64,000 bases of DNA from a virus. Below, one piece after another: positions 1 to 64,000 of this stretch. Each line of letters begins with the position of its first letter. Position 1 is the stretch's first letter. The stretch spans positions 16,158-80,157 of IMG/VR virus record IMGVR_UViG_3300031566_005149; one strand, written 5' to 3'. The notes under the pieces are model-generated. The model did no database searches, was not told where the DNA came from, and saw nothing but the letters and a program-made list of their open reading frames with translations. Both the position numbers and the translations under genes were made by a program.

Positions 1-8
1 TAAAGGAT

Positions 9-1970
9 ATGATCCAAGGCGCTATGCCTGGAGCGAAAGAAAATAAAAGACTGTTTGGAGGTCTCACAGGGACTGGTGGTGAGGATGAGGGTGGGGGCCA
101 AGGAAAACCAGCCTGTATTGGTGTTTATATTTGTGGAGCGGAAAAAAGACGAAAAGTAGAAGAGGCAAAAAAGAAGAAAGATACGAAACAAATTGCGGTG
201 CAAACCAAAAAAGAAAAAAAGAAGAAAGATAAATATGATAAAATAATGATTGGACATACAGCTAAGTCAGCAAAATATTTGCAAAAACATGATAAAAGAG
301 AAAAGAGACGAAGTATATGGAAATTCTTTGGTGCAATTGGTTCTGGGGTAATGAGCTTATTAAGTGGTGTTTTGAGTTTCTTATCCAATCCTTATGTTCT
401 TTTAGCCGGTGCTCTTGCAACAGTTGGAACTATGATAGTAAAATGGTTCCACGCGAACATTACTCCAAAACTCCAGGGCTGGGTAGATAAGCAATTGAAT
501 AGGGCTCGTGAAATAGGCGAAGAATCGAATGTAACGGGTGCAGATATAGGAGCGAGGAGAAAAGGGGATGTAGGAGCAACAAGCAAATTGGCAATGCAAT
601 CGGGTATGAAAAAAGGATTCAATCAGGGTGACTTACCGAAATTTATGCAGCAATATTCTGCGGCTTTTATAGGTGGAAGATATGAATATATGGCAGAGAA
701 TATACTTTTATATGGGGATTACACCGCTGACGAAATAGCCGATCTCCGAATACAACATTTTAAGAAATTTGGTACACAATTTCAATTAAAACAGGAGGGG
801 TGGAGACCTGATAATTGGAATGCTGAGGATGTTCGTAAAACTGGTAGAGCGATTGAAGCAATGTTTCTCTCATGGTTAACAAGTAAGAAAAGAATTGGTG
901 ATGAGGATGCAGATTCTAGAGTAGAGAGAATAAAACAACTTAGAAAAAAATATGGTAAAGATAAATCTGTTAGAGACTTAGATATTTTAGATAAAGCTGA
1001 AAAACATAAAGAGTTCACTGAAAAACAGAAAGCAGAAGAAAAAGCAAAAGGGTTTAGTATAACTGATGCTCACAAATGGGCTTCAAAAAATGGTGGGAAA
1101 CCATCTGAATATTTAGGAAAGACACTTGATCAGGCCAAGGAAATAGCCAAAAAATATGGATCGTCTTTTGTAGCCGAGGTGAAAGCCACTGCAACAATAA
1201 CAGCCGAAAAAGCTCAAGAATTATCAGAGAAATATGGTGGACCCGCAGCCAAATATATGAACAAGACCCTGAAACAAGCTATTGAATATGGAAAAACAGT
1301 AAAAGATAAGGCAGTTACAACAGCTGGTGTTGTCGCAACAATAACAGCCGAAAAAGCTCAAGAATTATCAGAGAAATATGGTGGACCCGCAGCCAAATAT
1401 ATGAACAGGACACTGAAACAAGCTATTGAATATGGACAATCATTTAAAGATAGTATGCTAACCAAAGAAAAAGTAGGAGAATTAAGGGATAAGGCAGTAA
1501 CAACAGCTGGTGATGCCAAAGAAGTGGCAACATCATTATGGGTATCACTCAAAAATTGGCTTTCTGGAGGAGATGAAGATCTCAAGCTAATTGGACCGAA
1601 ACGTCCTGGGGGAGATGATCTCAGGCTAATTGGACCGAAACGTCATGGTAGTTCTGGATATGCTAAAGAAATACTTGAAAATATATCCCCAGAAAGAAAA
1701 TCGTGGATTAGAAGAAATGCAGATAGACTTTTTGCAACCGGTGTCTACACAGCAGAAGAGCTCAAGAAATTGGGTGCAACTTTAAGTGAGAAGGTTGGAG
1801 AGGCTGGTGAGAAGGTTGGAAATGCAGTTAATTCATCAGCTGCATATACGTCCACCACCATATCCAATGCCGTTAGTAATGTAAGTAATGGTGGTGGTGG
1901 TGGTAATAATAATCCATTTATTTCAGATCAAGCAATGACAGATGTTATGTTCGGTCATGCAATGTTTTAA
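9..1970 (+). CDS. Probable tail tape-measure protein, possibly 5'-truncated
   Basis: A 653-residue protein from the ATG at 9. The frame stays open to the window edge, so the true start may lie outside. Residues about 45-100 are very Lys/Glu-rich and helical, and about 105-148 form a long hydrophobic Gly-rich stretch. A helical duplicated segment follows (about 395-475), then a Gly/Asn-rich tail. A long helical protein with a hydrophobic segment, directly upstream of a tube-cap-like gene, fits the T4 gp29-gp48 order, so tape measure is the best guess. It could also be an internal virion protein. No family-specific motif was recognised. Confidence 0.45.
   Translation: MIQGAMPGAKENKRLFGGLTGTGGEDEGGGQGKPACIGVYICGAEKRRKVEEAKKKKDTKQIAVQTKKEKKKKDKYDKIMIGHTAKSAKYLQKHDKREKRRSIWKFFGAIGSGVMSLLSGVLSFLSNPYVLLAGALATVGTMIVKWFHANITPKLQGWVDKQLNRAREIGEESNVTGADIGARRKGDVGATSKLAMQSGMKKGFNQGDLPKFMQQYSAAFIGGRYEYMAENILLYGDYTADEIADLRIQHFKKFGTQFQLKQEGWRPDNWNAEDVRKTGRAIEAMFLSWLTSKKRIGDEDADSRVERIKQLRKKYGKDKSVRDLDILDKAEKHKEFTEKQKAEEKAKGFSITDAHKWASKNGGKPSEYLGKTLDQAKEIAKKYGSSFVAEVKATATITAEKAQELSEKYGGPAAKYMNKTLKQAIEYGKTVKDKAVTTAGVVATITAEKAQELSEKYGGPAAKYMNRTLKQAIEYGQSFKDSMLTKEKVGELRDKAVTTAGDAKEVATSLWVSLKNWLSGGDEDLKLIGPKRPGGDDLRLIGPKRHGSSGYAKEILENISPERKSWIRRNADRLFATGVYTAEELKKLGATLSEKVGEAGEKVGNAVNSSAAYTSTTISNAVSNVSNGGGGGNNNPFISDQAMTDVMFGHAMF
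1191..1436 (+). repeat. Near-identical internal direct repeat, about 100 bp, two copies
   Basis: Two copies, about 1191-1290 and 1332-1431, each encode the same roughly 34-residue segment starting ATITAEKAQELSEKYGG. They differ at very few bases. The 141-bp offset keeps the frame, so the repeat lengthens the protein, as expected for recombination inside a tape-measure-like gene. Confidence 0.8.
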
Positions 1971-1982
1971 GGAGGAGTAAAA

Positions 1983-3368
1983 ATGGGAACAGGAGGAAAA
2001 GGAACAGATCCACGAAGAGCATATAGAAGTGCATACTTCGATGAAGAAATTAATTTTATCATAGGTTATCCACCGCAAGGGGCTACCGATAAAGATTATG
2101 GAACAAGGATAGATACCGTAATAAAAAATTCAATGCCATTAGTGCATATACAACCTGGAATACCAAACTTTACATTGGGTCTTGATTTAATGAGAAGAGA
2201 ACCAGCATTTCGAAACTCTTCCTTCGAAGATCAGTATGCAAGCCCTCAATTAGATCGTTTGGATTCGAGAAGTGATTATGTTACACTTTTGAGAAAACTC
2301 GGATTTTCCTTAAAACAACCGAAGCCGAACGTTACTGGTTTTTTATCATGTGCTTATTTAGCCGATTCATTTCCAACAGATACTTTTACAAATGAATATG
2401 GAGAAAACTTCCTTCAGAAAATGACCAATGTTGGTGGTGAGGGTCTGCATGGAATAACCCAGATGCTGGGTGGTCGATCTCTAACTGACACCATAGACCA
2501 AATGGCAAAAGGAGGAGGAGTCGTTGGAACGGGAGCCAAAGCTGTTAAAGGTGGTCTTGATATGTTAGGAAGTATGGCACAAGAATATGGAGGCCCGACT
2601 CTCAACCGGATTGTTAATAATGCTAATGTTTTAGCAGCCGGTGGAAGAATCGATTTTCCAATGCTATGGAAAAATAGTACCTACACACCATCATACACAA
2701 TGACAATACGATTATACAACCCAAACCCGAATAGCGAAAGAGCAACAGCCAAATATATAATTGGTCCTATAGCCGCTCTTCTATTATTAGGATTACCACA
2801 ATCAGTTGGTGAGGGAGCATATTCGTGGCCATTTATTCACCAATTCTGGTCTCCAGGAATATATAATCTTGATCCTGGGTATATAGCAAGTGTAACTGTT
2901 GTAAAGGGTGGTGATCAACAGCAAATTTCTTGGAAGCAAAGAATGGGTGTTGTAGATGTTAGGATTGATTTTGGTAGTGTATTTAATAGTATTTTATCAG
3001 CATCTTCAGCATCTCGACAAAGACCAACACTTAAAGGTTATTTAAATGCTATGGCTGATGAAAAATTTGGTGTGGTGGGGATAACGGATTTTAGTAAAGT
3101 TAATAATGAAACGGATCAAAGCCCAGCTACTATACAAAAAACTAAAAATATTGGTGCTAATGCTGGTGGTTTAACAAATTCACAGATAAAAGATTATCAA
3201 CAAAACTTATCAGCTAGACGCGGCACATTGGCGACAACACAATCTAAAACACAGTTAGATTTAACAGAGGTGGGTGAAACTATTAAAGCAAGAGTTTCTA
3301 AGGATATTAAAGAAATTGCTGATAATCTTATCGGCTTGATTCCTACTGGAGTGAAAATTAGTTTTTAA
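1983..3368 (+). CDS. Baseplate tail-tube junction/cap protein (gp48/gp54-like)
   Basis: A 461-residue protein with ribosome site GGAGG 5 nt before the ATG, 12 nt after the previous gene. The segment around residues 230-330 carries a motif set I associate with T4-type tube-cap proteins: TPSYTMTIRLYNPNP, then KYIIGPIAALLLLGLPQ, YSWPF, and a closing VDVRIDFGSVF. Such proteins sit on the hub and start tube polymerisation. The gene ends convergently with the next one, sharing 4 bp around TTAA. The choice between gp48 and gp54 cannot be made by eye. Confidence 0.55.
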   Translation: MGTGGKGTDPRRAYRSAYFDEEINFIIGYPPQGATDKDYGTRIDTVIKNSMPLVHIQPGIPNFTLGLDLMRREPAFRNSSFEDQYASPQLDRLDSRSDYVTLLRKLGFSLKQPKPNVTGFLSCAYLADSFPTDTFTNEYGENFLQKMTNVGGEGLHGITQMLGGRSLTDTIDQMAKGGGVVGTGAKAVKGGLDMLGSMAQEYGGPTLNRIVNNANVLAAGGRIDFPMLWKNSTYTPSYTMTIRLYNPNPNSERATAKYIIGPIAALLLLGLPQSVGEGAYSWPFIHQFWSPGIYNLDPGYIASVTVVKGGDQQQISWKQRMGVVDVRIDFGSVFNSILSASSASRQRPTLKGYLNAMADEKFGVVGITDFSKVNNETDQSPATIQKTKNIGANAGGLTNSQIKDYQQNLSARRGTLATTQSKTQLDLTEVGETIKARVSKDIKEIADNLIGLIPTGVKISF

Positions 3369-4489
3369 CAGAATAGATTTCTAAAACTTATTGTAATGTA
3401 TAAAGCCACAAATAACTCAAGGGAAATTTTGTCTCTTTGAGAAGTTTTACCAGAAGTAGAATATATCGATTCAAACATAGAATTCGTGAATACTACAATC
3501 AAATTCCTAAATAAAAATGAATCTTTATAATTCCTAACCATCATAAACTTTTTAACTATCTTAAAGAAGTTAGGTCCACATAAGCTTGAGGTATCAAGTA
3601 TTTCTTTTAAAAAACTGGTTAAAATAATTTTTACATTGTCTTGCGACGACTTGTTATGAATTATAGTTATGATACCTTCGGCTAAATTATTTTTTACACG
3701 ACTGATCGTCTTGGCTTCTTCTATTGCTTTTCTATCATAGTTTTTATAAACATACATACTTTTCAAAAATCTTTCTATCGCTGCTGTCTTTCCGGTGTCA
3801 GCAGTTGTTGTTTGAAACATATTTTTATCATCGTCTGATGGAGCTTCTTTCTCTGATCCTATTGATTTCCCATCAACAATATTTCTATGGTACGCGTTCA
3901 TAAAAGATCTCGTACTTTGATTAACTCGATCTTTACCATCGTGCATAAAGCGAATCATCAATTCAGGATTCCACTCACTATTTTTTATTTTGGTATAAAA
4001 TTTTTTATGAATATGTTTAGTCAAAAATACCAAAGCGCTAGCAATTGTTTTATGTTTAAGAAATAGATGGACCTTTACAACATTCTCCATTGTGTATCGA
4101 AAAACATCTGGATTGCAAAAATTTGGAAGGAATTTGTGATAACTACCTCCATAAGCTTTTATCATAAAATAAATTAATATGTCTTCTGCCATTTTTTCTT
4201 TATTGGCTTTTGCAAATCGATAATATAGATAACCTAAAATAAATGTAAATGGAACTCTATAAGTTGAACCTTTACCTTTTGTTCCTGCTTCATTAGCATT
4301 TTGTTTTGCTGCATTGCGTACAAATTTTTCATCTACACCAAGTTCTCTGTAGAGCTTAAATTGAAATAGTTTGGTGTGAATTTCAGCACATGGCTCACTC
4401 AAAGCATTAAGATGTACACCAACCTCTTTTGCTATTAATCTATACACTCTCTGTGGATTAAATTTTATTTTTTTATCTAATATCTCCAT
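3365..4489 (-). CDS. Conserved virion-region protein of unknown function
   Basis: A 374-residue, basic, mainly helical protein without signal peptide or clear motif. It is the last gene of the minus-strand baseplate operon, overlapping the stop of the gp6-like gene by one base, so it is probably co-translated with baseplate wedge proteins. A structural or assembly role is inferred from position only. Confidence 0.6.
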   Translation of the reverse strand: MEILDKKIKFNPQRVYRLIAKEVGVHLNALSEPCAEIHTKLFQFKLYRELGVDEKFVRNAAKQNANEAGTKGKGSTYRVPFTFILGYLYYRFAKANKEKMAEDILIYFMIKAYGGSYHKFLPNFCNPDVFRYTMENVVKVHLFLKHKTIASALVFLTKHIHKKFYTKIKNSEWNPELMIRFMHDGKDRVNQSTRSFMNAYHRNIVDGKSIGSEKEAPSDDDKNMFQTTTADTGKTAAIERFLKSMYVYKNYDRKAIEEAKTISRVKNNLAEGIITIIHNKSSQDNVKIILTSFLKEILDTSSLCGPNFFKIVKKFMMVRNYKDSFLFRNLIVVFTNSMFESIYSTSGKTSQRDKISLELFVALYITISFRNLFC

Positions 4490-6954
4490 TATGAGAACAC
4501 CCTTATGATCATATTATCTTCATCAAAATATACATACTCAGGCCCATAACGAAGTAGAGTTTCTTGAGTGAAATCATTTATATCAAAGTTAAAGAATATA
4601 CTTGACTGAGGCTGTCTCAAAACAACATGATCAACACCTTCAAGCCCTTGAACGACATCTATAATTTCCGAGCGATATATATTTTTGTTAATACCGAACC
4701 TACTTGTAAATTCTGTTGATATCGCTGTTACCACGGAATCTCTTAGATTACCATTTGTTGCTGAATAAGTGGATGATTTAAAAACATCTATTTCAAGAAT
4801 TAATGGTATATCATAACTTGGATCGACCCAACCAAAAACTGAGAAAATATATTTACGATTCTTATTCGTAACGAAAACCATATTGTCTGATTTTGGTGTT
4901 ATAAATGTGAATGTGAGTGCTGTTGCATCAGCTAATACAGCAATGTTATTATCTTGACCGGCAAATGAACCCTTACCATTCAGAACAATATATCTATCAC
5001 CGCTACTACCAGATATAGGCGGGACAGATAGAATATCTATGACAGGGAGGATACTAACATCGTTTAACTGCATGTTCTCCAGTTCACCAGTTGTATTGGC
5101 TAACTTGAAATTAACAAAGTCGGTTAACATTTTATAATCTTTGAATGTTACTTCAGTGATCAATTTTTGCATAACGGTAGTTTCAAATGAAACTTGATCT
5201 ATTGAATCGTAGTAGTCTTTTTCTACCACAGGAATATCATACACAATATATCCAGTTGAATCTGACACGACATTTGATGTTGAAAAATCAGATAGATCTT
5301 TTCTAAATGTAAATGTTGTTTGATACTGACCGATTAAACCGTCACTTGGGTGACTGATTGTAAAATAATAGGTATTTTCATTAGAAGGCAAAACGGTATA
5401 ATCTGGAAAAGAGAAAGTGAATTGGCTTGCTGTAGCATCATTGATCATATCATAATCTTGACCAGTTTCCAATATTTCTATTTCGCATGATGTTGTTTCA
5501 GAATCAGTTTCACTAGATGTATATGATAGTGTAAATTCAGCGCCAGAACCAACTTGTTTTACATCTAATTTTGTAGCTGTGATGTTGTATGGATCTCCGT
5601 AGCTGGTGACAAGAACTGGAATCTGTTCAATTTCAGTTGCAATATAAAAATATGTTGCGATGGTATTTAGAACTTCAATTTGCATATCAAAAATAGTGAG
5701 ATAATTGACACCATTATGGGATATGACTGTGTGTTTGGGAACGTATGTGTTTGTGAAAGTATGATATAGATTTCTTGATGGAACAATTTCACTATTAAAA
5801 TTCAATGTGGTAAATAATGATATTTCATTAACTTTTATATCCGATCTTTTGAGAACTGGGAGAGAGTTCTGATTTAAAGGTGAATCATCAATAATAACAT
5901 TAGCATTAATATAATCATTTTCAGAAACCAAACGTTCCAGAGCTGTCAAGTTTGTTATTGCATTTCTTCTAATTTCATCTAAAGATTCTTCGTCATCACC
6001 ACCTATAGCCGCTTCAGTATTTGTTATTGAGTAATTAACAATTTGAGTTAATCCAGCTACTGTTGTGCTGTAAATTCTTTGTCCTTGTGTAACCGTTCCA
6101 ATAACAACATTTCCATTCTCACCATCTGTAATTTGAGTTGTTACTCTAACTTTTGAACCTCCAGGTGGTTGATAACCAATCAGTCCATTTCCAAATTGAA
6201 GTGTAAAACCATCATCCGTTCTCCTGACAACATAGCCTTTTGTTGTGGCTTCCATCAAAAACAAACTTGCAATTTCTGTGTATTCAGTATATCCAGCTTG
6301 TTCAAGTTCCTGCACTTCAACAACAACATCACTAATTTTTCCATCTATAAGTACGTCCAAGGTAATAAATTGATATACCTGTAAGTCCTCATTAATTTGA
6401 AATTCTTGTTCGTCTTCTTTATATTGACTAAACGGCAATACAAAATAAGCAACTTGTTCAGATATTGTTACAGGCATATTAAAGACTTTTGTGCCTTCAG
6501 TTAAAACCGCTGTTACGGAAGCGTTGTTTGTGACGGTGACTTCTGTTGACCAATACGAACTAAAAATAATATCATCAGTTCCTTTAACTTCAAATCCTTC
6601 TGGAATTGAAAAGGTAGCAACATTATCTTCAAAAGTTAAAGGAACAGCAAATAAAACATTTAGAGAAGATGATGTAGCTGTTTCTGCACTATAACCTAGA
6701 TATGCAGCTAAATTATATATAGAAGATGGAAGTTGAGCTTTTGTGAGAAAAAATTCTTTATACGTTGAAATTTGATAAAATAAAACATTGGATGTGATAG
6801 TAGATAGAATTTCCACCATGAATGATAAAAAAGATGATTTTGTCAGATCAACATTCTCAAGTTCCAAATAGGTTTGAAGGAACGTTATAATCTGAGATCT
6901 TATTTGATCCCTACTTTTATATACTGCTTCAGATGTTGTTGTCGTTGTCGCCAT
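4489..6954 (-). CDS. Baseplate wedge protein, gp6 / baseplate J-like
   Basis: An 821-residue protein. The N-terminal 100 residues are helical. The central part has the Baseplate_J hallmark: FGNGLIGYQPPGGSKVRV (about residue 255), then a GENGNV turn, then AIGGDDEESLDEIRRNA and a SENDY element. These match T4 gp6 and P2 gpJ proteins that form the wedge ring around the hub. The long C-terminal half is beta-rich and probably mediates wedge contacts. It lies downstream of the gp25-like gene, as in many myophages. Confidence 0.9.
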   Translation of the reverse strand: MATTTTTSEAVYKSRDQIRSQIITFLQTYLELENVDLTKSSFLSFMVEILSTITSNVLFYQISTYKEFFLTKAQLPSSIYNLAAYLGYSAETATSSSLNVLFAVPLTFEDNVATFSIPEGFEVKGTDDIIFSSYWSTEVTVTNNASVTAVLTEGTKVFNMPVTISEQVAYFVLPFSQYKEDEQEFQINEDLQVYQFITLDVLIDGKISDVVVEVQELEQAGYTEYTEIASLFLMEATTKGYVVRRTDDGFTLQFGNGLIGYQPPGGSKVRVTTQITDGENGNVVIGTVTQGQRIYSTTVAGLTQIVNYSITNTEAAIGGDDEESLDEIRRNAITNLTALERLVSENDYINANVIIDDSPLNQNSLPVLKRSDIKVNEISLFTTLNFNSEIVPSRNLYHTFTNTYVPKHTVISHNGVNYLTIFDMQIEVLNTIATYFYIATEIEQIPVLVTSYGDPYNITATKLDVKQVGSGAEFTLSYTSSETDSETTSCEIEILETGQDYDMINDATASQFTFSFPDYTVLPSNENTYYFTISHPSDGLIGQYQTTFTFRKDLSDFSTSNVVSDSTGYIVYDIPVVEKDYYDSIDQVSFETTVMQKLITEVTFKDYKMLTDFVNFKLANTTGELENMQLNDVSILPVIDILSVPPISGSSGDRYIVLNGKGSFAGQDNNIAVLADATALTFTFITPKSDNMVFVTNKNRKYIFSVFGWVDPSYDIPLILEIDVFKSSTYSATNGNLRDSVVTAISTEFTSRFGINKNIYRSEIIDVVQGLEGVDHVVLRQPQSSIFFNFDINDFTQETLLRYGPEYVYFDEDNMIIRVFS

Positions 6955-6972
6955 ATCTAATCTCCAATCTCC

Positions 6973-7623
6973 TTAGACAAAATAGAAACCACTATTTTTA
7001 TCATAGAATGTGTTTTTTAATCTTTCTCTTATAATTTCATTCTTAAGTAAAAGCCTTGTCAAAAATGTTGAATTAGGAATGGTGTGAATATTTTTATCAT
7101 AATCAAAGAAAACATATGTATCTTGAACTTGTTCTTCAAGTTGGGTTTCAGTAACACTCTGTTCAACCTTTACTCTAACCCTCCAAAAAGTAAAATCAGT
7201 ATTAACCGATTTCTCAACACCAGAAACATTATAAACTGGATAGACATCATTAGTTGGCCTTAGAAAATTTTGCTCAAATTTGATTTTGTCATTTGGCAAT
7301 GGTGTAATGCCATAAGAACTCGGTATTACAAATGATGTTTCACCTTCTTTTACATAACCAATATCCTGAGCATCAAAAGATGTAGTAATTTCTTCTGAAT
7401 AATAAATTGGGAGCAACAATATTTTATTCCATCTAACTCCACTGAATTCACCAACTCGATCATATGACCCAGCAAAAACATTTTCATCTTCCCAAATTGT
7501 TTCAGGGCCATCTATATGATAATAAGTTGATAAAAAGGAAACAACATTCTCAGCATACTTATCATACACCATACGTTGATATTCGTTGATGTATGTATAT
7601 ATGTTACTAAATTTTTGTGCCAT
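6973..7623 (-). CDS. Baseplate-associated structural protein between gp25 and gp6
   Basis: A 216-residue protein with many aromatic residues and a pattern such as SFVIPSSYG, FFDYDKNIHT and a terminal NSGFYFV. It starts one base from the end of the gp25-like gene and precedes the gp6-like gene, so it is very likely a wedge component. Its position would suit gp53, but I could not confirm similarity. Confidence 0.65.
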   Translation of the reverse strand: MAQKFSNIYTYINEYQRMVYDKYAENVVSFLSTYYHIDGPETIWEDENVFAGSYDRVGEFSGVRWNKILLLPIYYSEEITTSFDAQDIGYVKEGETSFVIPSSYGITPLPNDKIKFEQNFLRPTNDVYPVYNVSGVEKSVNTDFTFWRVRVKVEQSVTETQLEEQVQDTYVFFDYDKNIHTIPNSTFLTRLLLKNEIIRERLKNTFYDKNSGFYFV

Positions 7624-8057
7624 TATATTTGTTGTTCCTCTATTGGTACTGTTGAATCATCAAATTTAATAGAAATTTCACCACGCTCACCTTTGAAACC
7701 ACACTCAAGATTAACATTAAAACCTTTTTTATCTGGCAATAGTGTTATAAATATATTCAATATTTCAGCTCTAGCATCATAGTTTTCAATTCTAGTTTGA
7801 ACTTCTGTTTTAATAGCTTCCACTGTTCCATCATCAGCTGGCTCAAAAATGAGTTTATATAAATTACTACCAAAATTGGGATCATAGATATATGACCCCA
7901 ACGGTGTTAGTAAAATATTATTCCAGGAGTTTAATATGACATCTATATTTCGTATTCTTTTAAAATCCCCAATAGAAGAAATTCTCGGAATGAAATCGTG
8001 AGGCTGTACATCCGTTCCTACTGCCGATTTAATAAAACGTTCTAAAAGATTAGCCAT
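7623..8057 (-). CDS. Baseplate wedge protein gp25-like (GPW_gp25 family)
   Basis: 144 residues, the normal size of the family. It shows the lysozyme-like gp25 pattern: an early hydrophobic helix, then LLTPLGSYIYDPNFGSNLYK followed by a LIFEPADD segment, and a beta-rich C-terminus. In T4, gp25 joins wedges to the hub and triggers sheath assembly. It overlaps the following unit by one base and belongs to the same operon. Confidence 0.9.
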   Translation of the reverse strand: MANLLERFIKSAVGTDVQPHDFIPRISSIGDFKRIRNIDVILNSWNNILLTPLGSYIYDPNFGSNLYKLIFEPADDGTVEAIKTEVQTRIENYDARAEILNIFITLLPDKKGFNVNLECGFKGERGEISIKFDDSTVPIEEQQI

Positions 8058-8283
8058 TTTTCAACTCCTTGATCAATTTTTCTTTATCCTCTTCTAGCTT
8101 GTTTTTCCATTTGAGCATATTCTTTAATTTAAGAACAGGCATATTCATAACACTATCATATGGTTGCTTTAATAATTCAATTGCAGCGAAAACTTCATCT
8201 TCCCAATTCTTTTTGAAGGATTCAATATCATTTTCACTATTCGAGTGTGTGTACCATACGAAAAAAGTTATCGACCAAATCAA
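8050..8283 (-). CDS. Second part of a tail-assembly chaperone, probably made by frameshift or TTG start
   Basis: 77 codons, overlapping the end of the upstream gene by 47 nt in another frame and running to the gp25-like gene. There is no ATG near its beginning; the only plausible start is TTG at 8283, with AGGAGG (8293-8298) 9 nt upstream. The overlap contains a CTTTTTTC run (8260-8267). The product is Lys/Glu-rich and helical after a VWYT segment. The arrangement resembles the gpG/gpGT chaperone pair just after a tail-tube gene. Confidence 0.55.
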   Translation of the reverse strand: MIWSITFFVWYTHSNSENDIESFKKNWEDEVFAAIELLKQPYDSVMNMPVLKLKNMLKWKNKLEEDKEKLIKELKNG

Positions 8284-9025
8284 GGTCTAGTTCCTCCTCT
8301 TCACCACACATAGGACAAGTCACTCTCATCTTCAACTCAATCCCGTAGCTGCCCAATTTATCTTTATACTCTTTGAATATTGCCCTCTTATCGTTTGGGG
8401 GTAATGCTCTGTAAGCATCCACAATATCTTCTCGTGTTGAATAAACTACTGAATCCTGGCCTTTAACATTTTCCGTAAAATTCTCAATGATTAAAGTTTC
8501 AGTCATAAGATCAAGTACTTTAGAATTATTACCAGCCAGCTTCATTGCTTCTTGTTCATCTTTTAAAGTCGGCTGTCTAATGGATACACTAACACTATCC
8601 ATAACAGGTAGCTGTATCTGAAACTTGGCGTCTAGAATATTTTGATCTTCTGGATATGAATTCATTGAAAATGTTGATGATGCTTTTATCGTGATCGCAT
8701 GAGTTTTTCCACATGAGCCACACGATACATCATAATTACGAACTTCTTCATAAGTGATATGATACAATCCATATAATAATGCATCCCTATCCTTCAATGT
8801 CAGCTTCGTCAAAAAGTCTTCAAAAGATTTAACATCATTTGGTGGGACTGTAACACAATCAAAAATACAACGATTTAAATGATCTGTCACAACAGAAGGA
8901 GAAAGAAGACTTCCTTTGAGCCTCTCTTCCTCCTGAACTGACATTGATTTAAGTCTAAAAGACTTGTTGGTATGTGGCGTTATGACCTCATACTCTGGAA
9001 ATTTCTGTTGAAATCCTGTAAACAT
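8237..9025 (-). CDS. gp26-like baseplate hub / tail assembly chaperone with zinc site
   Basis: A 262-residue protein resembling the T4_baseplate (gp26) family: an N-terminal FPEYEVITPHTNKSFRLKSM segment, a central helical part, and two Cys pairs, CGSCG near 118 and CPMCG near 243, that probably bind zinc. It ends with tandem stops TAG-TGA. It lies directly after the tube gene, where other phages keep the frameshifted chaperone that coats the tape measure. Hub subunit and chaperone roles are both possible. Confidence 0.65.
   Translation of the reverse strand: MFTGFQQKFPEYEVITPHTNKSFRLKSMSVQEEERLKGSLLSPSVVTDHLNRCIFDCVTVPPNDVKSFEDFLTKLTLKDRDALLYGLYHITYEEVRNYDVSCGSCGKTHAITIKASSTFSMNSYPEDQNILDAKFQIQLPVMDSVSVSIRQPTLKDEQEAMKLAGNNSKVLDLMTETLIIENFTENVKGQDSVVYSTREDIVDAYRALPPNDKRAIFKEYKDKLGSYGIELKMRVTCPMCGEEEELDLDLVDNFFRMVHTLE
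8260..8298 (-). other. Candidate recoding site: AGGAGG, TTG and CTTTTTTC run
   Basis: On the minus strand AGGAGG (8298-8293) is followed 9 nt later by TTG (8283-8281), then by a six-T run (8266-8261) inside the overlap of the two chaperone frames. The downstream frame is +1 (equivalently -2) relative to the first. Either internal initiation at TTG or slippage on the T run would express the second frame. Confidence 0.45.
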
Positions 9026-9075
9026 GGTTATGTCTCCTTTCCGTTCTCTATTTATTAATTATTCTAAATACGATT

Positions 9076-9795
9076 TTAGGTTCCAGCACTAATGCGGTTA
9101 CCATAATTTTCAATACTTGCTTTAGCAGCATAAACACTATCAGATAATGATTGACATTTTGTTTTAACCCAGTTTTCATGCCAAATATAATCTACATTGA
9201 ATTCAACTTCAATGTCTAGACGCCCGACAGTTTCTACATCACTGGTAAAAAGATCTTGTGGATCTTTAGTTGGAAAAACACCATCATAAGCAGCATAATA
9301 TTCAACCTGTTTTCCATCTGGAGCTGTGGTCCAATAATACATAATAGCAGCATATGTTGATTTGGTATATCCAGATAACGAATCTGTATCTTGTAGATTA
9401 GACACACCGGTTCTGTAGTCTCGAATCATTTTTACCCAACCATGCATAATGTTAGTTGTTGGTGTTCCATTGAATTCTAAAAACTTAACTGACACAGAGT
9501 TTCCATAGTCAATGTTTCCAGGGACTGCCCATTTGATACCACCCAACCCAGTGTATTCAATTTTGTTGAGTGTTCCACCTGGAGGTGTTACTGAAAGACA
9601 GGCACCAGCCATATAATTTCCTAGGTCTAATATGTTGTCAAAACCAGTGTATGATTTCAAACCAACTGGAAGTGCAGCCATGTAAATGAAATGATAACCT
9701 GTTAGATATGGATCGGCCACACCAGTAAGTGTACCACCAAAGTTTCTGGATAACCTATTGCCTGGGACCTTTGCGAACGAATTTTTTAAAGCCAT
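9076..9795 (-). CDS. Tail tube protein (gp19-like)
   Basis: A 239-residue beta-rich protein of usual tube size. It begins with a flexible segment and has a tube-like core with LDLGNYMAGACLSVTPPGG, a conserved surface loop about DYRTGVSN, and a C-terminal VGRLDIEVEFNVDYIW strand. The ribosome site is GGAGG. It lies between the sheath side and the chaperone genes, as expected. It would polymerise into the inner tube. Confidence 0.8.
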   Translation of the reverse strand: MALKNSFAKVPGNRLSRNFGGTLTGVADPYLTGYHFIYMAALPVGLKSYTGFDNILDLGNYMAGACLSVTPPGGTLNKIEYTGLGGIKWAVPGNIDYGNSVSVKFLEFNGTPTTNIMHGWVKMIRDYRTGVSNLQDTDSLSGYTKSTYAAIMYYWTTAPDGKQVEYYAAYDGVFPTKDPQDLFTSDVETVGRLDIEVEFNVDYIWHENWVKTKCQSLSDSVYAAKASIENYGNRISAGT

Positions 9796-9815
9796 CTTGA
9801 TGTCCTCCGTTTTAT

Positions 9816-10364
9816 TTATAAACTCTTCTCCCGTTTTTTAATCTGAGAAATTACATCACCCCAATCACCATTTTTTATAAGAACAACTTTATCATCAATA
9901 TAAAAATCGGCAATAATTTTTTCTCCTGTTATACGATCAAAATATATTCCATAGTTGATCAAATAATTTTTTATATTTTGAATCTCGTCTTCGAGATCGT
10001 ATGCAAATGTATCAGCATTTTCCTGACTAGCTCTAGTTGTGAAAATGACAATTTCATACCCTTTACTCTTCAAATATTCTATAGATTTTTTAGCAGCTGG
10101 AAATGGATCATCATCCAACTTACCATCATTCCAACCAGACTTAGCTGAATATATAGTCTTATCAAAATCTATCATAACTCTACCGAATTTTCCACCCCTT
10201 TCTTCAAGAGGTTTTGGATTTTCGTCGTTTTCGTCATCATCTCTATTTCTCATGATTGGAGGAGTTGGGGAATCAATAGCAAAACCACCTACAGCTTCAT
10301 CAGCTATAGTTTTCAATTCATCAAAAAATTCAGATAATTGTTTTGCTAGATCCTGTATATTCAT
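9816..10364 (-). CDS. HAD-superfamily phosphatase-like protein
   Basis: 182 residues. The first 60 are a charged, Pro-containing extension. A HAD core follows: motif I MIDFDKTIY (nucleophile Asp and second Asp at +2), motif II in YEIVIFTTRAS, and motif IV FYIDDKVV. It may dephosphorylate a nucleotide or sugar phosphate; substrate unknown. It is the first gene of a minus-strand unit that also carries tube and baseplate genes, with motif B 27 nt upstream of its ATG. The motif-I second Asp position is kept as D-F-D. Confidence 0.75.
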   Translation of the reverse strand: MNIQDLAKQLSEFFDELKTIADEAVGGFAIDSPTPPIMRNRDDDENDENPKPLEERGGKFGRVMIDFDKTIYSAKSGWNDGKLDDDPFPAAKKSIEYLKSKGYEIVIFTTRASQENADTFAYDLEDEIQNIKNYLINYGIYFDRITGEKIIADFYIDDKVVLIKNGDWGDVISQIKKREKSL

Positions 10365-10390
10365 GTATGAATCTCCATTGAGTCTATATC

Positions 10391-10406
10391 TTTTAATTTT
10401 GTTCTA
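10391..10406 (-). promoter_or_regulatory. Motif B (TAGAACAAAATTAAAA), probable late promoter
   Basis: One of ten copies of a KAGAACAAAANRTAAATG element. It lies 27 nt before the HAD/tube operon and points along the minus strand. Confidence 0.6.
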
Positions 10407-10428
10407 CCTTTTTACCGAAGTCTCATAT

Positions 10429-10448
10429 CTATATATATTAATAAGTGA
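10429..10448 (+). promoter_or_regulatory. Motif A promoter, exact CTATATATATTAATAAGTGA
   Basis: A perfect copy of the 20-nt plus-strand motif, 46 nt before the TTG start of the small membrane gene. Divergent from motif B. Confidence 0.7.
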
Positions 10449-10494
10449 GCAGACGTATTGACTGCTTAATTTTTTATTAGGAGGTGAAGTCAAT

Positions 10495-10788
10495 TTGAAA
10501 TTTGTCTTACCCAACAATTCGAAAAATAGTTTGATAAAAGCAGCAAACCTCGTTAAAGAAGGTTTTGCGAAATGGGAAAAAATGACAAAAACAAAACGAA
10601 ATATTATATCGGGTGTTTCGTTTGTTATGACAGGTCTTTTTCTTCCAAAAGCTATGCTCATGCTCGTCGTTTCATCGGTTTATGCTGGTAGACATATGTA
10701 CCTGAATGGTGAAGTTGAAAGAGCAGCAGAGGAAATCGTTATAAAAACAGACTGCTCCTGTTCAGAGCCCGAAGTCGGACATCTGTAA
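10495..10788 (+). CDS. Small membrane protein in a plus-strand island
   Basis: 97 residues from a TTG start with GGAGGTG 8 nt upstream; no ATG is better placed. It has a basic amphipathic N-terminus, a hydrophobic segment at about 38-62, and an acidic tail with a CSC motif. It stands alone, opposite to the surrounding late genes, with its own motif A and terminator. Function not recognised. Confidence 0.7.
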   Translation: MKFVLPNNSKNSLIKAANLVKEGFAKWEKMTKTKRNIISGVSFVMTGLFLPKAMLMLVVSSVYAGRHMYLNGEVERAAEEIVIKTDCSCSEPEVGHL

Positions 10789-10799
10789 TCACTGTGTTA

Positions 10800-10840
10800 C
10801 TGGGGTCACGGTTAGTGACCCCAGCTATATACCTATTTTT
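10800..10840 (+). terminator. Rho-independent terminator
   Basis: A perfect 10-bp GC-rich stem (CTGGGGTCAC / GTGACCCCAG) with a 5-nt loop, followed by a T-rich stretch. It closes the small plus-strand cassette before the convergent sheath gene. Confidence 0.8.
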
Positions 10841-12794
10841 ACTTGATGAAGAAGTTAAGTTCAATTCTTTCAACAACTCTGGTTGGTGTCAATGTAACAT
10901 TAACATGAAAAATCTTAGTTTTTCTTTCGTAGTCAGTAGCACTGACTTCAACCTCATAATTGTCCAGACCTCTTCTATTTTTGATGACTTCCAAGAAGTT
11001 GGTAACTTCACTGGCTACCTGACCCCAAGTTATCTCATCATTTTGCTCGAATATAAAGAAACGACAGAACTGTTCTAATGCTCTCTTACAGAACAGAACC
11101 AATCTAACGATGTTAAGATCTTGCAAAGCACTTGGTTTTGCCTGTGATGTTAGCTGACCCCAAACAACATATCCCTGAGCAAACTTAACAATTGGATTCA
11201 GTTGTTTTAGATACATCTGATCTCTCTGACCCAAACGTGGATTATAACGCAAATCCTTGATGGTATCAATTGATGCTCTATTAAAACCAGCAGCAGCAAA
11301 CCAGATTTCTGCAACATTATCATTTCTTGGAATCAAATAAGACATATGATAAATTGGTGAGAACCAAATATCAGAACCAGTAAATGGATCAGAAACTTTA
11401 TTATAAGGTTCATACATTGCAATATAAAAATTGTTGAATGTATTGGTGTTGTTTCTGGTCGATAAAGCAATATTTACTGTTGAGTTATCACCATTGTCGA
11501 TGATTCCGACACAATCTTTTCTTGTCTGACATAGTGTACTAATTGCACTCTTTACATCAGCTGGATAACCAGCATCATAGACCAGTGAGAAATAAATCAA
11601 CTCTGGATCAAGTATGTTATCATCTATGATTCCAGTATAGGCTTGTTCTAATAGAGTCTCAGCTTCGGCTGTATCAACAGCTCCAGTTCCAGTTCTCAAT
11701 GAACCTTCAGAACCTTGTCTTAATGGAACAGGAATTGAAGATGTAAAAAGATCAGCAACACTGACATTAGATTTACGAATTTTATAAGTGATTTTTTCTT
11801 CTGCGGTTGTTACGAGAGTTCCGGTATCACCAAGCCATCCTGGGGATGCACCTGACAAAGCTCTAGTTGGGTAAACTGTGATAGTTTCGTTATCAACACC
11901 ACTGGAAGCACCCAACCAACCCCACACGGAATTCCCTCTTGCGTCTTTGGCAATTACGACATAAGTTGCATTTCCTATTGCAGGAGTTTTTTGCCAATCT
12001 GAGAAATCTTGTTTGTCATCTGTGATTGTCATACTAACTAGATCAACATCGACATTACCAATTTCATTATCATAATTCTTGGCAATAAGCTTATATCCAT
12101 CTGTATATTCTCCGCTTGACAGTTCCATTTCTGCTCTCAGGATAGTGGAATAAGTTTCAAGAACAGAAACAATAAATATTGAATCTCCACCATTATCAAC
12201 TGCATTTGGGTCAAAGGACACTGCAAACGATTCTATGATAACATCGTCACCGTCTGTTTGTCGTTCATAGATATCCATTGTATACATACTATCGAGAGTT
12301 GGATTAGCTGCTTCGGTGATTCTAACCCCTATTCCATTGTAGTAATCACCTCTTCCGATTGGATATAGGAATGCCAAAGGTTGGGTGTCAACAACAGTAG
12401 CCAAGTTTGTTTGAAGCTCTCCTAAAGTATTCAAACTGGCAACATAGGTAATAGAGAGTGATGCAGTCGCGTCTCCACTGGCCAGTTGGGTGTCAATTCT
12501 CATATTTGAAAACGTTGCATCATCTGGAAGAACTCTCATCCAATACAAAGATCCAGATTCTCCTAAATGATTATAAGCAATGTATGGTCCTTGACCAAAG
12601 TTCTTGCCATAATCATTGATGTTTGGTTCGCCCCATTCGGAAACAAACTCCGCACGAGACCCAACGAAAATGATTTCGTTGTCTCGACCTTTCCTCGTAA
12701 ATCCATTGATCAGACCAATTGATGATGGTACGACCTGGACAAAGGTTGAAAGATCAATTATTTTGGTGTACACCCCAGGTGAAATATTTGCCAT
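10839..12794 (-). CDS. Tail sheath protein
   Basis: A 651-residue protein starting at MANISPGVYT; the GGAGG ribosome site lies 8 nt upstream, inside the end of the neighbouring endonuclease gene. The N-terminal SPGVYTKIIDLS and the C-terminal block (EQFCRFFIFEQND then NRRGLDNYEVEV) are classical for contractile sheath proteins, which surround the tube and contract on infection. The variable middle domain is surface exposed in relatives. A longer start at 12815 is less likely because it lacks a ribosome site. Confidence 0.92.
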   Translation of the reverse strand: MANISPGVYTKIIDLSTFVQVVPSSIGLINGFTRKGRDNEIIFVGSRAEFVSEWGEPNINDYGKNFGQGPYIAYNHLGESGSLYWMRVLPDDATFSNMRIDTQLASGDATASLSITYVASLNTLGELQTNLATVVDTQPLAFLYPIGRGDYYNGIGVRITEAANPTLDSMYTMDIYERQTDGDDVIIESFAVSFDPNAVDNGGDSIFIVSVLETYSTILRAEMELSSGEYTDGYKLIAKNYDNEIGNVDVDLVSMTITDDKQDFSDWQKTPAIGNATYVVIAKDARGNSVWGWLGASSGVDNETITVYPTRALSGASPGWLGDTGTLVTTAEEKITYKIRKSNVSVADLFTSSIPVPLRQGSEGSLRTGTGAVDTAEAETLLEQAYTGIIDDNILDPELIYFSLVYDAGYPADVKSAISTLCQTRKDCVGIIDNGDNSTVNIALSTRNNTNTFNNFYIAMYEPYNKVSDPFTGSDIWFSPIYHMSYLIPRNDNVAEIWFAAAGFNRASIDTIKDLRYNPRLGQRDQMYLKQLNPIVKFAQGYVVWGQLTSQAKPSALQDLNIVRLVLFCKRALEQFCRFFIFEQNDEITWGQVASEVTNFLEVIKNRRGLDNYEVEVSATDYERKTKIFHVNVTLTPTRVVERIELNFFIK

Positions 12795-12795
12795 T

Positions 12796-13707
12796 TTAAT
12801 ATCCTCCGCTATCAAGTAATAGATTTTTTTGTTTTAAATTTAATTTTTTCTTCACTCTAAATATAATCTTCCTTGATAACTGATTGCCTCTAAGCAATTC
12901 GGCATTTAATAATCTTAAGTATTTTTTCCACAAAATTCTATTATAGTTTGTTTTTGTGTGGCAAGAAACGCATAAATATATTACATTTCTTCGCCTATTA
13001 TCTTTTTTTATATAATTTATATGGTGCAGATTCTTTTTATATCTACCCTTCAATTTACTTAAACAAATTCCACATAAGTAGGTTTGTTCTTTTAAAATTT
13101 GTTGTCTAAAACCAACATCAAAAAATTTAGCATCATATTCTGTGTGATAATTTTTTGGTTTTATTTCTTTTCGTTGCTTATTTTTAATTATTTCAGCTTT
13201 TTCTTTTCCATACATTTCCTCATAAGTTTTTCCAAGTTTATGAGTGCGATATTTCTTCATATTTTCAGATGTATGTTTTCTTCCAAAAAATGGATTGTTT
13301 TCACCAACATATCTTTTAGAAAATATGTTTGATAAATTCGCTTTTAATTTTTCAGACTTTTCTAGACCATGTATTTCTTCATATGTTTTTCCTTTATTAG
13401 GACCTTTCCCACACCTTCTAGTCCAATGATTATTTCCTTCTGTTAATTTTCTTCTACGATCCAGAATATCTTTATCGTTTGAAACACATTTGGTTGAACA
13501 AAATTCATGATACCCTATAGAAATATTTTTATATCGTGTCTTCTCTCCACAATAACATATTCCTTCATCATCCTTTTTTAAATATGTATCATAATATTCT
13601 TTGCTTGTTATTTTATGTGCCTGTGAAAAATGTCTTTGTAAAGATAATAAAATATTGAAATTTCTTTTGCATATTTCACATGTTTTGCCCTTTCTGCTAT
13701 TCACCAT
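12796..13707 (-). CDS. HNH homing-type endonuclease with zinc finger and NUMOD3
   Basis: A 303-residue basic protein. It has an N-terminal C2H2-like finger (CEICKRNFN...HFSQAH), a CYCG/FCSTKC cluster, two NUMOD3-like segments with GENNPFFGRKHT, and an HNH nuclease core CGICLSK...LHHINY...CVSCH. Its AT-rich composition and insertion between a virion gene and the sheath gene, ending 1 nt before the sheath ATG, are typical of free-standing homing endonucleases. The sheath ribosome site lies within its last codons. Confidence 0.85.
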   Translation of the reverse strand: MVNSRKGKTCEICKRNFNILLSLQRHFSQAHKITSKEYYDTYLKKDDEGICYCGEKTRYKNISIGYHEFCSTKCVSNDKDILDRRRKLTEGNNHWTRRCGKGPNKGKTYEEIHGLEKSEKLKANLSNIFSKRYVGENNPFFGRKHTSENMKKYRTHKLGKTYEEMYGKEKAEIIKNKQRKEIKPKNYHTEYDAKFFDVGFRQQILKEQTYLCGICLSKLKGRYKKNLHHINYIKKDNRRRNVIYLCVSCHTKTNYNRILWKKYLRLLNAELLRGNQLSRKIIFRVKKKLNLKQKNLLLDSGGY

Positions 13708-13719
13708 TATAATCCTATT

Positions 13720-14412
13720 TTATACGTAAATATACCAAATAAAAATGATCCGACGATCTACTGTTTTTATTAGGGTTGGAAACGTGACTCGGGCGAACAA
13801 ACTAAACTGTCCATTATATCCTGGATTGCGTGACTCTGCTGTATAAAGCCCCGCTTCACTTATCTGTTTTCCATTGCATAATGCTGTACCCATAGTCGTT
13901 GTAATTTTTCCTATTAACCATTTATCTTCATTATTAAAATCTCTTTCGAACTCGACGTTATCAAAGGGATATTTATAATATCCGGTGTTGGGGTAGATTC
14001 CACCGGCTACATGATAGTCAGCAGCTGATGAGTCAGTCGCACTTATCATGACCAGAGAACTAAGCTCAATATCAGTTAGTGTTGGTGGTATTGGAACCAA
14101 TGGATCAGCGACCCGAACTCCACCAGCACCAAATCCCATCCAATATAAAAATTCATCTTTTGTTGGTGTTGCACTTGAGTTCTCAACATCGAATATTCTT
14201 TGAACGACATACTCTCTGGCAAGATAAACGATTAAATTACTTTTATTTAAAAGTTTCTTCTGTCCACTATCATCAACCTCCCAAATCTCAACCCATCCTT
14301 TGGGTCTTCGTTCAGAACTTTGACCGGCAAAAACTGCATCACCTAAGCAATGATCTCCATATCTCTCTTCTGCTATGACTTCGATATCCTTAAGTTTTGA
14401 TTTATTTGTCAT
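13720..14412 (-). CDS. Virion structural protein of unknown role
   Basis: 230 residues. It has a WMGFGAGGVRVADPLVPIP segment, an ISEAGLYT motif and a C-terminal LFARVTFPT strand, a combination often seen in phage structural proteins beside the sheath. First gene behind motif B at 14454. It may be a tail-completion or decoration protein; no enzyme motif seen. Confidence 0.6.
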   Translation of the reverse strand: MTNKSKLKDIEVIAEERYGDHCLGDAVFAGQSSERRPKGWVEIWEVDDSGQKKLLNKSNLIVYLAREYVVQRIFDVENSSATPTKDEFLYWMGFGAGGVRVADPLVPIPPTLTDIELSSLVMISATDSSAADYHVAGGIYPNTGYYKYPFDNVEFERDFNNEDKWLIGKITTTMGTALCNGKQISEAGLYTAESRNPGYNGQFSLFARVTFPTLIKTVDRRIIFIWYIYV

Positions 14413-14453
14413 GATTTTATATATCCCTTACAAAAATTTTCTATTTCTAAATC

Positions 14454-14472
14454 CATTTACTTTTTGTTCTAG
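14454..14472 (-). promoter_or_regulatory. Motif B (CTAGAACAAAAAGTAAATG)
   Basis: A near-consensus copy of the late motif, 42 nt before the start of the virion gene at 14412. Confidence 0.65.
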
Positions 14473-14495
14473 TTTTTTTAAGAATAGCGTTTTAG

Positions 14496-14515
14496 CTATA
14501 TATATTAATAAGTGA
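14496..14515 (+). promoter_or_regulatory. Motif A promoter, exact copy
   Basis: CTATATATATTAATAAGTGA, 21 nt before the first of two tiny membrane peptides; divergent to motif B at 14454. Confidence 0.7.
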
Positions 14516-14536
14516 TATAAACAAAGGAGGATTATA

Positions 14537-14614
14537 ATGATTAAGGTAGCAATAATCGTAATCGCAGTATTGGCCCTCGGAGCTTTGAAAAGAGCAATCA
14601 TGAAACATTATTAA
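14537..14614 (+). CDS. 25-residue hydrophobic peptide
   Basis: ATG with AAAGGAGG 6 nt upstream. It has one membrane-spanning stretch (IVIAVLALGAL) and a basic end. Cloned behind motif A with a second small peptide. Function unknown. Confidence 0.55.
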   Translation: MIKVAIIVIAVLALGALKRAIMKHY

Positions 14615-14632
14615 AAATAGGAGGTTAAAGGT

Positions 14633-14743
14633 ATGATGGCATCCGCAATTATAATTGCAACATTGATCGTGGAAACGGTCATATACGTAATGGGGGTTAA
14701 GTGTGGAATATTTACTCCCAAACACAAGCGAGTTAATAGATGA
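14633..14743 (+). CDS. 36-residue membrane peptide
   Basis: ATG with AGGAGG 8 nt upstream. An N-terminal membrane segment is followed by a basic tail (TPKHKRVNR). Second gene of the 14.5-kb plus-strand island. Confidence 0.55.
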   Translation: MMASAIIIATLIVETVIYVMGVKCGIFTPKHKRVNR

Positions 14744-14754
14744 GATGAGGAGGA

Positions 14755-14791
14755 GAGGGTGATGCAGCTGATCACCCTCCCCATCTTTTTT
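14755..14791 (+). terminator. Rho-independent terminator
   Basis: A 9-bp stem (GAGGGTGAT / ATCACCCTC), 7-nt loop, then a seven-T run. It ends the plus-strand island just before the convergent gene at 14796. Confidence 0.85.
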
Positions 14792-14795
14792 TGTC

Positions 14796-16040
14796 TTATA
14801 TATTCTTTAGACGCATGTGAGGAACCTTCTCGAAGGATTTGACATGATAAGCTTCAAGGTCTTCTTCAATCTGATATCCCGTAATTCCAGTTACATCTTG
14901 AAGGTCGACTTTCATTCCGTTTATTCCATCCTTTCGGACAATATAAACATTTTGGGAGGCTCTTGTTGATAGTTGTAAGCCGTGATCGGAATAGTCATTC
15001 CCACCACACAAACTTCCAGAACGAGCGTGAAGGTCAGTTATTTGAGCTGCATGATAATGACCCCAAATAACATAGTCTATTTTCTCCCCGATATGATCTG
15101 TCCATTTAGTTTTTATTTTTTGAATTTGAGTTGATACGTTACCATTTTTAATAGTGTGACCGTGAATGACTAAGATATTTTTATTAAGAACTCGAACAAC
15201 ATGCTCCTGAATAGGTTTATTCAAGAATACAATTCCTTTTGACTTTCTAAACATCAAACGAAGCATTTCAAATATCATTGTATCATAATTATCGGATACC
15301 ATCATATCACTATGACCCATCTCTTTACTAACACGACTTTCATTACCACTTACATAAGTCACTTCAAGATTAAACGATCTATTCATATCCATCAAAAACT
15401 GCTCCAGTAAAATACTAGAAAGAGCTGTTGCTCTGGCACGATTGGTGGCCATATTCATAAGTTCATCTAATCGTCTATCAGAATTGATAAGATCACCCGT
15501 TAATGCAATCATAACCTTTTTAATATTATATGCACCGAAAATTCGTTTGGCTTCCAATGCAAACTTTTTCAGTCGTTGTGATCCAATTCTAAAATCGAAT
15601 TGATTATGTCGTAAATTGATAAGTTCATTAAAATGAGCATCACTGATTTGCATGATTCCTTGAGCATTAGGATTGTATGATTTGTGGATGGTGGGTTGGT
15701 ATAATCCTCTTCCGTCGATGGCGGTTGTAAGTTCTGTTACATAATCTCCTATTGCGGAAGCATATCTAAACTCACTTCTAACCTTTCTTTCAACTCTTTG
15801 TTGATCTCTTAATCTTTGATTTCGCATCTCTAAAGAAAGGGCTTGTCGCGTCATACTATCAGTTGTTACAACATCCAACAAATGTCCATATACACTTACC
15901 GTCTGACGAACATAACGAGTACTACAACCTAAATCTCTAGATATTGATATATGGGTGACACCTTGAGCTTTGAGTTCGAGAATTTCTATTTGTAAATCGG
16001 AAAGCTGAACATTTTCTGGGGGTGTGAAATAATTCTGCAT
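14796..16040 (-). CDS. Calcineurin-like metallophosphoesterase with N-terminal helix-turn-helix
   Basis: 414 residues. Residues 10-50 look like a helix-turn-helix (SISRDLGCSTRYVRQTV), followed by a basic coiled stretch. The phosphoesterase core shows ISDAHFN, LTGDLINSD, VSGNESR (GNH variant with E-S), VIHGH and WGHYHAA, i.e. the metal ligands of the family. It may act on DNA or nucleotides, like SbcD or phage DNA phosphatases; substrate unknown. It lies alone behind motif B. Confidence 0.8.
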   Translation of the reverse strand: MQNYFTPPENVQLSDLQIEILELKAQGVTHISISRDLGCSTRYVRQTVSVYGHLLDVVTTDSMTRQALSLEMRNQRLRDQQRVERKVRSEFRYASAIGDYVTELTTAIDGRGLYQPTIHKSYNPNAQGIMQISDAHFNELINLRHNQFDFRIGSQRLKKFALEAKRIFGAYNIKKVMIALTGDLINSDRRLDELMNMATNRARATALSSILLEQFLMDMNRSFNLEVTYVSGNESRVSKEMGHSDMMVSDNYDTMIFEMLRLMFRKSKGIVFLNKPIQEHVVRVLNKNILVIHGHTIKNGNVSTQIQKIKTKWTDHIGEKIDYVIWGHYHAAQITDLHARSGSLCGGNDYSDHGLQLSTRASQNVYIVRKDGINGMKVDLQDVTGITGYQIEEDLEAYHVKSFEKVPHMRLKNI

Positions 16041-16062
16041 AGTTTATCTCCTATTAGATCTT

Positions 16063-16082
16063 TGAATTTATAGTATGTTCTC
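16063..16082 (-). promoter_or_regulatory. Motif B variant (GAGAACATACTATAAATTC)
   Basis: 22 nt upstream of the metallophosphoesterase ATG. It keeps AGAACA and TATAAAT. Confidence 0.55.
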
Positions 16083-16111
16083 GTTTTTAAAAATAGTTCT
16101 CGATAGTTCTA

Positions 16112-16324
16112 CTATAAAAGTTTATTAATCAAATAAGGGCATCTTTGCCATTTAACAAAACTATCTCCCAAATTAAGTATATCAAATTCTAATTTTTCAC
16201 AACATTTACCACATCTATTACAAGGAATTTCACAAGATGGAAATAATAAAAGATTTATTACTTTTGGGAATTCTTTACATATTTCAGGTCTTTTATCATA
16301 GATTGAACATTTATATATTATCAT
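16112..16324 (-). CDS. CxxCxxCC-type zinc/iron protein (YkgJ-like), apparently permuted
   Basis: 70 residues with CSIYDKRPEICKEFP near the N-terminus and CNRCGKCC in the middle, ending WQRCPYL. These are the three signature pieces of the YkgJ-like cysteine cluster family, which binds a metal, but the usual order has CxxCGxCC first. It ends in TAG. It starts next to the stop of the serine-rich tail gene, so it may be co-translated. Role unknown. Confidence 0.6.
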   Translation of the reverse strand: MIIYKCSIYDKRPEICKEFPKVINLLLFPSCEIPCNRCGKCCEKLEFDILNLGDSFVKWQRCPYLINKLL

Positions 16325-16325
16325 G

Positions 16326-18344
16326 CTAAATTGAGCTTGAGCTTGAGCTCGTTGATGAAGAACTTACCGAACTCGAACTCAATGAGCTTGAACTGAATGA
16401 GAAACTCAATGAGCTTGAACTCGTTGACGAACTCGATGAGCTTGAACTGGTTGATGAACTCGATGAGCTTGAACTGGAAGAAGTAGAACTGGATGAACTA
16501 CTTGAGCTGACCGATGAACTAGAACTCGAAGAACTGGATGAACCGGTCACATCCTCAATTATAATGACACATAAATCCTGACCGGCCACACAATCGAATG
16601 TTCCACCATAATCATAATCAGCCATACCACCAGTTTGAATGTGAACATAATTCACATTCGTATTCGAAGTTTCATCTGTGAATGGTGTTATATCACCACT
16701 AACTTCGATATTATCAATTATGATTCCAGCATTGGTTGCATCATATGGAATACACATAAGACCGTCTGTAATTTCATCTTCTATTTGAAATTGCATTTCC
16801 ACCGGAATATCAGATACAATTCCAAGATCAAAATATGATCCACAATCATATGTGTCTCTCTGATAGTAAATATTTGTAGAAGTAGAATCAGAATCAATAC
16901 ATATCGTTTGGACATCAGTACTATCTATATTCAGAGCACAGCAAGGTATCCCATCAGCGGTTGCATAATCATACACCTTATGTTCAATTTCAATTGTTCC
17001 TAAAACATCTTCTAAAACAAGACTATTAAAAAGTCTGTTTCTAAATTGAAGTGCTTCAAAGAGAATGAATCTTGCTCGATACGGTTTAAAGAAATTAACA
17101 ACAGGTTTCAGATCTTTAAAGAATGCAGATAGACCATCAACCATATAGGCAAAGTTTATAAAACCAAACCCAATATTATTTCTAACCCATATTGATAAAT
17201 CATTGATTAGAGAACTTAAAACATCTATTGGGAAATCAGTCGTTAAAAGATCATCTATATCTGTTTTTAAAGTTGGGTCCAATACAGATAATATATTTTT
17301 TGCGTCTGTTAGATTTTGTAAAAAGTTTGATGGTTGAATTCTAGTGTATTGATCGTAGTAAGCGTCCAATCTAATAAGAATTCCTTCTCTCGTTTTCGGT
17401 TGGCTGGTTAAAGATTCATAATCCGATTTAATTTGTACGAAGTTTGTGTCTGTTCCGTCATAACATAAAAATAAATCTCCATCAACTCCTGTTGGGAAAT
17501 AGGTATTGAACACATATAATACACCAAGATATAAACCCAAGAGAGAAGATATTCCAGCGGTTGTTCGTATTTCCGCGTTCTGTGGTAATGTCCCCCCTCC
17601 GGAATATACCTCATATTGATCTTGAATTCGTCTGCTTAATATTGCAGATTCTGGACCCTCAGTATCGATTACAGGTCTAATACCAATATAAGGAGCCTTC
17701 GAGGGGAGATTGATTTTTTCTATATTATGAAGTGCTAAGATTTGTGCTTCCGTATATAACCAATGTGGGTCTGAATCAGTAAACTCTGGATATTCAACAT
17801 TTAAAACTCCAGGATTAACAGTTGTTCCAGCAATGGCATTACCACGAAATATTAAAGAAGTGTTACTTTCCAATCTCAGAAAAAATTCAAATATGTCAAC
17901 TTCAGCTAATCCATAATACTGAAGAACATCGACTAATGCTTGAGGAGTTCCTTTAACTTTATAAAGGTTAACAAGATCAAGCATGAGAGCAACTTTAGTT
18001 GATAGTGGGTTTTCATCATAGTCTCGAAGAGTTACAGAATAATTATATCCAAAACTTCTAAATAATTCATCGAGATCCGAATTGCTCATTGAATATGGAT
18101 CTGAGAGTGTGGATGTTGTTTTAACAACGGTTTTATGAGCAGAATATAAATCAACGAGAAATTTTCTAAGTCTTTTATAATCAGCTGTGTTATAAGATAA
18201 CTGATCGATAACATTACCAAAATATATATCTGAACGAGCGTCCTGATCTTTGGCTTCGGCATTTAAGGTGTCGGTGAGGCTACTTGGATTTGCGCCGTTT
18301 GCCGATCTTAAAATATCCCAGAATATATCTATATTAAAAGACAA
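16326..18344 (-). CDS. Baseplate/tail protein with serine-rich C-terminal tract
   Basis: 672 residues. The N-terminal 150 include VALMLDLVNLYKVKGTPQAL followed by VLQYYGL, which resembles the P2 gpI-type tail protein that links baseplate to fibres. A long mixed region follows. The last 75 residues or so are almost pure Ser with occasional Thr, Val or Leu, a probable flexible linker or glycosylation target. It ends in TAG. It is the first gene of a fibre-type group. Confidence 0.65.
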   Translation of the reverse strand: MSFNIDIFWDILRSANGANPSSLTDTLNAEAKDQDARSDIYFGNVIDQLSYNTADYKRLRKFLVDLYSAHKTVVKTTSTLSDPYSMSNSDLDELFRSFGYNYSVTLRDYDENPLSTKVALMLDLVNLYKVKGTPQALVDVLQYYGLAEVDIFEFFLRLESNTSLIFRGNAIAGTTVNPGVLNVEYPEFTDSDPHWLYTEAQILALHNIEKINLPSKAPYIGIRPVIDTEGPESAILSRRIQDQYEVYSGGGTLPQNAEIRTTAGISSLLGLYLGVLYVFNTYFPTGVDGDLFLCYDGTDTNFVQIKSDYESLTSQPKTREGILIRLDAYYDQYTRIQPSNFLQNLTDAKNILSVLDPTLKTDIDDLLTTDFPIDVLSSLINDLSIWVRNNIGFGFINFAYMVDGLSAFFKDLKPVVNFFKPYRARFILFEALQFRNRLFNSLVLEDVLGTIEIEHKVYDYATADGIPCCALNIDSTDVQTICIDSDSTSTNIYYQRDTYDCGSYFDLGIVSDIPVEMQFQIEDEITDGLMCIPYDATNAGIIIDNIEVSGDITPFTDETSNTNVNYVHIQTGGMADYDYGGTFDCVAGQDLCVIIIEDVTGSSSSSSSSSSVSSSSSSSSTSSSSSSSSSSTSSSSSSSSTSSSSLSFSFSSSSLSSSSVSSSSTSSSSSSI

Positions 18345-18360
18345 ATTTTATTCCTCCTAT

Positions 18361-19032
18361 TTATATACAGCCACCTACATTACGAACATATTGATTGGAT
18401 GTGGTTTTAAAGTATTCATCTATAAGTACCAACTCGAACATATTTTCCAATACTAACACGGTTCCAGATACCACAGTTATATTGTTATATCTTGAAACAT
18501 CTCCATAAATTTTTAATTTTAAATACAGGTAAATTAATTGAGATAGATTTGTCGATAGACTATTATAATTAACTGTTAAGATTCCAGATGTGGAATCAAA
18601 CACTGCAACAGAAGCCGTTGAATCTATAATCGTTACTCCCGTTGAATCCTGACGATAAGCAAGCAATGAATCGAGCAATGTTAAATCACCTTGATCCAAT
18701 AGAAATATGTTATCACCGGCATCGTTCAATTGCAGATAGTTTGCTGCGGCTCCAAATACCATCATACGCGATCTAACTAAGGACGGCCAATTGGCGTTAG
18801 ACATACCACCACTATATTTATATTTATAAAAATTTTCAGAATAATTTTCATTGAATAGCAATTCCACAACTGATCCTGTTGACAACCAGATTGTATCGAT
18901 ATCAACTGGCGCAGGAACCACAAACTTATTAAGGGATGAATTTATAACAAATTCATAGAACCAATGCTGTAGCTCTGGAACAAGTTTTACAGAGACTACC
19001 TCATGAAGTGCTGCTCCAATGCATTCTGACAA
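18361..19032 (-). CDS. Virion-region protein of unknown function
   Basis: 223 residues, beta-rich and without recognised motif, placed 16 nt before the serine-rich baseplate gene in the same direction. Probably a structural or assembly partner. The ATG at 19032 is preceded by a ribosome-like GAGGATAA. Confidence 0.55.
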   Translation of the reverse strand: MSECIGAALHEVVSVKLVPELQHWFYEFVINSSLNKFVVPAPVDIDTIWLSTGSVVELLFNENYSENFYKYKYSGGMSNANWPSLVRSRMMVFGAAANYLQLNDAGDNIFLLDQGDLTLLDSLLAYRQDSTGVTIIDSTASVAVFDSTSGILTVNYNSLSTNLSQLIYLYLKLKIYGDVSRYNNITVVSGTVLVLENMFELVLIDEYFKTTSNQYVRNVGGCI

Positions 19033-19042
19033 TTATTTATCC

Positions 19043-19609
19043 TCACTCTTCATTGATATCAGTTTTTAGACAGTTACCTGTACTAAGCATGTCTAATGTA
19101 TGAATGAATAAAACGTATGGTGGAAATTGATTAAAATCAATGCTATTTTTATTTGGATTATCTGAACTCCACATTCCACTGTGAAATCTGATCATGAGCT
19201 CTAAAGTTTTTACTTGCTCATCGCTAAATATTTCTTTCAGTGTTGATTCGTTTTCAGCTATAACATCACCCATTATCCTGTCGTGATTGGTGGCGGTGTG
19301 TTTCATTGTGCCATTCCGTCCATACTTAAAAGCGTCATGCCAAACAATAGCCAATAACACAATATCACATTCTGATGTCTTCTTATTTACTCCAAACATT
19401 CTAAGAATTTTATATGTTCCGTAAAGCATTTCATAGACATGCTCTGCACAGGATGGGACTCTTCCATTTTCTTTCTTATGATACTTTCCCGTTGAAGATG
19501 TTGGTAGCTCCCAAATATTCGGAAACAATCCATTCAATTGTTTCCACAGAGCGTAAGCCCTGTTCGTTAAACCTTTTTCCAATAAATCATTAATTGCTTT
19601 TGTATACAC
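19043..19609 (-). CDS. HD-domain phosphohydrolase
   Basis: 188 residues from a GTG start. The metal ligands of the HD superfamily are visible: His57 in CAEHVYE, His91-Asp92 in VWHDAF, His104/His109 in HTATNHD, and a late HTLDML with Asp. Such enzymes cut nucleotide or phosphodiester bonds; the substrate is not evident. Located behind motif B at 19627 and before structural genes. Length suits a single HD domain. Confidence 0.75.
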   Translation of the reverse strand: MYTKAINDLLEKGLTNRAYALWKQLNGLFPNIWELPTSSTGKYHKKENGRVPSCAEHVYEMLYGTYKILRMFGVNKKTSECDIVLLAIVWHDAFKYGRNGTMKHTATNHDRIMGDVIAENESTLKEIFSDEQVKTLELMIRFHSGMWSSDNPNKNSIDFNQFPPYVLFIHTLDMLSTGNCLKTDINEE

Positions 19610-19626
19610 AATTCTCGTTTCCTTTC

Positions 19627-19645
19627 CATTTATTATTTGTTCTCT
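19627..19645 (-). promoter_or_regulatory. Motif B (GAGAACAAATAATAAATG)
   Basis: Near-consensus, 18 nt before the GTG of the HD gene and overlapping the end of the holin gene. Confidence 0.6.
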
Positions 19646-19646
19646 A

Positions 19647-20294
19647 TTAAATTTTTATTTCGTCATCAATTTTCGTAACGTTTCCACCATTTAATTGTGT
19701 AAGAAATTTATTCATTGACCTATCGGCAAACCAAAAAGTTACAGAAGATATGGTAAGATAAGTCACGACACCAGTAATCTCAGTGAATATACCAACGGCT
19801 TGAACGCTTGTTAGTGAAATACCATTTTGTTGCATTATACGCCATGCCAACATAGTTATCCAGGTTGTAACACCACATAAATATACGGTCAAAGCTGGTC
19901 TTAACATTCCTCGAACAAAATCACTCAACCCAAATAATGTTGCTATTAAAGACGCCAGTGGAAGTGTAATAATCTTCCATCTTCCTGTGACAGAAAATAA
20001 TTTTTCAATCCATTTGTTATTGAACAAGGCCTTATTTCCTTCCTTTTGTCCCTGTATAAAAGCCTGAGCATCGGTTAATTCTATTTCCCCCTCCACCGTT
20101 GCACGAGTGATGGCTATGGAAGCTTTGGATTCCTGTATCATTGCGGCTGTCTCTGCTTCCACCATCTTTAACTCATGTTCATTACCAGCTTTCTTAATGT
20201 CCAATTCTAGTTTTTGAGCTTTATATTTGAAAATTCCACCAACAACATTTCCAATAATTCCAGTGGCCATTCCAAGTATAGTTTCTAAAATCAT
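19647..20294 (-). CDS. Holin-like membrane protein (GTA_holin_3TM type)
   Basis: 215 residues. An N-terminal hydrophobic start, a long charged helix (about 25-85), then three or four membrane segments from about 105, including SDFVRGMLRPALTVYLCGV, which matches the pattern of the 3TM gene-transfer-agent holin family. Such proteins permeabilise the inner membrane for lysis. It is followed upstream by the DUF5675 gene, giving a lysis-like group. Confidence 0.7.
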   Translation of the reverse strand: MILETILGMATGIIGNVVGGIFKYKAQKLELDIKKAGNEHELKMVEAETAAMIQESKASIAITRATVEGEIELTDAQAFIQGQKEGNKALFNNKWIEKLFSVTGRWKIITLPLASLIATLFGLSDFVRGMLRPALTVYLCGVTTWITMLAWRIMQQNGISLTSVQAVGIFTEITGVVTYLTISSVTFWFADRSMNKFLTQLNGGNVTKIDDEIKI

Positions 20295-20327
20295 GAATTT
20301 ATCCTCCTCTTACCATATCTTTAATTA

Positions 20328-20753
20328 TTAGCTCGGTCCTCCGATAACATTCAACGAAAATTCTTGGCCAGCCATGTGATTCATAAACGCTCTTATCGTA
20401 ATTCGCGAATTAAGAATGGCTTTCTGTTCACCAAGCCAACCAAATTTAGCACCCAAAAGCAAACAACCCTCTACTGACGTTTTCAACCCTTTATCTTTTC
20501 GGCCAGCATAATTTCCACTGTGTATTAAGATGTAAGATCGACCTGGAACTTTCGTTACCCAATATGTATTTTTAAACCTTGGAGAATATCGAAGCTTACA
20601 AATATAATTTCCCGATGGAATACATGAGATACTTCGTTGATTATCTCTCCACGGTAGTTCGAGAGTCTTACAGTTAAAACCAGATTCGGTTATTAATGCT
20701 CCCTCTGTTCCGTGATCACTGGTTCTAAATCTTAATAGATAAACATTTTTCAT
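20328..20753 (-). CDS. DUF5675-family protein, possible lysis enzyme
   Basis: 141 residues. The family pattern is clear: TLELPWRDN, SCIPSGNY, SPRF, and VPGRSYILIHSGN followed 15 residues later by EGCLLLG. The His/Gly-Cys pair recalls L,D-transpeptidase-type sites. Next to the holin it is a candidate for a cell-wall-acting lysis protein, but activity of DUF5675 is not established. It overlaps the stop of the tiny upstream gene by ATGA. Confidence 0.65.
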   Translation of the reverse strand: MKNVYLLRFRTSDHGTEGALITESGFNCKTLELPWRDNQRSISCIPSGNYICKLRYSPRFKNTYWVTKVPGRSYILIHSGNYAGRKDKGLKTSVEGCLLLGAKFGWLGEQKAILNSRITIRAFMNHMAGQEFSLNVIGGPS

Positions 20754-20845
20754 TTTTTCACCTTCTTTTTTAATAGAAGTTTCTGCTGTTTTAATTTTAA
20801 TTTTTGTAACTTCGCCCGTTTATTTTTATTGCAGCCACAAGCCAT
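20750..20845 (-). CDS. 31-residue Cys/Lys-rich peptide MACGC...
   Basis: It starts in a TAATG overlap with the upstream gene and ends in an ATGA overlap with the DUF5675 gene, so translation is coupled on both sides. The sequence begins MACGCNKNKR and continues with Lys/Leu/Gln. Function unknown. Confidence 0.6.
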   Translation of the reverse strand: MACGCNKNKRAKLQKLKLKQQKLLLKKKVKK

Positions 20846-21528
20846 TATTTTTTACCGCCTGTCTTGAATTGTCTCATAACCTTTACAACAGATTTCAATA
20901 ATTCAAATTTATTATCCGAATCTTTACAGATTTCATCTGCTTTTTCTAAGATTATATTCTGAACACTATCACTTGATGTTCCGGCATTTTTCATATAACT
21001 TCGAATACCTTCTTCATCAATCTTTTTTAACCTTTCCAGGTATTCACTTTTAGTGTCCTCAGTTATAATAATTGAAGATTCTGTTTGAATTTTTTTCTTT
21101 CTTTTTGGTTCTGGAAGTGTGACTTCTTCTTCTGGATCATCTACAATAATCTCAGCCTGTTCATCAACTTCCACATCTTCTGTTTTAATAGTTCTTACTT
21201 TGGGTTTTTTAATGGAAACTTTTGCTTTTACAGACACGGGTTCAACCATTTTTAATTTACCTTCCCATGGAACAAAGTAATTATGGTCAGTAAATACTTC
21301 TAACTTAGCTTCTATGCTACCACCTTTAATGTCATGTATAACATTGCGTAAGTGTGGTAAAGAAACTTTCACTTGTTGATTTTTTATAGTCACGGGAAAA
21401 CCATACTCTATTCCACCAAATATAATTCTAAATTTGCCATTTAGAGTATTACGATCCAAACCCTGGACATCCAAATCAAATGTTATCAATTTTCCCTTAT
21501 GGATATCTATCTGTATAGTTGAACTCAT
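20845..21528 (-). CDS. Virion-region protein with beta-rich N-terminus and charged linker
   Basis: 227 residues: a beta-sandwich-like first 100, a long Lys/Glu/Pro linker (about 100-150), and a helical end. No enzyme motif. It is the first gene behind motif B at 21553 and leads the lysis-like group; possibly an assembly factor. Confidence 0.55.
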   Translation of the reverse strand: MSSTIQIDIHKGKLITFDLDVQGLDRNTLNGKFRIIFGGIEYGFPVTIKNQQVKVSLPHLRNVIHDIKGGSIEAKLEVFTDHNYFVPWEGKLKMVEPVSVKAKVSIKKPKVRTIKTEDVEVDEQAEIIVDDPEEEVTLPEPKRKKKIQTESSIIITEDTKSEYLERLKKIDEEGIRSYMKNAGTSSDSVQNIILEKADEICKDSDNKFELLKSVVKVMRQFKTGGKK

Positions 21529-21552
21529 TTGTTTTTATCCTCGCATAAGACT

Positions 21553-21570
21553 ATTTACTTTTTGTTCTAC
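21553..21570 (-). promoter_or_regulatory. Motif B (GTAGAACAAAAAGTAAAT)
   Basis: Near-consensus copy 25 nt before the ATG at 21528. Confidence 0.65.
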
Positions 21571-21591
21571 ATTTTATAGATTTTGTTTAAT

Positions 21592-22617
21592 CTAAAAATA
21601 TGGATCATCTAACTCCTCAGAAGACATATTAACAGTTTTGATTTCTATCTCACATTCATCACAATCCTCTGATGTTACTCCGGTTACTGTAATTTCTCCA
21701 GGTGGGTCAGCATACTTTTCAGCCATTGCTGGACCGGAAGGACCACCACCACCACCTTGATTACATATAGGACATTCATCAACAATATACGTTTTAGTTA
21801 TAGAATCCTCAGTCAATCCAGAATCGCGTACAATCAATTTAATCGTGAAAGTATCTAAGAATGGAAATGCATAATAAAAATCTATTTCTCCAACATCTTC
21901 CAATACTGCCAGGAGATTTCCAATACTATCTCTAACTTCCCATCTACTGTATATAATAGGTGGAAATGTTGTTGATGATGTATTTATGTATTTATAATTG
22001 AATAGTAAAGAATCACAATCTGGTAATTTCTCTCTTTCGAAATCAGCTTGAATTTCTGTTGTGCTTGATGAACTCGAACTGGTCGAAGAGCTGGATGAAC
22101 TGGAGCTAGACGAGATCGAACTACTTGATAAACTAGAACTCGAACTACTTGATAAACTAGAACTCGAACTGATCGAAGAACTGCTGGATGAACTTGAGCT
22201 GCTGCTACTGCTGGACAAACTCGATGAGCTACTTGAGCTCGATGAACTCGAACTCGAACTCGTTGATGATGAGCTGGAGCTGGAGCTGGAACTTGTTGAT
22301 GATGAACTGGAACTGGAACTCGTTGATGAAGAACTTACCGAACTGGAACTTGATGAACTTGAGCTGGAGCTTGACAGGCTTGATGAACTAGATGAGCTCG
22401 AAGAACTTACTGAACTGGAGCTTGATGAACTTGAGCTGGAGCTTGACAGGCTTGATGAACTAGATGAGCTCGAAGAACTTACTGAACTGGAGCTTGACGA
22501 CGAAGACCCCTCGACCCAATTAACAATTAAGTCACCCGCTCTATATGGAGTAGCACATTCATCACATGAATCTACTTGTGAAAAATATGGTACTCCAAAT
22601 GGATTAGCTCCAAACAT
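21592..22617 (-). CDS. Serine-rich virion protein with PKD-like domain
   Basis: 341 residues. A short N-terminal part with CDECATPYRAG, then about 150 residues of nearly pure Ser, then a beta-sandwich of PKD type (WEVRDSIGN, YYAFPFLDTFTIKLIVRD, TKTYIV), and a Cys-containing tail with GGGGG. It resembles extended tail-fibre or decoration proteins with a stalk. It ends in TAG. The Ser tract is encoded by a mix of AGC/AGT/TCA/TCG-type codons in higher-order repeats. Confidence 0.65.
   Translation of the reverse strand: MFGANPFGVPYFSQVDSCDECATPYRAGDLIVNWVEGSSSSSSSSVSSSSSSSSSSLSSSSSSSSSSSSVSSSSSSSSSSLSSSSSSSSSSSSVSSSSTSSSSSSSSTSSSSSSSSSSTSSSSSSSSSSSSSSLSSSSSSSSSSSSSSISSSSSLSSSSSSSLSSSSISSSSSSSSSSTSSSSSSTTEIQADFEREKLPDCDSLLFNYKYINTSSTTFPPIIYSRWEVRDSIGNLLAVLEDVGEIDFYYAFPFLDTFTIKLIVRDSGLTEDSITKTYIVDECPICNQGGGGGPSGPAMAEKYADPPGEITVTGVTSEDCDECEIEIKTVNMSSEELDDPYF
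22325..22512 (-). repeat. 72-bp tandem repeat in the serine tract
   Basis: Two nearly identical 72-bp units and a partial third (about 22325-22396, 22397-22468, 22469 on) encode the Ser run. The repeat is long enough for recombination-driven length change. Confidence 0.75.
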
Positions 22618-22629
22618 TTAATTTCCTCA

Positions 22630-24015
22630 TTATTCATAAACAATTAGTACGTTACAAGCTGCGACACTTATTGTAAGTGTTAATCCTATATTGAATGCAA
22701 GATTTCTAAAATCTAAATCTATCGGTTCAGTTTTAGCTGGAAGTGGTCCACTTGACCATTTAATTTCTCCAGAATTTGTCACATTATCATATAAAGTTAC
22801 TACACTAGTAGATACCATACTAGATATGATCATACCGTGTAAAATACCAGGACCATACTTTAATACATTTCCAACAGTTACTCCCACTTGATATTTACTT
22901 CTTGGTTGAGTTAATAATGGACCTAATCTAGAAATGCTCATAACTCTACAATATAAAACATGATTAGTATCAAGACCGCTAGAGTTAACATTATCCATTC
23001 CAACATACATAGTCATTGTATTTGACCAAGTAGTTGTTAAGGCGCTGACCGTATGAAGTATTTCATCTCCAATAACAAACCAAACTTTAGAATTGGTCCA
23101 ATATATTTCATATGTTTTTGCATTTGTGTCTACCTCTATAGTTGATCCCAATTGACCATTAAAATTACCGTTGGTTACTTTAGTTTCACTACCACCCTTA
23201 ATTGTTGAAATTTCAAACGTAGTTCCTTCTAATGAAAAGAATGCTCCATCGGTAATAGTTGGCATTGTTGCACCCCAACCGATTCCCCAACGTCTTCTAT
23301 TATTAGCAACTCCTAAATCTCCAAGTTGTATTACTGCTCTGAATCTCATTGAGTTACCAGCGGAATATCTTGCAGCAGCAGAACTGGCCGCAATTGTGGA
23401 ACCATTAGGAGTTGTATTAGTTGCAAGAGTTATTTGAGCGCCACCCTGACTTGTAGTTCCTCCATTTGCATTAGTCACCACCACAAAATTTGAATCTACT
23501 GTTGATCCTGTAAAGTTAGTCCCAACTAACTTTGTAATAGCTGCTGTTCTTATTTCCCCTATTGGAGTATTTTCTGCATGAAATCCATAATTATCATTAA
23601 TATGGGCTTCTATTTTTAATCTTCCATCTTCAGTTAAACTTCTAGGAACCGCTTCAACCATTGGGCATAGAGCTAATTGAAGTCTGAAAAATGTAGTCGC
23701 TGAAGATCCTAAGTTAACCACTCTTAATCTAACATATGAATTAACAGCTTGTACTGTCCAACCATCCCCACCCAAGGAATACAAATAATCAAACTCATCC
23801 ATTATATCCCAATTAATACCATCCGGTGACTGATCTACAGTAATATGACAATTCTGATCCGTCTTTATAGAAACCTGCAAACCAACGACTCCAAGTGTCG
23901 AAGTTGATATTCCTGTAAATGTATCGCCAGTGGAATCAGCAGCTTCCAAATTAACATCAGAACTATTATTTGGATCGGCTACTACATCTTGTTTTATATG
24001 TTTAAAATAACTCAT
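22630..24015 (-). CDS. Tail-fibre-like protein with lectin-like domain
   Basis: 461 residues, beta-rich throughout. The N-terminal part has a SPDGINWD signature of phage distal-tail/fibre modules. The middle (about 170-350) looks like a concanavalin-type jelly roll (FRAVIQLGD, WGIGWGA, YEIYWTNSKVWFVIGDE). This suggests glycan binding, i.e. a receptor-binding role. It is placed between two Ser-rich genes. Confidence 0.55.
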   Translation of the reverse strand: MSYFKHIKQDVVADPNNSSDVNLEAADSTGDTFTGISTSTLGVVGLQVSIKTDQNCHITVDQSPDGINWDIMDEFDYLYSLGGDGWTVQAVNSYVRLRVVNLGSSATTFFRLQLALCPMVEAVPRSLTEDGRLKIEAHINDNYGFHAENTPIGEIRTAAITKLVGTNFTGSTVDSNFVVVTNANGGTTSQGGAQITLATNTTPNGSTIAASSAAARYSAGNSMRFRAVIQLGDLGVANNRRRWGIGWGATMPTITDGAFFSLEGTTFEISTIKGGSETKVTNGNFNGQLGSTIEVDTNAKTYEIYWTNSKVWFVIGDEILHTVSALTTTWSNTMTMYVGMDNVNSSGLDTNHVLYCRVMSISRLGPLLTQPRSKYQVGVTVGNVLKYGPGILHGMIISSMVSTSVVTLYDNVTNSGEIKWSSGPLPAKTEPIDLDFRNLAFNIGLTLTISVAACNVLIVYE

Positions 24016-24025
24016 TTCATCCCCC

Positions 24026-24598
24026 TTAAATTATAATCCATAAACCAGCATAATAATCACAAATTTGAAGGTTTTCATATTGATTAATCGCTTGATTTAA
24101 TTCTCCGTCTATTGTGTTTGTTGCATAACCTTCAACAGTTATCACGCCAGAGTTTATATTTTTTATATTTATTATTCTTCCGGAGCCAGTAGCTTCGAGA
24201 AGATTTATAGTAAAATCACTAGCTGAATCACATACAATTACATCATCATTACCCTCAACTGTATATGTACCTGTTTTTATTACAGAATTTAAAAATCTAA
24301 ATGTTCTAGACGCATAAGCTGTAATTGTGGCAGAAAATCTATCACCAACTATAATGGTTCTTGCAGATGTTCCTTCTTGTTGCCTTGTGATTGTAAATAT
24401 GTCTCCGGTGCTATCTATAACAGTTACGATCTCAGCATTCGTTGATAATGGCATTTCACTAACTGGCCACACAACAGCATTGAACGGAGTTGGTGGAAAT
24501 AATGTTCCATCTCCAGACGTTATTTCTATTTGTGTCCCTGTTGTGGATGGTAATGGTGCTACCACAACTCTTGAATAAGCGAAATTTTTGTATTCCAT
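24026..24598 (-). CDS. Tail-fibre / tail-tip protein
   Basis: 190 residues. The first 100 fit a widespread tail module: PLPSTTGTQIEITSGDG, FNAVVWP, NAEIVTV, and TITRQQEGTSAR. The rest is a beta-helical-looking tip (GRIINIKNINSGVITVEGY). Probably a fibre subunit. Confidence 0.65.
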   Translation of the reverse strand: MEYKNFAYSRVVVAPLPSTTGTQIEITSGDGTLFPPTPFNAVVWPVSEMPLSTNAEIVTVIDSTGDIFTITRQQEGTSARTIIVGDRFSATITAYASRTFRFLNSVIKTGTYTVEGNDDVIVCDSASDFTINLLEATGSGRIINIKNINSGVITVEGYATNTIDGELNQAINQYENLQICDYYAGLWIII

Positions 24599-24611
24599 TT
24601 AATTACTCTCC

Positions 24612-25229
24612 TTATGATTTAATAATTCTAAACTGAATATATCTGTCATTTGTATTGTGTGCTACTATATAATCGTCCCATGCTGGTAATATATCGTCTT
24701 GATTGAACGGTATTTGTGAGTGTCTTAGTTGTATTGTTGCATAGCATTGCCCATCCTCATATACATCTTCTCTCATTGTAATTATTCTTGGAAATATCGA
24801 ACCGAGATTATAAACAGCACTCCGACCCTCTTCACCACATTCCAATTGTAATTGACCCCAGTCTTGATCACCGATAATGGTTGGGATAAATGCAGTTCCA
24901 TCACTCCAAGTTTGCCAAGAAACTGGATCTTCATCTACAGGATTTTGCTCGCCGAATGCCCAAGCTCCAGCCGAAGCTGTACTTGAAGAACTTGAGCTGG
25001 TTGAGGAACTCGAACTCGAAGAACTAGTGGAACTTGACGAGCTACTACTCGATGAACTTAGGCTCGATGAACTGATTGAAGATGAACTGGAACTGATTGA
25101 AGATGAACTGGAACTGATTGAAGATGAACTGGAACTGATTGAAGATGAACTGGGCTCCCACTCCAATGGTTCTGAGGCGACCCACTCACCATCTTCAAAT
25201 ACCCATTGCATATCAGTTATTTGTGCCAT
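24612..25229 (-). CDS. Short serine-rich virion protein
   Basis: 205 residues. Residues 1-26 hold a Trp-rich head (WVFEDGEWVASEPLEWEP), followed by about 60 Ser with periodic Ile, Leu or Thr, then a compact beta-rich C-terminal domain ending QFRIIKS. The architecture head-Ser stalk-tip is shared with the two other Ser-rich proteins. Confidence 0.6.
   Translation of the reverse strand: MAQITDMQWVFEDGEWVASEPLEWEPSSSSISSSSSSISSSSSSISSSSSSISSSSLSSSSSSSSSSTSSSSSSSSTSSSSSSTASAGAWAFGEQNPVDEDPVSWQTWSDGTAFIPTIIGDQDWGQLQLECGEEGRSAVYNLGSIFPRIITMREDVYEDGQCYATIQLRHSQIPFNQDDILPAWDDYIVAHNTNDRYIQFRIIKS
25070..25153 (-). repeat. Four tandem copies of a 21-bp unit in the serine tract
   Basis: The plus strand reads GAACTGATTGAAGATGAACTG four times in a row, encoding a heptad of Ser with one Ile. 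Copies are essentially identical. Confidence 0.85.
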
Positions 25230-25300
25230 ATATAGTTCATCCTCCTTATGATCAACGCCTGTTACACTTGTTTATATAATTGCATTATATGTCAAGTTTT

Positions 25301-26017
25301 CTATACCTCATACGTTATTGTGAAAAAGATATTACCAGCATCGTCAGTGACACCAGAGACAAGTATGAGAGGTGATCCACCACTTGCAATATTAACCAGA
25401 GCGGCAGACTGAGCACCATTTGGTATGATTGCAGTAACGCTTCCCGTAAATGCAACATTAGCAACCAAAACTCCTCCAAAGTAACTGACATTCGTCGCGG
25501 TCTGCGTTGCAAATGGGAGTCCCTGAATATAAAAGCTGTTGTTCGCGGTTAGACCCGTTGTGTTGATTGTTAGCAGCCTACACGTCACGGTTACCTGTCG
25601 ACCAACTTTAGTATACGTCCCTAATGCTGTAGCTGCGCTACCCGTATTTCCACCAGTCGCTGCATCTGCCGGCACCGGAGTCCACGTTCCCTCTTTATAG
25701 TCGTCAAGGGTATTAACAGCTATTAAACCACCTTCGCCGTCAGTAGTTGTATGATCATGAACTGGAAGTGAATGAGTTCCATCCTTTCCAACTATTCCAT
25801 ACCAAACTTCAGTTAGATTAACAGTTAAGGTATCGCTACCTGCATCCAAAATTACTGTTGTATTTGGAGCTCCATATGACGATGATGCGATTGTGCCATA
25901 TTGTAATCCATCTACACCACAGTCAGTTTTAACTCTTCTACCTGCATGAAAATCCAATGTTAAATCTGTTACTACAGTGAATGAGGTACCACTTACATAT
26001 GTTGCTGCTAATCCCAT
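25301..26017 (-). CDS. Tail-fibre-like protein
   Basis: 238 residues, beta-rich, Gly/Thr/Val-rich. It contains GTHSLPVHDHTTTDGEGGLI, of a type common at the end of phage fibre shafts, and a C-terminal tip-like domain from about 115. It ends in TAG. It is the first gene of the fibre group from the right. Confidence 0.55.
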   Translation of the reverse strand: MGLAATYVSGTSFTVVTDLTLDFHAGRRVKTDCGVDGLQYGTIASSSYGAPNTTVILDAGSDTLTVNLTEVWYGIVGKDGTHSLPVHDHTTTDGEGGLIAVNTLDDYKEGTWTPVPADAATGGNTGSAATALGTYTKVGRQVTVTCRLLTINTTGLTANNSFYIQGLPFATQTATNVSYFGGVLVANVAFTGSVTAIIPNGAQSAALVNIASGGSPLILVSGVTDDAGNIFFTITYEV

Positions 26018-26048
26018 TTTACTTCCTCCTTATATATAATACTACAAA

Positions 26049-26438
26049 TTATTTATATTCCATCTGACTCAGCTGTTGTAGTCTTTGAGTAATAAATACC
26101 ACTTCATCAGTCAGTTTCTTAAGTTTTTCAGAAAGCTTACCCCTACATTTTGGTGGTTTGTTTGTTTTAGAACAATCCGCTGATTTTCTTTTTATTTCAC
26201 CCAGCTGTCTTTGCTTTGCATCCAACTTAGCCTTCAACATACAAACACCCTTCTCTCTCGGAGGTAAATCTTTACATTTCCTTGCAGCTTTATTGAAATA
26301 TTCTTTATACAACCTGAAAGCCATATTTGTAATACTGAAAGCGGCTGAAAAAGCACTGATGGTTAAAATTGTTGGGTCTATCTCTTGAAGACTGTCTTCT
26401 TGAAGTTCATCCAGATATTTTTGTACTTTATCACTCAT
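26049..26438 (-). CDS. Small helical protein with membrane-like segment
   Basis: 129 residues. A hydrophobic stretch at about 22-42 (ILTISAFSAAFSITNMAF) is followed by a basic, Cys-containing helical region with CKDLPPREKGVC. Preceded by motif B at 26480. Unknown role, perhaps a virion or assembly factor because it heads the fibre group. Confidence 0.55.
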   Translation of the reverse strand: MSDKVQKYLDELQEDSLQEIDPTILTISAFSAAFSITNMAFRLYKEYFNKAARKCKDLPPREKGVCMLKAKLDAKQRQLGEIKRKSADCSKTNKPPKCRGKLSEKLKKLTDEVVFITQRLQQLSQMEYK

Positions 26439-26479
26439 TGTAATTACCTCGAATATTTATTTAATGCAGTGGGTACGTG

Positions 26480-26496
26480 TTTACATTTTGTTCTAG
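26480..26496 (-). promoter_or_regulatory. Motif B (CTAGAACAAAATGTAAA)
   Basis: 42 nt upstream of the ATG at 26438, in the 78-nt gap between sugar and tail genes. Confidence 0.65.
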
Positions 26497-26516
26497 GTTT
26501 TTACTAAGATGATGAA

Positions 26517-27479
26517 TTATAAAATTCTTTTTTGGGCTTTAACAGCATTCTGATTCCATAGCTGCTCTAAGAATTTTTTATTTCCAGTATCATCATATTC
26601 TTTTATTTTATTGTATACGTGAGCTGGACAAAATCTCTTATCGAGGTATTTGTGGTGGGGAGGGAGTTTTTGATATCTTAAAGCTTTATTATAAATGCCA
26701 TGAATGTGACGAAAGCCAATTAATTTATCCCAAGTGCCAACACCAGGAACAGATACTTGTGTGTCAGCAGGATTCTCTTTTGGTTTAACAACCTTTAACC
26801 CCAATTCTTCTGATGCAATGTGAAGTCTGGATTCTGGATTTCCCAATCGTTGGTGGGTCTTCTCATACGTTTCAAATGGAACAAAGTGTTTTACATAATG
26901 TTCTGCAAGAGCTCTCATCGCGTCAGACTTGCCAATAAACCCAGTTGTATTTAATAAAGGTCTCCCATTATTATCTTCCCAACCGATTGCTGCGATATCA
27001 GCATCTCCAAGAATATCAAATAGTTTATCGAAGTTTTCTGGTTTATCTAAGACGCAATCACCATTAGCACAATAGATATATGGATGAGAACCAACATCAT
27101 TAATTCCAGATCTTATTAACCATCCATAACCATATGTCACACCACCCCAATCATTCCATTTTGTAGTCGAAAACGAATGCAGTTGGTCAAATACATCTCT
27201 TGGGGGCATAACATTATCATATGTTTGTGTTGGAATAGTTGGGTCTAGATAATTAGCGTAGGATAAGTGTACCCAATATCCTGTTTTTATATGAGATTCA
27301 ACGGAAGATTTTAAAAACATTCTCCCAGATGGATGAGCTGTTAAAACAATAGCACATTTTTTCTGAGATTTTACTGACCAAGAATCATTTTTCATGTACC
27401 CGTTGAGTATATGTTTGGCATAAGATTTTTGTTGTGGTGTTAACTTTGGATCGTTAAGAGTCTCTCTTGTTATTCCCAT
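26517..27479 (-). CDS. Glycosyltransferase-like protein, GT-A type
   Basis: 320 residues. After an N-terminal helical 40 residues comes CAIVLTAHPSGRMFLK, then a strand-turn pattern ending ANGDCVLDKPEN, where the NGDC element stands where GT-A enzymes hold the nucleotide-sugar/metal motif. It shares this layout with the 29311-30378 product, so the two are paralogues. Probably transfers a sugar to a virion or cell-surface acceptor. Donor unknown. Confidence 0.65.
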   Translation of the reverse strand: MGITRETLNDPKLTPQQKSYAKHILNGYMKNDSWSVKSQKKCAIVLTAHPSGRMFLKSSVESHIKTGYWVHLSYANYLDPTIPTQTYDNVMPPRDVFDQLHSFSTTKWNDWGGVTYGYGWLIRSGINDVGSHPYIYCANGDCVLDKPENFDKLFDILGDADIAAIGWEDNNGRPLLNTTGFIGKSDAMRALAEHYVKHFVPFETYEKTHQRLGNPESRLHIASEELGLKVVKPKENPADTQVSVPGVGTWDKLIGFRHIHGIYNKALRYQKLPPHHKYLDKRFCPAHVYNKIKEYDDTGNKKFLEQLWNQNAVKAQKRIL

Positions 27480-27480
27480 T

Positions 27481-27825
27481 TTATTTCCCCCATTCCTCTA
27501 TCTTTCTTGACATTAACTTAAAACCTCCATGGGTTTTCGACCATCCTTTTTCGAGGTATTTTTTCTCTAATTTATCATATTCTTTTTTATCTCCATTATA
27601 TTCATATCGAGATTTAAAAATAGTCTGATATAAATAAATTTGTCCAAATTTGGGAGCTTGTTCTATAGTATCAATATAAAAATGCTCATCCTCTTCATAT
27701 TCTATAAAAGTATTTAATTGTGGTGGAATATCTAATTCTATTCCTTTAATAACACGAAAAAATTCCGTGGAATATCCATTATTATCCTTTTCCCCAACAG
27801 CTATAATCATTAAATAATTTCTCAT
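27481..27825 (-). CDS. Hypothetical protein
   Basis: 114 residues, acidic and aromatic, no recognised motif. Its start overlaps the stop of the DUF4326 gene by ATGA, and its stop is next to the start of the sugar transferase. Co-translated member of the sugar cluster. Confidence 0.5.
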   Translation of the reverse strand: MRNYLMIIAVGEKDNNGYSTEFFRVIKGIELDIPPQLNTFIEYEEDEHFYIDTIEQAPKFGQIYLYQTIFKSRYEYNGDKKEYDKLEKKYLEKGWSKTHGGFKLMSRKIEEWGK

Positions 27826-28085
27826 TTCTCCTCCTCTGCCATTTCCGCTAAAACGTCACCATGACATGTATCGGGATGGCACCAGCAACCGAGTGTCTGA
27901 CCCTTGAGTTCACCTAGTTCGCATCTTAGCTGTGGATTCATAAAAATATATTGTCTAAACTTTTCAACAACTTCCTCTCTCGTACCATCTTTTCCTATCA
28001 TATATGGATTTCCCCATTTGGATGGTCGACCTATATAAACATCATAGGATTCTTCTTTGCAGTGAACGACTTTAGTTTTTTGCAT
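27822..28085 (-). CDS. DUF4326 protein
   Basis: 87 residues from ATG 28085 with GGAG 8 nt upstream; a longer upstream start would add residues before the conserved VVHCKEE. The DUF4326 signature is intact: YDVYIGRPSKWGNPY, then GCWCHPDTCHGDVL. The Cys/His set may bind a metal. Family role unknown. It overlaps the neighbouring gene by 14 nt. Confidence 0.8.
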   Translation of the reverse strand: MQKTKVVHCKEESYDVYIGRPSKWGNPYMIGKDGTREEVVEKFRQYIFMNPQLRCELGELKGQTLGCWCHPDTCHGDVLAEMAEEEK

Positions 28086-28368
28086 TAGTAAGGCTCCAGG
28101 CAATTGCATCAAAATCGTATTTTCTATTTCCGTTATCATCTTCAACAACAGCCAACTCTCTGATTTCATCTGATATCATAGGCATTCTCACATTATAAGA
28201 CACATCACACTTCGGGTGAAAATTCCCATCACCATCAACAAAGAAACTAACATGTCTAGAACCGCCCATCGAAGACAGCTGATTCCAATATATAAACATC
28301 GCGTGGAGTGCTAACGCCTGTGGCTTCGTTACTTCCATTTCAACTCTCATTTTTATTTTATCACTCAT
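28072..28368 (-). CDS. Hypothetical protein
   Basis: 98 residues with a helical start (KPQALALHAMFIYWNQL) and a central FFVDGDGNFHP turn. AAAGGA ribosome site. No known family recognised. It is followed by the DUF4326 gene in an overlap. Confidence 0.55.
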   Translation of the reverse strand: MSDKIKMRVEMEVTKPQALALHAMFIYWNQLSSMGGSRHVSFFVDGDGNFHPKCDVSYNVRMPMISDEIRELAVVEDDNGNRKYDFDAIAWSLTNAKN

Positions 28369-28383
28369 TGTTTATCCTTTCAA

Positions 28384-28432
28384 CTTATACAGCGAATTAA
28401 CCAATTGCACTGTCTTATTCTCCGTATAAGTT
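28384..28432 (-). terminator. Imperfect long hairpin between endonuclease and next gene
   Basis: Inverted repeat of 16 bp with two mismatches (AACTTATAC... / ...GTATAAGTT) fills the 66-nt gap. No clear T run, so terminator or RNA-processing site. Confidence 0.4.
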
Positions 28433-28434
28433 AA

Positions 28435-29307
28435 TCATTTTCCATTTTTACATTTCATATCCTGATACCCACATTCTTTTTTTCTATGAACTCCTCTATG
28501 GCATTTCTTACAGTAAGTAATACATTTATCAATATCAGCACTCTCAAGTGGTTCCCATCTAATTCCTTCAATATGATGACAGTGCAAAGATTTTATAAAA
28601 CCACACTTCCGGCAAGTCCAGTTATCTCTTTCAAAAACCAGATGCCTAAGTTGTGGTTGAACTTCTCTTGATAAGTATTTTGTCTTATTTTCTTCGGCTG
28701 AATATTTTTGTTTTCTATATATTGAGCATTCCTTTTTACATTCATTACTACAATATAATCTATACTCTCCACCGACTGTTCCATTTAAAGCATATATTCT
28801 GCATTGAATTTCACTTCTTTTTGGTGTATACCACCTACCACAATATGTGCATGTAACATCTAAAATTTTAGAATTCTCTTTATTTCTTTTCACCTTTTCA
28901 GCATATTTTATTTGACTTGCATAGGTATTATATAATGGTATATTCTTTTGATAATAACCACCAGACCAATTAGGATGTTTTTTTCCTTTCATTTTTCCTT
29001 TTCGATTTCTTCTTATTAATCTTTTGGTTTCTTCCGACCGAATGAGACCATGGCTCGGACTGTTTTCTCCTCTAAAACGCCCAATTAAAGATTTACTAAT
29101 TTTTTCTTTCGTTTTATCTGAAGGATTTCTACTTGTTAAATAACACGATTTGCTACAAAAATTGCTAATTTTATGAAAGTACGTTAAATATGGATTTCCA
29201 CATTTATCACATTTATCTATATAAACATAAGCATGTTTGTTTTCAAACCATCTATTTGTTTTTAAGTCATATTTTAATTTATTTAAATTATCCCAACATA
29301 TTTTCAT
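28435..29307 (-). CDS. HNH endonuclease, homing type
   Basis: 290 residues. Cys clusters near the start (CDKCGNPY, FCSKSC), a NUMOD3-like GENSPSHG segment, a second Cys pair (CTYCG), and an HNH core ERDNWTCRKCG...LHCHHIEGI...CKKCH. It is inserted between two sugar-cluster genes. Its ATG is in frame with, and 3 nt after, the TAG stop of the upstream transferase, so amber readthrough would fuse the two. Confidence 0.85.
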   Translation of the reverse strand: MKICWDNLNKLKYDLKTNRWFENKHAYVYIDKCDKCGNPYLTYFHKISNFCSKSCYLTSRNPSDKTKEKISKSLIGRFRGENSPSHGLIRSEETKRLIRRNRKGKMKGKKHPNWSGGYYQKNIPLYNTYASQIKYAEKVKRNKENSKILDVTCTYCGRWYTPKRSEIQCRIYALNGTVGGEYRLYCSNECKKECSIYRKQKYSAEENKTKYLSREVQPQLRHLVFERDNWTCRKCGFIKSLHCHHIEGIRWEPLESADIDKCITYCKKCHRGVHRKKECGYQDMKCKNGK

Positions 29308-29310
29308 AAA

Positions 29311-30378
29311 CTATTTATCATATCCTTTTTCTTTTATAAATGTTTTCCATTTAGTTTCATATTCCTCATCTTTAATTATATAGCTATCATATTTCCATTT
29401 TTTAAAAAAACCAGTACGTTCACTATATGGACCAAATTCTTTTCTTTTAGAATTATCATATATCGGTTTGTTGCCGTAATATTCTAAATTTGAATACCGT
29501 CTGTTGAAAAAACTGTCCTCCCCAGTATCATAATACATATACAAATAACGATAATCACCTGTCAAATAAAATTTATATAAAGTATCTTTTTCATGTTTGC
29601 TAAAATATTCTCCATCGTTCCTCATGTCAAAAAAATTTTTTGATAAAGGATTCAAATGTTGTTGACATATTACCTTCATTTCGCCACCAAGATTTCTGAA
29701 TCCAACCAACTCCTTCCAAGTGCTCGGTTGATTGTAACTTGCATAATGATCAATCTTTCCAGCATATTTATGACCCTTCGGAAATAAGGGTTGCATTCTC
29801 GGGACAATGTTTTTAATGTTTCTCTCTTTTACAAAGTCCCTCAATAAAACTTCGGGGCTGTAACTTTCAGGGATATTATTCTCTAACATGGCTATGACAT
29901 AATCAACGAACATATGAAATACCCAACATTTCATTATCATAGCGGCTGTATGTAATGTGCTATCTGCCGTAACACACATCATATCTCCATCATTGCGTTT
30001 AACCACATCTTTAAGTTTATCAACATTCTCTGGCTTCTCCCAAATGCAGTCACCGTTCGTAATTATAACAGCCTCAATATTGTTCAGGGGCCTGATGAGT
30101 CCACCCGCGAGGACCACATCATACAACCACCCTATTCGCTTCTCAGCACCGTATGTGATAGGTTTTGTTACTATTGAATGTGGTATATTCATTATATTAT
30201 CATGTGGCCAGGATTTATGTGAATCATATGATAGTATCACGTACTTTCCAGTTTTCATATAATTGTTTAATGTTGCCTCTAAGAACATGCGATGTCCAGG
30301 ATGGCTAGTGACTATAATTGCTGTATCTGTTCTTAGGATAAAATCATTTTGTTTGTATTGTTTAGATGTTGCTACCAT
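29311..30378 (-). CDS. Glycosyltransferase-like protein, paralogue of 26517-27479
   Basis: 355 residues. Near the N-terminus TAIIVTSHPGHRMFLEATL, then GWLYDVVLAGGL and VIITNGDCIWEKPEN, the same core as the other transferase. The long basic C-terminal part is not shared. It ends in TAG, and the downstream HNH frame is continuous. Probably adds a sugar within the same pathway. Confidence 0.65.
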   Translation of the reverse strand: MVATSKQYKQNDFILRTDTAIIVTSHPGHRMFLEATLNNYMKTGKYVILSYDSHKSWPHDNIMNIPHSIVTKPITYGAEKRIGWLYDVVLAGGLIRPLNNIEAVIITNGDCIWEKPENVDKLKDVVKRNDGDMMCVTADSTLHTAAMIMKCWVFHMFVDYVIAMLENNIPESYSPEVLLRDFVKERNIKNIVPRMQPLFPKGHKYAGKIDHYASYNQPSTWKELVGFRNLGGEMKVICQQHLNPLSKNFFDMRNDGEYFSKHEKDTLYKFYLTGDYRYLYMYYDTGEDSFFNRRYSNLEYYGNKPIYDNSKRKEFGPYSERTGFFKKWKYDSYIIKDEEYETKWKTFIKEKGYDK

Positions 30379-31029
30379 TTAAATATCCTTCCACGTTCTA
30401 CCATTTTTAATATTATAAATATGACCCACTGTTATATTATATATTTTTGAAATTTCTTTGGGTTTTAGATTATTTTCATTCAATAAATTTTTTATTTTTC
30501 TGACTGAAATTACATTTAGACTTCTACCATTTTTTTGTTGTCTCTTATTATTTGATTGTTCTTTCTTTGTTGCCCATCTACAGTTCCATGGACCATAAGA
30601 ACCATTATTATCTGGATATCTATCTATACTCATTCCATCTGGACATTCACCCATATCTTTCAAAAAATTTTGAAATGAACTTCTCCACCTTCTACAGACA
30701 AAGATTCCTCTTCCTCCATAATATAAATAATCATTTCTTTTTGGGTTATGACACCTGCGAATCATACCTGACCACACATTATAAAGAGGATGTCGGGTTT
30801 TTCTACGAGACATACCATGTTTTGTTGACCTTTTTATTAATTTCTCATTTCTTAAACACCCACACGATTTTGTTTTATTGAATGTTAAGTCGCATGATCT
30901 AACTTGGTATAGATTCCCACAATCACATTTACACAACCACACCACAAGTCCATTCAATCTTTTTCCAGTCTCTTTTATAACACCTAATCTACCAAACCGT
31001 TTACCCGATAATTCTATTTTTGCTCCCAT
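30379..31029 (-). CDS. HNH/AP2-like endonuclease
   Basis: 216 residues with the widespread phage pattern GKRFGRL, CKCDCGN, SCGCL, HPLYNVWSGMIRRC, YYGGRGI, and IDRYPDNNGSYGPWNCRWAT, ending with a helix-turn-helix-like tail. Such proteins are mobile endonucleases. It overlaps the start of the methyltransferase stop by 16 nt, hinting at a recent insertion in the operon. Confidence 0.75.
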   Translation of the reverse strand: MGAKIELSGKRFGRLGVIKETGKRLNGLVVWLCKCDCGNLYQVRSCDLTFNKTKSCGCLRNEKLIKRSTKHGMSRRKTRHPLYNVWSGMIRRCHNPKRNDYLYYGGRGIFVCRRWRSSFQNFLKDMGECPDGMSIDRYPDNNGSYGPWNCRWATKKEQSNNKRQQKNGRSLNVISVRKIKNLLNENNLKPKEISKIYNITVGHIYNIKNGRTWKDI

Positions 31030-31622
31030 TTTCTAAAAACTCTCCTTTTTATAATTGTCAAACCAACGTTAAAAGCCGAAAATGGAAATGTTAAAACATC
31101 GAATCTAGAGTCATTTTCAAGATCAATCCTTAATTTGTATACCTGTCCGCATTTATGATTGACAGACCATGACTCATCTGGTGGTAGAGAATCATGAAGT
31201 ACAATCATCCCATCTTTAACCAAAAGTTCATTCATACTCCAAAAATCTCGCTTTACTATATCATACTCATGCGACCCATCGATAAATCCAAAAGCAATAT
31301 TAGATTTTACTATTTTACTTTTAAAAAAATCATCTGATGTCCCTCTATATATAACAGAATTTTCACAGAAATATCCACTGGTATTTTTCATGTTTTCTAT
31401 TAATGATTTAGAATAGTCGCAATGATAAATTTTTCTGTCATGCTTCATAGCCAACTCAGAAAGAAAAATGGATGTTTCACAAATTCCTATCTCTAATATA
31501 TCTCCCTTAACATAATTCAAAACATAATCAGATAGGACTCCTAACAATCCCCACCTATCCCAACCAAATGAACCTGCTACGACTTGTTTATATAAATTCT
31601 TTAATGCTGGATGTTCACCCAT
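31014..31622 (-). CDS. Class I SAM-dependent methyltransferase
   Basis: 202 residues. DILEIGICETSIFL is the SAM-binding motif I with a less usual Cys; FGFIDGSHEYDIVKRDF and MIVLHDSLP are the strand 4-5 motifs of the Methyltransf_24 type, often sugar O-methylases. Ends in TAG. It lies between a sulfotransferase and an endonuclease within the sugar cluster. Confidence 0.75.
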   Translation of the reverse strand: MGEHPALKNLYKQVVAGSFGWDRWGLLGVLSDYVLNYVKGDILEIGICETSIFLSELAMKHDRKIYHCDYSKSLIENMKNTSGYFCENSVIYRGTSDDFFKSKIVKSNIAFGFIDGSHEYDIVKRDFWSMNELLVKDGMIVLHDSLPPDESWSVNHKCGQVYKLRIDLENDSRFDVLTFPFSAFNVGLTIIKRRVFRKWEQK

Positions 31623-32302
31623 TATTTCCTCCCAAAATGTACTTTATTTAAATCTCTCATTTCTTGAACTAATTTATTTCCTTCTAAGTGACATGTTTGC
31701 AAACCTAACGTTCTTATAGACTTAAATAAAGGTTTTGCATCATATAAATAATCTGGAAACATCTGAATCTCAAATGGTATTTTAAGTTTTAACATCATAG
31801 TTATACAATCTGCAAAATCTTCTTTATATGGAGTAACACTTTTTGATCCTCTCTTCGGGTCATCATATTGCTTGGGGAGACGAGCTCTGGACTGTCTAAC
31901 ATCTTCAAAGTCTCTATGTAGTATAATGTATCTAAAATCTTTTCTAACTCTCCACCAAGCTTTTATTATTTCTGGATGCCACATGAATCTAGGGTCTTTA
32001 ATAAAATGAATTGGACCCTGTTTTGGATCGTTGTTGAAATTTTCCATGGCTTGTTTATATGTGTATCCATAACCACCTTTACCCCAATAATCACCCAAAC
32101 ACATTTTATTAACATCTATCCGTCCAGTTTGATTCATTTGTTGGTTAAGATCATGATTTAAACTATGAACAGTTGATAGTTCATACCCAGCATCTACCGC
32201 TTCATGCCAGTTTATATTTTTGCCAGTTTTATAATTCATGGCCATTAAAACTTTAGCAAGAAAAGAAGTGCCACACCTACCAAGGCCGGTTATAACAAGC
32301 AT
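31622..32302 (-). CDS. Sulfotransferase-like P-loop protein
   Basis: 226 residues from ATG 32302, preceded by GGGAG. VITGLGRCGTSFLAKVL forms the 5'-phosphosulfate loop, FIKDPRFMWHPE the following strand, and YIILHRDFEDVRQSR the 3'-phosphate motif of PAPS-dependent sulfotransferases. It may sulfate a glycan made by the neighbours. Phage-encoded sulfotransferases are uncommon outside sugar clusters. Confidence 0.7.
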   Translation of the reverse strand: MLVITGLGRCGTSFLAKVLMAMNYKTGKNINWHEAVDAGYELSTVHSLNHDLNQQMNQTGRIDVNKMCLGDYWGKGGYGYTYKQAMENFNNDPKQGPIHFIKDPRFMWHPEIIKAWWRVRKDFRYIILHRDFEDVRQSRARLPKQYDDPKRGSKSVTPYKEDFADCITMMLKLKIPFEIQMFPDYLYDAKPLFKSIRTLGLQTCHLEGNKLVQEMRDLNKVHFGRK

Positions 32303-32303
32303 A

Positions 32304-32474
32304 TTATTCTCCCATAAATTCAACTGTGTGTTTTTTCATGTGTCGTTTGATGATTCTATCATAAGGTTTTAAAATTTCTTTAATTTTTTCTTCGATTGTT
32401 TCCATAACTTTTTTCTTGAACTGCACTTTTACCCATACAGTTTTTCTATTTGCCTTTACAACATCTCCTATCAT
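32304..32474 (-). CDS. 56-residue basic protein
   Basis: MIGDVVKANRKTVWVKVQF starts a short Lys-rich helical protein. It follows motif B by 12 nt and ends one base before the sulfotransferase start. Function unknown; probably the first gene of this unit. Confidence 0.55.
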   Translation of the reverse strand: MIGDVVKANRKTVWVKVQFKKKVMETIEEKIKEILKPYDRIIKRHMKKHTVEFMGE

Positions 32475-32485
32475 TGTTTATCCTC

Positions 32486-32503
32486 ATTTATATTTTGTTC
32501 TAA
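32486..32503 (-). promoter_or_regulatory. Motif B (TTAGAACAAAATATAAAT)
   Basis: 12 nt before the ATG of the 56-residue gene. The 105-nt gap to 32609 otherwise holds a small CCAACT/AGTTGG hairpin and nothing coding that I can support. Confidence 0.65.
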
Positions 32504-32608
32504 GTTATTTTATTAATCTATCCACCAACTATATGAGTTGGATTACCTGCGTTTTTCATTACATCTAAATTTTGCTTTCATTATTTAATTCCTTTCTTGT
32601 TATTTGTG

Positions 32609-33706
32609 TCACCAACCCTTTTTAATGCAATCGATAATGTATTCTCTATCTTCCTTTGTCACCCAAAATCCCACAGGAATACAAATATATTTATCATATA
32701 TACTATCTAAATTTGGAAGATTCTTTTGAAACTTCTTTGTGTATGTATAATTATCAAGTCTTTCGTGGACCCTACTTGTTGCAATGCCACATTGCCCCAT
32801 ATAATTTGCAAAGGAGGTTCTATCTTCAACCAAAATTGTATATAACCAACTAGAAGAAACTCTATCTGTTAATATTTGCGGAGTTTCTATACCATCAACG
32901 TTTTTTAGTTCTTTATCATAGTATTGGGCGTTCGACTGAGCAATTTTAACATTTTCTTCTGCTAATTTTATATTACCCATACCTATAACTGCATTTACAT
33001 CATTAAGATGGAATTTATATCCAGCTTCTTCAATATCATTGACACATCTCATATCTTTAAGATTATTTTCACGACTAATACCAAACCATCTCAAAAGTTT
33101 TCCTCTTTTGTAAGCATCTATTTCTCTTGTAAATAAAATTCCACCGTCTACAGTTGTTAGAAACTTAATAGCCTGTGTGCTTATCATACAATAATCTGAG
33201 TATTGACAATCACCGATTATTGAATCCTTATACATAGAGCCGAAGGTGTGGGCCGCATCTTCTATTAATACTAAATTATTATCTTTGGCTATTTTGGAGA
33301 TTGGTTCTAGATCCACAGGATAACCACCCCAATGAACAACAACAATTGCCTTAGTATCTTCCCGAATCGATTCTTCTATAGACTGCGGAATCATATTAAT
33401 ATCATTTCCAGTGTCTGACCAAATAATATCAGCGCCGCATGTAATAACTGGAGTTATTGACGCCGAGCAGCTCAAGGAAGGGCATATAACAGATGTCCCA
33501 GGACCAACGCCAGCTATATGTAAAGCTAAAGTTAACCCATGTGTACCAGAAGATAGAGACATTACATTTTTATTGTTAAATTTTTTAGATAAAACTTTTT
33601 CATATTCTTCTACTTTTTCGCCCTGCCCAATCCAACCACTGAATAATACTTTTAATAAATCATTTTGAACAGTTGGAGACATGGCAACTTTAAACAGTGG
33701 TATCAT
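32609..33706 (-). CDS. DegT/DnrJ/EryC1 family sugar aminotransferase
   Basis: 365 residues, normal length. FSGWIGQGEKVEEYE and LSSGTHGLTLAL at the start, IEDAAHTFGS in the middle, and the PLP lysine in STQAIKFLTTVDGG. These enzymes transfer an amino group to a keto-sugar nucleotide. This gives a surface amino sugar for the transferases nearby. It starts 17 nt inside the GGQ gene. Confidence 0.9.
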   Translation of the reverse strand: MIPLFKVAMSPTVQNDLLKVLFSGWIGQGEKVEEYEKVLSKKFNNKNVMSLSSGTHGLTLALHIAGVGPGTSVICPSLSCSASITPVITCGADIIWSDTGNDINMIPQSIEESIREDTKAIVVVHWGGYPVDLEPISKIAKDNNLVLIEDAAHTFGSMYKDSIIGDCQYSDYCMISTQAIKFLTTVDGGILFTREIDAYKRGKLLRWFGISRENNLKDMRCVNDIEEAGYKFHLNDVNAVIGMGNIKLAEENVKIAQSNAQYYDKELKNVDGIETPQILTDRVSSSWLYTILVEDRTSFANYMGQCGIATSRVHERLDNYTYTKKFQKNLPNLDSIYDKYICIPVGFWVTKEDREYIIDCIKKGW

Positions 33707-34064
33707 TATCTAAATCCTCCTTCTCTTTCCACTTTCCATTTTCTTTAACCTCTATCTTTAAATTTTTCTCGTCCATCATTTTTTCGACTTTTTCCTCTAT
33801 CTTTACACCCTCAATTATTTCCTGTGCTTTTCGATTAACCCATATTCTAAACTTTGTACTATTAGATAATCTCTGCATGGCTATCTTTTTATTTATATGT
33901 TGATGTCTGTGTTCACGACTTTCGCCTCTCGCTCCAGATTCTCTATGAATTATTCGAACTCCCGAATCAGTTTTATTCTGATGTTGTCCACCCTTACCAC
34001 CAGACCTGAAAGTCTGAACCTCGAAGTCTTTCTTGGTTAGTGTGAATAATTTTTTCTTTACCAT
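33690..34064 (-). CDS. GGQ release-factor-like peptidyl-tRNA hydrolase (ArfB/RF-H type)
   Basis: 124 residues. The catalytic domain of class I release factors is seen: TFRSGGKGGQHQNKTDSGVR with GGQ at 25-27, followed by REHRHQHINKK and a charged tail. It lacks the codon-recognition domain, so it should hydrolyse peptidyl-tRNA on stalled ribosomes like ArfB rather than read stops. Set between a DegT and a CmcI-like gene, overlapping both. Its link with the amber tRNA is inference. Confidence 0.8.
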   Translation of the reverse strand: MVKKKLFTLTKKDFEVQTFRSGGKGGQHQNKTDSGVRIIHRESGARGESREHRHQHINKKIAMQRLSNSTKFRIWVNRKAQEIIEGVKIEEKVEKMMDEKNLKIEVKENGKWKEKEDLDNDTTV

Positions 34065-34708
34065 TTTACTCTCCTCAAGTATCCCTTTGGATTAAAAGAC
34101 ATTAAGTGACGTTCACAATTCCAGTCAACCTCAAAATCATCATTTTCTTTCAGAAAGAATTCGACAGCTGCATACGCACCCTCATCTTCATGTTCCCATT
34201 CAACTGGGTGTCCAGGTTTTCCCGCATGAGTGTCTTCAACGATCATATAATAGTCCTTACCAACAAATGCTTCATAAATCCCCATCTCTTGAAGCACATG
34301 ATTACGGCTATGCCATGAATCTAAAATAACTATATTTTTCTTTGTCTTATTTCCAACAATCTTTTTAATAGCTTCAATCGTTAATGGATTGGTACTACTT
34401 CCATGTATAAAATCAATTCTATCTGACCATTCGTATTGAGCTATTTCATCCTCGTCATATCTCTGCTCAATATCACATGTCACAACCCTACCCTGACCCA
34501 TAAGCTCACATATGGATGCATAGAATAAAGCAGAGCCGCCTTTCGCTGTTCCCATTTCCAGAATATAGTCTGGTTTTAACTTAAATATAAGCTCTTGAAT
34601 CACCATCATATCTGGAGGCCATTTGTAACATGGAACTCCAAGCCAGGAATTATCTTCCCAAATTCTAGCTCTCTCATATAGCTTATGGTATTCATCAATA
34701 AAATCCAT
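34058..34708 (-). CDS. CmcI/RhlO-type methyltransferase
   Basis: 216 residues. The family pattern is complete: LGVPCYKWPPDMM, QELIF, LEMGTAKGGSALFYASI, VVTCDIEQR, FIHGSST, VILDSWHSRNHVLQEM and IVEDTHAG. Members include cephalosporin hydroxylase CmcI and sugar O-methyltransferases. Likely methylates a sugar here. Confidence 0.85.
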   Translation of the reverse strand: MDFIDEYHKLYERARIWEDNSWLGVPCYKWPPDMMVIQELIFKLKPDYILEMGTAKGGSALFYASICELMGQGRVVTCDIEQRYDEDEIAQYEWSDRIDFIHGSSTNPLTIEAIKKIVGNKTKKNIVILDSWHSRNHVLQEMGIYEAFVGKDYYMIVEDTHAGKPGHPVEWEHEDEGAYAAVEFFLKENDDFEVDWNCERHLMSFNPKGYLRRVKW

Positions 34709-34709
34709 G

Positions 34710-35321
34710 TTATCTCCTTGTTAAAACAGTAATTGATGGCCAATCTTTTATGACCTTTACATCCCATTTTTTCCTTGCTGCTATAATTGGTAGCACTGAA
34801 CGAATTGGCTTCTTGTTATATTTCTTCATCCACTCAACCTCATCCCTTTCTGCACCCCCACCTTCTAATACAATTCGTCCACCTTTAGAGATTTTGTTTC
34901 CCCAAAGTTCGACAGTCTTTAGAAACGTATTTCCGTCATTTGCTATATCCATGTGGAGTAAATCTATCTCACCCTCAGCGTATTGACTATGAACCTCAAA
35001 TGCATCACCTTGTAATATTGTTACATACTCATCCACCTCGTTGGCTCTAAGCATATTGTAAACATCGACAGCACTTCCATGATTATATTCAAATTTCTCA
35101 AACAGATCATATGCAATAACATGTCCATTAAAATATTCTGCTTTTGAATTTAATTTGGTTGCTTTAGCGAAGTGGTATAAAGAATATCCATCCAATACAC
35201 CACATTCAACAATCAGACTTGGTTTGTATCCAAGAGTCATGATCTCAAATGTTCGTCCGATATTATTTTTCTTGTATGACGATCTCATTGAGTCCAGTGG
35301 TTTATACTCCAATAGATTCAT
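34710..35321 (-). CDS. SAM-dependent methyltransferase
   Basis: 203 residues. LIVECGVLDGYSLYHFAK is motif I; EIDLLHMDIAND and GRIVLEGG follow. It resembles sugar or TylF-like methyltransferases. The start lies in an ATGA overlap with the 88-residue gene. Confidence 0.75.
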   Translation of the reverse strand: MNLLEYKPLDSMRSSYKKNNIGRTFEIMTLGYKPSLIVECGVLDGYSLYHFAKATKLNSKAEYFNGHVIAYDLFEKFEYNHGSAVDVYNMLRANEVDEYVTILQGDAFEVHSQYAEGEIDLLHMDIANDGNTFLKTVELWGNKISKGGRIVLEGGGAERDEVEWMKKYNKKPIRSVLPIIAARKKWDVKVIKDWPSITVLTRR

Positions 35322-35584
35322 TTAGCACCCCGCTCACACATTGTTTTATAGGAATCTTCTATATGTTTACATGAGTCAGCAGCCATAATCAACTCGTGTG
35401 CCAAAATTCTCGCCTCAGATTGTGTGAGATCGAAAGAACCTTTACTAACATATCCATGCACCCATTGTCCTCTAGGTGGTGGATCATTCTTTGGGTCCTC
35501 ATGACATATAAATGGCAATCCATCCAATGTTATAAGAACGTCAGGCCCATCACCCCAAGTACAAGTGGCTTTAATTTCTTCCAT
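35318..35584 (-). CDS. Hypothetical protein
   Basis: 88 residues; Trp, Cys and His rich (CTWGDGPDV, FICHEDP), ending in a Cys-containing helix. AAAGGAG ribosome site. No family recognised. Confidence 0.55.
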   Translation of the reverse strand: MEEIKATCTWGDGPDVLITLDGLPFICHEDPKNDPPPRGQWVHGYVSKGSFDLTQSEARILAHELIMAADSCKHIEDSYKTMCERGAK

Positions 35585-35696
35585 TCATTTTCTCCTTTGT
35601 TCTCCAGTAAAGTAATAGAAATATCAAAATAAATTGAGATGCTTCCATTAAGAATTCAATAATATTTTCTAAATTTAAAGAAATCCAATATGACAT
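35571..35696 (-). CDS. 41-residue single-pass membrane peptide
   Basis: Begins in a TAATG overlap with the stop of the large transferase and overlaps the next start by 14 nt. Central hydrophobic FILIFLLLYW. Probably translated by coupling. Confidence 0.45.
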   Translation of the reverse strand: MSYWISLNLENIIEFLMEASQFILIFLLLYWRTKEKMNGRN

Positions 35697-38569
35697 TAGG
35701 CGTCTCCTTTAATCAAATCAACCCAACGATCTTTAACAAAAAATTCTTGGGCTCTATCACGAGCCGCTCTACCCTTATCTCTTAATATATCTGGATTATC
35801 GGTTATCTCTTGAATGATTGGATATAAATCGTCGATCTTATTAATAAGCCAACCTGTCTTTGGAGTTATTCGATCATTTGGACCACCTGTTCTGGAATCA
35901 CATATAGATGCTAGACCACATGCATGTGCTTCTATTACAGTTCGAGGACCTTGATCAGTAAATCCAACTGGTGGAAGATACATAAATAGATTTCCCTGAC
36001 TCATGTATATTGGGACAGGTGGTTGATTCTTTCCATGACGATGAATACGTACATCATCAATTGATAAGAAACTTGGAGCTGGCATGAAAAAGAATTCAGT
36101 CTTATCATTAATACCCCAAATAGTAGCAATCATTGTTTCTATATCTTTTCGATGTTTTGCATCACCTTGAGAATTCAAACACGTAATTCTAAGATTATCA
36201 CCATAGTTCGGTTTAACCTTAAAGAACTCAGTCAAATCAGTTGGTGGTGGTTGAACAAAACACTTATCCTTTGCATCTGGATAGATACGCAAAAACTCAT
36301 TCATTAACATTGAGGATAGGAATCCGTATGCATCCCAACCCTTTGTCCATTCAGTTTTACCAGATGAACCAATTCGATAGTTCAACATAAGTGTTTTTCG
36401 TTTTGCTTTAAGTAAAGGCATAAATTCGGTATACATATCCTTGTTATAGTTGAATATTGTATCTGATGCATAGAACATCGCTAGATCACATTCACCTTCC
36501 CAAGTACCCCACTTCTTCACAAGAACTTCACCGATACGATCTACACTGCTTTGATACTCTCCGCAAATCACACCACTTGGATATAGTTCGATATTATAAC
36601 CTCTGTTCTTCATCATGTTCATTATTTCACAGGTACTTCTTTCCGATCCACCCCAACCGCGCGTAGTTGTCAGCATTCTAAAGGTTGGTTTATTTGGATC
36701 GGCAACTGGTTTGGGGTTCAGCTTTTCATCCAATTCTTTACGAACCCATAAATGACATCTGTGACCACCTTTTCCTGGGCCTTCGAATCCAGCTTCCAGA
36801 TATTTGGCTTGCCATTTTCGCTCAGGTGCTCTTCCAGCATCATGAACAATAACAACATCAGCTAATTCAGCTGCTGCCTTGATTGACCACTCACGATTCT
36901 CTCCACCAGAAGGACCATCAACGAAAGCAAAATCAAAACGCTTTGGTAGAACTGATGGTGGTACAAATTCCTTCGTTGGGTCCCAACTGTAGAATGTATG
37001 TTTCTTCTCGTCGGCTAAGTCCTTGACTTTCTTGATCCATCCTGGCTGTGTTTCAAAGGTATGAACTTCTTCAACAACTGACCCCATAAGAAGCGTTGAA
37101 AGTCCAGCACCAAACTCAAGAATGGTTTTGACTTTATATTTTTCGAGCAACGCTTTAATATGAATCCAATCTTTATCTGTTATAGATGCACCATCCCATT
37201 GATAACCATATTTCTTTAGAAGGTCTTCATCAACTGGTTTCACTGTTGGAGCAACAAAAATCCTCTTCTCTTTCGTAACGTTCTTAAAGTATGTATTAGG
37301 AACTTTCTTTCCCATCTGTAAACGACCACCTTTATAGTATGACATCACACCTTCAACAATAGTTTCAGGTTCTATAATATCAACACACATTGGAACTTGT
37401 TGACCAATCGCATTTGTTTTATCAGAGTGATTCGTACAACCCTTCATACTTGTCTTCCAACATGCTTTATGAGCAGAACAGGGCAAACAACCATTTGTAT
37501 GAATATATTGGTGTCCGTAATATTGAGTGAACCAAGCTGGCTCCCGTGCTCCAGCCAAAACCAAGCAAGGGTTCCCAAATGCGGCACTCAAATGCATATG
37601 CATAGAAACCAAACCAATACTTCCCTGAGAATGTAAAAATATATTGAATAGATCACGAAGGCCAGTATTTCGATCTTCAGTCTTGCCAACATAATTTATA
37701 ACACCATCGAGAACTGGATAAGGATGTCCTTTAACTCCAACCTGAACAACCTTGATTCCTTGTTTCTGCATACCATCAATAACTTCTTGCCAACGGTGAT
37801 ATTGTTTTGCTGGCCATCCAGGTTCTCCACCATAAATGAAAACCCAATAAGGTCCATCAATAAGAGGCTTTCTATTATACTCATCTTGCGTCATCCAAAT
37901 ATCTGGTGTTATCGGCCCCTGTGGGAATGTGACACCAAGTTTATTTTGAACATCCATGCGATACCCATTGGCAAAGTGATGATCCCAATAGTTTGATTTA
38001 TTCGTGGCATATCCAGGACCTATTTTAAGAATATGTTCTGGATCAATAAATTGATGATCGATATTTGGGTTATTATCCCATAGATGTCGAGCTGTCGAAA
38101 TAACACCCACACGCACGTAGGGATATGCCGCTTTAAAATCTCTAACCATTGCTGTGAAACACAAAATATCTCCAATGGCCTGACGATTATGAAAGACAAC
38201 TTCTTTCGGAGGTTCATTTCCAGCAACCATTGGTGCAATTGTTTCCGAGGAAAGCTTTGGCATTTCGACATGACTCGCTAAATCCTCAAGCATTTTAGTT
38301 TGTTGTTTTGGGTCATCCTCTAAGATATGATGAATCTTTCCAGAAGTTGTTATTAACGATGCTGTAAAGGATTCAAGTTTTTCATTTTTTAAATCATCGG
38401 GTAGAGTCGTGGCTTCTATCTGAAATGCTTGAGCCACGGTTGGTCGGGGTGCTTGCACGATCTCTTTTTTGAAGTGAGATCGATTGTCTATCAGTTGTAT
38501 TGGTTTGTCGACTTTTGGTGGGGTTGGTCCATTGAAAACATCTTTAAGTTCGTTCTTTTTCTTTACCAT
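35696..38569 (-). CDS. Three-domain sugar enzyme: GT9-like, methyltransferase, GT4-like
   Basis: 957 residues. After a roughly 115-residue unstructured lead, domain 1 (about 125-420) looks like a heptosyltransferase: HNRQAIGDILCFTAMVRDF and, later, FIYGGEPGWPAK and LSAAFGNPCLVLAGA. Domain 2 (about 480-620) is a Rossmann methyltransferase (ILEFGAGLSTLLMG, FAFVDGPSGG). Domain 3 (about 645-957) is a GT4-type transferase (TTTRGWGGSERST; PRTVIEAHACGLASICD, then GG). The start is ATG 38569 after AAAGGA. A fusion of three steps of one pathway is inferred. Confidence 0.75.
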   Translation of the reverse strand: MVKKKNELKDVFNGPTPPKVDKPIQLIDNRSHFKKEIVQAPRPTVAQAFQIEATTLPDDLKNEKLESFTASLITTSGKIHHILEDDPKQQTKMLEDLASHVEMPKLSSETIAPMVAGNEPPKEVVFHNRQAIGDILCFTAMVRDFKAAYPYVRVGVISTARHLWDNNPNIDHQFIDPEHILKIGPGYATNKSNYWDHHFANGYRMDVQNKLGVTFPQGPITPDIWMTQDEYNRKPLIDGPYWVFIYGGEPGWPAKQYHRWQEVIDGMQKQGIKVVQVGVKGHPYPVLDGVINYVGKTEDRNTGLRDLFNIFLHSQGSIGLVSMHMHLSAAFGNPCLVLAGAREPAWFTQYYGHQYIHTNGCLPCSAHKACWKTSMKGCTNHSDKTNAIGQQVPMCVDIIEPETIVEGVMSYYKGGRLQMGKKVPNTYFKNVTKEKRIFVAPTVKPVDEDLLKKYGYQWDGASITDKDWIHIKALLEKYKVKTILEFGAGLSTLLMGSVVEEVHTFETQPGWIKKVKDLADEKKHTFYSWDPTKEFVPPSVLPKRFDFAFVDGPSGGENREWSIKAAAELADVVIVHDAGRAPERKWQAKYLEAGFEGPGKGGHRCHLWVRKELDEKLNPKPVADPNKPTFRMLTTTRGWGGSERSTCEIMNMMKNRGYNIELYPSGVICGEYQSSVDRIGEVLVKKWGTWEGECDLAMFYASDTIFNYNKDMYTEFMPLLKAKRKTLMLNYRIGSSGKTEWTKGWDAYGFLSSMLMNEFLRIYPDAKDKCFVQPPPTDLTEFFKVKPNYGDNLRITCLNSQGDAKHRKDIETMIATIWGINDKTEFFFMPAPSFLSIDDVRIHRHGKNQPPVPIYMSQGNLFMYLPPVGFTDQGPRTVIEAHACGLASICDSRTGGPNDRITPKTGWLINKIDDLYPIIQEITDNPDILRDKGRAARDRAQEFFVKDRWVDLIKGDA

Positions 38570-38597
38570 CAATTCGTTCCTTTCACGTATTATAATA

Positions 38598-38613
38598 TTT
38601 GATTTTTGTTCTC
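38598..38613 (-). promoter_or_regulatory. Motif B (GAGAACAAAAATCAAA)
   Basis: About 30 nt before the ATG of the three-domain gene, in its 66-nt upstream gap. Confidence 0.55.
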
Positions 38614-38635
38614 TTTTTTCAGAAGTGTTCTCGGT

Positions 38636-39136
38636 TTAAAACTCTGGATCACACGTTCTTATAAGGTTGAAACTCTTTGGAATACTTTTTACATATTCCT
38701 TTAAATTCTTAATCATAATCCTATCACTGTCTATAATTGTCTTGAACTGGTGTCTGATTTCATCCTCTGTTACATCCCCCACAGTTACGCTCATAGGTAT
38801 GCCAAAACTAAAGGTCCAATTAGTTGTGTGATTAATTGCAGTGTTTATCCATTTAACTTTAAACACATTTCCAGATACATCTATAATATCATTACAAAAT
38901 TCATGGTAATCATTTTTGATTGTTGATAACATTGTACTATGAACTGTTTTGATTTTATCATGCGATTCCAATGGGATAAAATCTAACCAACACCTATTAA
39001 TTAATTCCTTGTGAGTTTTAAAACCCAATTTTGTATACAGGGATATATTAACGAAACGTATTGTCATTGCAAAATCTAATACGATAACATATGCATTAGT
39101 AAAGTTTAAAATTTCAAAAATTTCTTCAGCTTTCAT
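38636..39136 (-). CDS. PAS-domain protein
   Basis: 166 residues; residues 1-125 have PAS form: AYVIVLDFAMTIRFVNISLYT, GFKTHKELINRCWLDFI, then FCNDIIDVSGNVFKVKWI. The last 40 residues are helical. PAS domains sense ligands or mediate dimerisation; no output domain is present. It is co-oriented behind the coiled-coil membrane gene. Confidence 0.65.
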   Translation of the reverse strand: MKAEEIFEILNFTNAYVIVLDFAMTIRFVNISLYTKLGFKTHKELINRCWLDFIPLESHDKIKTVHSTMLSTIKNDYHEFCNDIIDVSGNVFKVKWINTAINHTTNWTFSFGIPMSVTVGDVTEDEIRHQFKTIIDSDRIMIKNLKEYVKSIPKSFNLIRTCDPEF

Positions 39137-39141
39137 TTTTC

Positions 39142-39528
39142 TTACACCCCCAATTTTAATGCGATAGCTTCTAATAATGAGTATTTATCGATCAATTGAT
39201 AAATAACCCAAAATAATGATATAACCATACTACCTATAGCAACATAAAGAAGATTAACACGATTTATTATTTTCCCACTTGATTTAATATTTTCTTTTTC
39301 ATGACCCTCCAATTTATCTCTGATCTTCTCAATGATAACTTCAACAACAATAATCTTATCTTTAATGTTAACTTCCATTAGAACACTGTCGTCCTTACAC
39401 TGCCGTAAGATATCTAATATAACAGATAGTTGCTGAGATATAAGAGTGTTCATCTCAACGCTATTTTTATAACTCTCCAACAGAAGAAATAAATCTTCTT
39501 TGTGCAGGCTTTCCTTTTCTTCAGTCAT
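39142..39528 (-). CDS. Coiled-coil protein with C-terminal membrane anchor
   Basis: 128 residues: an acidic helical first 95, then a hydrophobic stretch (LLYVAIGSMVISLFWVIY). First gene behind the divergent promoter pair at 39.56-39.60 kb. Function unknown. Confidence 0.6.
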   Translation of the reverse strand: MTEEKESLHKEDLFLLLESYKNSVEMNTLISQQLSVILDILRQCKDDSVLMEVNIKDKIIVVEVIIEKIRDKLEGHEKENIKSSGKIINRVNLLYVAIGSMVISLFWVIYQLIDKYSLLEAIALKLGV

Positions 39529-39556
39529 ATTGTAACCTCAACTTTTAATTTTTTAT

Positions 39557-39576
39557 CTATATATATTAATAAATGA
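39557..39576 (+). promoter_or_regulatory. Motif A (CTATATATATTAATAAATGA)
   Basis: Motif with R = A, 51 nt before the first plus-strand gene of the early region. Confidence 0.7.
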
Positions 39577-39582
39577 TAAGAA

Positions 39583-39602
39583 GCGTTTAATGTTTGTTCT
39601 CA
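39583..39602 (-). promoter_or_regulatory. Motif B (GAGAACAAACATTAAACGC)
   Basis: 55 nt before the minus-strand ATG at 39528; together with motif A it forms the switch between the two arms. Confidence 0.6.
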
Positions 39603-39627
39603 GTTTCTAATAAAAAGGGAGGTATAA

Positions 39628-39810
39628 ATGTTTAAATTCTACAACAAAATAGGTAATCAATGGATCGAAATATCAGAGCTCGAGCTCCATGCAAAATTGT
39701 ACAATTATGTAACGCAAACAACTCCCATTATCCGAAGACTTCTCAAAGAGAAAGAGGTCACGATGGGAACCGAAACATTCAAAATTATAGTGAGGAGGGA
39801 AGCCATTTGA
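39628..39810 (+). CDS. 60-residue hypothetical protein
   Basis: ATG after GGGAGGT, 7 nt away. Helical with a basic end. The stop overlaps the TTG start of the next gene. First gene of the right-hand operon. Confidence 0.6.
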   Translation: MFKFYNKIGNQWIEISELELHAKLYNYVTQTTPIIRRLLKEKEVTMGTETFKIIVRREAI

Positions 39811-40382
39811 TTAGATACATTGTGTACAGTAAGCTGCAACAGAAGATATCTTCCTTCTGTTGCAGCAGGGTGATATTTTCTGGACTCCAAATAAAGGTAA
39901 AGCATCCAACATTATTTTTTGATAGCGATTTTCTCTCTGAACTCAAACGATATAACAGAAGTACAGATGAAAATGCTAAAACGTCTATCATTCGGGGAGT
40001 CTGTGGTAAATGTGATGGCTATGGAATCTTTGATTGGGTTACAAGAATAACAACCGATGATGGAGCCACAGAAAAGGCAATATCTCATGTTGATACCACT
40101 AGGCCCGTGGTCGTAAAGAATGAAAACCCAATTAAAACAGTTTATATAAATGATCAAACTGATCGAATAAAATTTTATTACATTAGTGATTTTATGACAG
40201 ATGATCTAACATATCGATGTGATCAATGTCTTGGTATTGGATTGGATGTAGATATTTCCAAAATTGTAGAATTACATACGGATCAAATATCAGATATTAT
40301 ATCAAAACCAAAACCAAAACCAAAACCGATAATTAGAACCAAAGGATATTTAAGAAAACTCTTGGATTACATATTTAATTGA
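39807..40382 (+). CDS. Zinc-binding protein with two CxxCxGxG-like motifs
   Basis: 191 residues from TTG 39807, with GAGGAGGG 7 nt upstream; an earlier ATG at 39660 would run through the preceding gene and is unlikely. CGKCDGYGIFDW and CDQCLGIGLD are DnaJ-like zinc half-sites about 70 residues apart. A KPKPKPKP linker and a basic tail end it. A chaperone-like or RNA-binding role is possible but unproven. Confidence 0.6.
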   Translation: MIRYIVYSKLQQKISSFCCSRVIFSGLQIKVKHPTLFFDSDFLSELKRYNRSTDENAKTSIIRGVCGKCDGYGIFDWVTRITTDDGATEKAISHVDTTRPVVVKNENPIKTVYINDQTDRIKFYYISDFMTDDLTYRCDQCLGIGLDVDISKIVELHTDQISDIISKPKPKPKPIIRTKGYLRKLLDYIFN

Positions 40383-40405
40383 TAGGCAAATGTAAAGGAG
40401 AAAAT

Positions 40406-41053
40406 ATGAAACTATATCAGAAATTCTTGTATACCGCTTTGTTAGTATTCTCTGTGTTATTTTACGCCGACTTTAAAGAAATGGAAACTCAATCATATGA
40501 ATATACAATAGTCGAATTGAATTCGGATATTTCGATATTAAACAACAGTCTCATCGTTCAAAAAAAAGAGAACAAAAAACTGCTTGAAAGGATTGAAGAA
40601 GTTAGTTTAGAGGATGAAGTTGAAACAGAAAACATGATCTATGATTATATCACGGCAAATTATCGTAGAACACCACCAACTGTTGCCAGAGAGATTGCTG
40701 TTCGTATCATTGAGATATCCAAAGAGAAAAATGTAGCCGCGCCCCTGATCCTAGGAATCACCGAGGTTGAATCTAACTTCAATCCCTTTGCTGTAAGTAA
40801 AGCTGGAGCAAGGGGATTAATGCAAGTCATGCCAGAATGGATTGACAAACTCCCGACGATCCTGATAGATAAACATGATTTGCATGATATCACCACGGGA
40901 CTAAAGGCTGGAACTGACGTATTTAACATTCACCTGAAAGAACAGAAGGGGGATGTAAATAAGGCATTATACTATTATGTTAATAAGGATCATTCCTACG
41001 TTCTCAAGGTTTACACGGCAATGGGAAAATTCTTATCATTCAGAAGTAAATAG
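40406..41053 (+). CDS. Membrane-anchored lytic transglycosylase (SLT, GH23)
   Basis: 215 residues from ATG 40406 after AAAGGAG. One N-terminal membrane helix (about 7-22), a coiled coil to 70, then the SLT domain with catalytic Glu122 in ITEVESNFNP and GARGLMQVMPEW, ending in a YVNKDHSYV stretch. It would cut peptidoglycan, perhaps during DNA entry or lysis. Ends in TAG. Confidence 0.85.
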   Translation: MKLYQKFLYTALLVFSVLFYADFKEMETQSYEYTIVELNSDISILNNSLIVQKKENKKLLERIEEVSLEDEVETENMIYDYITANYRRTPPTVAREIAVRIIEISKEKNVAAPLILGITEVESNFNPFAVSKAGARGLMQVMPEWIDKLPTILIDKHDLHDITTGLKAGTDVFNIHLKEQKGDVNKALYYYVNKDHSYVLKVYTAMGKFLSFRSK

Positions 41054-41059
41054 AGATTA

Positions 41060-41108
41060 AAAGTTTTCCTTCAAACTGGCTTAACTCGCTAATTTGAAGG
41101 AAAACTTT
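41060..41108 (+). terminator. Perfect 16-bp hairpin
   Basis: AAAGTTTTCCTTCAAA pairs perfectly with TTTGAAGGAAAACTTT around a 17-nt loop. No T run follows; the next ribosome site (GGAGG) comes at once. It could be an attenuator or RNase III-type site rather than a simple terminator. Confidence 0.6.
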
Positions 41109-41118
41109 GGAGGAAACG

Positions 41119-41256
41119 ATGGGAAAACCGAAACAAAAAATAATTTATAATAAGAAAATATCAGAACAAAAGAGAGCACTTCGAATTCCCACGCCAAAGA
41201 CGGGGGAGGATTTTAAAGATAAAAAAGCATACACTAGAAAGGAGAAGCACAAATAA
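41119..41256 (+). CDS. 45-residue basic protein
   Basis: ATG with TTGGAGG 6 nt upstream. Lys/Arg-rich. Follows the hairpin. Function unknown. Confidence 0.5.
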   Translation: MGKPKQKIIYNKKISEQKRALRIPTPKTGEDFKDKKAYTRKEKHK

Positions 41257-41260
41257 GATT

Positions 41261-41812
41261 ATGGAACTTGAAAAAGCAAAAGCATTGTTATCATTATACC
41301 CAGATATATTCTCTTATTTTATAAAAAAATATAAACACCCAGAATATCAATTCTCTGTTAGTAATGGTTGGTATCAATTGATATTCGATATATGTTATCA
41401 TATAAAAGAAGTTCAATATAAATATTATAAAAATGAAATCGAAGTCACATGTCTCCAGATAAAAGAAAAGTTTGGAGGACTTTCTTTTTATTATACAATG
41501 TATGTGAGATCGGAAAGACTTGGAGATAAAATTTCTAAAAAAATAAGTGGCTGGTTTCTGAAATTTATGTGCAAACATGGTTTCTCCACATTGTATTGGA
41601 AATCTCATAACTGGAGGTGTGATAATCTTTATCAAACGATACCTGAAAAGATTGAACTAATAATAAAGAAACGCGTTGGGCAGTCGTATAAAATTTGTGA
41701 GTTATGTGGAAGTGAAGGAGAAATATGTAACCCGAGTGGCCGCTGGACACTAACTTTATGTAAAAAACACTTTAACGAAGAAAAGGAGAGAAAAGAATGG
41801 AAAGCAACTTAA
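41261..41812 (+). CDS. Phage protein with QIKEKFGGL motif and C-terminal zinc site
   Basis: 183 residues. LQIKEKFGGLSFYYTMYV is a motif seen in many small phage proteins; CELCGSEGEICN...LCKKH closes it, likely a zinc finger. Its end overlaps the next gene. Function unknown, possibly nucleic-acid binding. Confidence 0.6.
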   Translation: MELEKAKALLSLYPDIFSYFIKKYKHPEYQFSVSNGWYQLIFDICYHIKEVQYKYYKNEIEVTCLQIKEKFGGLSFYYTMYVRSERLGDKISKKISGWFLKFMCKHGFSTLYWKSHNWRCDNLYQTIPEKIELIIKKRVGQSYKICELCGSEGEICNPSGRWTLTLCKKHFNEEKERKEWKAT

Positions 41813-42105
41813 AAGTAATCTACATGATTAGCGGAATGTTCATTATAGGGGAAATTGCCCGAATCCCCAATCACCCAACTGGTGGAATGTCAATTAAAAG
41901 AGCCCTGGCACTTATGCCTACAAAAGATGGAATGCAGCTCATGGAAGCATTTCCATTTACTGATCTTGATGAGGAAATCACATTGGAGCATGGATCATAC
42001 ACCGCAATCACTAAAATCGATGACCACGGTGATCAGATACTAAAAAAATATGAAAACGGAATCAGACAAGTTCGAGAACAAAAGAGCGGGCTAATACTGC
42101 CATAA
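41797..42105 (+). CDS. Small beta-rich protein, perhaps Sm-like
   Basis: 102 residues. VIYMISGMFIIGEIA at the N-terminus suggests strands of an Sm-type barrel, a fold found in small phage proteins; the rest is acidic. Overlaps the preceding gene by 16 nt, with GGAGAG inside that gene as ribosome site. Weak assignment. Confidence 0.5.
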   Translation: MESNLKVIYMISGMFIIGEIARIPNHPTGGMSIKRALALMPTKDGMQLMEAFPFTDLDEEITLEHGSYTAITKIDDHGDQILKKYENGIRQVREQKSGLILP

Positions 42106-42112
42106 TGAAATA

Positions 42113-42196
42113 GCCACCGTCCCTCAGCGGTTGAGAGGACCGGATTTGTAATCCGGTGGATAATATCCCACGTAGGTTCGAATCCTACCGGTGGCT
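42113..42196 (+). tRNA. tRNA with anticodon UGU (Thr codon ACA), long variable arm
   Basis: A full cloverleaf: acceptor GCCACCG/CGGTGGC, D stem CCTC/GAGG, anticodon stem CCGGA/TCCGG around TTTGTAA (anticodon TGT), T stem GTAGG/CCTAC with loop TTCGAAT. The variable region is 15 nt with its own GGAT/ATCC stem, which is class II. Thr tRNAs are class I. G1-C72, C2-G71 and G35-U36 agree with Thr identity. No CCA is encoded. Confidence 0.85.
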
Positions 42197-42234
42197 CTAT
42201 CCTTAATTAAATCAATAAGTTAGGAGAAACAACA

Positions 42235-42783
42235 ATGACGTTCTGGTTTACCTCAGATCAACACTACGGTCATACAAAAATAATTCAATATTGTGATCGA
42301 CCATTTTCGTCTGCCGAAGAAATGGACGAGATGATTATTGAAAAACATAATAAAGTTGTGAAAGATGATGATATAGTTATCAACGCTGGTGATTTTACAT
42401 TAAGAAAAGGTATAAAAAGCGTGTATATAAAATATATTGATAGATTGAATGGGAGACAGATATTCTTAAAAGGTAGCCATGACTATTGGCTAAAAGGAAA
42501 AGACAACGTTCAGATATTGGAAAAAAATCTATCAATTCATGGAAAAAAATATTATGTTGTAGTATGCCACTATAATATGAGGACGTGGGCTAGATCACAT
42601 TATAATAGCTGGCAACTTCATGGTCATTCTCATGGAAAGTTAAAGCCTGTTGGAAAACAACATGATATCGGAGTAGATAACAATAACTTCTATCCTGTAG
42701 CAGATTATGAAATAGAAAGAATAATGCAATCCAGAGAAGATAATTTTAATTTGGTGCTGCGCCCCCCCTTGGTGTGGTGGTAA
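42235..42783 (+). CDS. Metallophosphoesterase
   Basis: 182 residues, all family motifs: WFTSDQHYGH, NAGDFTLR, LKGSHDYW (GSHD for GNHD), VVVCHYNM and LHGHSHG. Common phage type. Possibly removes phosphate from nucleotides or cyclic dinucleotides, but the substrate is unknown. Follows the tRNA. Confidence 0.85.
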   Translation: MTFWFTSDQHYGHTKIIQYCDRPFSSAEEMDEMIIEKHNKVVKDDDIVINAGDFTLRKGIKSVYIKYIDRLNGRQIFLKGSHDYWLKGKDNVQILEKNLSIHGKKYYVVVCHYNMRTWARSHYNSWQLHGHSHGKLKPVGKQHDIGVDNNNFYPVADYEIERIMQSREDNFNLVLRPPLVWW

Positions 42784-42856
42784 CGAAGCCCAATGATGGG
42801 ACTACGTGCAGCATTCTTGAAGAAATGGGAGTTGTAAAACCCAGAGCGGAGACGAG

Positions 42857-43363
42857 ATGACGAGAAAAAAGAAGCAACCACAACCACAACCAAAACCAAA
42901 AACCATAACCATAGTTGAATATGCGCTTCGACATAAAGAGAGTGGAAAGCTTTTAACATATAATGTTTCATCCAATGGTGATGCTGAATTTTGTGGAGAC
43001 ACAACTGTGGAATTAGATCATTATCAAGATGACCCAATTTGGTATATTGATAAAGCATATAATGCTGAGTACGTTAGACAGTACTCAACAGAATGGTATA
43101 ATTCTGGTATGAGCTGTCCAAAACACTCATACGATTCAAAAGAATTGGAAGTGGTAAAAGTAACCAAAATTATTTCAGCTGAACGAGTGGATATAAGAAT
43201 TCCTACTGTAATGGAATTCTTCGCAATTCAATATGCAAAAGAAGAGCCAGCTTATAATGCTTACTTACAAAACTTATATAAAACTCAAGAGATGAAGTAT
43301 AGCTTTCATGAACTTTCATATCTAATTTCTAAGGGAGAATGGAAACCAGAGGAGGGTGGATAA
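42857..43363 (+). CDS. Hypothetical protein with Pro/Lys N-terminus
   Basis: 168 residues: PQPQPKPK repeat at the start, then a mixed domain with Cys. TAATG overlap with the next gene. Not recognised. Confidence 0.5.
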   Translation: MTRKKKQPQPQPKPKTITIVEYALRHKESGKLLTYNVSSNGDAEFCGDTTVELDHYQDDPIWYIDKAYNAEYVRQYSTEWYNSGMSCPKHSYDSKELEVVKVTKIISAERVDIRIPTVMEFFAIQYAKEEPAYNAYLQNLYKTQEMKYSFHELSYLISKGEWKPEEGG

Positions 43364-43824
43364 TGTTACCGACATTAAAAATACCAGAAGGATATAAATA
43401 CTGTAATCAATGTAAAGTCGTATCACCATTTGTAGGTGTTGTTGGGTATAGGTGGGGGGGTTGGTGTCGGCAGCATCATGAAGATACTATGATGTGCGTG
43501 TTGTGCGGAATAGCCCAGGATAAAGAGGATATTTATTTATGTCCGACATGTGGTTGGGAGCATGTTCCAGATCGAGATCTTCTGCCAATGACTGTAATGG
43601 CGCAAGTTCATGATGAGGGATGTCCAGGATATGAAACACCGGAGGAAAATGTGTGGTTCCACCGCAACTGTGACTGTCCAGAAGTTCTTATTTATCCACT
43701 TGGTGATTGTAGGATAATAAATTATAGTGAACGTAAAGAATGGGAGTATACTGTGATATGCCCCATATGCTTTACTCGATTTCAAGTAGATGACACAATT
43801 AGGAGATATGATGGAAATAATTGA
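43363..43824 (+). CDS. Cys-rich zinc-ribbon protein
   Basis: 153 residues from the TAATG start. Cys pairs CNQC, CVLCG, CPTCG, CDCP and CPICF suggest two or three zinc sites. Function unknown. Confidence 0.55.
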   Translation: MLPTLKIPEGYKYCNQCKVVSPFVGVVGYRWGGWCRQHHEDTMMCVLCGIAQDKEDIYLCPTCGWEHVPDRDLLPMTVMAQVHDEGCPGYETPEENVWFHRNCDCPEVLIYPLGDCRIINYSERKEWEYTVICPICFTRFQVDDTIRRYDGNN

Positions 43825-43972
43825 TCTAGAATTGGAAGAGAATTTTGACAGGTCTAAAGATCCATGTGCTTCATGTCGAGATAAGATAAATAAGACATGT
43901 AAAGAAACATGCGAGAGAGCTTCAATGTGGTGGAAAACTCTTGCGAGGAAATTTAAGGAGAATAGTTTATGA
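43811..43972 (+). CDS. 53-residue acidic Cys-rich protein
   Basis: AGGAG upstream; the ATG at 43811 (or 43808) overlaps the end of the preceding gene. Contains DPCASCRDK and CKETC. Unknown. Confidence 0.5.
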   Translation: MEIIDLELEENFDRSKDPCASCRDKINKTCKETCERASMWWKTLARKFKENSL

Positions 43973-44013
43973 GCAACGTAGTCAAATCCAAGTGGAATGG
44001 AGACGGTGAATGA
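43969..44013 (+). CDS. 14-codon coupling peptide
   Basis: Linked by ATGA overlaps to the genes on both sides. The product MSNVVKSKWNGDGE has no known function; a coupling element is inferred. Confidence 0.25.
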   Translation: MSNVVKSKWNGDGE

Positions 44014-44264
44014 AACATTGGACAGATAATATCAATAAAAAAGAATGTGATCATAAAGGTTCGATTGATCAACAAAAACGTGGAGTGTCTGTTATAAGTG
44101 ATTTTTCTTATTACGAACTCGGCGCTTCCGTAGACAAAACAATTCACTTATTTTGCCACGATTGCCGAAGTCATTACTGGAAAGACCGTATTTGGCCGAA
44201 ACAAGAATGGGATGAATACATTAACAGCGAGGAGGATCGACACTATGAGGAAAATAATTCTTAA
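44010..44264 (+). CDS. 84-residue Cys/His protein
   Basis: KECDHKG, LFCHDCRSHYW suggest a zinc site. Begins in ATGA overlap; ends after the next gene has begun. Confidence 0.5.
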   Translation: MKHWTDNINKKECDHKGSIDQQKRGVSVISDFSYYELGASVDKTIHLFCHDCRSHYWKDRIWPKQEWDEYINSEEDRHYEENNS

Positions 44265-44454
44265 AGTAAGAGATTTGGAATTTGAAGATACTCAGACGAG
44301 CGTTCAAGATGAAATGGAAAACGCCAAGAAAGTTCTTAATACTAAGGGATATTTTTTCGATGGAATCCTGTTATCAGTGAACACAAAAATTGCTTATGTC
44401 TGGAAAGAGATGAAAGCCGCTAAATCTGCAAAACCAGAAAATATACCAGCTTAA
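44245..44454 (+). CDS. 69-residue hypothetical protein
   Basis: ATG after GAGGAGG. Helical with a central YFFDGILLSV strand. Unknown. Confidence 0.5.
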   Translation: MRKIILKVRDLEFEDTQTSVQDEMENAKKVLNTKGYFFDGILLSVNTKIAYVWKEMKAAKSAKPENIPA

Positions 44455-44467
44455 AAAAGGAGATCAC

Positions 44468-44686
44468 ATGTCGAAATTTACAACTGATCCAAAACATAAA
44501 GGTAGACCCACAGAAAGGATTAAATCAACACTTGATACTATACATGGATTGTGGGCATGCTTCCCTGATCTTAGGTTGGGGCAATTGTTAACGAACGTTC
44601 TCCCGCAAGGCGTTGATATATTTTACGTTGAAGAAGAAGATTTGAAAAGATACATTAATGAATATTACTTTGAACATGTACACTAA
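44468..44686 (+). CDS. 72-residue hypothetical protein
   Basis: AAGGAG site. Contains IHGLWACFPDLRLGQLLTN, seen in many small phage proteins of unknown role. Confidence 0.55.
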   Translation: MSKFTTDPKHKGRPTERIKSTLDTIHGLWACFPDLRLGQLLTNVLPQGVDIFYVEEEDLKRYINEYYFEHVH

Positions 44687-44712
44687 ATATGCCAGCTTAA
44701 TGGATAAGGAAT

Positions 44713-45165
44713 ATGAATAAAGAAAACATTATTAAAAAAATAGAATGCGACTTCGATGCATTAACTGACAAGTATGAGAATAATGTTTATGTGATATCAG
44801 AGAAAGCAATTGATCTGATCGTATCCGAAGCAAGAAAAATACTTGTCAATGACCCCGATTTATACGAATATATTATGGCAATGGGATCATGTTTTTTCAC
44901 AACTATAGAAGGTGGAAAATATGATTGGTTATCGATGTCTGAAGAAGAAGCTGATGAATGGTTTGAGTCACCGGAACATGTCAGCGAATATCACGGAATG
45001 ATTGACGATGATAATTTCCAAAAAGAATTCTTTGATATGGTTGATCACTTCAATGAATTGTTTAATGTTCGTGGGTGTCCTATGCGATTTACAGCCAATA
45101 GCCATATAGTTCACGATTGGGGCGACACTATAAAAGATCCAGTCGTATATGTTGAAAGGAGTTGA
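44713..45165 (+). CDS. 150-residue acidic protein
   Basis: Acidic, helical, ends with a mixed region containing GCPMRF. No known domain; Cys/His not in a zinc pattern. Confidence 0.5.
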   Translation: MNKENIIKKIECDFDALTDKYENNVYVISEKAIDLIVSEARKILVNDPDLYEYIMAMGSCFFTTIEGGKYDWLSMSEEEADEWFESPEHVSEYHGMIDDDNFQKEFFDMVDHFNELFNVRGCPMRFTANSHIVHDWGDTIKDPVVYVERS

Positions 45166-45166
45166 T

Positions 45167-45379
45167 ATGACACTACCAACCATCAAAGAATTAAAGTGTG
45201 CATTGTATGCATCGCTCCTCAAACTAGATGCTGATGATCTAACTGACAATGAAGTTAAACTTCTGTTTGCTTTAATGAACGACGAACAAGTTATAGAACG
45301 TCAAGAAGAAAGGATAAAACAAAGTGAAAAAATTATCTCATATCCAGGGGGATCACCCAATCTTAAGAAGAATAGATAA
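45167..45379 (+). CDS. 70-residue hypothetical protein
   Basis: ATG after AAAGGAG. Helical, acidic then basic; overlaps none. Unknown. Confidence 0.5.
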   Translation: MTLPTIKELKCALYASLLKLDADDLTDNEVKLLFALMNDEQVIERQEERIKQSEKIISYPGGSPNLKKNR

Positions 45380-45383
45380 ATAT

Positions 45384-45473
45384 ATGTCAGAACAAGAACA
45401 GATAGATGAGTTAATCACCGAAATGAAAAGACTTAATTATGAAAACATCAAAATAGATAAAAAGGAGGTTTAG
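45384..45473 (+). CDS. 29-residue acidic helical peptide
   Basis: ATG after a weak site; ends in TAG two bases before the next ATG, its last codons (AAGGAGGTT) being that gene's ribosome site. Translation is probably coupled. Confidence 0.4.
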   Translation: MSEQEQIDELITEMKRLNYENIKIDKKEV

Positions 45474-45475
45474 CG

Positions 45476-46111
45476 ATGAATCCATTATATGATCTTCATA
45501 TAGAAGTTGGGACGGATTCTGGTGGCACGGCATACTATGCAAGAGTATCACTCGGAACAGGGGCATTCGAAATTAAAAGAGTTGAACAAACTACTCATGA
45601 ATGCTTGATAAATCTTATAGATGAAATGGATACATATGCAGTGTTCACATCATTGAATAAAAATCCATTACTCACCAAGTACCCAATACCTCCTTCAGCA
45701 TTGTCTTCACATGATCAAAAACAATATGACCTCCATATTGAGTGTGGGGGTGTGCCTACGTTTTCAAAAACACAACACTTTTACGCCAGAACTCAATTTC
45801 TGGGAACGACAGAATATCACACTGATGCTCCAAGTATTAAACTTGCCATCAAGGCTCTTATGATTGAATTATATTATACAAATATGGTTGAGCCCCTGTG
45901 GAAAACTCCGACCATATCAATTTACCCAATTCCATTTACAGATATAGTAGAAGCATCCATGTCAACCCCAAAAGCTAAAGAGGTCAAACGAAGTCTACCA
46001 AGCGAGAACACTAGAGTATCACACCCAGCTTGTCAGGATATATGTACATCCTTTGATCACTTTAATACTTCACATTGCGCCAGTATATGCAGTTGGAGGA
46101 AAGAGGTATGA
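45476..46111 (+). CDS. Internally duplicated hypothetical protein
   Basis: 211 residues. Two halves share YDLHIE...YYAR/FYAR...LGT followed by a PIP element, about 80 residues apart, so an ancient duplication. A Cys-containing tail (HPACQDICTS) follows. Unknown function. Confidence 0.55.
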   Translation: MNPLYDLHIEVGTDSGGTAYYARVSLGTGAFEIKRVEQTTHECLINLIDEMDTYAVFTSLNKNPLLTKYPIPPSALSSHDQKQYDLHIECGGVPTFSKTQHFYARTQFLGTTEYHTDAPSIKLAIKALMIELYYTNMVEPLWKTPTISIYPIPFTDIVEASMSTPKAKEVKRSLPSENTRVSHPACQDICTSFDHFNTSHCASICSWRKEV

Positions 46112-46311
46112 CAATATACGATAAAAACTATATGGTTGTTTGTTACATGAGAATTGTCCCTGATAATTTTGAGCTCATGACACGCGACCAAGCACGAGCT
46201 GAAAGAGATCATATGCGATACTTACAACCTGAGCATATGTACCGAGTAGAATCAGTGGATCCAGATGATGAATTATTTCTCGGGGGGGATGAGATAGATG
46301 TGGTGCCATGA
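46108..46311 (+). CDS. 67-residue hypothetical protein
   Basis: ATGA overlap with the preceding gene. Contains RAERDHMRYLQPE. Unknown. Confidence 0.5.
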   Translation: MTIYDKNYMVVCYMRIVPDNFELMTRDQARAERDHMRYLQPEHMYRVESVDPDDELFLGGDEIDVVP

Positions 46312-46591
46312 CCCCGATAGAGCTTTCGACGTTCGTTGTAGGAATCTTGGTTGCGAAGATTGGTGTAAAGATTACTTTAATTGTCCTATTCAAAGAAAGG
46401 ATCAAAAAATGTTTATCTCGATTAAGAAAAATTTGGAACTGATTAAGGAAATGGATAGTAGTGAGGTGGTTATTCAAATATCAAAAGATAGAAAAAGGTT
46501 TCATGTGTTAAAGCATAACGACTTCAAAGATTCTGAATGTGAAGAATATCATATTTCAGAACTCCATCATATACTTTTGGCTGGAAAGTAG
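46298..46591 (+). CDS. Cys-rich N-terminal protein
   Basis: 97 residues, CRNLGCEDWCKDYFNCP may bind zinc. Ends in TAG before a terminator. Last gene of the operon. Confidence 0.5.
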   Translation: MWCHDPDRAFDVRCRNLGCEDWCKDYFNCPIQRKDQKMFISIKKNLELIKEMDSSEVVIQISKDRKRFHVLKHNDFKDSECEEYHISELHHILLAGK

Positions 46592-46596
46592 AGTGT

Positions 46597-46650
46597 TGTC
46601 GGGTCGGTGTTCCAACACTGACCCGACATGCGCTATTTCTTTTTTCTTTT
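46597..46650. terminator. Strong bidirectional terminator
   Basis: A 15-bp stem (one G-T) around TGTCGGGTC...GACCCGACA, between convergent genes, followed on the plus strand by a T-rich run. Confidence 0.85.
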
Positions 46651-46845
46651 ATGAAGACCTATTGGCCTACCAGTCTTGGGTTGAGATTTAATCCAGTCAT
46701 CATATGATTGTTCACGATCTTCTTGTCCAGTCGTATCTCCACTCCTGGCATCAAGTCGTTTTAAACTCGGATCATACTTATCATAATCTCCAGAACCAGA
46801 TTCCATGATTTTATCTATGATTGCATAAATATTTTTTTCATCCAT
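46633..46845 (-). CDS. 70-residue charged protein, sole minus gene of the early arm
   Basis: ATG after GAGGT. Acidic first half, Lys-rich end (LHKRKKK). It is the only convincing minus-strand gene in the early region. Confidence 0.5.
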   Translation of the reverse strand: MDEKNIYAIIDKIMESGSGDYDKYDPSLKRLDARSGDTTGQEDREQSYDDWIKSQPKTGRPIGLHKRKKK

Positions 46846-46868
46846 AATAGTACCTCGTAGAGTTGACT

Positions 46869-47000
46869 TGTTATACGTTTGACCCACAGCGTGGTGCAGT
46901 GGTCAGAAACACGAGAGATCTCGGCGGTTCAACTCCGTGCTTTAATTAGCGGTCTGTGAAGGTGTCTCGGTTCTGGTTCGATTCCAGGCGGCGTATAACA
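46869..47000 (+). ncRNA. tRNA-like structured RNA with 9-bp closing stem
   Basis: TGTTATACG pairs perfectly with CGTATAACA across the ends. Inside are two T-arm-like pieces, GGTTCAACTCC and GGTTCGATTCC (46926, 46975), and a CGAGA/TCTCG hairpin. No standard cloverleaf could be built by hand; a disrupted or intron-bearing tRNA is one option. Confidence 0.4.
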
Positions 47001-47051
47001 TTTTATTTATAGTTTGTTATAAAAAATAATTGAATCATTCTACCCACGATT

Positions 47052-47071
47052 CTATATATATTAATAAGTGA
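47052..47071 (+). promoter_or_regulatory. Motif A, exact copy
   Basis: 33 nt before the ATG at 47104. The next 15 nt (AAGAAACATTAACCC) are shared with the 58.78-kb copy. Confidence 0.7.
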
Positions 47072-47103
47072 AAGAAACATTAACCCATACTTTTGGAGTG
47101 AGA

Positions 47104-47244
47104 ATGAAAAATATACTAGTTTTAATAATTAGTTTCATTATTGTGGTAATACCTGGATTATTTACACTGATGCTAATTTGGGCATTGGTTTACCCAAAGC
47201 ATCGAAAACTAATCACGGAAAAATTCAAGGGGGGATATGATTAA
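47104..47244 (+). CDS. 46-residue membrane peptide
   Basis: GGAGTGAG site. One membrane stretch (IISFIIVVIPGLFTLMLIW), then a basic end. First after motif A. Confidence 0.6.
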   Translation: MKNILVLIISFIIVVIPGLFTLMLIWALVYPKHRKLITEKFKGGYD

Positions 47245-47353
47245 AAGGATAGTTGGTTGGCAAGGAAAAAATAAGAAAAAGGGTTGCAAATTGGGGACCA
47301 GCATCAATAATAATTTCATTTGTACTGGGTGCAATTCACTGTGTTGTGGATGA
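47237..47353 (+). CDS. 38-residue Cys/Lys-rich peptide
   Basis: ATG after AAGGGGGG, overlapping the preceding gene. Cys cluster CTGCNSLCCG. Small orphan. Confidence 0.4.
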   Translation: MIKRIVGWQGKNKKKGCKLGTSINNNFICTGCNSLCCG

Positions 47354-47378
47354 AATATTATATAAAAAGGAGACTGAT

Positions 47379-47744
47379 ATGAAGACAGATAGACATGCAT
47401 TACATTACTTATTCAACGATCTGATAAAACTCAGCGTCGAATATCCAGGTGATCGTGGATGGGGAATTGGTTGTTCATCACTTCTGGAAACAATGATTTT
47501 AAGGCAGAAGACTTTTATCGATAAAATCTTAGATGATGATTCCGGAGATTTTCATGAGTACAGAATAAACGGAGCCGGTCTTAAGATGCATTGGAGGGTT
47601 GTCTTCGGAAAATTCCAATGCTACATCAGTGGTGATCAAGTTGCTCCTTATGCAGACTTCGTGGTTCACGCCAAGGAGCTAATAAGAAAATATGGGTGTA
47701 ATCATCGTCATATTGCCCCAAATGCAAAGTCGAAGTTACATTAA
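47379..47744 (+). CDS. 121-residue hypothetical protein
   Basis: ATG 47379 follows AAGGAG. A longer TTG start (47253) would run over the preceding frame and is not needed. Contains GDRGWGIGCSSLLETM. Unknown. Confidence 0.55.
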   Translation: MKTDRHALHYLFNDLIKLSVEYPGDRGWGIGCSSLLETMILRQKTFIDKILDDDSGDFHEYRINGAGLKMHWRVVFGKFQCYISGDQVAPYADFVVHAKELIRKYGCNHRHIAPNAKSKLH

Positions 47745-47803
47745 TCAAAAAGATGGGCGGCTGGATATGTTCGATCTGTCGTCGAGTTATAAATATCTAA
47801 AAC

Positions 47804-47847
47804 ATGGATGGGGATTGTTTTGATCCCCATCCATAAAAATTTTTTTA
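47804..47847 (+). terminator. Rho-independent terminator
   Basis: A 12-bp GC-rich stem ATGGATGGGGAT/ATCCCCATCCAT and a seven-T run. It ends the unit started at 47052. Confidence 0.85.
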
Positions 47848-47858
47848 TAGGAGTGGCC

Positions 47859-48020
47859 ATGTTAACATTAGGATCTGAATTCACATTCAAAGATTACGCT
47901 ATGGTTATAGGAGTTTTTCTGGGTCTTGTGGTTTTTGGTATTTGTATGAGAACTTTCATAGTCATTAATTATCTACACAACAAATTCAAGTATAAAGGAA
48001 AAAATGAAACAAAAAAATAA
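47859..48020 (+). CDS. 53-residue membrane protein
   Basis: ATG after AGGAG. One membrane stretch (MVIGVFLGLVVFGICM) with a basic Lys-rich tail. Unknown. Confidence 0.55.
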   Translation: MLTLGSEFTFKDYAMVIGVFLGLVVFGICMRTFIVINYLHNKFKYKGKNETKK

Positions 48021-48189
48021 ACAACCAACATTGAAGCTCTATGTTAAACCTGGAGAATCATTCAAATTATGTGAATTCGTTTGGTTGACTGCCAGTGAAA
48101 TTCCAGAATATATTAAAGACGGATACATAAGAGCTAAAAAATTTAAGGAGGGAACTCATGACAAGGTTTATAAACTGGCTGAAAAATGA
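48004..48189 (+). CDS. 61-residue hypothetical protein
   Basis: AAAGGA site inside the preceding gene. Contains a small beta segment and a Lys-rich end. Unknown. Confidence 0.5.
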   Translation: MKQKNKQPTLKLYVKPGESFKLCEFVWLTASEIPEYIKDGYIRAKKFKEGTHDKVYKLAEK

Positions 48190-48310
48190 TGTGATATATG
48201 TCATAGAAACAACTCATTCGCTTGGAACGACGAGAATAGTAATGGTAAATAAGTATGTTGCCATCAGTACAATTATTGCAACACCCTTTTTGATCTTGAT
48301 CTTCTTTTAG
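48158..48310 (+). CDS. 50-residue membrane peptide ending in TAG
   Basis: ATG after AAGGAGGG. C-terminal membrane stretch (ISTIIATPFLILIFF). The frame stays open past the TAG for 25 codons into the next gene. Confidence 0.5.
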   Translation: MTRFINWLKNDVIYVIETTHSLGTTRIVMVNKYVAISTIIATPFLILIFF

Positions 48311-48382
48311 AAAGGTTCTATTATATATGAGCAAATGGAGAAAGATAAAAAGAAATTAAAGCGTGAAAGAGAGGTTGATGGG

Positions 48383-48658
48383 ATGATACTAACAGACTTA
48401 GTTGGTTTAAAAATTGTTTCGGTACGTGGTTTCAGAATGGACATGAGACGAAAAAAACATTTCATTCCAGAATATATATTATTCGATGATCACAAAACAT
48501 TTATAGCACTGGAAGAGCAAGATTATCATACATATCATGACTGTGATACTTCAGCAATGCGAATATCAATCCGTCAAGATTCATTGAGATGGAATGCCAT
48601 ACACACAGATGAAAAACAATATCCCGTAGCTGATATTGGAATAGGATGGGGAGGGTGA
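48383..48658 (+). CDS. 91-residue hypothetical protein
   Basis: ATG 48383 follows GAGAGG by 8 nt. A longer start at 48335 has no ribosome site. Starts MILTDLVGLKIVSV. It is in frame with the preceding membrane peptide. Unknown. Confidence 0.5.
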   Translation: MILTDLVGLKIVSVRGFRMDMRRKKHFIPEYILFDDHKTFIALEEQDYHTYHDCDTSAMRISIRQDSLRWNAIHTDEKQYPVADIGIGWGG

Positions 48659-48659
48659 T

Positions 48660-48860
48660 ATGTCAAAATTAATGTGGGAAATAGAATATTCAGAAGACTT
48701 TGGGTCTGAAGGCCCTACTTATATATACATAGAAACAGATGATGATATTAATATTGAGTTGGGGTCGGATGGAAATGTAACTCATATAACATGTATTGAC
48801 GTAGATATTGGAGTCGAACCTGATCTGGTCGTTCGAAGGAGATTAACCAATGAAGAATGA
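48660..48860 (+). CDS. 66-residue acidic protein
   Basis: GGAGGGT site, close to the preceding stop. Acidic beta-rich, contains a YIYIETDDDINIEL segment. Unknown. Confidence 0.5.
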   Translation: MSKLMWEIEYSEDFGSEGPTYIYIETDDDINIELGSDGNVTHITCIDVDIGVEPDLVVRRRLTNEE

Positions 48861-49431
48861 AGAAAAAATATGTGATTGTGGAACAATACTAGCATTAAAA
48901 GTTTTAAAATCGGCAGCTGGTTACTATCTTGGATACTGCTGTCCCAGCTGTGGACCCTATGATAGAATATCAGCATATTACGGAAAAGAAGAAGCCGAAT
49001 CCCTGTTGGGTGAAATTAAATCCGATGATAGAGATCCAATAATGAAGTTAATACGTTGTAGGCAGTGTGGGTCGAAAGTGGATTCCAATCTTTACGTAGA
49101 AGGTATATATCATGATGTCTCATGCATGGAATGTGGTCATAGATCAGGAAAATATGGGGATGAAAATAAAGCCATCAATCTATGGAATGGTATTGGCATT
49201 AGATTCTATGCTGTGATGTGGCACGGTTCAATGCCTGGAATGATTCTAGAGATTTGGGACGATGAAGAAACCGCTAATGAAAGATCTAAATTCTTTATGG
49301 ATATGATTCATAATGGACAAAGTGTTCTTGGATATAAACTAGATTTAACTCGAGGATACCGTGAATATACCACCGTTAAACCAATAGAACCCAATATTAA
49401 ATACGTGGTTGAGGTGGTAGAACACATATAA
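48850..49431 (+). CDS. Zinc-ribbon protein, partly Lar-like
   Basis: 193 residues. A first Cys set (CDCG...CCPSCG), then CRQCGSKVD...CMECGHRSG...AINLWN, the layout of restriction-alleviation Lar domains. The C-terminal 70 residues are a separate mixed domain. Possible anti-restriction role, not proven. Confidence 0.5.
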   Translation: MKNEEKICDCGTILALKVLKSAAGYYLGYCCPSCGPYDRISAYYGKEEAESLLGEIKSDDRDPIMKLIRCRQCGSKVDSNLYVEGIYHDVSCMECGHRSGKYGDENKAINLWNGIGIRFYAVMWHGSMPGMILEIWDDEETANERSKFFMDMIHNGQSVLGYKLDLTRGYREYTTVKPIEPNIKYVVEVVEHI

Positions 49432-49459
49432 CAGAAGTGAAAGGAGATATTAAAACAAA

Positions 49460-49672
49460 ATGGAATTACATCAAACAGAATTAAAAAAACTTTCTACTCC
49501 CAGATTGTTGGCGCTATATAGATCGAAGAGGAAACGCCGAGATAATCTGTACGCTCAAGTAACCGATTATGGAACCTACCCTGGGCTGAACAGGGTGCAG
49601 ATAAGAGTAGATAAATATTGTGATCGAATCGAATCGGTTTTACAGACGCGAGAGCATGTAAAGAGGAAATAA
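49460..49672 (+). CDS. 70-residue basic conserved phage protein
   Basis: LKKLSTPRLLALYRSKRKRR is a motif seen in many small phage proteins. Basic and helical. Unknown function. Confidence 0.6.
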   Translation: MELHQTELKKLSTPRLLALYRSKRKRRDNLYAQVTDYGTYPGLNRVQIRVDKYCDRIESVLQTREHVKRK

Positions 49673-49673
49673 A

Positions 49674-49766
49674 ATGAAACATACTGAAAAATGCTTAAAA
49701 GGAGGTAAGTGTAATTGTGCTGTGGATATGGGGACCTCCACTGTTATATTAGGAACCCCAGTTTAA
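49674..49766 (+). CDS. 30-residue Cys-rich peptide
   Basis: ATG after AGAGGAAA. Contains CLKGGKCNC. Tiny orphan. Confidence 0.4.
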   Translation: MKHTEKCLKGGKCNCAVDMGTSTVILGTPV

Positions 49767-49800
49767 AAAGATGGAAATAAAAAATTAAAGGAGAAGTAAA

Positions 49801-50547
49801 ATGAGAAAAAATATAATGATCGCCATGTCGTTATTGATGTTAATTGCCGTTGGCTGTTCTACAATACCAACCGTTGCACCACCAGTAGAAAACAAAGTCA
49901 CCATCGAAGTTATAACAAAAGATGGAGAACCCGTAGCTGTTGTTGCTAAGGATGGTGATAAAGTTATTCGGAGCATGGTAGTTAGAAAGCTGGGATTCGA
50001 ATTATCTCAGTTGTCTGCTATCTATGGTAAGAAACTATACATCAAAATATTCTCCGGTTTGTCAGTTTCTGATGTCACCAGAGCTTGGAATGATATGATA
50101 GTTGCAATTGAAGAACATGGATTTGGGGGAGGAAGTGAAGTTCATCTATTTATCGATTCTCCTGGTGGTGATGCTTTCAGTGGATTGGCTCTAGCTGATT
50201 TAATTGAAGTCTATAAAAAACATGGAATCAAATTTGTAGCTCATGGAACTGGTATAATTGCCAGTGCTGCTGTTCCTATATTTGCTGTATGCAACGAAAC
50301 TCATGCAACCAAAGCAACAATCTTTATGGTGCATGAGGCGGCTTTGTGGAAGTGGCCAGGAAGAGAAACAGCTTCTGATATTCTATCTCAGGGAAAACTT
50401 ATGAAATTATTACAGGGATTATACCTACAGAAGTTGGTCGATAACTCCAATCTTACTATGGATGAATGGAAACTGATGGAAGCAAAGACTTCCTGGTTCA
50501 GTGTTGATAGAGCCGTGGAATTGGGAATATTGGATTTTATCGATTGA
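49801..50547 (+). CDS. ClpP/SppA-type serine protease-like lipoprotein
   Basis: 248 residues, AAAGGAG. A signal peptide ends in LIAVGC (Cys19 as lipobox). The mature part has the ClpP/crotonase fold: FIDSPGGDAFSGLALAD, then GTGIIASAAVP with Ser155, FMVHEA with His178, and WFSVDRAVELGILD with a late Asp. It should be a lipid-anchored peptidase outside the cytoplasm. A phage early gene of this type is unusual. Substrate unknown; a cell-envelope or superinfection role is possible. Confidence 0.8.
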   Translation: MRKNIMIAMSLLMLIAVGCSTIPTVAPPVENKVTIEVITKDGEPVAVVAKDGDKVIRSMVVRKLGFELSQLSAIYGKKLYIKIFSGLSVSDVTRAWNDMIVAIEEHGFGGGSEVHLFIDSPGGDAFSGLALADLIEVYKKHGIKFVAHGTGIIASAAVPIFAVCNETHATKATIFMVHEAALWKWPGRETASDILSQGKLMKLLQGLYLQKLVDNSNLTMDEWKLMEAKTSWFSVDRAVELGILDFID

Positions 50548-50555
50548 TGAATAAT

Positions 50556-50589
50556 CTTATGGGTATTGTATTCTTGCAATACCCATAAG
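50556..50589 (+). terminator. 13-bp perfect hairpin
   Basis: CTTATGGGTATTG/CAATACCCATAAG with an 8-nt loop; no long T run. Ends the protease unit. Confidence 0.6.
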
Positions 50590-50651
50590 CGAACTCATAA
50601 ATTTTAAAGGAGAATAATCTGTGAAGGTATTAACGAAAGGGGGAAATAAAC

Positions 50652-50801
50652 ATGGGGAAGCTAATTAGTTTATTATCATACAAACTTGAAAAACTGAAAA
50701 AATTACATGGTTATGTAGATATTGATATGTTGACAGAAAACGAAAAAAAACAATTAGGAAAACCATTAGAGATTACAGATGTGAGATTCATTGAGAAATG
50801 A
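50652..50801 (+). CDS. 49-residue hypothetical protein
   Basis: ATG after GGGGGAAA. Helical. Its end lies in the direct repeat, in ATGA overlap with the next gene. Confidence 0.45.
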   Translation: MGKLISLLSYKLEKLKKLHGYVDIDMLTENEKKQLGKPLEITDVRFIEK

Positions 50802-50911
50802 AATTTGAATGTGGTAATAAAAAAAGGAAAATAATATACGAAGATATTACAGAAAATATTCTATTACGGCTTTCCCATGGTTTTTACAGCAGACAAATGA
50901 TAATTATATAA
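50798..50911 (+). CDS. 37-residue peptide starting MKFECGNKK
   Basis: ATGA overlap. The first 10 codons lie in the direct repeat; the second copy (51158) carries a broken version. Confidence 0.4.
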   Translation: MKFECGNKKRKIIYEDITENILLRLSHGFYSRQMIII

Positions 50912-50925
50912 AAAAGGATATTAAA

Positions 50926-51168
50926 ATGAAAAAACGTATATCAAAAAATTTATTGTGTAAAGCTTTTGGGCATCAACCACCTGTATATGCTAAAGGGGGG
51001 TGGTTTTCACCAGGACAGGAATATGCCTGTTCTGTTGGTTCTTTTACAATTGATGGAATTAATAGAGTACATGCTATAGTTACGTCTGAATGCCCAAGAT
51101 GCAAAGAGATATTTAAACTTTGTAGAATACATTTACCGGAGGAGACAACATTGAGAAATGAAATTTGA
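50926..51168 (+). CDS. Zinc-finger protein of DUF1660-like form
   Basis: 80 residues. LLCKAFGHQPP, GGWFSPGQEY, and CPRCKEIFKLCRIHLP fit small phage zinc proteins. Its last codons lie in the direct repeat. Unknown function. Confidence 0.55.
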   Translation: MKKRISKNLLCKAFGHQPPVYAKGGWFSPGQEYACSVGSFTIDGINRVHAIVTSECPRCKEIFKLCRIHLPEETTLRNEI

Positions 51169-51195
51169 ATGTGGTAATAAAAAAAGGAGGATTAG

Positions 51196-51723
51196 ATGTG
51201 GTCTAATAAACCCCCCAAAGAAAATGGATATTATTGGCTATATGAAAGACACTCTATAGACGGTGAAATAAAAAACGTATATAAATCAATAATTTTCCTT
51301 TACATCGACACTAATGAAGATGGCTCTAAATATATAACCGTTGATGAAGCTGGTTGTGATGAAATTCCATATAAAGATCCTATGGTCACTGAGACAATCA
51401 CTCAACGAGAACCCATCTTCGGATTTGACAGTCAAGAAACGGCATATAAAAAAACCAAAGACCTATGTGAGAGAAAATATGAATATTGGTTAAAGCGTAT
51501 CATAACACCATCATTTGAAGGTGATAATATGGAACCATATGAAGAATTACACCAAGAAGGTATGCTATCAATTGAAATGGACTTACCCAAAGGTCAGCAT
51601 ATTGGTGACGTTGGAATTCAAGTCGCGAGAGATGGTAGAATCTGGTTATGCTACAATGGACAAGCTTTCATCAGATTCAAACCTCTAAGTAATAAAATAT
51701 TAAAAATATTAAAAAAGGAGTAA
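51196..51723 (+). CDS. 175-residue hypothetical protein
   Basis: AAAGGAGG site. Starts WSNKPPKENGYYWLYER, a common opening of phage and plasmid small proteins. Unknown. Confidence 0.55.
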   Translation: MWSNKPPKENGYYWLYERHSIDGEIKNVYKSIIFLYIDTNEDGSKYITVDEAGCDEIPYKDPMVTETITQREPIFGFDSQETAYKKTKDLCERKYEYWLKRIITPSFEGDNMEPYEELHQEGMLSIEMDLPKGQHIGDVGIQVARDGRIWLCYNGQAFIRFKPLSNKILKILKKE

Positions 51724-51726
51724 TTG

Positions 51727-52290
51727 ATGAAAGAGTTGCCACCAAAGTTTGACATGTTGGGTCAATTCAAAATTAAAAAAGATGATACAATATTCGACGC
51801 GTCCTGCACTCCAGCTGTAATCATGTTCAACCCAAAATATCCTCATAATGTTGGTGCAGCTGTCAGAGCATGTTCATGCTTTGGAGTTAACCATTTAGTA
51901 TTTACCGGTGATAGATTATTGGATGAGTTGGGTGAGCAAAGTAAGAAAGGATATCGTCTACCAAGAGAAGAAAGGATGAAAGGTTATAAAGACGTTAATA
52001 TCTATAACGATCAATATCCTTTTAATAGATTCTCTAAAGATGTAACTCCTGTTGCTGTTGAAGTTCGAAATAACTCACAGCCCCTGCCAAATTTTCGTCA
52101 TCCAAGAAATCCAGTATATGTATTTGGTCCAGAAGACGGATCTTTACCTCAGATATATTTGAAGCATTGCCATATGTTTGTAATTATACCGTCAAAGCAT
52201 TGCTTGAATTTAGCTGCCGCTGTAAATATTGTATTATATGATAGAGTTGCAAAATCAAATTACACTTCTAGTGATTATATGAAAATTTAA
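51727..52290 (+). CDS. SpoU/TrmH-type RNA 2'-O-methyltransferase
   Basis: 187 residues. The SPOUT knot motifs are present: HNVGAAVRACSCFGVNHLVF, YVFGPEDGSLP, and IPSKHCLNLAAAVNIVLYDR. Such enzymes methylate tRNA or rRNA riboses; here it may modify tRNA. ATG 51727 follows AAAAAAGGAG. Placed in a group of translation-related phage genes. Confidence 0.85.
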   Translation: MKELPPKFDMLGQFKIKKDDTIFDASCTPAVIMFNPKYPHNVGAAVRACSCFGVNHLVFTGDRLLDELGEQSKKGYRLPREERMKGYKDVNIYNDQYPFNRFSKDVTPVAVEVRNNSQPLPNFRHPRNPVYVFGPEDGSLPQIYLKHCHMFVIIPSKHCLNLAAAVNIVLYDRVAKSNYTSSDYMKI

Positions 52291-52300
52291 AGGACGAATC

Positions 52301-52504
52301 ATGAAAATCGACGAATGGTGTGAAACCCAAGATGTTGTGTGGGAAGATAAGATACATAGATGTTCCTCTTGTGGTAGGAGGCTTAAACCAATGGAACCAA
52401 ACAACATTAGAATTCAATGGAAGCTACCACCACACAAAAAGAAGGGATATAAAATAAAACGAAAAAAAGGACATAATAAAAAATTGAAAGAGAGAAATTT
52501 CTAA
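52301..52504 (+). CDS. 67-residue basic zinc-finger protein
   Basis: CSSCGRRLKP zinc half-site and a very Lys-rich tail. AAAGGA site. Possible nucleic-acid binder. Confidence 0.5.
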   Translation: MKIDEWCETQDVVWEDKIHRCSSCGRRLKPMEPNNIRIQWKLPPHKKKGYKIKRKKGHNKKLKERNF

Positions 52505-52725
52505 TGGAGAAAAGATTATTTGATGATAAATATCAACGGTTTGAACCAGCGGCTATGGAACTTGGTAGAGAGATAGACGCTGCATTAAAACCGATTTTTG
52601 ATAAATGGGGAGATGCGGGATATTCCTTCAGGGATATATCTCATTTGGTGACACTCGCATCAACTGCTTTAGAATGTGAAAATGTAATAACAATGGCATG
52701 TAAAAAAAGAAAAGAAGAATTATAA
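52504..52725 (+). CDS. 73-residue conserved phage protein
   Basis: Contains PIFDKWGDAGYSFRDISHL, common in phage early genes. Overlaps neighbours by single bases. Unknown. Confidence 0.55.
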   Translation: MEKRLFDDKYQRFEPAAMELGREIDAALKPIFDKWGDAGYSFRDISHLVTLASTALECENVITMACKKRKEEL

Positions 52726-52890
52726 TGTGGATAGATGTGAAATCGCTTTCGGGTAGCGTGGAGTTTATATTCCCGCTCAAAAGGTGGAGACCGTGAAGCG
52801 TCCGGAACATTGAACATTGAACCGTTGGTCCCGTTTAGGAACAAGGACCGCAACCTTGGGCGGGGCTGACGTTCCCTTTAAAAAAAGGAA
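52725..52890 (+). other. GC-rich stretch without a convincing gene
   Basis: A 23-codon frame (52725-52796) starts in TAATG, but the following 95 nt are markedly GC-richer than the surroundings, with GGTCC/GGACC and AAGG/CCTT hairpins. May be a structured RNA. Confidence 0.35.
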
Positions 52891-52896
52891 AATAAA

Positions 52897-53325
52897 ATGG
52901 TTGTAACATTTTGTGAAAAATGCAAAAGTACTGTGGGATTACCTCACCGGGCTTGCCCAAATGAAGATATCGGTGAGGAACCATATTTAACAAAACTAAT
53001 AGAAAAGAAAACATACAATCCTAATTACGGAGATGATAGGATGTGTGTATGCAATCACCCATACGAACGTCACTTTGATTCTTATGAAGATATGATGCCA
53101 ATTGGATGTAAATACTGTGAGTGTTATGTTTTTGTAGAAATAAGTGAACCGAAAAACATCGAATCCATTATAAGTGACATACTACAAGAGGATGATTACG
53201 ACCCAGGTTTGTTAACAGTAATGAGCGGAGAAAACGAGGAGTGGTGGAAAAACTACGTACGAGCACAAACAAACTCTTGTAATCGATATTGGAGAACCAT
53301 CGTAGAAAATCATAGAGAAGAATAA
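52897..53325 (+). CDS. 142-residue Cys-rich protein
   Basis: CEKC, CVCNHPYERHF and CKYCEC indicate zinc sites; acidic C-terminus. Ends right at motif A. Confidence 0.55.
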   Translation: MVVTFCEKCKSTVGLPHRACPNEDIGEEPYLTKLIEKKTYNPNYGDDRMCVCNHPYERHFDSYEDMMPIGCKYCECYVFVEISEPKNIESIISDILQEDDYDPGLLTVMSGENEEWWKNYVRAQTNSCNRYWRTIVENHREE

Positions 53326-53328
53326 ATT

Positions 53329-53348
53329 CTATATATATTAATATGTGA
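53329..53348 (+). promoter_or_regulatory. Motif A (CTATATATATTAATATGTGA)
   Basis: One mismatch to consensus, 38 nt before the next ATG. Confidence 0.65.
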
Positions 53349-53385
53349 TAGGAACAAATTATTTAACGTTATAAAAAGGAGATAT

Positions 53386-53814
53386 ATGACTATGGACAAA
53401 GAAAAATTTACTTCAATGACTGTTTATGGTGGCCTTTTCCAGGATGACCGAAATCTTTTACAAAAATGTTTTGATAAGGAAACCGGTGAGTGTGATCATG
53501 AAAAATTTTCTGAATACTGTCTGATAAATCTACAGAAGCAAACATCATCCAGAATCATGGGATTAAACAAAGTGATTTCCGAAGCCATCCGTGAGTTTGA
53601 ATTTCTTGGCCAGTGGACCACTCTCAGTCAAATTTTTAGATCCCTTCCAGAATCAATCAAAAACGCTAGTCGGTATGAAACTATGAATTTGAAAATGGAT
53701 GAGTACGCCGATGAGATGAACACCTTTATCGACATGGGATCCGTTGGAAGAAAGAGAGCCCTCGAACTCTACAAACGGGAAACGAACAATGAAGAAGGTA
53801 AAGGAGGTATTTGA
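53386..53814 (+). CDS. 142-residue hypothetical protein
   Basis: AAAGGAG site. Helical, soluble, no motif. Start may be 53392. First gene behind a motif A. Confidence 0.5.
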   Translation: MTMDKEKFTSMTVYGGLFQDDRNLLQKCFDKETGECDHEKFSEYCLINLQKQTSSRIMGLNKVISEAIREFEFLGQWTTLSQIFRSLPESIKNASRYETMNLKMDEYADEMNTFIDMGSVGRKRALELYKRETNNEEGKGGI

Positions 53815-53816
53815 AC

Positions 53817-53903
53817 GTGAATAAATTTACTGAAAAATTATTGTTTGTTGGACTGGTAATTGTTGGTGTTGCATTAACCCTTCAAATAAATGGAGTATTT
53901 TAA
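53817..53903 (+). CDS. 28-residue membrane peptide
   Basis: GTG after AAAGGAGG. One membrane helix (LLFVGLVIVGVALTL). Followed by a structured RNA. Confidence 0.5.
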   Translation: MNKFTEKLLFVGLVIVGVALTLQINGVF

Positions 53904-53912
53904 AGGTTAGAA

Positions 53913-54012
53913 CGGAATGACCCCCCCCCATGCGGGGTTGTGGGGAGTGGTCAGATACATGACCACTCCTCATGTAGACCTCTCTATAGTGGGGTCATTC
54001 CGATTCTTTTTT
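53913..54012 (+). ncRNA. Cloverleaf-like structured RNA / terminator
   Basis: A 12-bp outer stem (CGGAATGACCCC/GGGGTCATTCCG) closes three hairpins: CCCC-ATGC-GGGG, a 12-bp GGAGTGGTCA/TGACCACTCC stem, and TAGA/TCTA. A six-T run follows. It may serve as terminator and could be a stable RNA. Confidence 0.6.
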
Positions 54013-54025
54013 AAAGGAAAAAAAT

Positions 54026-54439
54026 ATGGTTAGTTTTAGTGAAGAAGCAAGATCTAAAAAATTTAAAGAAAAACCAGGATATAAAGATCAAGTCCTATAT
54101 GCATTTTGGGATTATGACATATGTCCATATATTTTAGGTGGGATTATTACAGAGTTTACAGATAGTGGAAACATAAGAGCCAAAGGGTATGATGGAATGA
54201 TCTTTAAACCAATAGCAATTCTTCCAGGAGAAGCAGGATCCAGGGCATTGTCTAAAATAAAAATTCTCAGTGCAAAACTTCGAACAGCCGAAGACACAAA
54301 TAGAACCTTGTTTGCAGATGCAGCAAGGAAAGCGATAAACCTTCCACCAGAATACAAGGAGAAAACCGAATCTGCTCAGAGAATAGCAGAATATCTTTCA
54401 TTGGATGTTAAAAAACTTATAGGGGGGAGTAATGTCTAA
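54026..54439 (+). CDS. 137-residue hypothetical protein
   Basis: AAAGGA site. A small beta-rich first half (GGIITEFTDSGNIRAKGYDG) and a helical second half. Unknown. Confidence 0.5.
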   Translation: MVSFSEEARSKKFKEKPGYKDQVLYAFWDYDICPYILGGIITEFTDSGNIRAKGYDGMIFKPIAILPGEAGSRALSKIKILSAKLRTAEDTNRTLFADAARKAINLPPEYKEKTESAQRIAEYLSLDVKKLIGGSNV

Positions 54440-54680
54440 ACATGCAAAGAAGATACAAGATTATTTAGAGTCTGGTGGTTGTCGGTGTATCAATCCAAAA
54501 TGCCGGTCTTACAATATAGAATCTATGATGGAGAATATTAATGATGGGGGTGCCCATCAGAACATTAGTTGCAGTGATTGTGAATCAACATGGACCGACT
54601 TATATACATTGACGGATGTTTTTAATGTTAAAATCACGGGAAAGGAAATTACCGATGGAGAAATATCCGTGGAGAGTTGA
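54432..54680 (+). CDS. 82-residue zinc-ribbon protein
   Basis: CRCINPKCRSYNIES...CSDCESTWTD is a zinc ribbon of the topoisomerase/TFIIS type. Overlaps both neighbours. Confidence 0.6.
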   Translation: MSKHAKKIQDYLESGGCRCINPKCRSYNIESMMENINDGGAHQNISCSDCESTWTDLYTLTDVFNVKITGKEITDGEISVES

Positions 54681-54885
54681 ACATATCTCAATGACAGACA
54701 AGTTTTACAATAACTTAAAAAGACACATGAACATGCGACACACGCTCGGTGATATTACAGGTTCAGAAGCCGATATTTTAATTCTGCATATCATCCATGC
54801 AATTGATAATGATGATGCTTCCTTTGGTCTATATTTAAGAACACTGGGTGAGGCTGAAGAATATACAAAGGAAAAATTGAAATGA
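54655..54885 (+). CDS. 76-residue helical protein
   Basis: ATG 54655 after AAAGGAAA. Contains MRHTLGDITGSEADILILH. Unknown. Confidence 0.5.
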   Translation: MEKYPWRVEHISMTDKFYNNLKRHMNMRHTLGDITGSEADILILHIIHAIDNDDASFGLYLRTLGEAEEYTKEKLK

Positions 54886-55070
54886 GACAAATACAGGTTA
54901 GCATGGAACCACATATTAGTTCTATCGGAGATGAAGTTGATCTTCATGAATTGAAGATAGATATTATTGGTGGAGATGGAATGGTAGAGGATGCAACCTT
55001 ATTCTATACGACAGAAGAACTCACACAAATACGAGATACAATAAATGTATTTCTGAACCTTTGGGGGTAA
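54882..55070 (+). CDS. 62-residue hypothetical protein
   Basis: ATGA overlap. Acidic and beta-rich. Unknown. Confidence 0.5.
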   Translation: MRQIQVSMEPHISSIGDEVDLHELKIDIIGGDGMVEDATLFYTTEELTQIRDTINVFLNLWG

Positions 55071-55071
55071 T

Positions 55072-55356
55072 ATGTTTAGCTATCAAAGAGCTGAAGAATT
55101 TAGACACCTAGAAGAAATTAACATATACTATACATTCTATAAACCAACAGCAAAAAAATGGGGTTATAAAGGTTTTAAGTATGATACATATATTCTAGTG
55201 GAAGATGGAACAATGCAAAAAATGAAACTAGAAAAACAGCAAGTTGTATGGTGTCCAAACGAAAATGATTTCACACAGCTATTGAAGCACTGGAGTCGCC
55301 ATAAAGAATCGAAATACAAACCGACACCCGAACCACCAGATTTTTATGACATATAA
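55072..55356 (+). CDS. 94-residue hypothetical protein
   Basis: GGGGGT site. Aromatic and Lys-rich, ends with a Pro-rich tail. Unknown. Confidence 0.5.
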   Translation: MFSYQRAEEFRHLEEINIYYTFYKPTAKKWGYKGFKYDTYILVEDGTMQKMKLEKQQVVWCPNENDFTQLLKHWSRHKESKYKPTPEPPDFYDI

Positions 55357-55369
55357 TTTTTTCATTTAC

Positions 55370-55388
55370 GAGAACAAAAGTAAAATTC
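55370..55388 (+). promoter_or_regulatory. Motif B on the plus strand (GAGAACAAAAGTAAAATTC)
   Basis: The only convincing plus-strand copy. It precedes the leader peptide and the amber-tRNA unit by 17 nt. Confidence 0.55.
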
Positions 55389-55405
55389 ACTTAAGGAGCA
55401 GAATC

Positions 55406-55489
55406 ATGAAATATTTCAAACCTCGCCCTATCTAGATTACCTCTTGGATCTCATCCAGGGGTCCTCCCATTCACTATAATAAACCATAA
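55406..55489 (+). promoter_or_regulatory. Leader minigene with amber codon and hairpin
   Basis: A strong AAGGAG precedes ATG; nine codons (MKYFKPRPI) end in TAG at 55433. Read through, 17 further sense codons lead to TAA at 55487. GATCTCAT (55447) pairs with ATGAGATC (55489), so readthrough would disturb this hairpin. An attenuator-like sensor is inferred. Confidence 0.4.
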
Positions 55490-55544
55490 TGAGATCAATA
55501 CGCAAAAATAAACCACTTTAATGAATCAAACGGAGGAAACAAAC

Positions 55545-55943
55545 ATGACTGAAATAACTTACACTAAAGATCAACGAAAAGTATTTAAGGAACTGAAGAT
55601 GAAGATTAAGGCTGAACTAAACAATTTGGTGATGAGCATTCGCCTCGGTAAGCCTTTGAGAAAACCGTGTGTGTACAATATATCCATTGAAGAACACAAA
55701 ATAATGTTTGGGGGTTTAGACCACAATCGGGTTACATATAGACATGCACATATTGCATATTGCATGTTCTTCAACCGTACGCCATATGCAATGATCGAGC
55801 ATCCAAGAAAAAATAACAAACCATCGTCCTACATGATCGAAGACTATCAAAAGAATTGGGAAAATCAATTAAATGATGCTATTAGTATGATAGCGGCAGT
55901 GGAAAGTGAAGAAGATGAAGAAGCGATTGTGGAGGCTGCATAA
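55545..55943 (+). CDS. 132-residue protein upstream of the amber unit
   Basis: ATG 55545 after GGAGG. Helical with a central Tyr/His-rich region (HNRVTYRHAHIAYCMFFNR) and an acidic end. Its last codons hold GGAGG, the ribosome site for the Pth2-like gene. Unknown function. Confidence 0.6.
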   Translation: MTEITYTKDQRKVFKELKMKIKAELNNLVMSIRLGKPLRKPCVYNISIEEHKIMFGGLDHNRVTYRHAHIAYCMFFNRTPYAMIEHPRKNNKPSSYMIEDYQKNWENQLNDAISMIAAVESEEDEEAIVEAA

Positions 55944-55944
55944 C

Positions 55945-56256
55945 ATGAACCCAAAACCAACGTAGGACAAACTATTCGTAATCATACGAAAAGATCTATC
56001 CCACTCTCAGAGAGCTGTTCAAGCTGGCCATGTGTTAGCAGAGTATATGATACACAGCTCTCTGGAAGGCTGGCAAAATACAACCCTTGTATATCTAGGA
56101 GTTAAGGGGTTGAAACAATTGGAAAATCTAAAATTCAAATTGGAATGTGAAGGTATCCAGTTCGTCGAGTTTAAGGAACCTGATATAGGCTACGAAACGA
56201 CAGCTATAGCCAGTGATGTTGATTGCGAGATCTTTTCTAAAATGAATCTCATATAA
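55945..56256 (+). CDS. Pth2-like peptidyl-tRNA hydrolase with in-frame amber codon
   Basis: ATG 55945 lies 9 nt after GGAGG and one base after the previous stop. Codons 1-6 (MNPKPT) are followed by TAG (55963), then an open frame of 96 codons. This encodes a Pth2-type domain from its first strand: DKLFVIIRKDLSHSQRAVQA, then GHVLAEYM, NTTLVYLGVKG, FVEFKEPDIGYETTAIA. There is no ATG, GTG or TTG between TAG and residue 30, and starting later would lose strand 1 and helix 1. So making the full protein seems to require reading UAG as an amino acid. A recent inactivating mutation is the alternative. Confidence 0.8.
55963..55965 (+). other. In-frame TAG, codon 7 of the Pth2-like gene
   Basis: Flanked by ACG and GAC in the same open frame. 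It sits between a canonical start and the conserved domain, 300 bp before an anticodon-CUA tRNA. Confidence 0.85.
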
Positions 56257-56264
56257 AATGGTGT

Positions 56265-56339
56265 GGGCCAGTAGCTCAGTGGTAGAGCGGGAGACTCTAA
56301 ATCTCTTGGTCGAGAGTTCAAAACTCTCTTGGCCCGCCA
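56265..56339 (+). tRNA. Amber suppressor tRNA, anticodon CUA
   Basis: A complete class I cloverleaf with encoded CCA: acceptor GGGCCAG/TTGGCCC, D stem GCTC/GAGC with GG in the loop, anticodon stem GGAGA/TCTCT around CTCTAAA (U33, anticodon CTA, A37), T stem GAGAG/CTCTC with loop TTCAAAA, discriminator G. It reads UAG. The amino acid cannot be assigned; G73 and U35 would suit glutamine, G1-C72 less so. Confidence 0.95.
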
Positions 56340-56367
56340 TTTTTTTGACTAAAAGGTACAGTAATAT

Positions 56368-56387
56368 CTATATATATTAATAAATGA
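56368..56387 (+). promoter_or_regulatory. Motif A (CTATATATATTAATAAATGA)
   Basis: 36 nt before the next small membrane gene. Confidence 0.7.
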
Positions 56388-56422
56388 CAGACGGATATCA
56401 ACCTTTTAAAAAGGAGATCGTC

Positions 56423-56512
56423 ATGGAATATCTCAAAGACTGGAAAATATGGTTGTTGTGTATCGTGGTAGTCCTAATCATCAAATTTCCGATAGTGGAC
56501 TTCATCAAATAA
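56423..56512 (+). CDS. 29-residue membrane peptide
   Basis: AAGGAG site. Hydrophobic WLLCIVVVLIIKFPIV. Alone between motif A and a terminator. Confidence 0.55.
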   Translation: MEYLKDWKIWLLCIVVVLIIKFPIVDFIK

Positions 56513-56518
56513 ATCGAA

Positions 56519-56552
56519 GGGGAGTGTGTAATTCCTCCCCATAGCTTTTTTA
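56519..56552 (+). terminator. Rho-independent terminator
   Basis: GGGGAG/CTCCCC stem followed by a T-rich run. Confidence 0.7.
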
Positions 56553-56566
56553 AAAAGGAGATGGAG

Positions 56567-56755
56567 ATGGGTGAGAAACAAGAAATAGCAAATGAAATAA
56601 AAAAATTGGTGGCAATGGTTAATGCATATGTCAATGAATTTAACCCGACTATTTTCGATATGGGTGATATCAGACAAATGCTTACCGATGATGTTCATGA
56701 GGATTCTCTCGGAGAGTTTATCTATTCATTAGAAGCAATATGGAGAGGAAGGTGA
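56567..56755 (+). CDS. 62-residue acidic helical protein
   Basis: ATG 56567 after AAGGAG. Unknown. Confidence 0.5.
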   Translation: MGEKQEIANEIKKLVAMVNAYVNEFNPTIFDMGDIRQMLTDDVHEDSLGEFIYSLEAIWRGR

Positions 56756-56759
56756 TGAG

Positions 56760-57041
56760 ATGAAAAAATTAATTATAGCAATCGGTATATTAATTGTATG
56801 TGGCCTGGAAAATATCGGACATTACTTCGGATTTTGTTTTCACGGCTGGACAGCAACTATCCTCGGAAGCTTGGGCGTATTTGGAATTGGATTGTACTCC
56901 AACAGTGCGATTGTGTGGCTCAACATGAAAAGAAAAGGTGATCACTCACATAAATGCGATCACGAACAGAACCATGTAGAGGAAACCATCACACCTGACG
57001 CTTACTGCAAAAATCATCTTGGGGGGAAAGTCGTCAAATGA
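56760..57041 (+). CDS. 93-residue membrane protein with His/Cys tail
   Basis: Two hydrophobic stretches (about 3-20, 28-50), then HSHKCDHEQNH, a possible metal site. GGAAGGTG site. Confidence 0.55.
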   Translation: MKKLIIAIGILIVCGLENIGHYFGFCFHGWTATILGSLGVFGIGLYSNSAIVWLNMKRKGDHSHKCDHEQNHVEETITPDAYCKNHLGGKVVK

Positions 57042-57204
57042 AAATTATAAAGGTAATGAGTTGTGGGGGTGTCCATGCAAGAGATATGATAATGGCGGTG
57101 GATATATCGAACCATTTAATATATGTGATAAATTCAATATTGAAATATTCAATCTCAAAAAAATTCATAAAGATTGCAGACTTGACGATGCAAAGGAGGA
57201 CTAG
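57019..57204 (+). CDS. Small Cys-containing protein (frame uncertain)
   Basis: About 47-61 residues, TTG starts at 57019 or 57061; contains GCPCKRYDNGGG and DCRLDDA. A competing frame from ATG 57038 (ATGA overlap with the upstream stop, 58 codons) covers the same DNA. I prefer the Cys frame for its composition, without certainty. Confidence 0.35.
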   Translation: MGGKSSNENYKGNELWGCPCKRYDNGGGYIEPFNICDKFNIEIFNLKKIHKDCRLDDAKED

Positions 57205-57534
57205 ATGCAACTGAGACAAATTAAAGATGAAAGATGTAAAGTTTGTGGTTGTAAGGCTGTTTTGGAGACTAGTGGTCGTAAGCATGTAAATGGTCAATAC
57301 TTTGAAACTAGAGAGTATTCCTGTGGAGCAGTTGTTAAGTGGGTTCCGAATTTCAGTCGTCTTGAACAACCCAAAAAATGTCCGATGGACCCCATTATAC
57401 TCAGAGACCGCGCAAAACAAAAAACGGCATATGAAAAACTGATTAAATATATCAACCGACTTAATGTGGACGATGAATGGAAGCTGCAAGCCGAAACTCA
57501 CATACGCTTTTTAAGAAATTATGGAAAGCTCTAA
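57205..57534 (+). CDS. 109-residue zinc protein
   Basis: CKVCGCKAVLE...YSCGAVVKW...CPMD suggests a zinc ribbon. AAAGGAGG site. Unknown. Confidence 0.55.
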   Translation: MQLRQIKDERCKVCGCKAVLETSGRKHVNGQYFETREYSCGAVVKWVPNFSRLEQPKKCPMDPIILRDRAKQKTAYEKLIKYINRLNVDDEWKLQAETHIRFLRNYGKL

Positions 57535-57836
57535 TGAATCAACCACAAAGAAAAATTCTAGCCCTGTTTATTCTTTTAGTTTCAGATTCTATATTAACCG
57601 TATATCTAATAACAGTGGGCTGGGAAGAAGTTAATCCGTTAATGAACTGGGTGATAGTCATATCGAATGTTTCATGGATGGCAATAACTAAAATATTGAT
57701 CGGGTTATTTTCCATATTGTTTCTGTTTAAATATCATAAACAAACCATTAAGTATATCGACTGGACAATTCTTATATACGCAATTTTTCTATTCGGAGGA
57801 TTAGCTCTGCAATTTATCATTGAATTAATAAGATAA
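57534..57836 (+). CDS. DUF5658-like membrane protein
   Basis: 100 residues from TAATG. Three hydrophobic segments and SDSILTVYLITVGWEEVNPLM, the family signature with Asp and E..NP. Unknown role. Confidence 0.65.
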   Translation: MNQPQRKILALFILLVSDSILTVYLITVGWEEVNPLMNWVIVISNVSWMAITKILIGLFSILFLFKYHKQTIKYIDWTILIYAIFLFGGLALQFIIELIR

Positions 57837-57853
57837 AAAGGAGAAATCAAAAC

Positions 57854-57985
57854 ATGGAAAGCGGTAATGAACGAATGAACTTCTTTCACTTATGTATGGA
57901 GTGTGGGGGTTCATTCAGGGGATTCATAAAACAGACAACCTGTTGGACCTGTATAAAACATTACGTATTAACCAAATATTTCTAG
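57854..57985 (+). CDS. 43-residue zinc-ribbon peptide
   Basis: AAAGGAG site. LCMECGGSFRG...CWTCIKHY. Ends in TAG. Confidence 0.5.
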   Translation: MESGNERMNFFHLCMECGGSFRGFIKQTTCWTCIKHYVLTKYF

Positions 57986-57993
57986 GGGGTAAA

Positions 57994-58272
57994 ATGCTCA
58001 TATTTGAACAAATTTCAAAAGAAAGTGACCAGGAAAGATCTGATCTGTTGATCATCAGTTTGCGTACTATATCGAGAATTGAGGATCGGGCCTTGAATGT
58101 GGTTCGTGTTACATTCCTCAACAAAGAACAATTCCTAATCCATATCGATAACAGAGGTAAAACTCCTAATGATCAAATCGGCGCAGCGGATATTTTAGCC
58201 AAATTGGTTGGTAATACCCGCGCGGCCCCACCCATAATACAATGTAGAAGAATAACAAGAAGGAGCTACTAA
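57994..58272 (+). CDS. 92-residue hypothetical protein
   Basis: AGGGGGT site; ATG 57994. A beta-rich first half with FLNKEQFLIHID; basic end. Unknown. Confidence 0.5.
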   Translation: MLIFEQISKESDQERSDLLIISLRTISRIEDRALNVVRVTFLNKEQFLIHIDNRGKTPNDQIGAADILAKLVGNTRAAPPIIQCRRITRRSY

Positions 58273-58273
58273 G

Positions 58274-58555
58274 ATGTTTCAAACTAATAAATATATCGTT
58301 GTTAAAAATCCTCTTAATGACTTTCATATGATCATCTTTCCACCCTTGATAAATCATTGGGATATGTTCCAAACGATAAATTCAAAATTCTCATATGAAA
58401 TAATTTCAGGTGGTTATATTGATGAATTTTTAAATTGTTATGGTTCATCCATGACCCTACGTATTAAGTCGAGACCTGAAGAAGACACTGAAATACTTCA
58501 TCAAATGCTCAATATTAAGGATAAAGAAATCAAATTCAAAGGATGGGCTGTATAA
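58274..58555 (+). CDS. 93-residue hypothetical protein
   Basis: AAGGAG site. Mixed fold; TAATG overlap with the next gene. Unknown. Confidence 0.5.
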   Translation: MFQTNKYIVVKNPLNDFHMIIFPPLINHWDMFQTINSKFSYEIISGGYIDEFLNCYGSSMTLRIKSRPEEDTEILHQMLNIKDKEIKFKGWAV

Positions 58556-58770
58556 TGAAATTTATGGAAGGCGCTATATGCTCAGTCAAAGTTCGAGCTG
58601 GAGATAGAATGATTTGGGTTAGGGGTAATATAACAAAATATCTTCATCAATCGGGGCAATATGCTGTTGATTCTGATAATCATATTTATTTTTGCTATCC
58701 ACATGAGGTTTTGGTTCCCATCGATGTCGTAGAAACTCAACTGAAGAAATTATACGAAGGGGCATTTTAA
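58555..58770 (+). CDS. 71-residue beta-rich protein
   Basis: Starts in TAATG. SH3-like strands (ICSVKVRAGDRMIWVRGN...). Last gene before motif A. Unknown. Confidence 0.5.
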   Translation: MKFMEGAICSVKVRAGDRMIWVRGNITKYLHQSGQYAVDSDNHIYFCYPHEVLVPIDVVETQLKKLYEGAF

Positions 58771-58779
58771 TACTCAAAA

Positions 58780-58803
58780 CTATATATATATATTAATAAG
58801 TGA
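58780..58803 (+). promoter_or_regulatory. Motif A with two extra TA
   Basis: CTATATATATATATTAATAAGTGA, 40 nt before the next ATG; same downstream AAGAAACATTAACCC as the 47.05-kb copy. Confidence 0.65.
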
Positions 58804-58842
58804 AAGAAACATTAACCCCAACTGTATATAGGGAGATAAATA

Positions 58843-58992
58843 ATGACTCAACAACAAGCACTGTTAAACTCCAAGATTTACGAAATATGGAGATTCGCTA
58901 ATACTGACCTCGGTTTCACAGAGTGGGTAAATATGGTATACTCCGAGGTATACGTCGAATACTCCAAAGTCAAAATTAACGTCTATGCATAA
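58843..58992 (+). CDS. 49-residue hypothetical protein
   Basis: GGGAG site. Starts MTQQQALLNSKIYEIW; mixed fold, no membrane. Own promoter and terminator. Confidence 0.55.
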   Translation: MTQQQALLNSKIYEIWRFANTDLGFTEWVNMVYSEVYVEYSKVKINVYA

Positions 58993-58996
58993 ATGG

Positions 58997-59037
58997 TTGG
59001 AGGTCGATTGAATCGATCTCCAATTGTTTTTCTTTTT
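58997..59037 (+). terminator. Rho-independent terminator
   Basis: A 12-bp stem (TTGGAGGTCGAT/ATCGATCTCCAA, one G-T) and a long T-rich run. Confidence 0.8.
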
Positions 59038-59051
59038 TAAGGAGGATACAC

Positions 59052-59432
59052 TTGGCAAAATACACAATTAACATAGAATACACCACAGGTGATAGTTTTC
59101 ACAGCGAAGAAGCGGAAGATACCGTTGATTTGGAGTGGGAGGATATGGCTGTTATCAAAATAGCACTTCAAAGAATCAAAGAACACTATAAATGGTATAA
59201 AAATATAAATGGATATAATCGTTTTGATCCTGAAATCGACGAAAGACCTAAATGGCATAAAACAAATATGGAAAATAATACATTCAATCGACAACACGTT
59301 ATAAATCTTCCAATGGATGATGGAACTGAACAACAAATAGGTGCATTCTGGTGTGGTCACTTCGAAACATTAAACGCAGCAGAGATTGTACTAGTTAAAC
59401 CAGAGTTTGATGGTATGAGAGTAACATTTTAA
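59052..59432 (+). CDS. 126-residue hypothetical protein
   Basis: TTG after GGAGG. Acidic; contains VDLEWEDMAVIKIALQRIKEH. Unknown. Confidence 0.5.
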   Translation: MAKYTINIEYTTGDSFHSEEAEDTVDLEWEDMAVIKIALQRIKEHYKWYKNINGYNRFDPEIDERPKWHKTNMENNTFNRQHVINLPMDDGTEQQIGAFWCGHFETLNAAEIVLVKPEFDGMRVTF

Positions 59433-59444
59433 AGGAGTATAATT

Positions 59445-59738
59445 ATGGCAGATAAAAAAGAATCAATAGACTTAACTGCATTAGCATATGGTTGGGGTTG
59501 TCCGGTATGTGAGGAAAGTAACTCAATATCGCAGATTCCAACTGATGCTAACGCAGATAAAAAAGAATCAATAGACTTAACTGCATTAGCATATGGTTGG
59601 GATTGTCCGGTATGTGAGGAAAGTAACTCAGTATCAAAGATTCCAACTGATGCTAACTCTATCGCTATCGGTGATGTTCAATGTGATGGATGTCTAAAGT
59701 TATTTGCAGTGAACCAATATTACCACGACTTTGAATAG
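59445..59738 (+). CDS. Duplicated zinc-ribbon protein
   Basis: 97 residues: two nearly identical 35-residue units, each with DLTALAYGW and CPVCEESNS, then a CDGCLKLF end. The TAG stop is in frame with the next gene 12 nt later. Confidence 0.6.
   Translation: MADKKESIDLTALAYGWGCPVCEESNSISQIPTDANADKKESIDLTALAYGWDCPVCEESNSVSKIPTDANSIAIGDVQCDGCLKLFAVNQYYHDFE
59448..59657 (+). repeat. 105-bp tandem repeat, two copies
   Basis: Copies 59448-59552 and 59553-59657 differ by a few bases. Confidence 0.9.
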
Positions 59739-59747
59739 GGGGATATC

Positions 59748-59957
59748 ATGATACATTTTAATTTTATTATTAGCGATGAAGGAGCACAAGCCATCTTTGA
59801 GTCCATTGATGATGCTGTTAATCTATGCTACAAAAAGAAGCTTTTGACTGATACCACACCAGCGGAAGATAGATGGTACAACGAACGGATTAATTATCTA
59901 AAGGGATTGAAACATGAAATGAGTAACACGAGGGTACAAGTTCCAGACCCCGAATAG
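59748..59957 (+). CDS. 69-residue hypothetical protein
   Basis: GGGGGAT site; ends in TAG. Acidic and helical. Unknown. Confidence 0.5.
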   Translation: MIHFNFIISDEGAQAIFESIDDAVNLCYKKKLLTDTTPAEDRWYNERINYLKGLKHEMSNTRVQVPDPE

Positions 59958-59966
59958 TTTGCCACG

Positions 59967-60043
59967 CGAGGGGGCTGCTGAGTATAGGCAATGCACAACT
60001 GTCCTGTGCTTACTCAGTGGGACAAACCCCCTCGTAAATTTTT
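59967..60043 (+). ncRNA. Structured RNA with predicted pseudoknot
   Basis: Nested stems CGAGGGGG/CCCCCTCG, CTGAGTA/TACTCAG and GCACA/TGT GC. The apical loop TGTCC (60000-60004) can pair with GGACA (60020-60024), a pseudoknot. T-rich end. Function unknown; riboswitch, terminator or regulatory RNA are options. Confidence 0.55.
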
Positions 60044-60054
60044 AGGAGGTAATT

Positions 60055-60297
60055 ATGCAGTTAATAAAAAAACATAAAAGTGAACTATCCACAACAGAGA
60101 TAATTGAAAAAATTAAATCGCTTAACCTTAAAGCGGATAAGATAAGAGAAAATATATTCAGATTAAGACAGGAACTCAGGGATCAATTAAATTATCTTGC
60201 TATGAGGAATGTCCTGGATGAATGGGATGAGAATTATATGCAAAGTTATCAGTTCTGGTTATCGATTGCTAGTAGAAATCCATATTTTGATATTTAA
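60055..60297 (+). CDS. 80-residue helical protein
   Basis: AGGAGGT site. Basic, helical. Unknown. Confidence 0.5.
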   Translation: MQLIKKHKSELSTTEIIEKIKSLNLKADKIRENIFRLRQELRDQLNYLAMRNVLDEWDENYMQSYQFWLSIASRNPYFDI

Positions 60298-60312
60298 TGA
60301 AAGGAAACTAAA

Positions 60313-60519
60313 ATGTTAGAAGACTATGCTAGAACATTGACTTGCGGTGATGTTATACAGCATGTATTGGGGAAAAAACTTTGCGTTATAAAACAAGAGA
60401 GTATAGCAGAATCTAGATATAGTGTAATCCTAAAGATCAATTGTAGATTTATCGCTGCGGACGGTTTGTTTTATAATAACCTATTCTATCCAGAAGAATT
60501 AGAATACACAGACGATTAA
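60313..60519 (+). CDS. 68-residue hypothetical protein
   Basis: AAAGGA site. Beta-rich with ICVIKQES-like strand. Unknown. Confidence 0.5.
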   Translation: MLEDYARTLTCGDVIQHVLGKKLCVIKQESIAESRYSVILKINCRFIAADGLFYNNLFYPEELEYTDD

Positions 60520-60533
60520 TGAAAGGAAATTAA

Positions 60534-60761
60534 ATGTTAGAATTTAAAAAAGTTTTACCTCATGATATTCACATAACCTCATCAGCAAATGGAGGATATA
60601 TTGTAACTGTTGGATGTTGTATTACTGTATTTAACACTGCTATTGAACTTTTTGGTGCCTTAGAAGACTATATCTTAGATCCTAAAGAAATCGAAAGAAG
60701 ATATTATAATCAAATGCAGAAAAACATCAATACGATTGCTGGCGGTGAACCTACATGTTAG
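60534..60761 (+). CDS. 75-residue protein, first copy of a tandem duplication
   Basis: Starts MLEFKKVLPHDIHIT; Cys pair GCCITV. First 41 residues are identical to the next gene except one. Ends in TAG inside the start of the second copy. Confidence 0.6.
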   Translation: MLEFKKVLPHDIHITSSANGGYIVTVGCCITVFNTAIELFGALEDYILDPKEIERRYYNQMQKNINTIAGGEPTC

Positions 60762-60880
60762 AATTTAAAAAAGTTTTACCTCATGATATTCACATAACCT
60801 CATCAGCAAATGGAGGATATATTGTAACTGTTGGATGTTGTATTACTGTATTTAACACTGCTGTTGAACTTCTTGATGTC
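60534..60880 (+). repeat. About 120-bp direct duplication, 221 bp apart
   Basis: 60534-60650 and 60755-60871 are nearly identical, with the first difference after about 110 bp. Confidence 0.9.
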
Positions 60881-60931
60881 ATCGATGCCTACTCAGATGA
60901 AGAATTCATGCATCAAATTCAGGAGTATTAA
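60755..60931 (+). CDS. 58-residue protein, second copy
   Basis: Same beginning as the 60534 gene with a different acidic end (ELLDVIDAYSDEEF). Confidence 0.6.
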   Translation: MLEFKKVLPHDIHITSSANGGYIVTVGCCITVFNTAVELLDVIDAYSDEEFMHQIQEY

Positions 60932-60999
60932 TATGGGGGAAGCCATTGGGAGATATTCCGATGGTGTCTATAATAGACATTCCCCCACCATCTTTTTTA
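60932..60999 (+). terminator. Complex terminator
   Basis: GGGGGAA/TTCCCCC and GATGGTG/CACCATC pairings, then a six-T run. Confidence 0.6.
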
Positions 61000-61017
61000 A
61001 GAACTAAGGAGAATAAA

Positions 61018-61557
61018 ATGATTGGAATTTTATGTTGGATTATTGAAATAATTACTGGTATCTCTGTTATATATGCAGTGCCAGCTTTTTCAAATATCAA
61101 ACCAGATGGAATGATTGTATTGATTATATGTATTGGTATCATAACAGTTGGTTGGGGTTGTGCTGTTTTATTCACCATATTAGAAACAATTAAAAACCAG
61201 ATATCAGACTTTACTAAAATCGATAAGCTTATTGATGACAAGGAATCGTATCAAACTGAACTCAACACCTATATGGAAGAAATGAAAGATGAAATCATAT
61301 TCAAATTTAAAGATTTCGAAGAACGTCTGATGAAGAATATATCAGATAGTAAAATCATAACAACCATTATAGAAAAGAGTGGATACGGAAAACTCATAGA
61401 ATCATACGATGTCAATATAAGAACGTACATACGACAAATCAATGTTTGTGATAGAGAAAGGACAAAGTTGATATCAAATATGAAAGCTAGAGAAATTAAC
61501 ATGTTTGATTGTGGGTGGCTCATTCCTGAACAATACCGTACCAACTTCAAAGGATAA
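61018..61557 (+). CDS. 179-residue membrane protein with coiled coil
   Basis: ATG 61018 after AAGGAG. Two membrane helices (about 3-20, 33-57), then a charged helical region to about 130 and a basic end. Possibly an inner-membrane phage protein. Confidence 0.6.
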   Translation: MIGILCWIIEIITGISVIYAVPAFSNIKPDGMIVLIICIGIITVGWGCAVLFTILETIKNQISDFTKIDKLIDDKESYQTELNTYMEEMKDEIIFKFKDFEERLMKNISDSKIITTIIEKSGYGKLIESYDVNIRTYIRQINVCDRERTKLISNMKAREINMFDCGWLIPEQYRTNFKG

Positions 61558-61562
61558 TAATC

Positions 61563-61673
61563 ATGACACTACTTATTGCAATATTGTTAATCATTGGATT
61601 TGAAATGAATGTATTGCTCATACCGTTAGCGACTGTAATTTGGTTATGCCGATTATTTTATTACTCTTTATAA
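61563..61673 (+). CDS. 36-residue membrane peptide
   Basis: AAAGGA site. Two short hydrophobic stretches. Unknown. A 16-codon frame at 61690-61740 follows and is not called. Confidence 0.5.
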   Translation: MTLLIAILLIIGFEMNVLLIPLATVIWLCRLFYYSL

Positions 61674-61740
61674 AATAGGAGAAATAACATGTGTTTAACA
61701 AAAGTAGTTACAGTATGTACACAAAAAGGAGAGATATAAT

Positions 61741-62001
61741 ATGTCACCATACGACATGACAACAGATGATATTGTAGAATTACTATATGATTACTATCTA
61801 CGTTACAAGGATAGACGATATATGATACAGTATACTTGTCCCTTTACGGTTGACAACAAAAAAGAATGTCAGATTCTCTGCTGGTCATTTTCACAACTCT
61901 CTTCATATAAATGTCCATGCAGCGCATTCGGTCAAAATGAGGCCTTCATAAGATTGAAAGATGTACTTAGAGAATATCATTATGAATTAGAGGAGGTTTA
62001 G
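61741..62001 (+). CDS. 86-residue Cys-containing protein
   Basis: AAAGGAG site. CQILC and CPCSAF. Ends in TAG. Unknown. Confidence 0.5.
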   Translation: MSPYDMTTDDIVELLYDYYLRYKDRRYMIQYTCPFTVDNKKECQILCWSFSQLSSYKCPCSAFGQNEAFIRLKDVLREYHYELEEV

Positions 62002-62006
62002 CCAAA

Positions 62007-62516
62007 ATGAGAATAACAAAAACACAAATACTAAGATTTTTAATAGAGGTGAATAAAAGACTTGATGGTATATATATATGTGAATCCACTGAATATGATC
62101 ATCCACGACCATCATTAACATTCAACTGCAACCTAACCAACTTATTTATATCCGCAAATTGGGAACCCAGTAGTCTGTTCTTTCGTGTGATCGATGATGC
62201 CGCACAAGCAAATCTAAAAATAACCAAGGACGACTTCAGCTGGAATAATAATAAAACCACATTCTGGTATCAAGATCGTATGACCTTCTCAGAACTGGAT
62301 ATAGAAGAAGAGATAATGAAACCAATCGATGAACCAGATGATGAGATCGATAAATTCGCCAAAAGCTATGCAAATGAATTCAGAGAGTATGTTGATCTTT
62401 TAGAAATGAAAGAATATAAAGAGAAATTATCAAAAGCTCTTGATTTAGATAAATTTGGAGATGTTCAGAATCATTGTTGTAGACTCACCAAAATTAAAAA
62501 GAATACGGGGGTTTAA
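62007..62516 (+). CDS. 169-residue hypothetical protein
   Basis: GGAGGTTT site inside the preceding gene. Acidic, helical second half. Unknown. Confidence 0.5.
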   Translation: MRITKTQILRFLIEVNKRLDGIYICESTEYDHPRPSLTFNCNLTNLFISANWEPSSLFFRVIDDAAQANLKITKDDFSWNNNKTTFWYQDRMTFSELDIEEEIMKPIDEPDDEIDKFAKSYANEFREYVDLLEMKEYKEKLSKALDLDKFGDVQNHCCRLTKIKKNTGV

Positions 62517-62653
62517 TGATAAGTAACTTTTTATCAGAAAGAGAAATAAAAGAATTACGAGAGCTGAAACAATGTTTGATGAAAGCCATCATTATATTAT
62601 CATCAACCTTTATATCTGTAACCCTCTATAAAATGTTAACCATTACATTTTAG
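62516..62653 (+). CDS. 45-residue membrane peptide
   Basis: TAATG overlap. Charged helix, then AIIILSSTFISVTLY. Ends in TAG. Confidence 0.5.
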   Translation: MISNFLSEREIKELRELKQCLMKAIIILSSTFISVTLYKMLTITF

Positions 62654-62660
62654 AAAATCC

Positions 62661-62698
62661 CCAGGAACATAGAAACAATCAGGTTCTTTTGTTCCTGG
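62661..62698 (+). terminator. Hairpin terminator candidate
   Basis: CCAGGAACA/TGTTCCTGG with a 20-nt loop containing a TTTT run. Confidence 0.5.
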
Positions 62699-62713
62699 TA
62701 AAAGGAGAAAACA

Positions 62714-62986
62714 ATGATGGAAGAAGATTTAAACACAATTGATCGAATTGTATGTTCTATTCAAGAAGATATATATGAAAGCTCTGGTGAAGTTGAATAC
62801 TTCAATATAAGCTTGCATACCAATGGATTTGTACAGATGATAACATTCTGTGATATAGTATTATGGAGCTCAGAAGATGACGAACGTAGGTATTATGAAG
62901 AAGAAACAACAATGGAATTTCTGGAAAGCTTCCTACGCCGCAAGTTACGCGAAGAGCTAAAAAAACTATCGCGAATTCGAATATAA
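62714..62986 (+). CDS. 90-residue acidic protein
   Basis: AAAGGAG site. Acidic, basic end. Unknown. Confidence 0.5.
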   Translation: MMEEDLNTIDRIVCSIQEDIYESSGEVEYFNISLHTNGFVQMITFCDIVLWSSEDDERRYYEEETTMEFLESFLRRKLREELKKLSRIRI

Positions 62987-62997
62987 AAGGGGGTTAC

Positions 62998-63207
62998 ATG
63001 CTATCACCAAAAGTAAAAGAAGAAATATCAAAACGGATTCAATTCTATCTACAAACAATAAAAGATTTTGAACTACCCGATGGAGAAATATCATTCATCC
63101 TACATATCGACGGTAATCAATCTGAAGCGTGGACCAATATCAGAAATATGAGTGAACGAGATGTCCCTCCACCAGAAATACTCATACAAAATTTCACAAA
63201 GGATTAA
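62998..63207 (+). CDS. 69-residue hypothetical protein
   Basis: AAAGGGGG site. Mixed fold, unknown. The gene at 62714 has a similar layout and may be a distant relative. Confidence 0.5.
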   Translation: MLSPKVKEEISKRIQFYLQTIKDFELPDGEISFILHIDGNQSEAWTNIRNMSERDVPPPEILIQNFTKD

Positions 63208-63208
63208 G

Positions 63209-63859
63209 ATGATGATAGATCAAGTAATGGAATGTTTATGGAGGTATAGAGATGGGAGATTAACCGAAATCGATATAATACAAATCGAAAATTACGCATA
63301 CAATCTAATTAATGTAGACGGTCATTCTATCGCATGGAGAACCAAACCAAATAATTACGGTTTCTATTCAGCCTATAAAGGTAATAAAGCCCCACTCCGT
63401 ACAGCCATTCTATTATCCGAAAATCGAGACAGCAGAGAAAACATATTACTAACCTGGATATCCGCAACCTTACAAACCTATTTAAAACTCCTGGAAGGAA
63501 CAAACGGAATAATACCCGAGGGATGTAGATACGTTCGAGATATGAACCCCGCATATAATCTTATGAAAGAGCTCAAAATGGAAATGCGAATGAGATATGG
63601 TAAACAATTCTCATATCACCACACATCAAGTAATTGTTTCCCCACCCCTATAACGTCTGTAGCCGATATTCTAGATAGACACCTTCCGAGTATTTCAGAA
63701 ATATTCTCTGATTTGGTTATAACTAATGCACTGGACACTCTAGATGTGTGGGATTTAGTCGAGACTTATCCAGTGGGGCAACCCCGATTTACATATAACG
63801 GTTATATTTATGCACCACATGTTTCATTGCATCCATATGTTATTACAGCATTCGCATAA
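63209..63859 (+). CDS. 216-residue hypothetical protein
   Basis: ATG 63209 after AAAGGA. Mixed, no zinc sites, central basic helical region. Last gene before the terminator. Unknown. Confidence 0.55.
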   Translation: MMIDQVMECLWRYRDGRLTEIDIIQIENYAYNLINVDGHSIAWRTKPNNYGFYSAYKGNKAPLRTAILLSENRDSRENILLTWISATLQTYLKLLEGTNGIIPEGCRYVRDMNPAYNLMKELKMEMRMRYGKQFSYHHTSSNCFPTPITSVADILDRHLPSISEIFSDLVITNALDTLDVWDLVETYPVGQPRFTYNGYIYAPHVSLHPYVITAFA

Positions 63860-63862
63860 TAA

Positions 63863-63890
63863 AAGGGGGGAGCCCCCTTTTTCTTGTCTT
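63863..63890 (+). terminator. Rho-independent terminator
   Basis: AAAGGGGG-GAG-CCCCCTTT followed by T-rich DNA. Confidence 0.85.
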
Positions 63891-63961
63891 CTATAATGTC
63901 ACTTTAAAACAACATTAAGGGCTTATATGTGGCTTAAAGGCAACAATAGTTACTATTATAA

Positions 63962-63981
63962 CTATATATATTAATAATTAG
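63962..63981 (+). promoter_or_regulatory. Motif A (CTATATATATTAATAATTAG)
   Basis: 16 nt before the ATG at the window end, with AAAGGAGG between. Confidence 0.6.
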
Positions 63982-63997
63982 AAAGGAGGAATTTAAT

Positions 63998-64000
63998 ATG
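63998..64000 (+). CDS. Start of a further plus-strand gene, truncated by the window
   Basis: Only ATG is present, 9 nt after AAAGGAGG and behind motif A. Confidence 0.5.

Follow-up and report, generated by a model that had tools for sequence, protein, structure and literature searches.

A Pth2-like gene interrupted by an amber codon beside a tRNA-CUA gene

We analysed a stretch of 64,000 nucleotides (hereafter the window; IMG/VR IMGVR_UViG_3300031566_005149, positions 16,158 to 80,157) of an 80-kb virus record that carries a contractile-tail sheath gene. On its forward strand, the ORF list places a conserved hypothetical gene of 140 aa (55521..55943), separated by 1 nt from the ATG that opens the gene studied here; this upstream gene has a 40% identical relative in locus L025 and no match in a Pfam search. 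Read directly, a Shine-Dalgarno motif GGAGG (55931..55935) stands 9 nt before the ATG, which opens a leader of six codons (MNPKPT, ATG plus five codons, 55945..55962), followed by an in-frame amber codon (55963..55965), here called the gate, and then by a purine (TAG G). The frame after the TAG begins DKLFVIIRKDLSHSQRAVQAGH... and stays open to a TAA at 56254-56256; it encodes a Pth2-fold domain (55966..56256 with the stop; detected by Pfam, profile and AlphaFold2) that can be reached only through the TAG. Indeed, the first in-frame ATG, GTG or TTG past the TAG is the GTG at 56032, and a start there would yield a protein without strand 1 and most of helix 1, lacking also the invariant R and D. 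The leader MNPKPT has no homology to the N-terminus of the window's nearest relatives, which start at the position of the TAG. Downstream, on the same strand, lies a complete tRNA gene with an encoded CCA (56265..56339), identified by ARAGORN and by Rfam (RF00005, 67.7 bits, E 2.6e-14), whose anticodon CTA (CUA, 56297..56299) is that of an amber suppressor.

An earlier note on this DNA, made from the letters alone, had described this start with its ribosome site, the six codons, the TAG, the open frame without a usable start after the TAG and the complete tRNA with anticodon CUA. Each of these features was found again, the only correction being the gap between the gene stop and the tRNA, which measures 8 nt and not 9. 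The observation is thus confirmed, and the architecture is beyond chance because it recurs in dozens of divergent phages (see below). Elsewhere in the window, a SpoU-type RNA methyltransferase gene (51724-52290, Pfam 67.7 bits) precedes the module by a few kb, and tRNA-Thr(TGT) (42113-42197) is the sole other tRNA gene. Three proteins encoded on the reverse strand (16326-18344, 21592-22617 and 24612-25229) contain long runs of serine (SSSSS...) and are probably structural.

The protein family has a Pth2 fold and an altered catalytic position

The assignment of the domain to the Pth2 type, also made in the earlier note, is weak for the window sequence alone, which scores 15.4 bits against Pfam PTH2 (PF01981), below the 23-bit cut-off, but appears firm at the level of the family. 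Among the 79 aligned members, 68 match PTH2 at E 0.01, and the family profile detects the Pth2 of M. jannaschii (2zv3) at E 2e-9. The PDB entries that best match the AlphaFold2 model (pLDDT 95), from rank 1 to rank 13, are of the Pth2 type. PHROG 1866, a group whose function is not known, is matched by 79/79 members. A scan of genome contigs with one clade as query turned up just three relatives among 84,980 species, which suggests a family specific to phages. A nucleotide search of phages with the window region returned matches to the tRNA only.

The family shares its fold and detectable sequence homology with the Pth2 proteins of archaea and eukaryotes (2zv3, 3erj, 1xty, 1q7s). It differs from them by a pattern of residues invariant in the 79 members (R8, Q19, H22, E71 and T79), by a near-invariant EPD motif, by a shortened loop, and by the replacement of the catalytic lysine, which we take to be K18 of S. 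solfataricus. The aligned position holds Q in 45 members, Y in 18, A in 6, T in 3, V in 2, D in 2 and S in 1; the lysine is replaced in at least 77 of the 79. Because of this replacement, catalysis is unproven, and the hydrolase activity that the earlier note had attributed to the protein cannot be assumed from its sequence.

The gate recurs in isolated phages

The same architecture is present in isolated phages, so the gate is not an assembly error. It reads ATG ACG CAC TAG in Serratia phage BF and Erwinia phage SNUABM_19, ATG ACT TAG in Acinetobacter phage ME3, ATG AAA TAG in Tenacibaculum phage pT24, ATG GCA CAA TAG in Cronobacter phage GAP32 and Pectobacterium phage CBB, and ATG CTG TAG in Salmonella phage Arash; Xanthomonas phage XbC2 carries it too. 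All eight have a tRNA-CUA in the same region. In the database records the gated gene either carries no annotation, as in BF and SNUABM_19, or is shortened to a start further on; the gate explains such truncated or missing genes. Two phages with suppressor tRNAs deviate from the predicted pattern: in Summit (CUA), where a TAG gate was predicted, no Pth2-like gene was found, and Atu_ph07 (UCA) has only divergent Pth2-like genes without the predicted TGA gate, from which it follows that suppressor tRNAs have other uses too. RaK2 and Hallingskeid have neither a gate nor a suppressor among their tRNAs examined.

The closest relatives of the window differ in this respect. In the locus at 70% identity (L008), a tRNA-CUA lies immediately 3' of the Pth2-like gene, and in the loci L009-L016 it lies at most 0.8 kb away; in most of these nine loci the gene opens with a plain ATG. 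This holds for the five nearest (L008, L009, L010, L011 and L012), which have no TAG and retain the adjacent or nearby tRNA-CUA; in the nearest relatives the gene starts at the place of the window's TAG and overlaps the upstream gene. Taken alone, these close relatives would suggest a private mutation in the window. Since these five loci retain the tRNA-CUA without the TAG, the gate is gained and lost.

Stop type and anticodon agree across the family

We surveyed the family by combining two profile scans of viral contigs with the earlier loci and phage records, which gave 196 loci with the domain; limiting identity to 80% left 126 representatives. A strict gate was defined as an ATG, 1-13 codons, an in-frame stop and the domain, with no ATG, GTG or TTG between stop and domain; ten further representatives with start codons both before and after the stop were excluded. 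Seventy of the 126 representatives carry a strict gate (65 TAG, 3 TGA and 2 TAA), which is codon 3 in 39 of them, and in all 70 the ATG and the domain share one reading frame, without frameshift. A Shine-Dalgarno-like motif precedes only 37 of the 70. Outside the sample, the gate was also found on a Phycisphaerales MAG contig, where a tRNA-CUA lies about 0.1 kb away.

In every gated locus with a suppressor within its 10 kb, the anticodon matches the stop: TAG with CUA in 50/50, TGA with UCA in 3/3 and TAA with UUA in 2/2. The chance of such agreement in 55/55 under random labels is about 3e-8 if relatedness is ignored. On a tree to which extra TGA/UCA loci (L130, L086) were added, there are 7 changes of stop type and 7 of anticodon, which are concordant; the tree is short and poorly resolved, and on its supported branches the two agree in 3/3 independent pairs. 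Stops inside the domain match the anticodon as well (10 TAG in CUA loci, 1 TGA in a UCA locus). Four divergent phages (L020, L021, L036 and L111) have an in-frame TAG at the same residue index of the domain, 33.

A suppressor tRNA was found in 93 of the 126 loci, on the strand of the gene in 93/93 and at a median distance of 527 nt; it is the tRNA nearest to the gene in 32 of 49 loci, where 10 would be expected. In fifteen TAG-gated representatives no suppressor was seen in the 10-kb locus; for 4 of these a suppressor lies on another part of the contig, the others being fragments or contigs not examined in full. The presence of the gate does not correlate with that of a suppressor in the locus on 3 supported independent pairs. 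The acceptor stems and discriminators of the suppressor tRNAs vary, and with them the amino-acid identities predicted from tRNA features; thus decoding, rather than one fixed residue, would be conserved. The gating stop is followed by a purine in 69/70 cases, compared with 27/61 where TAG is a natural stop in the window genome, ME3, pT24 and BF, T following in 32/61 of the latter; first codon positions favour purines anyway, so we take this bias as supporting evidence only.

Related arrangements were seen at the margins of the family. In some loci the Pth2-like domain is joined to an HD-like one (HDxGK motif), with the HD first in L030, L028, L019, L160 and L182 and last in L031 and L023; in L182 a TAG stands ahead of each domain. 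Five HD-like/Pth2 fusions, including those of XacN1 and RAS14, have an ATG, 0-3 further codons and a TAG at the end of the HD, and in three of the five another ATG follows shortly past the TAG. In Bxz1-like mycobacteriophages (HyRo, L244, 4456-4480; Phabba, L245) a TAG directly precedes the GTG start of the Pth2-like gene, and ARAGORN reports a tRNA-CUA just downstream which the records do not label as a suppressor; about 193 mycobacteriophage records match.

Alternative explanations

The best explanation, which we hold to be very probable, is that the gene is nonsense-gated and served by its own dedicated suppressor tRNA. That an amber mutation, or an error of sequencing, simply broke the gene in the window would fit a single metagenome contig whose nearest relatives have no TAG. 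The architecture, however, is shared by at least eight isolated phages and by dozens of contigs, the suppressor anticodon fits the stop type, and dN/dS indicates that the gated genes are under purifying selection (median 0.125 among relatives, 0.04-0.15 among the closest, about 0.1 among gated relatives). The isolates and the dN/dS lead us to reject a pseudogene or an error at the level of the family, and we give this reading almost no credence. Nearly as improbable is a global reassignment of the kind of code 15, in which TAG would be a plain sense codon throughout the gated phages. Suppressor tRNAs do exist, a few loci have internal TAGs, and the code-15 Lak phages have a relative of the gene (L032, L033; about 0.6 kb from a tRNA with the ochre anticodon UUA). 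Against it, TAG ends ORFs of at least 150 aa normally in the window genome (12/60), ME3 (10/145), pT24 (17/177) and BF (6/260); opening TAG gains a median coding density of 0.065, about the same as TGA (0.06), unlike the Lak phages used as positive control (0.30-0.44); and the TAGs are concentrated at codon 3 of a single gene. The Pth2-like gene is the only credible gated ORF in pT24 and in the window genome. In ME3 the overlap filter left no gated candidate, probably masking the gene behind its own truncated ORF, and BF has a second, weak candidate at NC_041917.1 329991-330269. We rejected global TAG recoding on the comparison with Lak. Backup stops, which would be a sign of active suppression, are not enriched after TAG-ended genes (within 5 codons in 34%, versus 47% for TAA).

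The stop could also end a leader peptide or the upstream gene, the domain being made by non-canonical re-initiation or frameshifting and without readthrough. The sister phages of the window, which start the gene exactly at the TAG position and overlap the upstream gene, speak for this, as do the mycobacteriophages with a TAG directly before a GTG start; but the 70 gated representatives offer no ATG, GTG or TTG between stop and domain, and the stop/anticodon match, the matching internal stops and the purine after the stop would be left unexplained, which makes this reading improbable, if less so than the previous two. A last alternative accepts the gating step of the best explanation and differs in purpose alone: the protein would harm the host, or do harm if made early, and the gate would act as a timing or safety lock that delays its synthesis until the suppressor tRNA has accumulated, with no feedback. 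It accommodates every sequence fact equally well, nothing specific speaks against it, and a role in the timing of lytic genes has been proposed for the recoding of stop codons in other phages. We regard it as a serious possibility, though one short of an even chance.

A proposed gating mechanism

As far as genome sequences can establish it, the nonsense-gated gene has a gate that recurs, a stop that matches the anticodon, a tRNA close by, purifying selection past the gate and no global recoding around it; readthrough during infection, the identity of the inserted amino acid and the purpose are what we infer. The claim of the earlier note that the tRNA product gates its neighbour gene is in this way strongly supported, 70/126 representatives being gated with a stop type that matches the anticodon. 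Ribosomes would start at the ATG and normally terminate a few codons on, at the gating stop. The Pth2-fold protein would be made only when the phage suppressor tRNA, presumably charged by a host synthetase, outcompetes the release factor (RF1 or RF2) at the gate. Its amount would thereby be tied to the phage's own suppression activity, and the inserted amino acid would vary with the tRNA. The ATG-NNN-stop front end may both produce a peptidyl-tRNA substrate and sense suppression.

As to purpose, we tentatively propose homeostasis as the likeliest, though at less than an even chance: under high suppression, or when stops and short frames shed peptidyl-tRNA, the protein would be made and would clear or bind those tRNAs. 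The feedback supposed in the earlier note, in which the hydrolase could recycle tRNA released by premature termination, is likewise a conjecture. A self-limiting circuit seems somewhat unlikely; there, the Pth2-like protein would act on the suppressor's peptidyl- or aminoacyl-tRNA or on the dipeptidyl-tRNA of the minigene, so that suppression would limit itself and stop and anticodon would co-evolve as a locked pair. For the suppressor tRNAs that many phages carry to no known end, the module provides a concrete target, conserved among many huge phages and probably present in XacN1; it would also represent a gene switch occurring in nature, in which a stop codon is paired with the suppressor tRNA that reads it.

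Comparison with known systems

An early in-frame stop in a translation-related gene is also known from prfB, which encodes RF2 and is autoregulated by an in-frame UGA near its start that senses termination efficiency through a +1 frameshift. Unlike the gated Pth2-like gene, which stays in frame, prfB frameshifts and uses no suppressor tRNA. For phage lambda, the comparison with pth involves the rap allele of that gene. The two-codon frames of the lambda bar minigenes shed peptidyl-tRNA, the substrate of Pth, and are toxic without Pth (PMC8012679). The codon-3 stops of the gated genes have the same two-codon form, whereas here the minigene forms the first codons of the Pth2-like gene and could be read through. 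An amber codon and a suppressor tRNA likewise control a gene in a synthetic feedforward loop (PMC7969014), which is engineered, while the phage module is natural. In phages with code 15 or other stop reassignments (crAss-like, Lak and jumbo phages; PMC9523058, PMC13037316), a phage suppressor tRNA reads a stop as sense, as proposed here; in the phages described here, TAG is a normal stop genome-wide, one gene is gated N-terminally, and three stop/anticodon pairs occur within one gene family. The XacN1 and Summit papers sought targets of the suppressor tRNAs and found none (PMC5852040, PMC9022506). The earlier note had supposed the module undescribed, and we found no description of it in the open-access literature, subscription journals and preprints being mostly out of reach. 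Suppression of stops by phage tRNAs is already known; the apparent novelty lies in the module, one gene with its matching suppressor tRNA.
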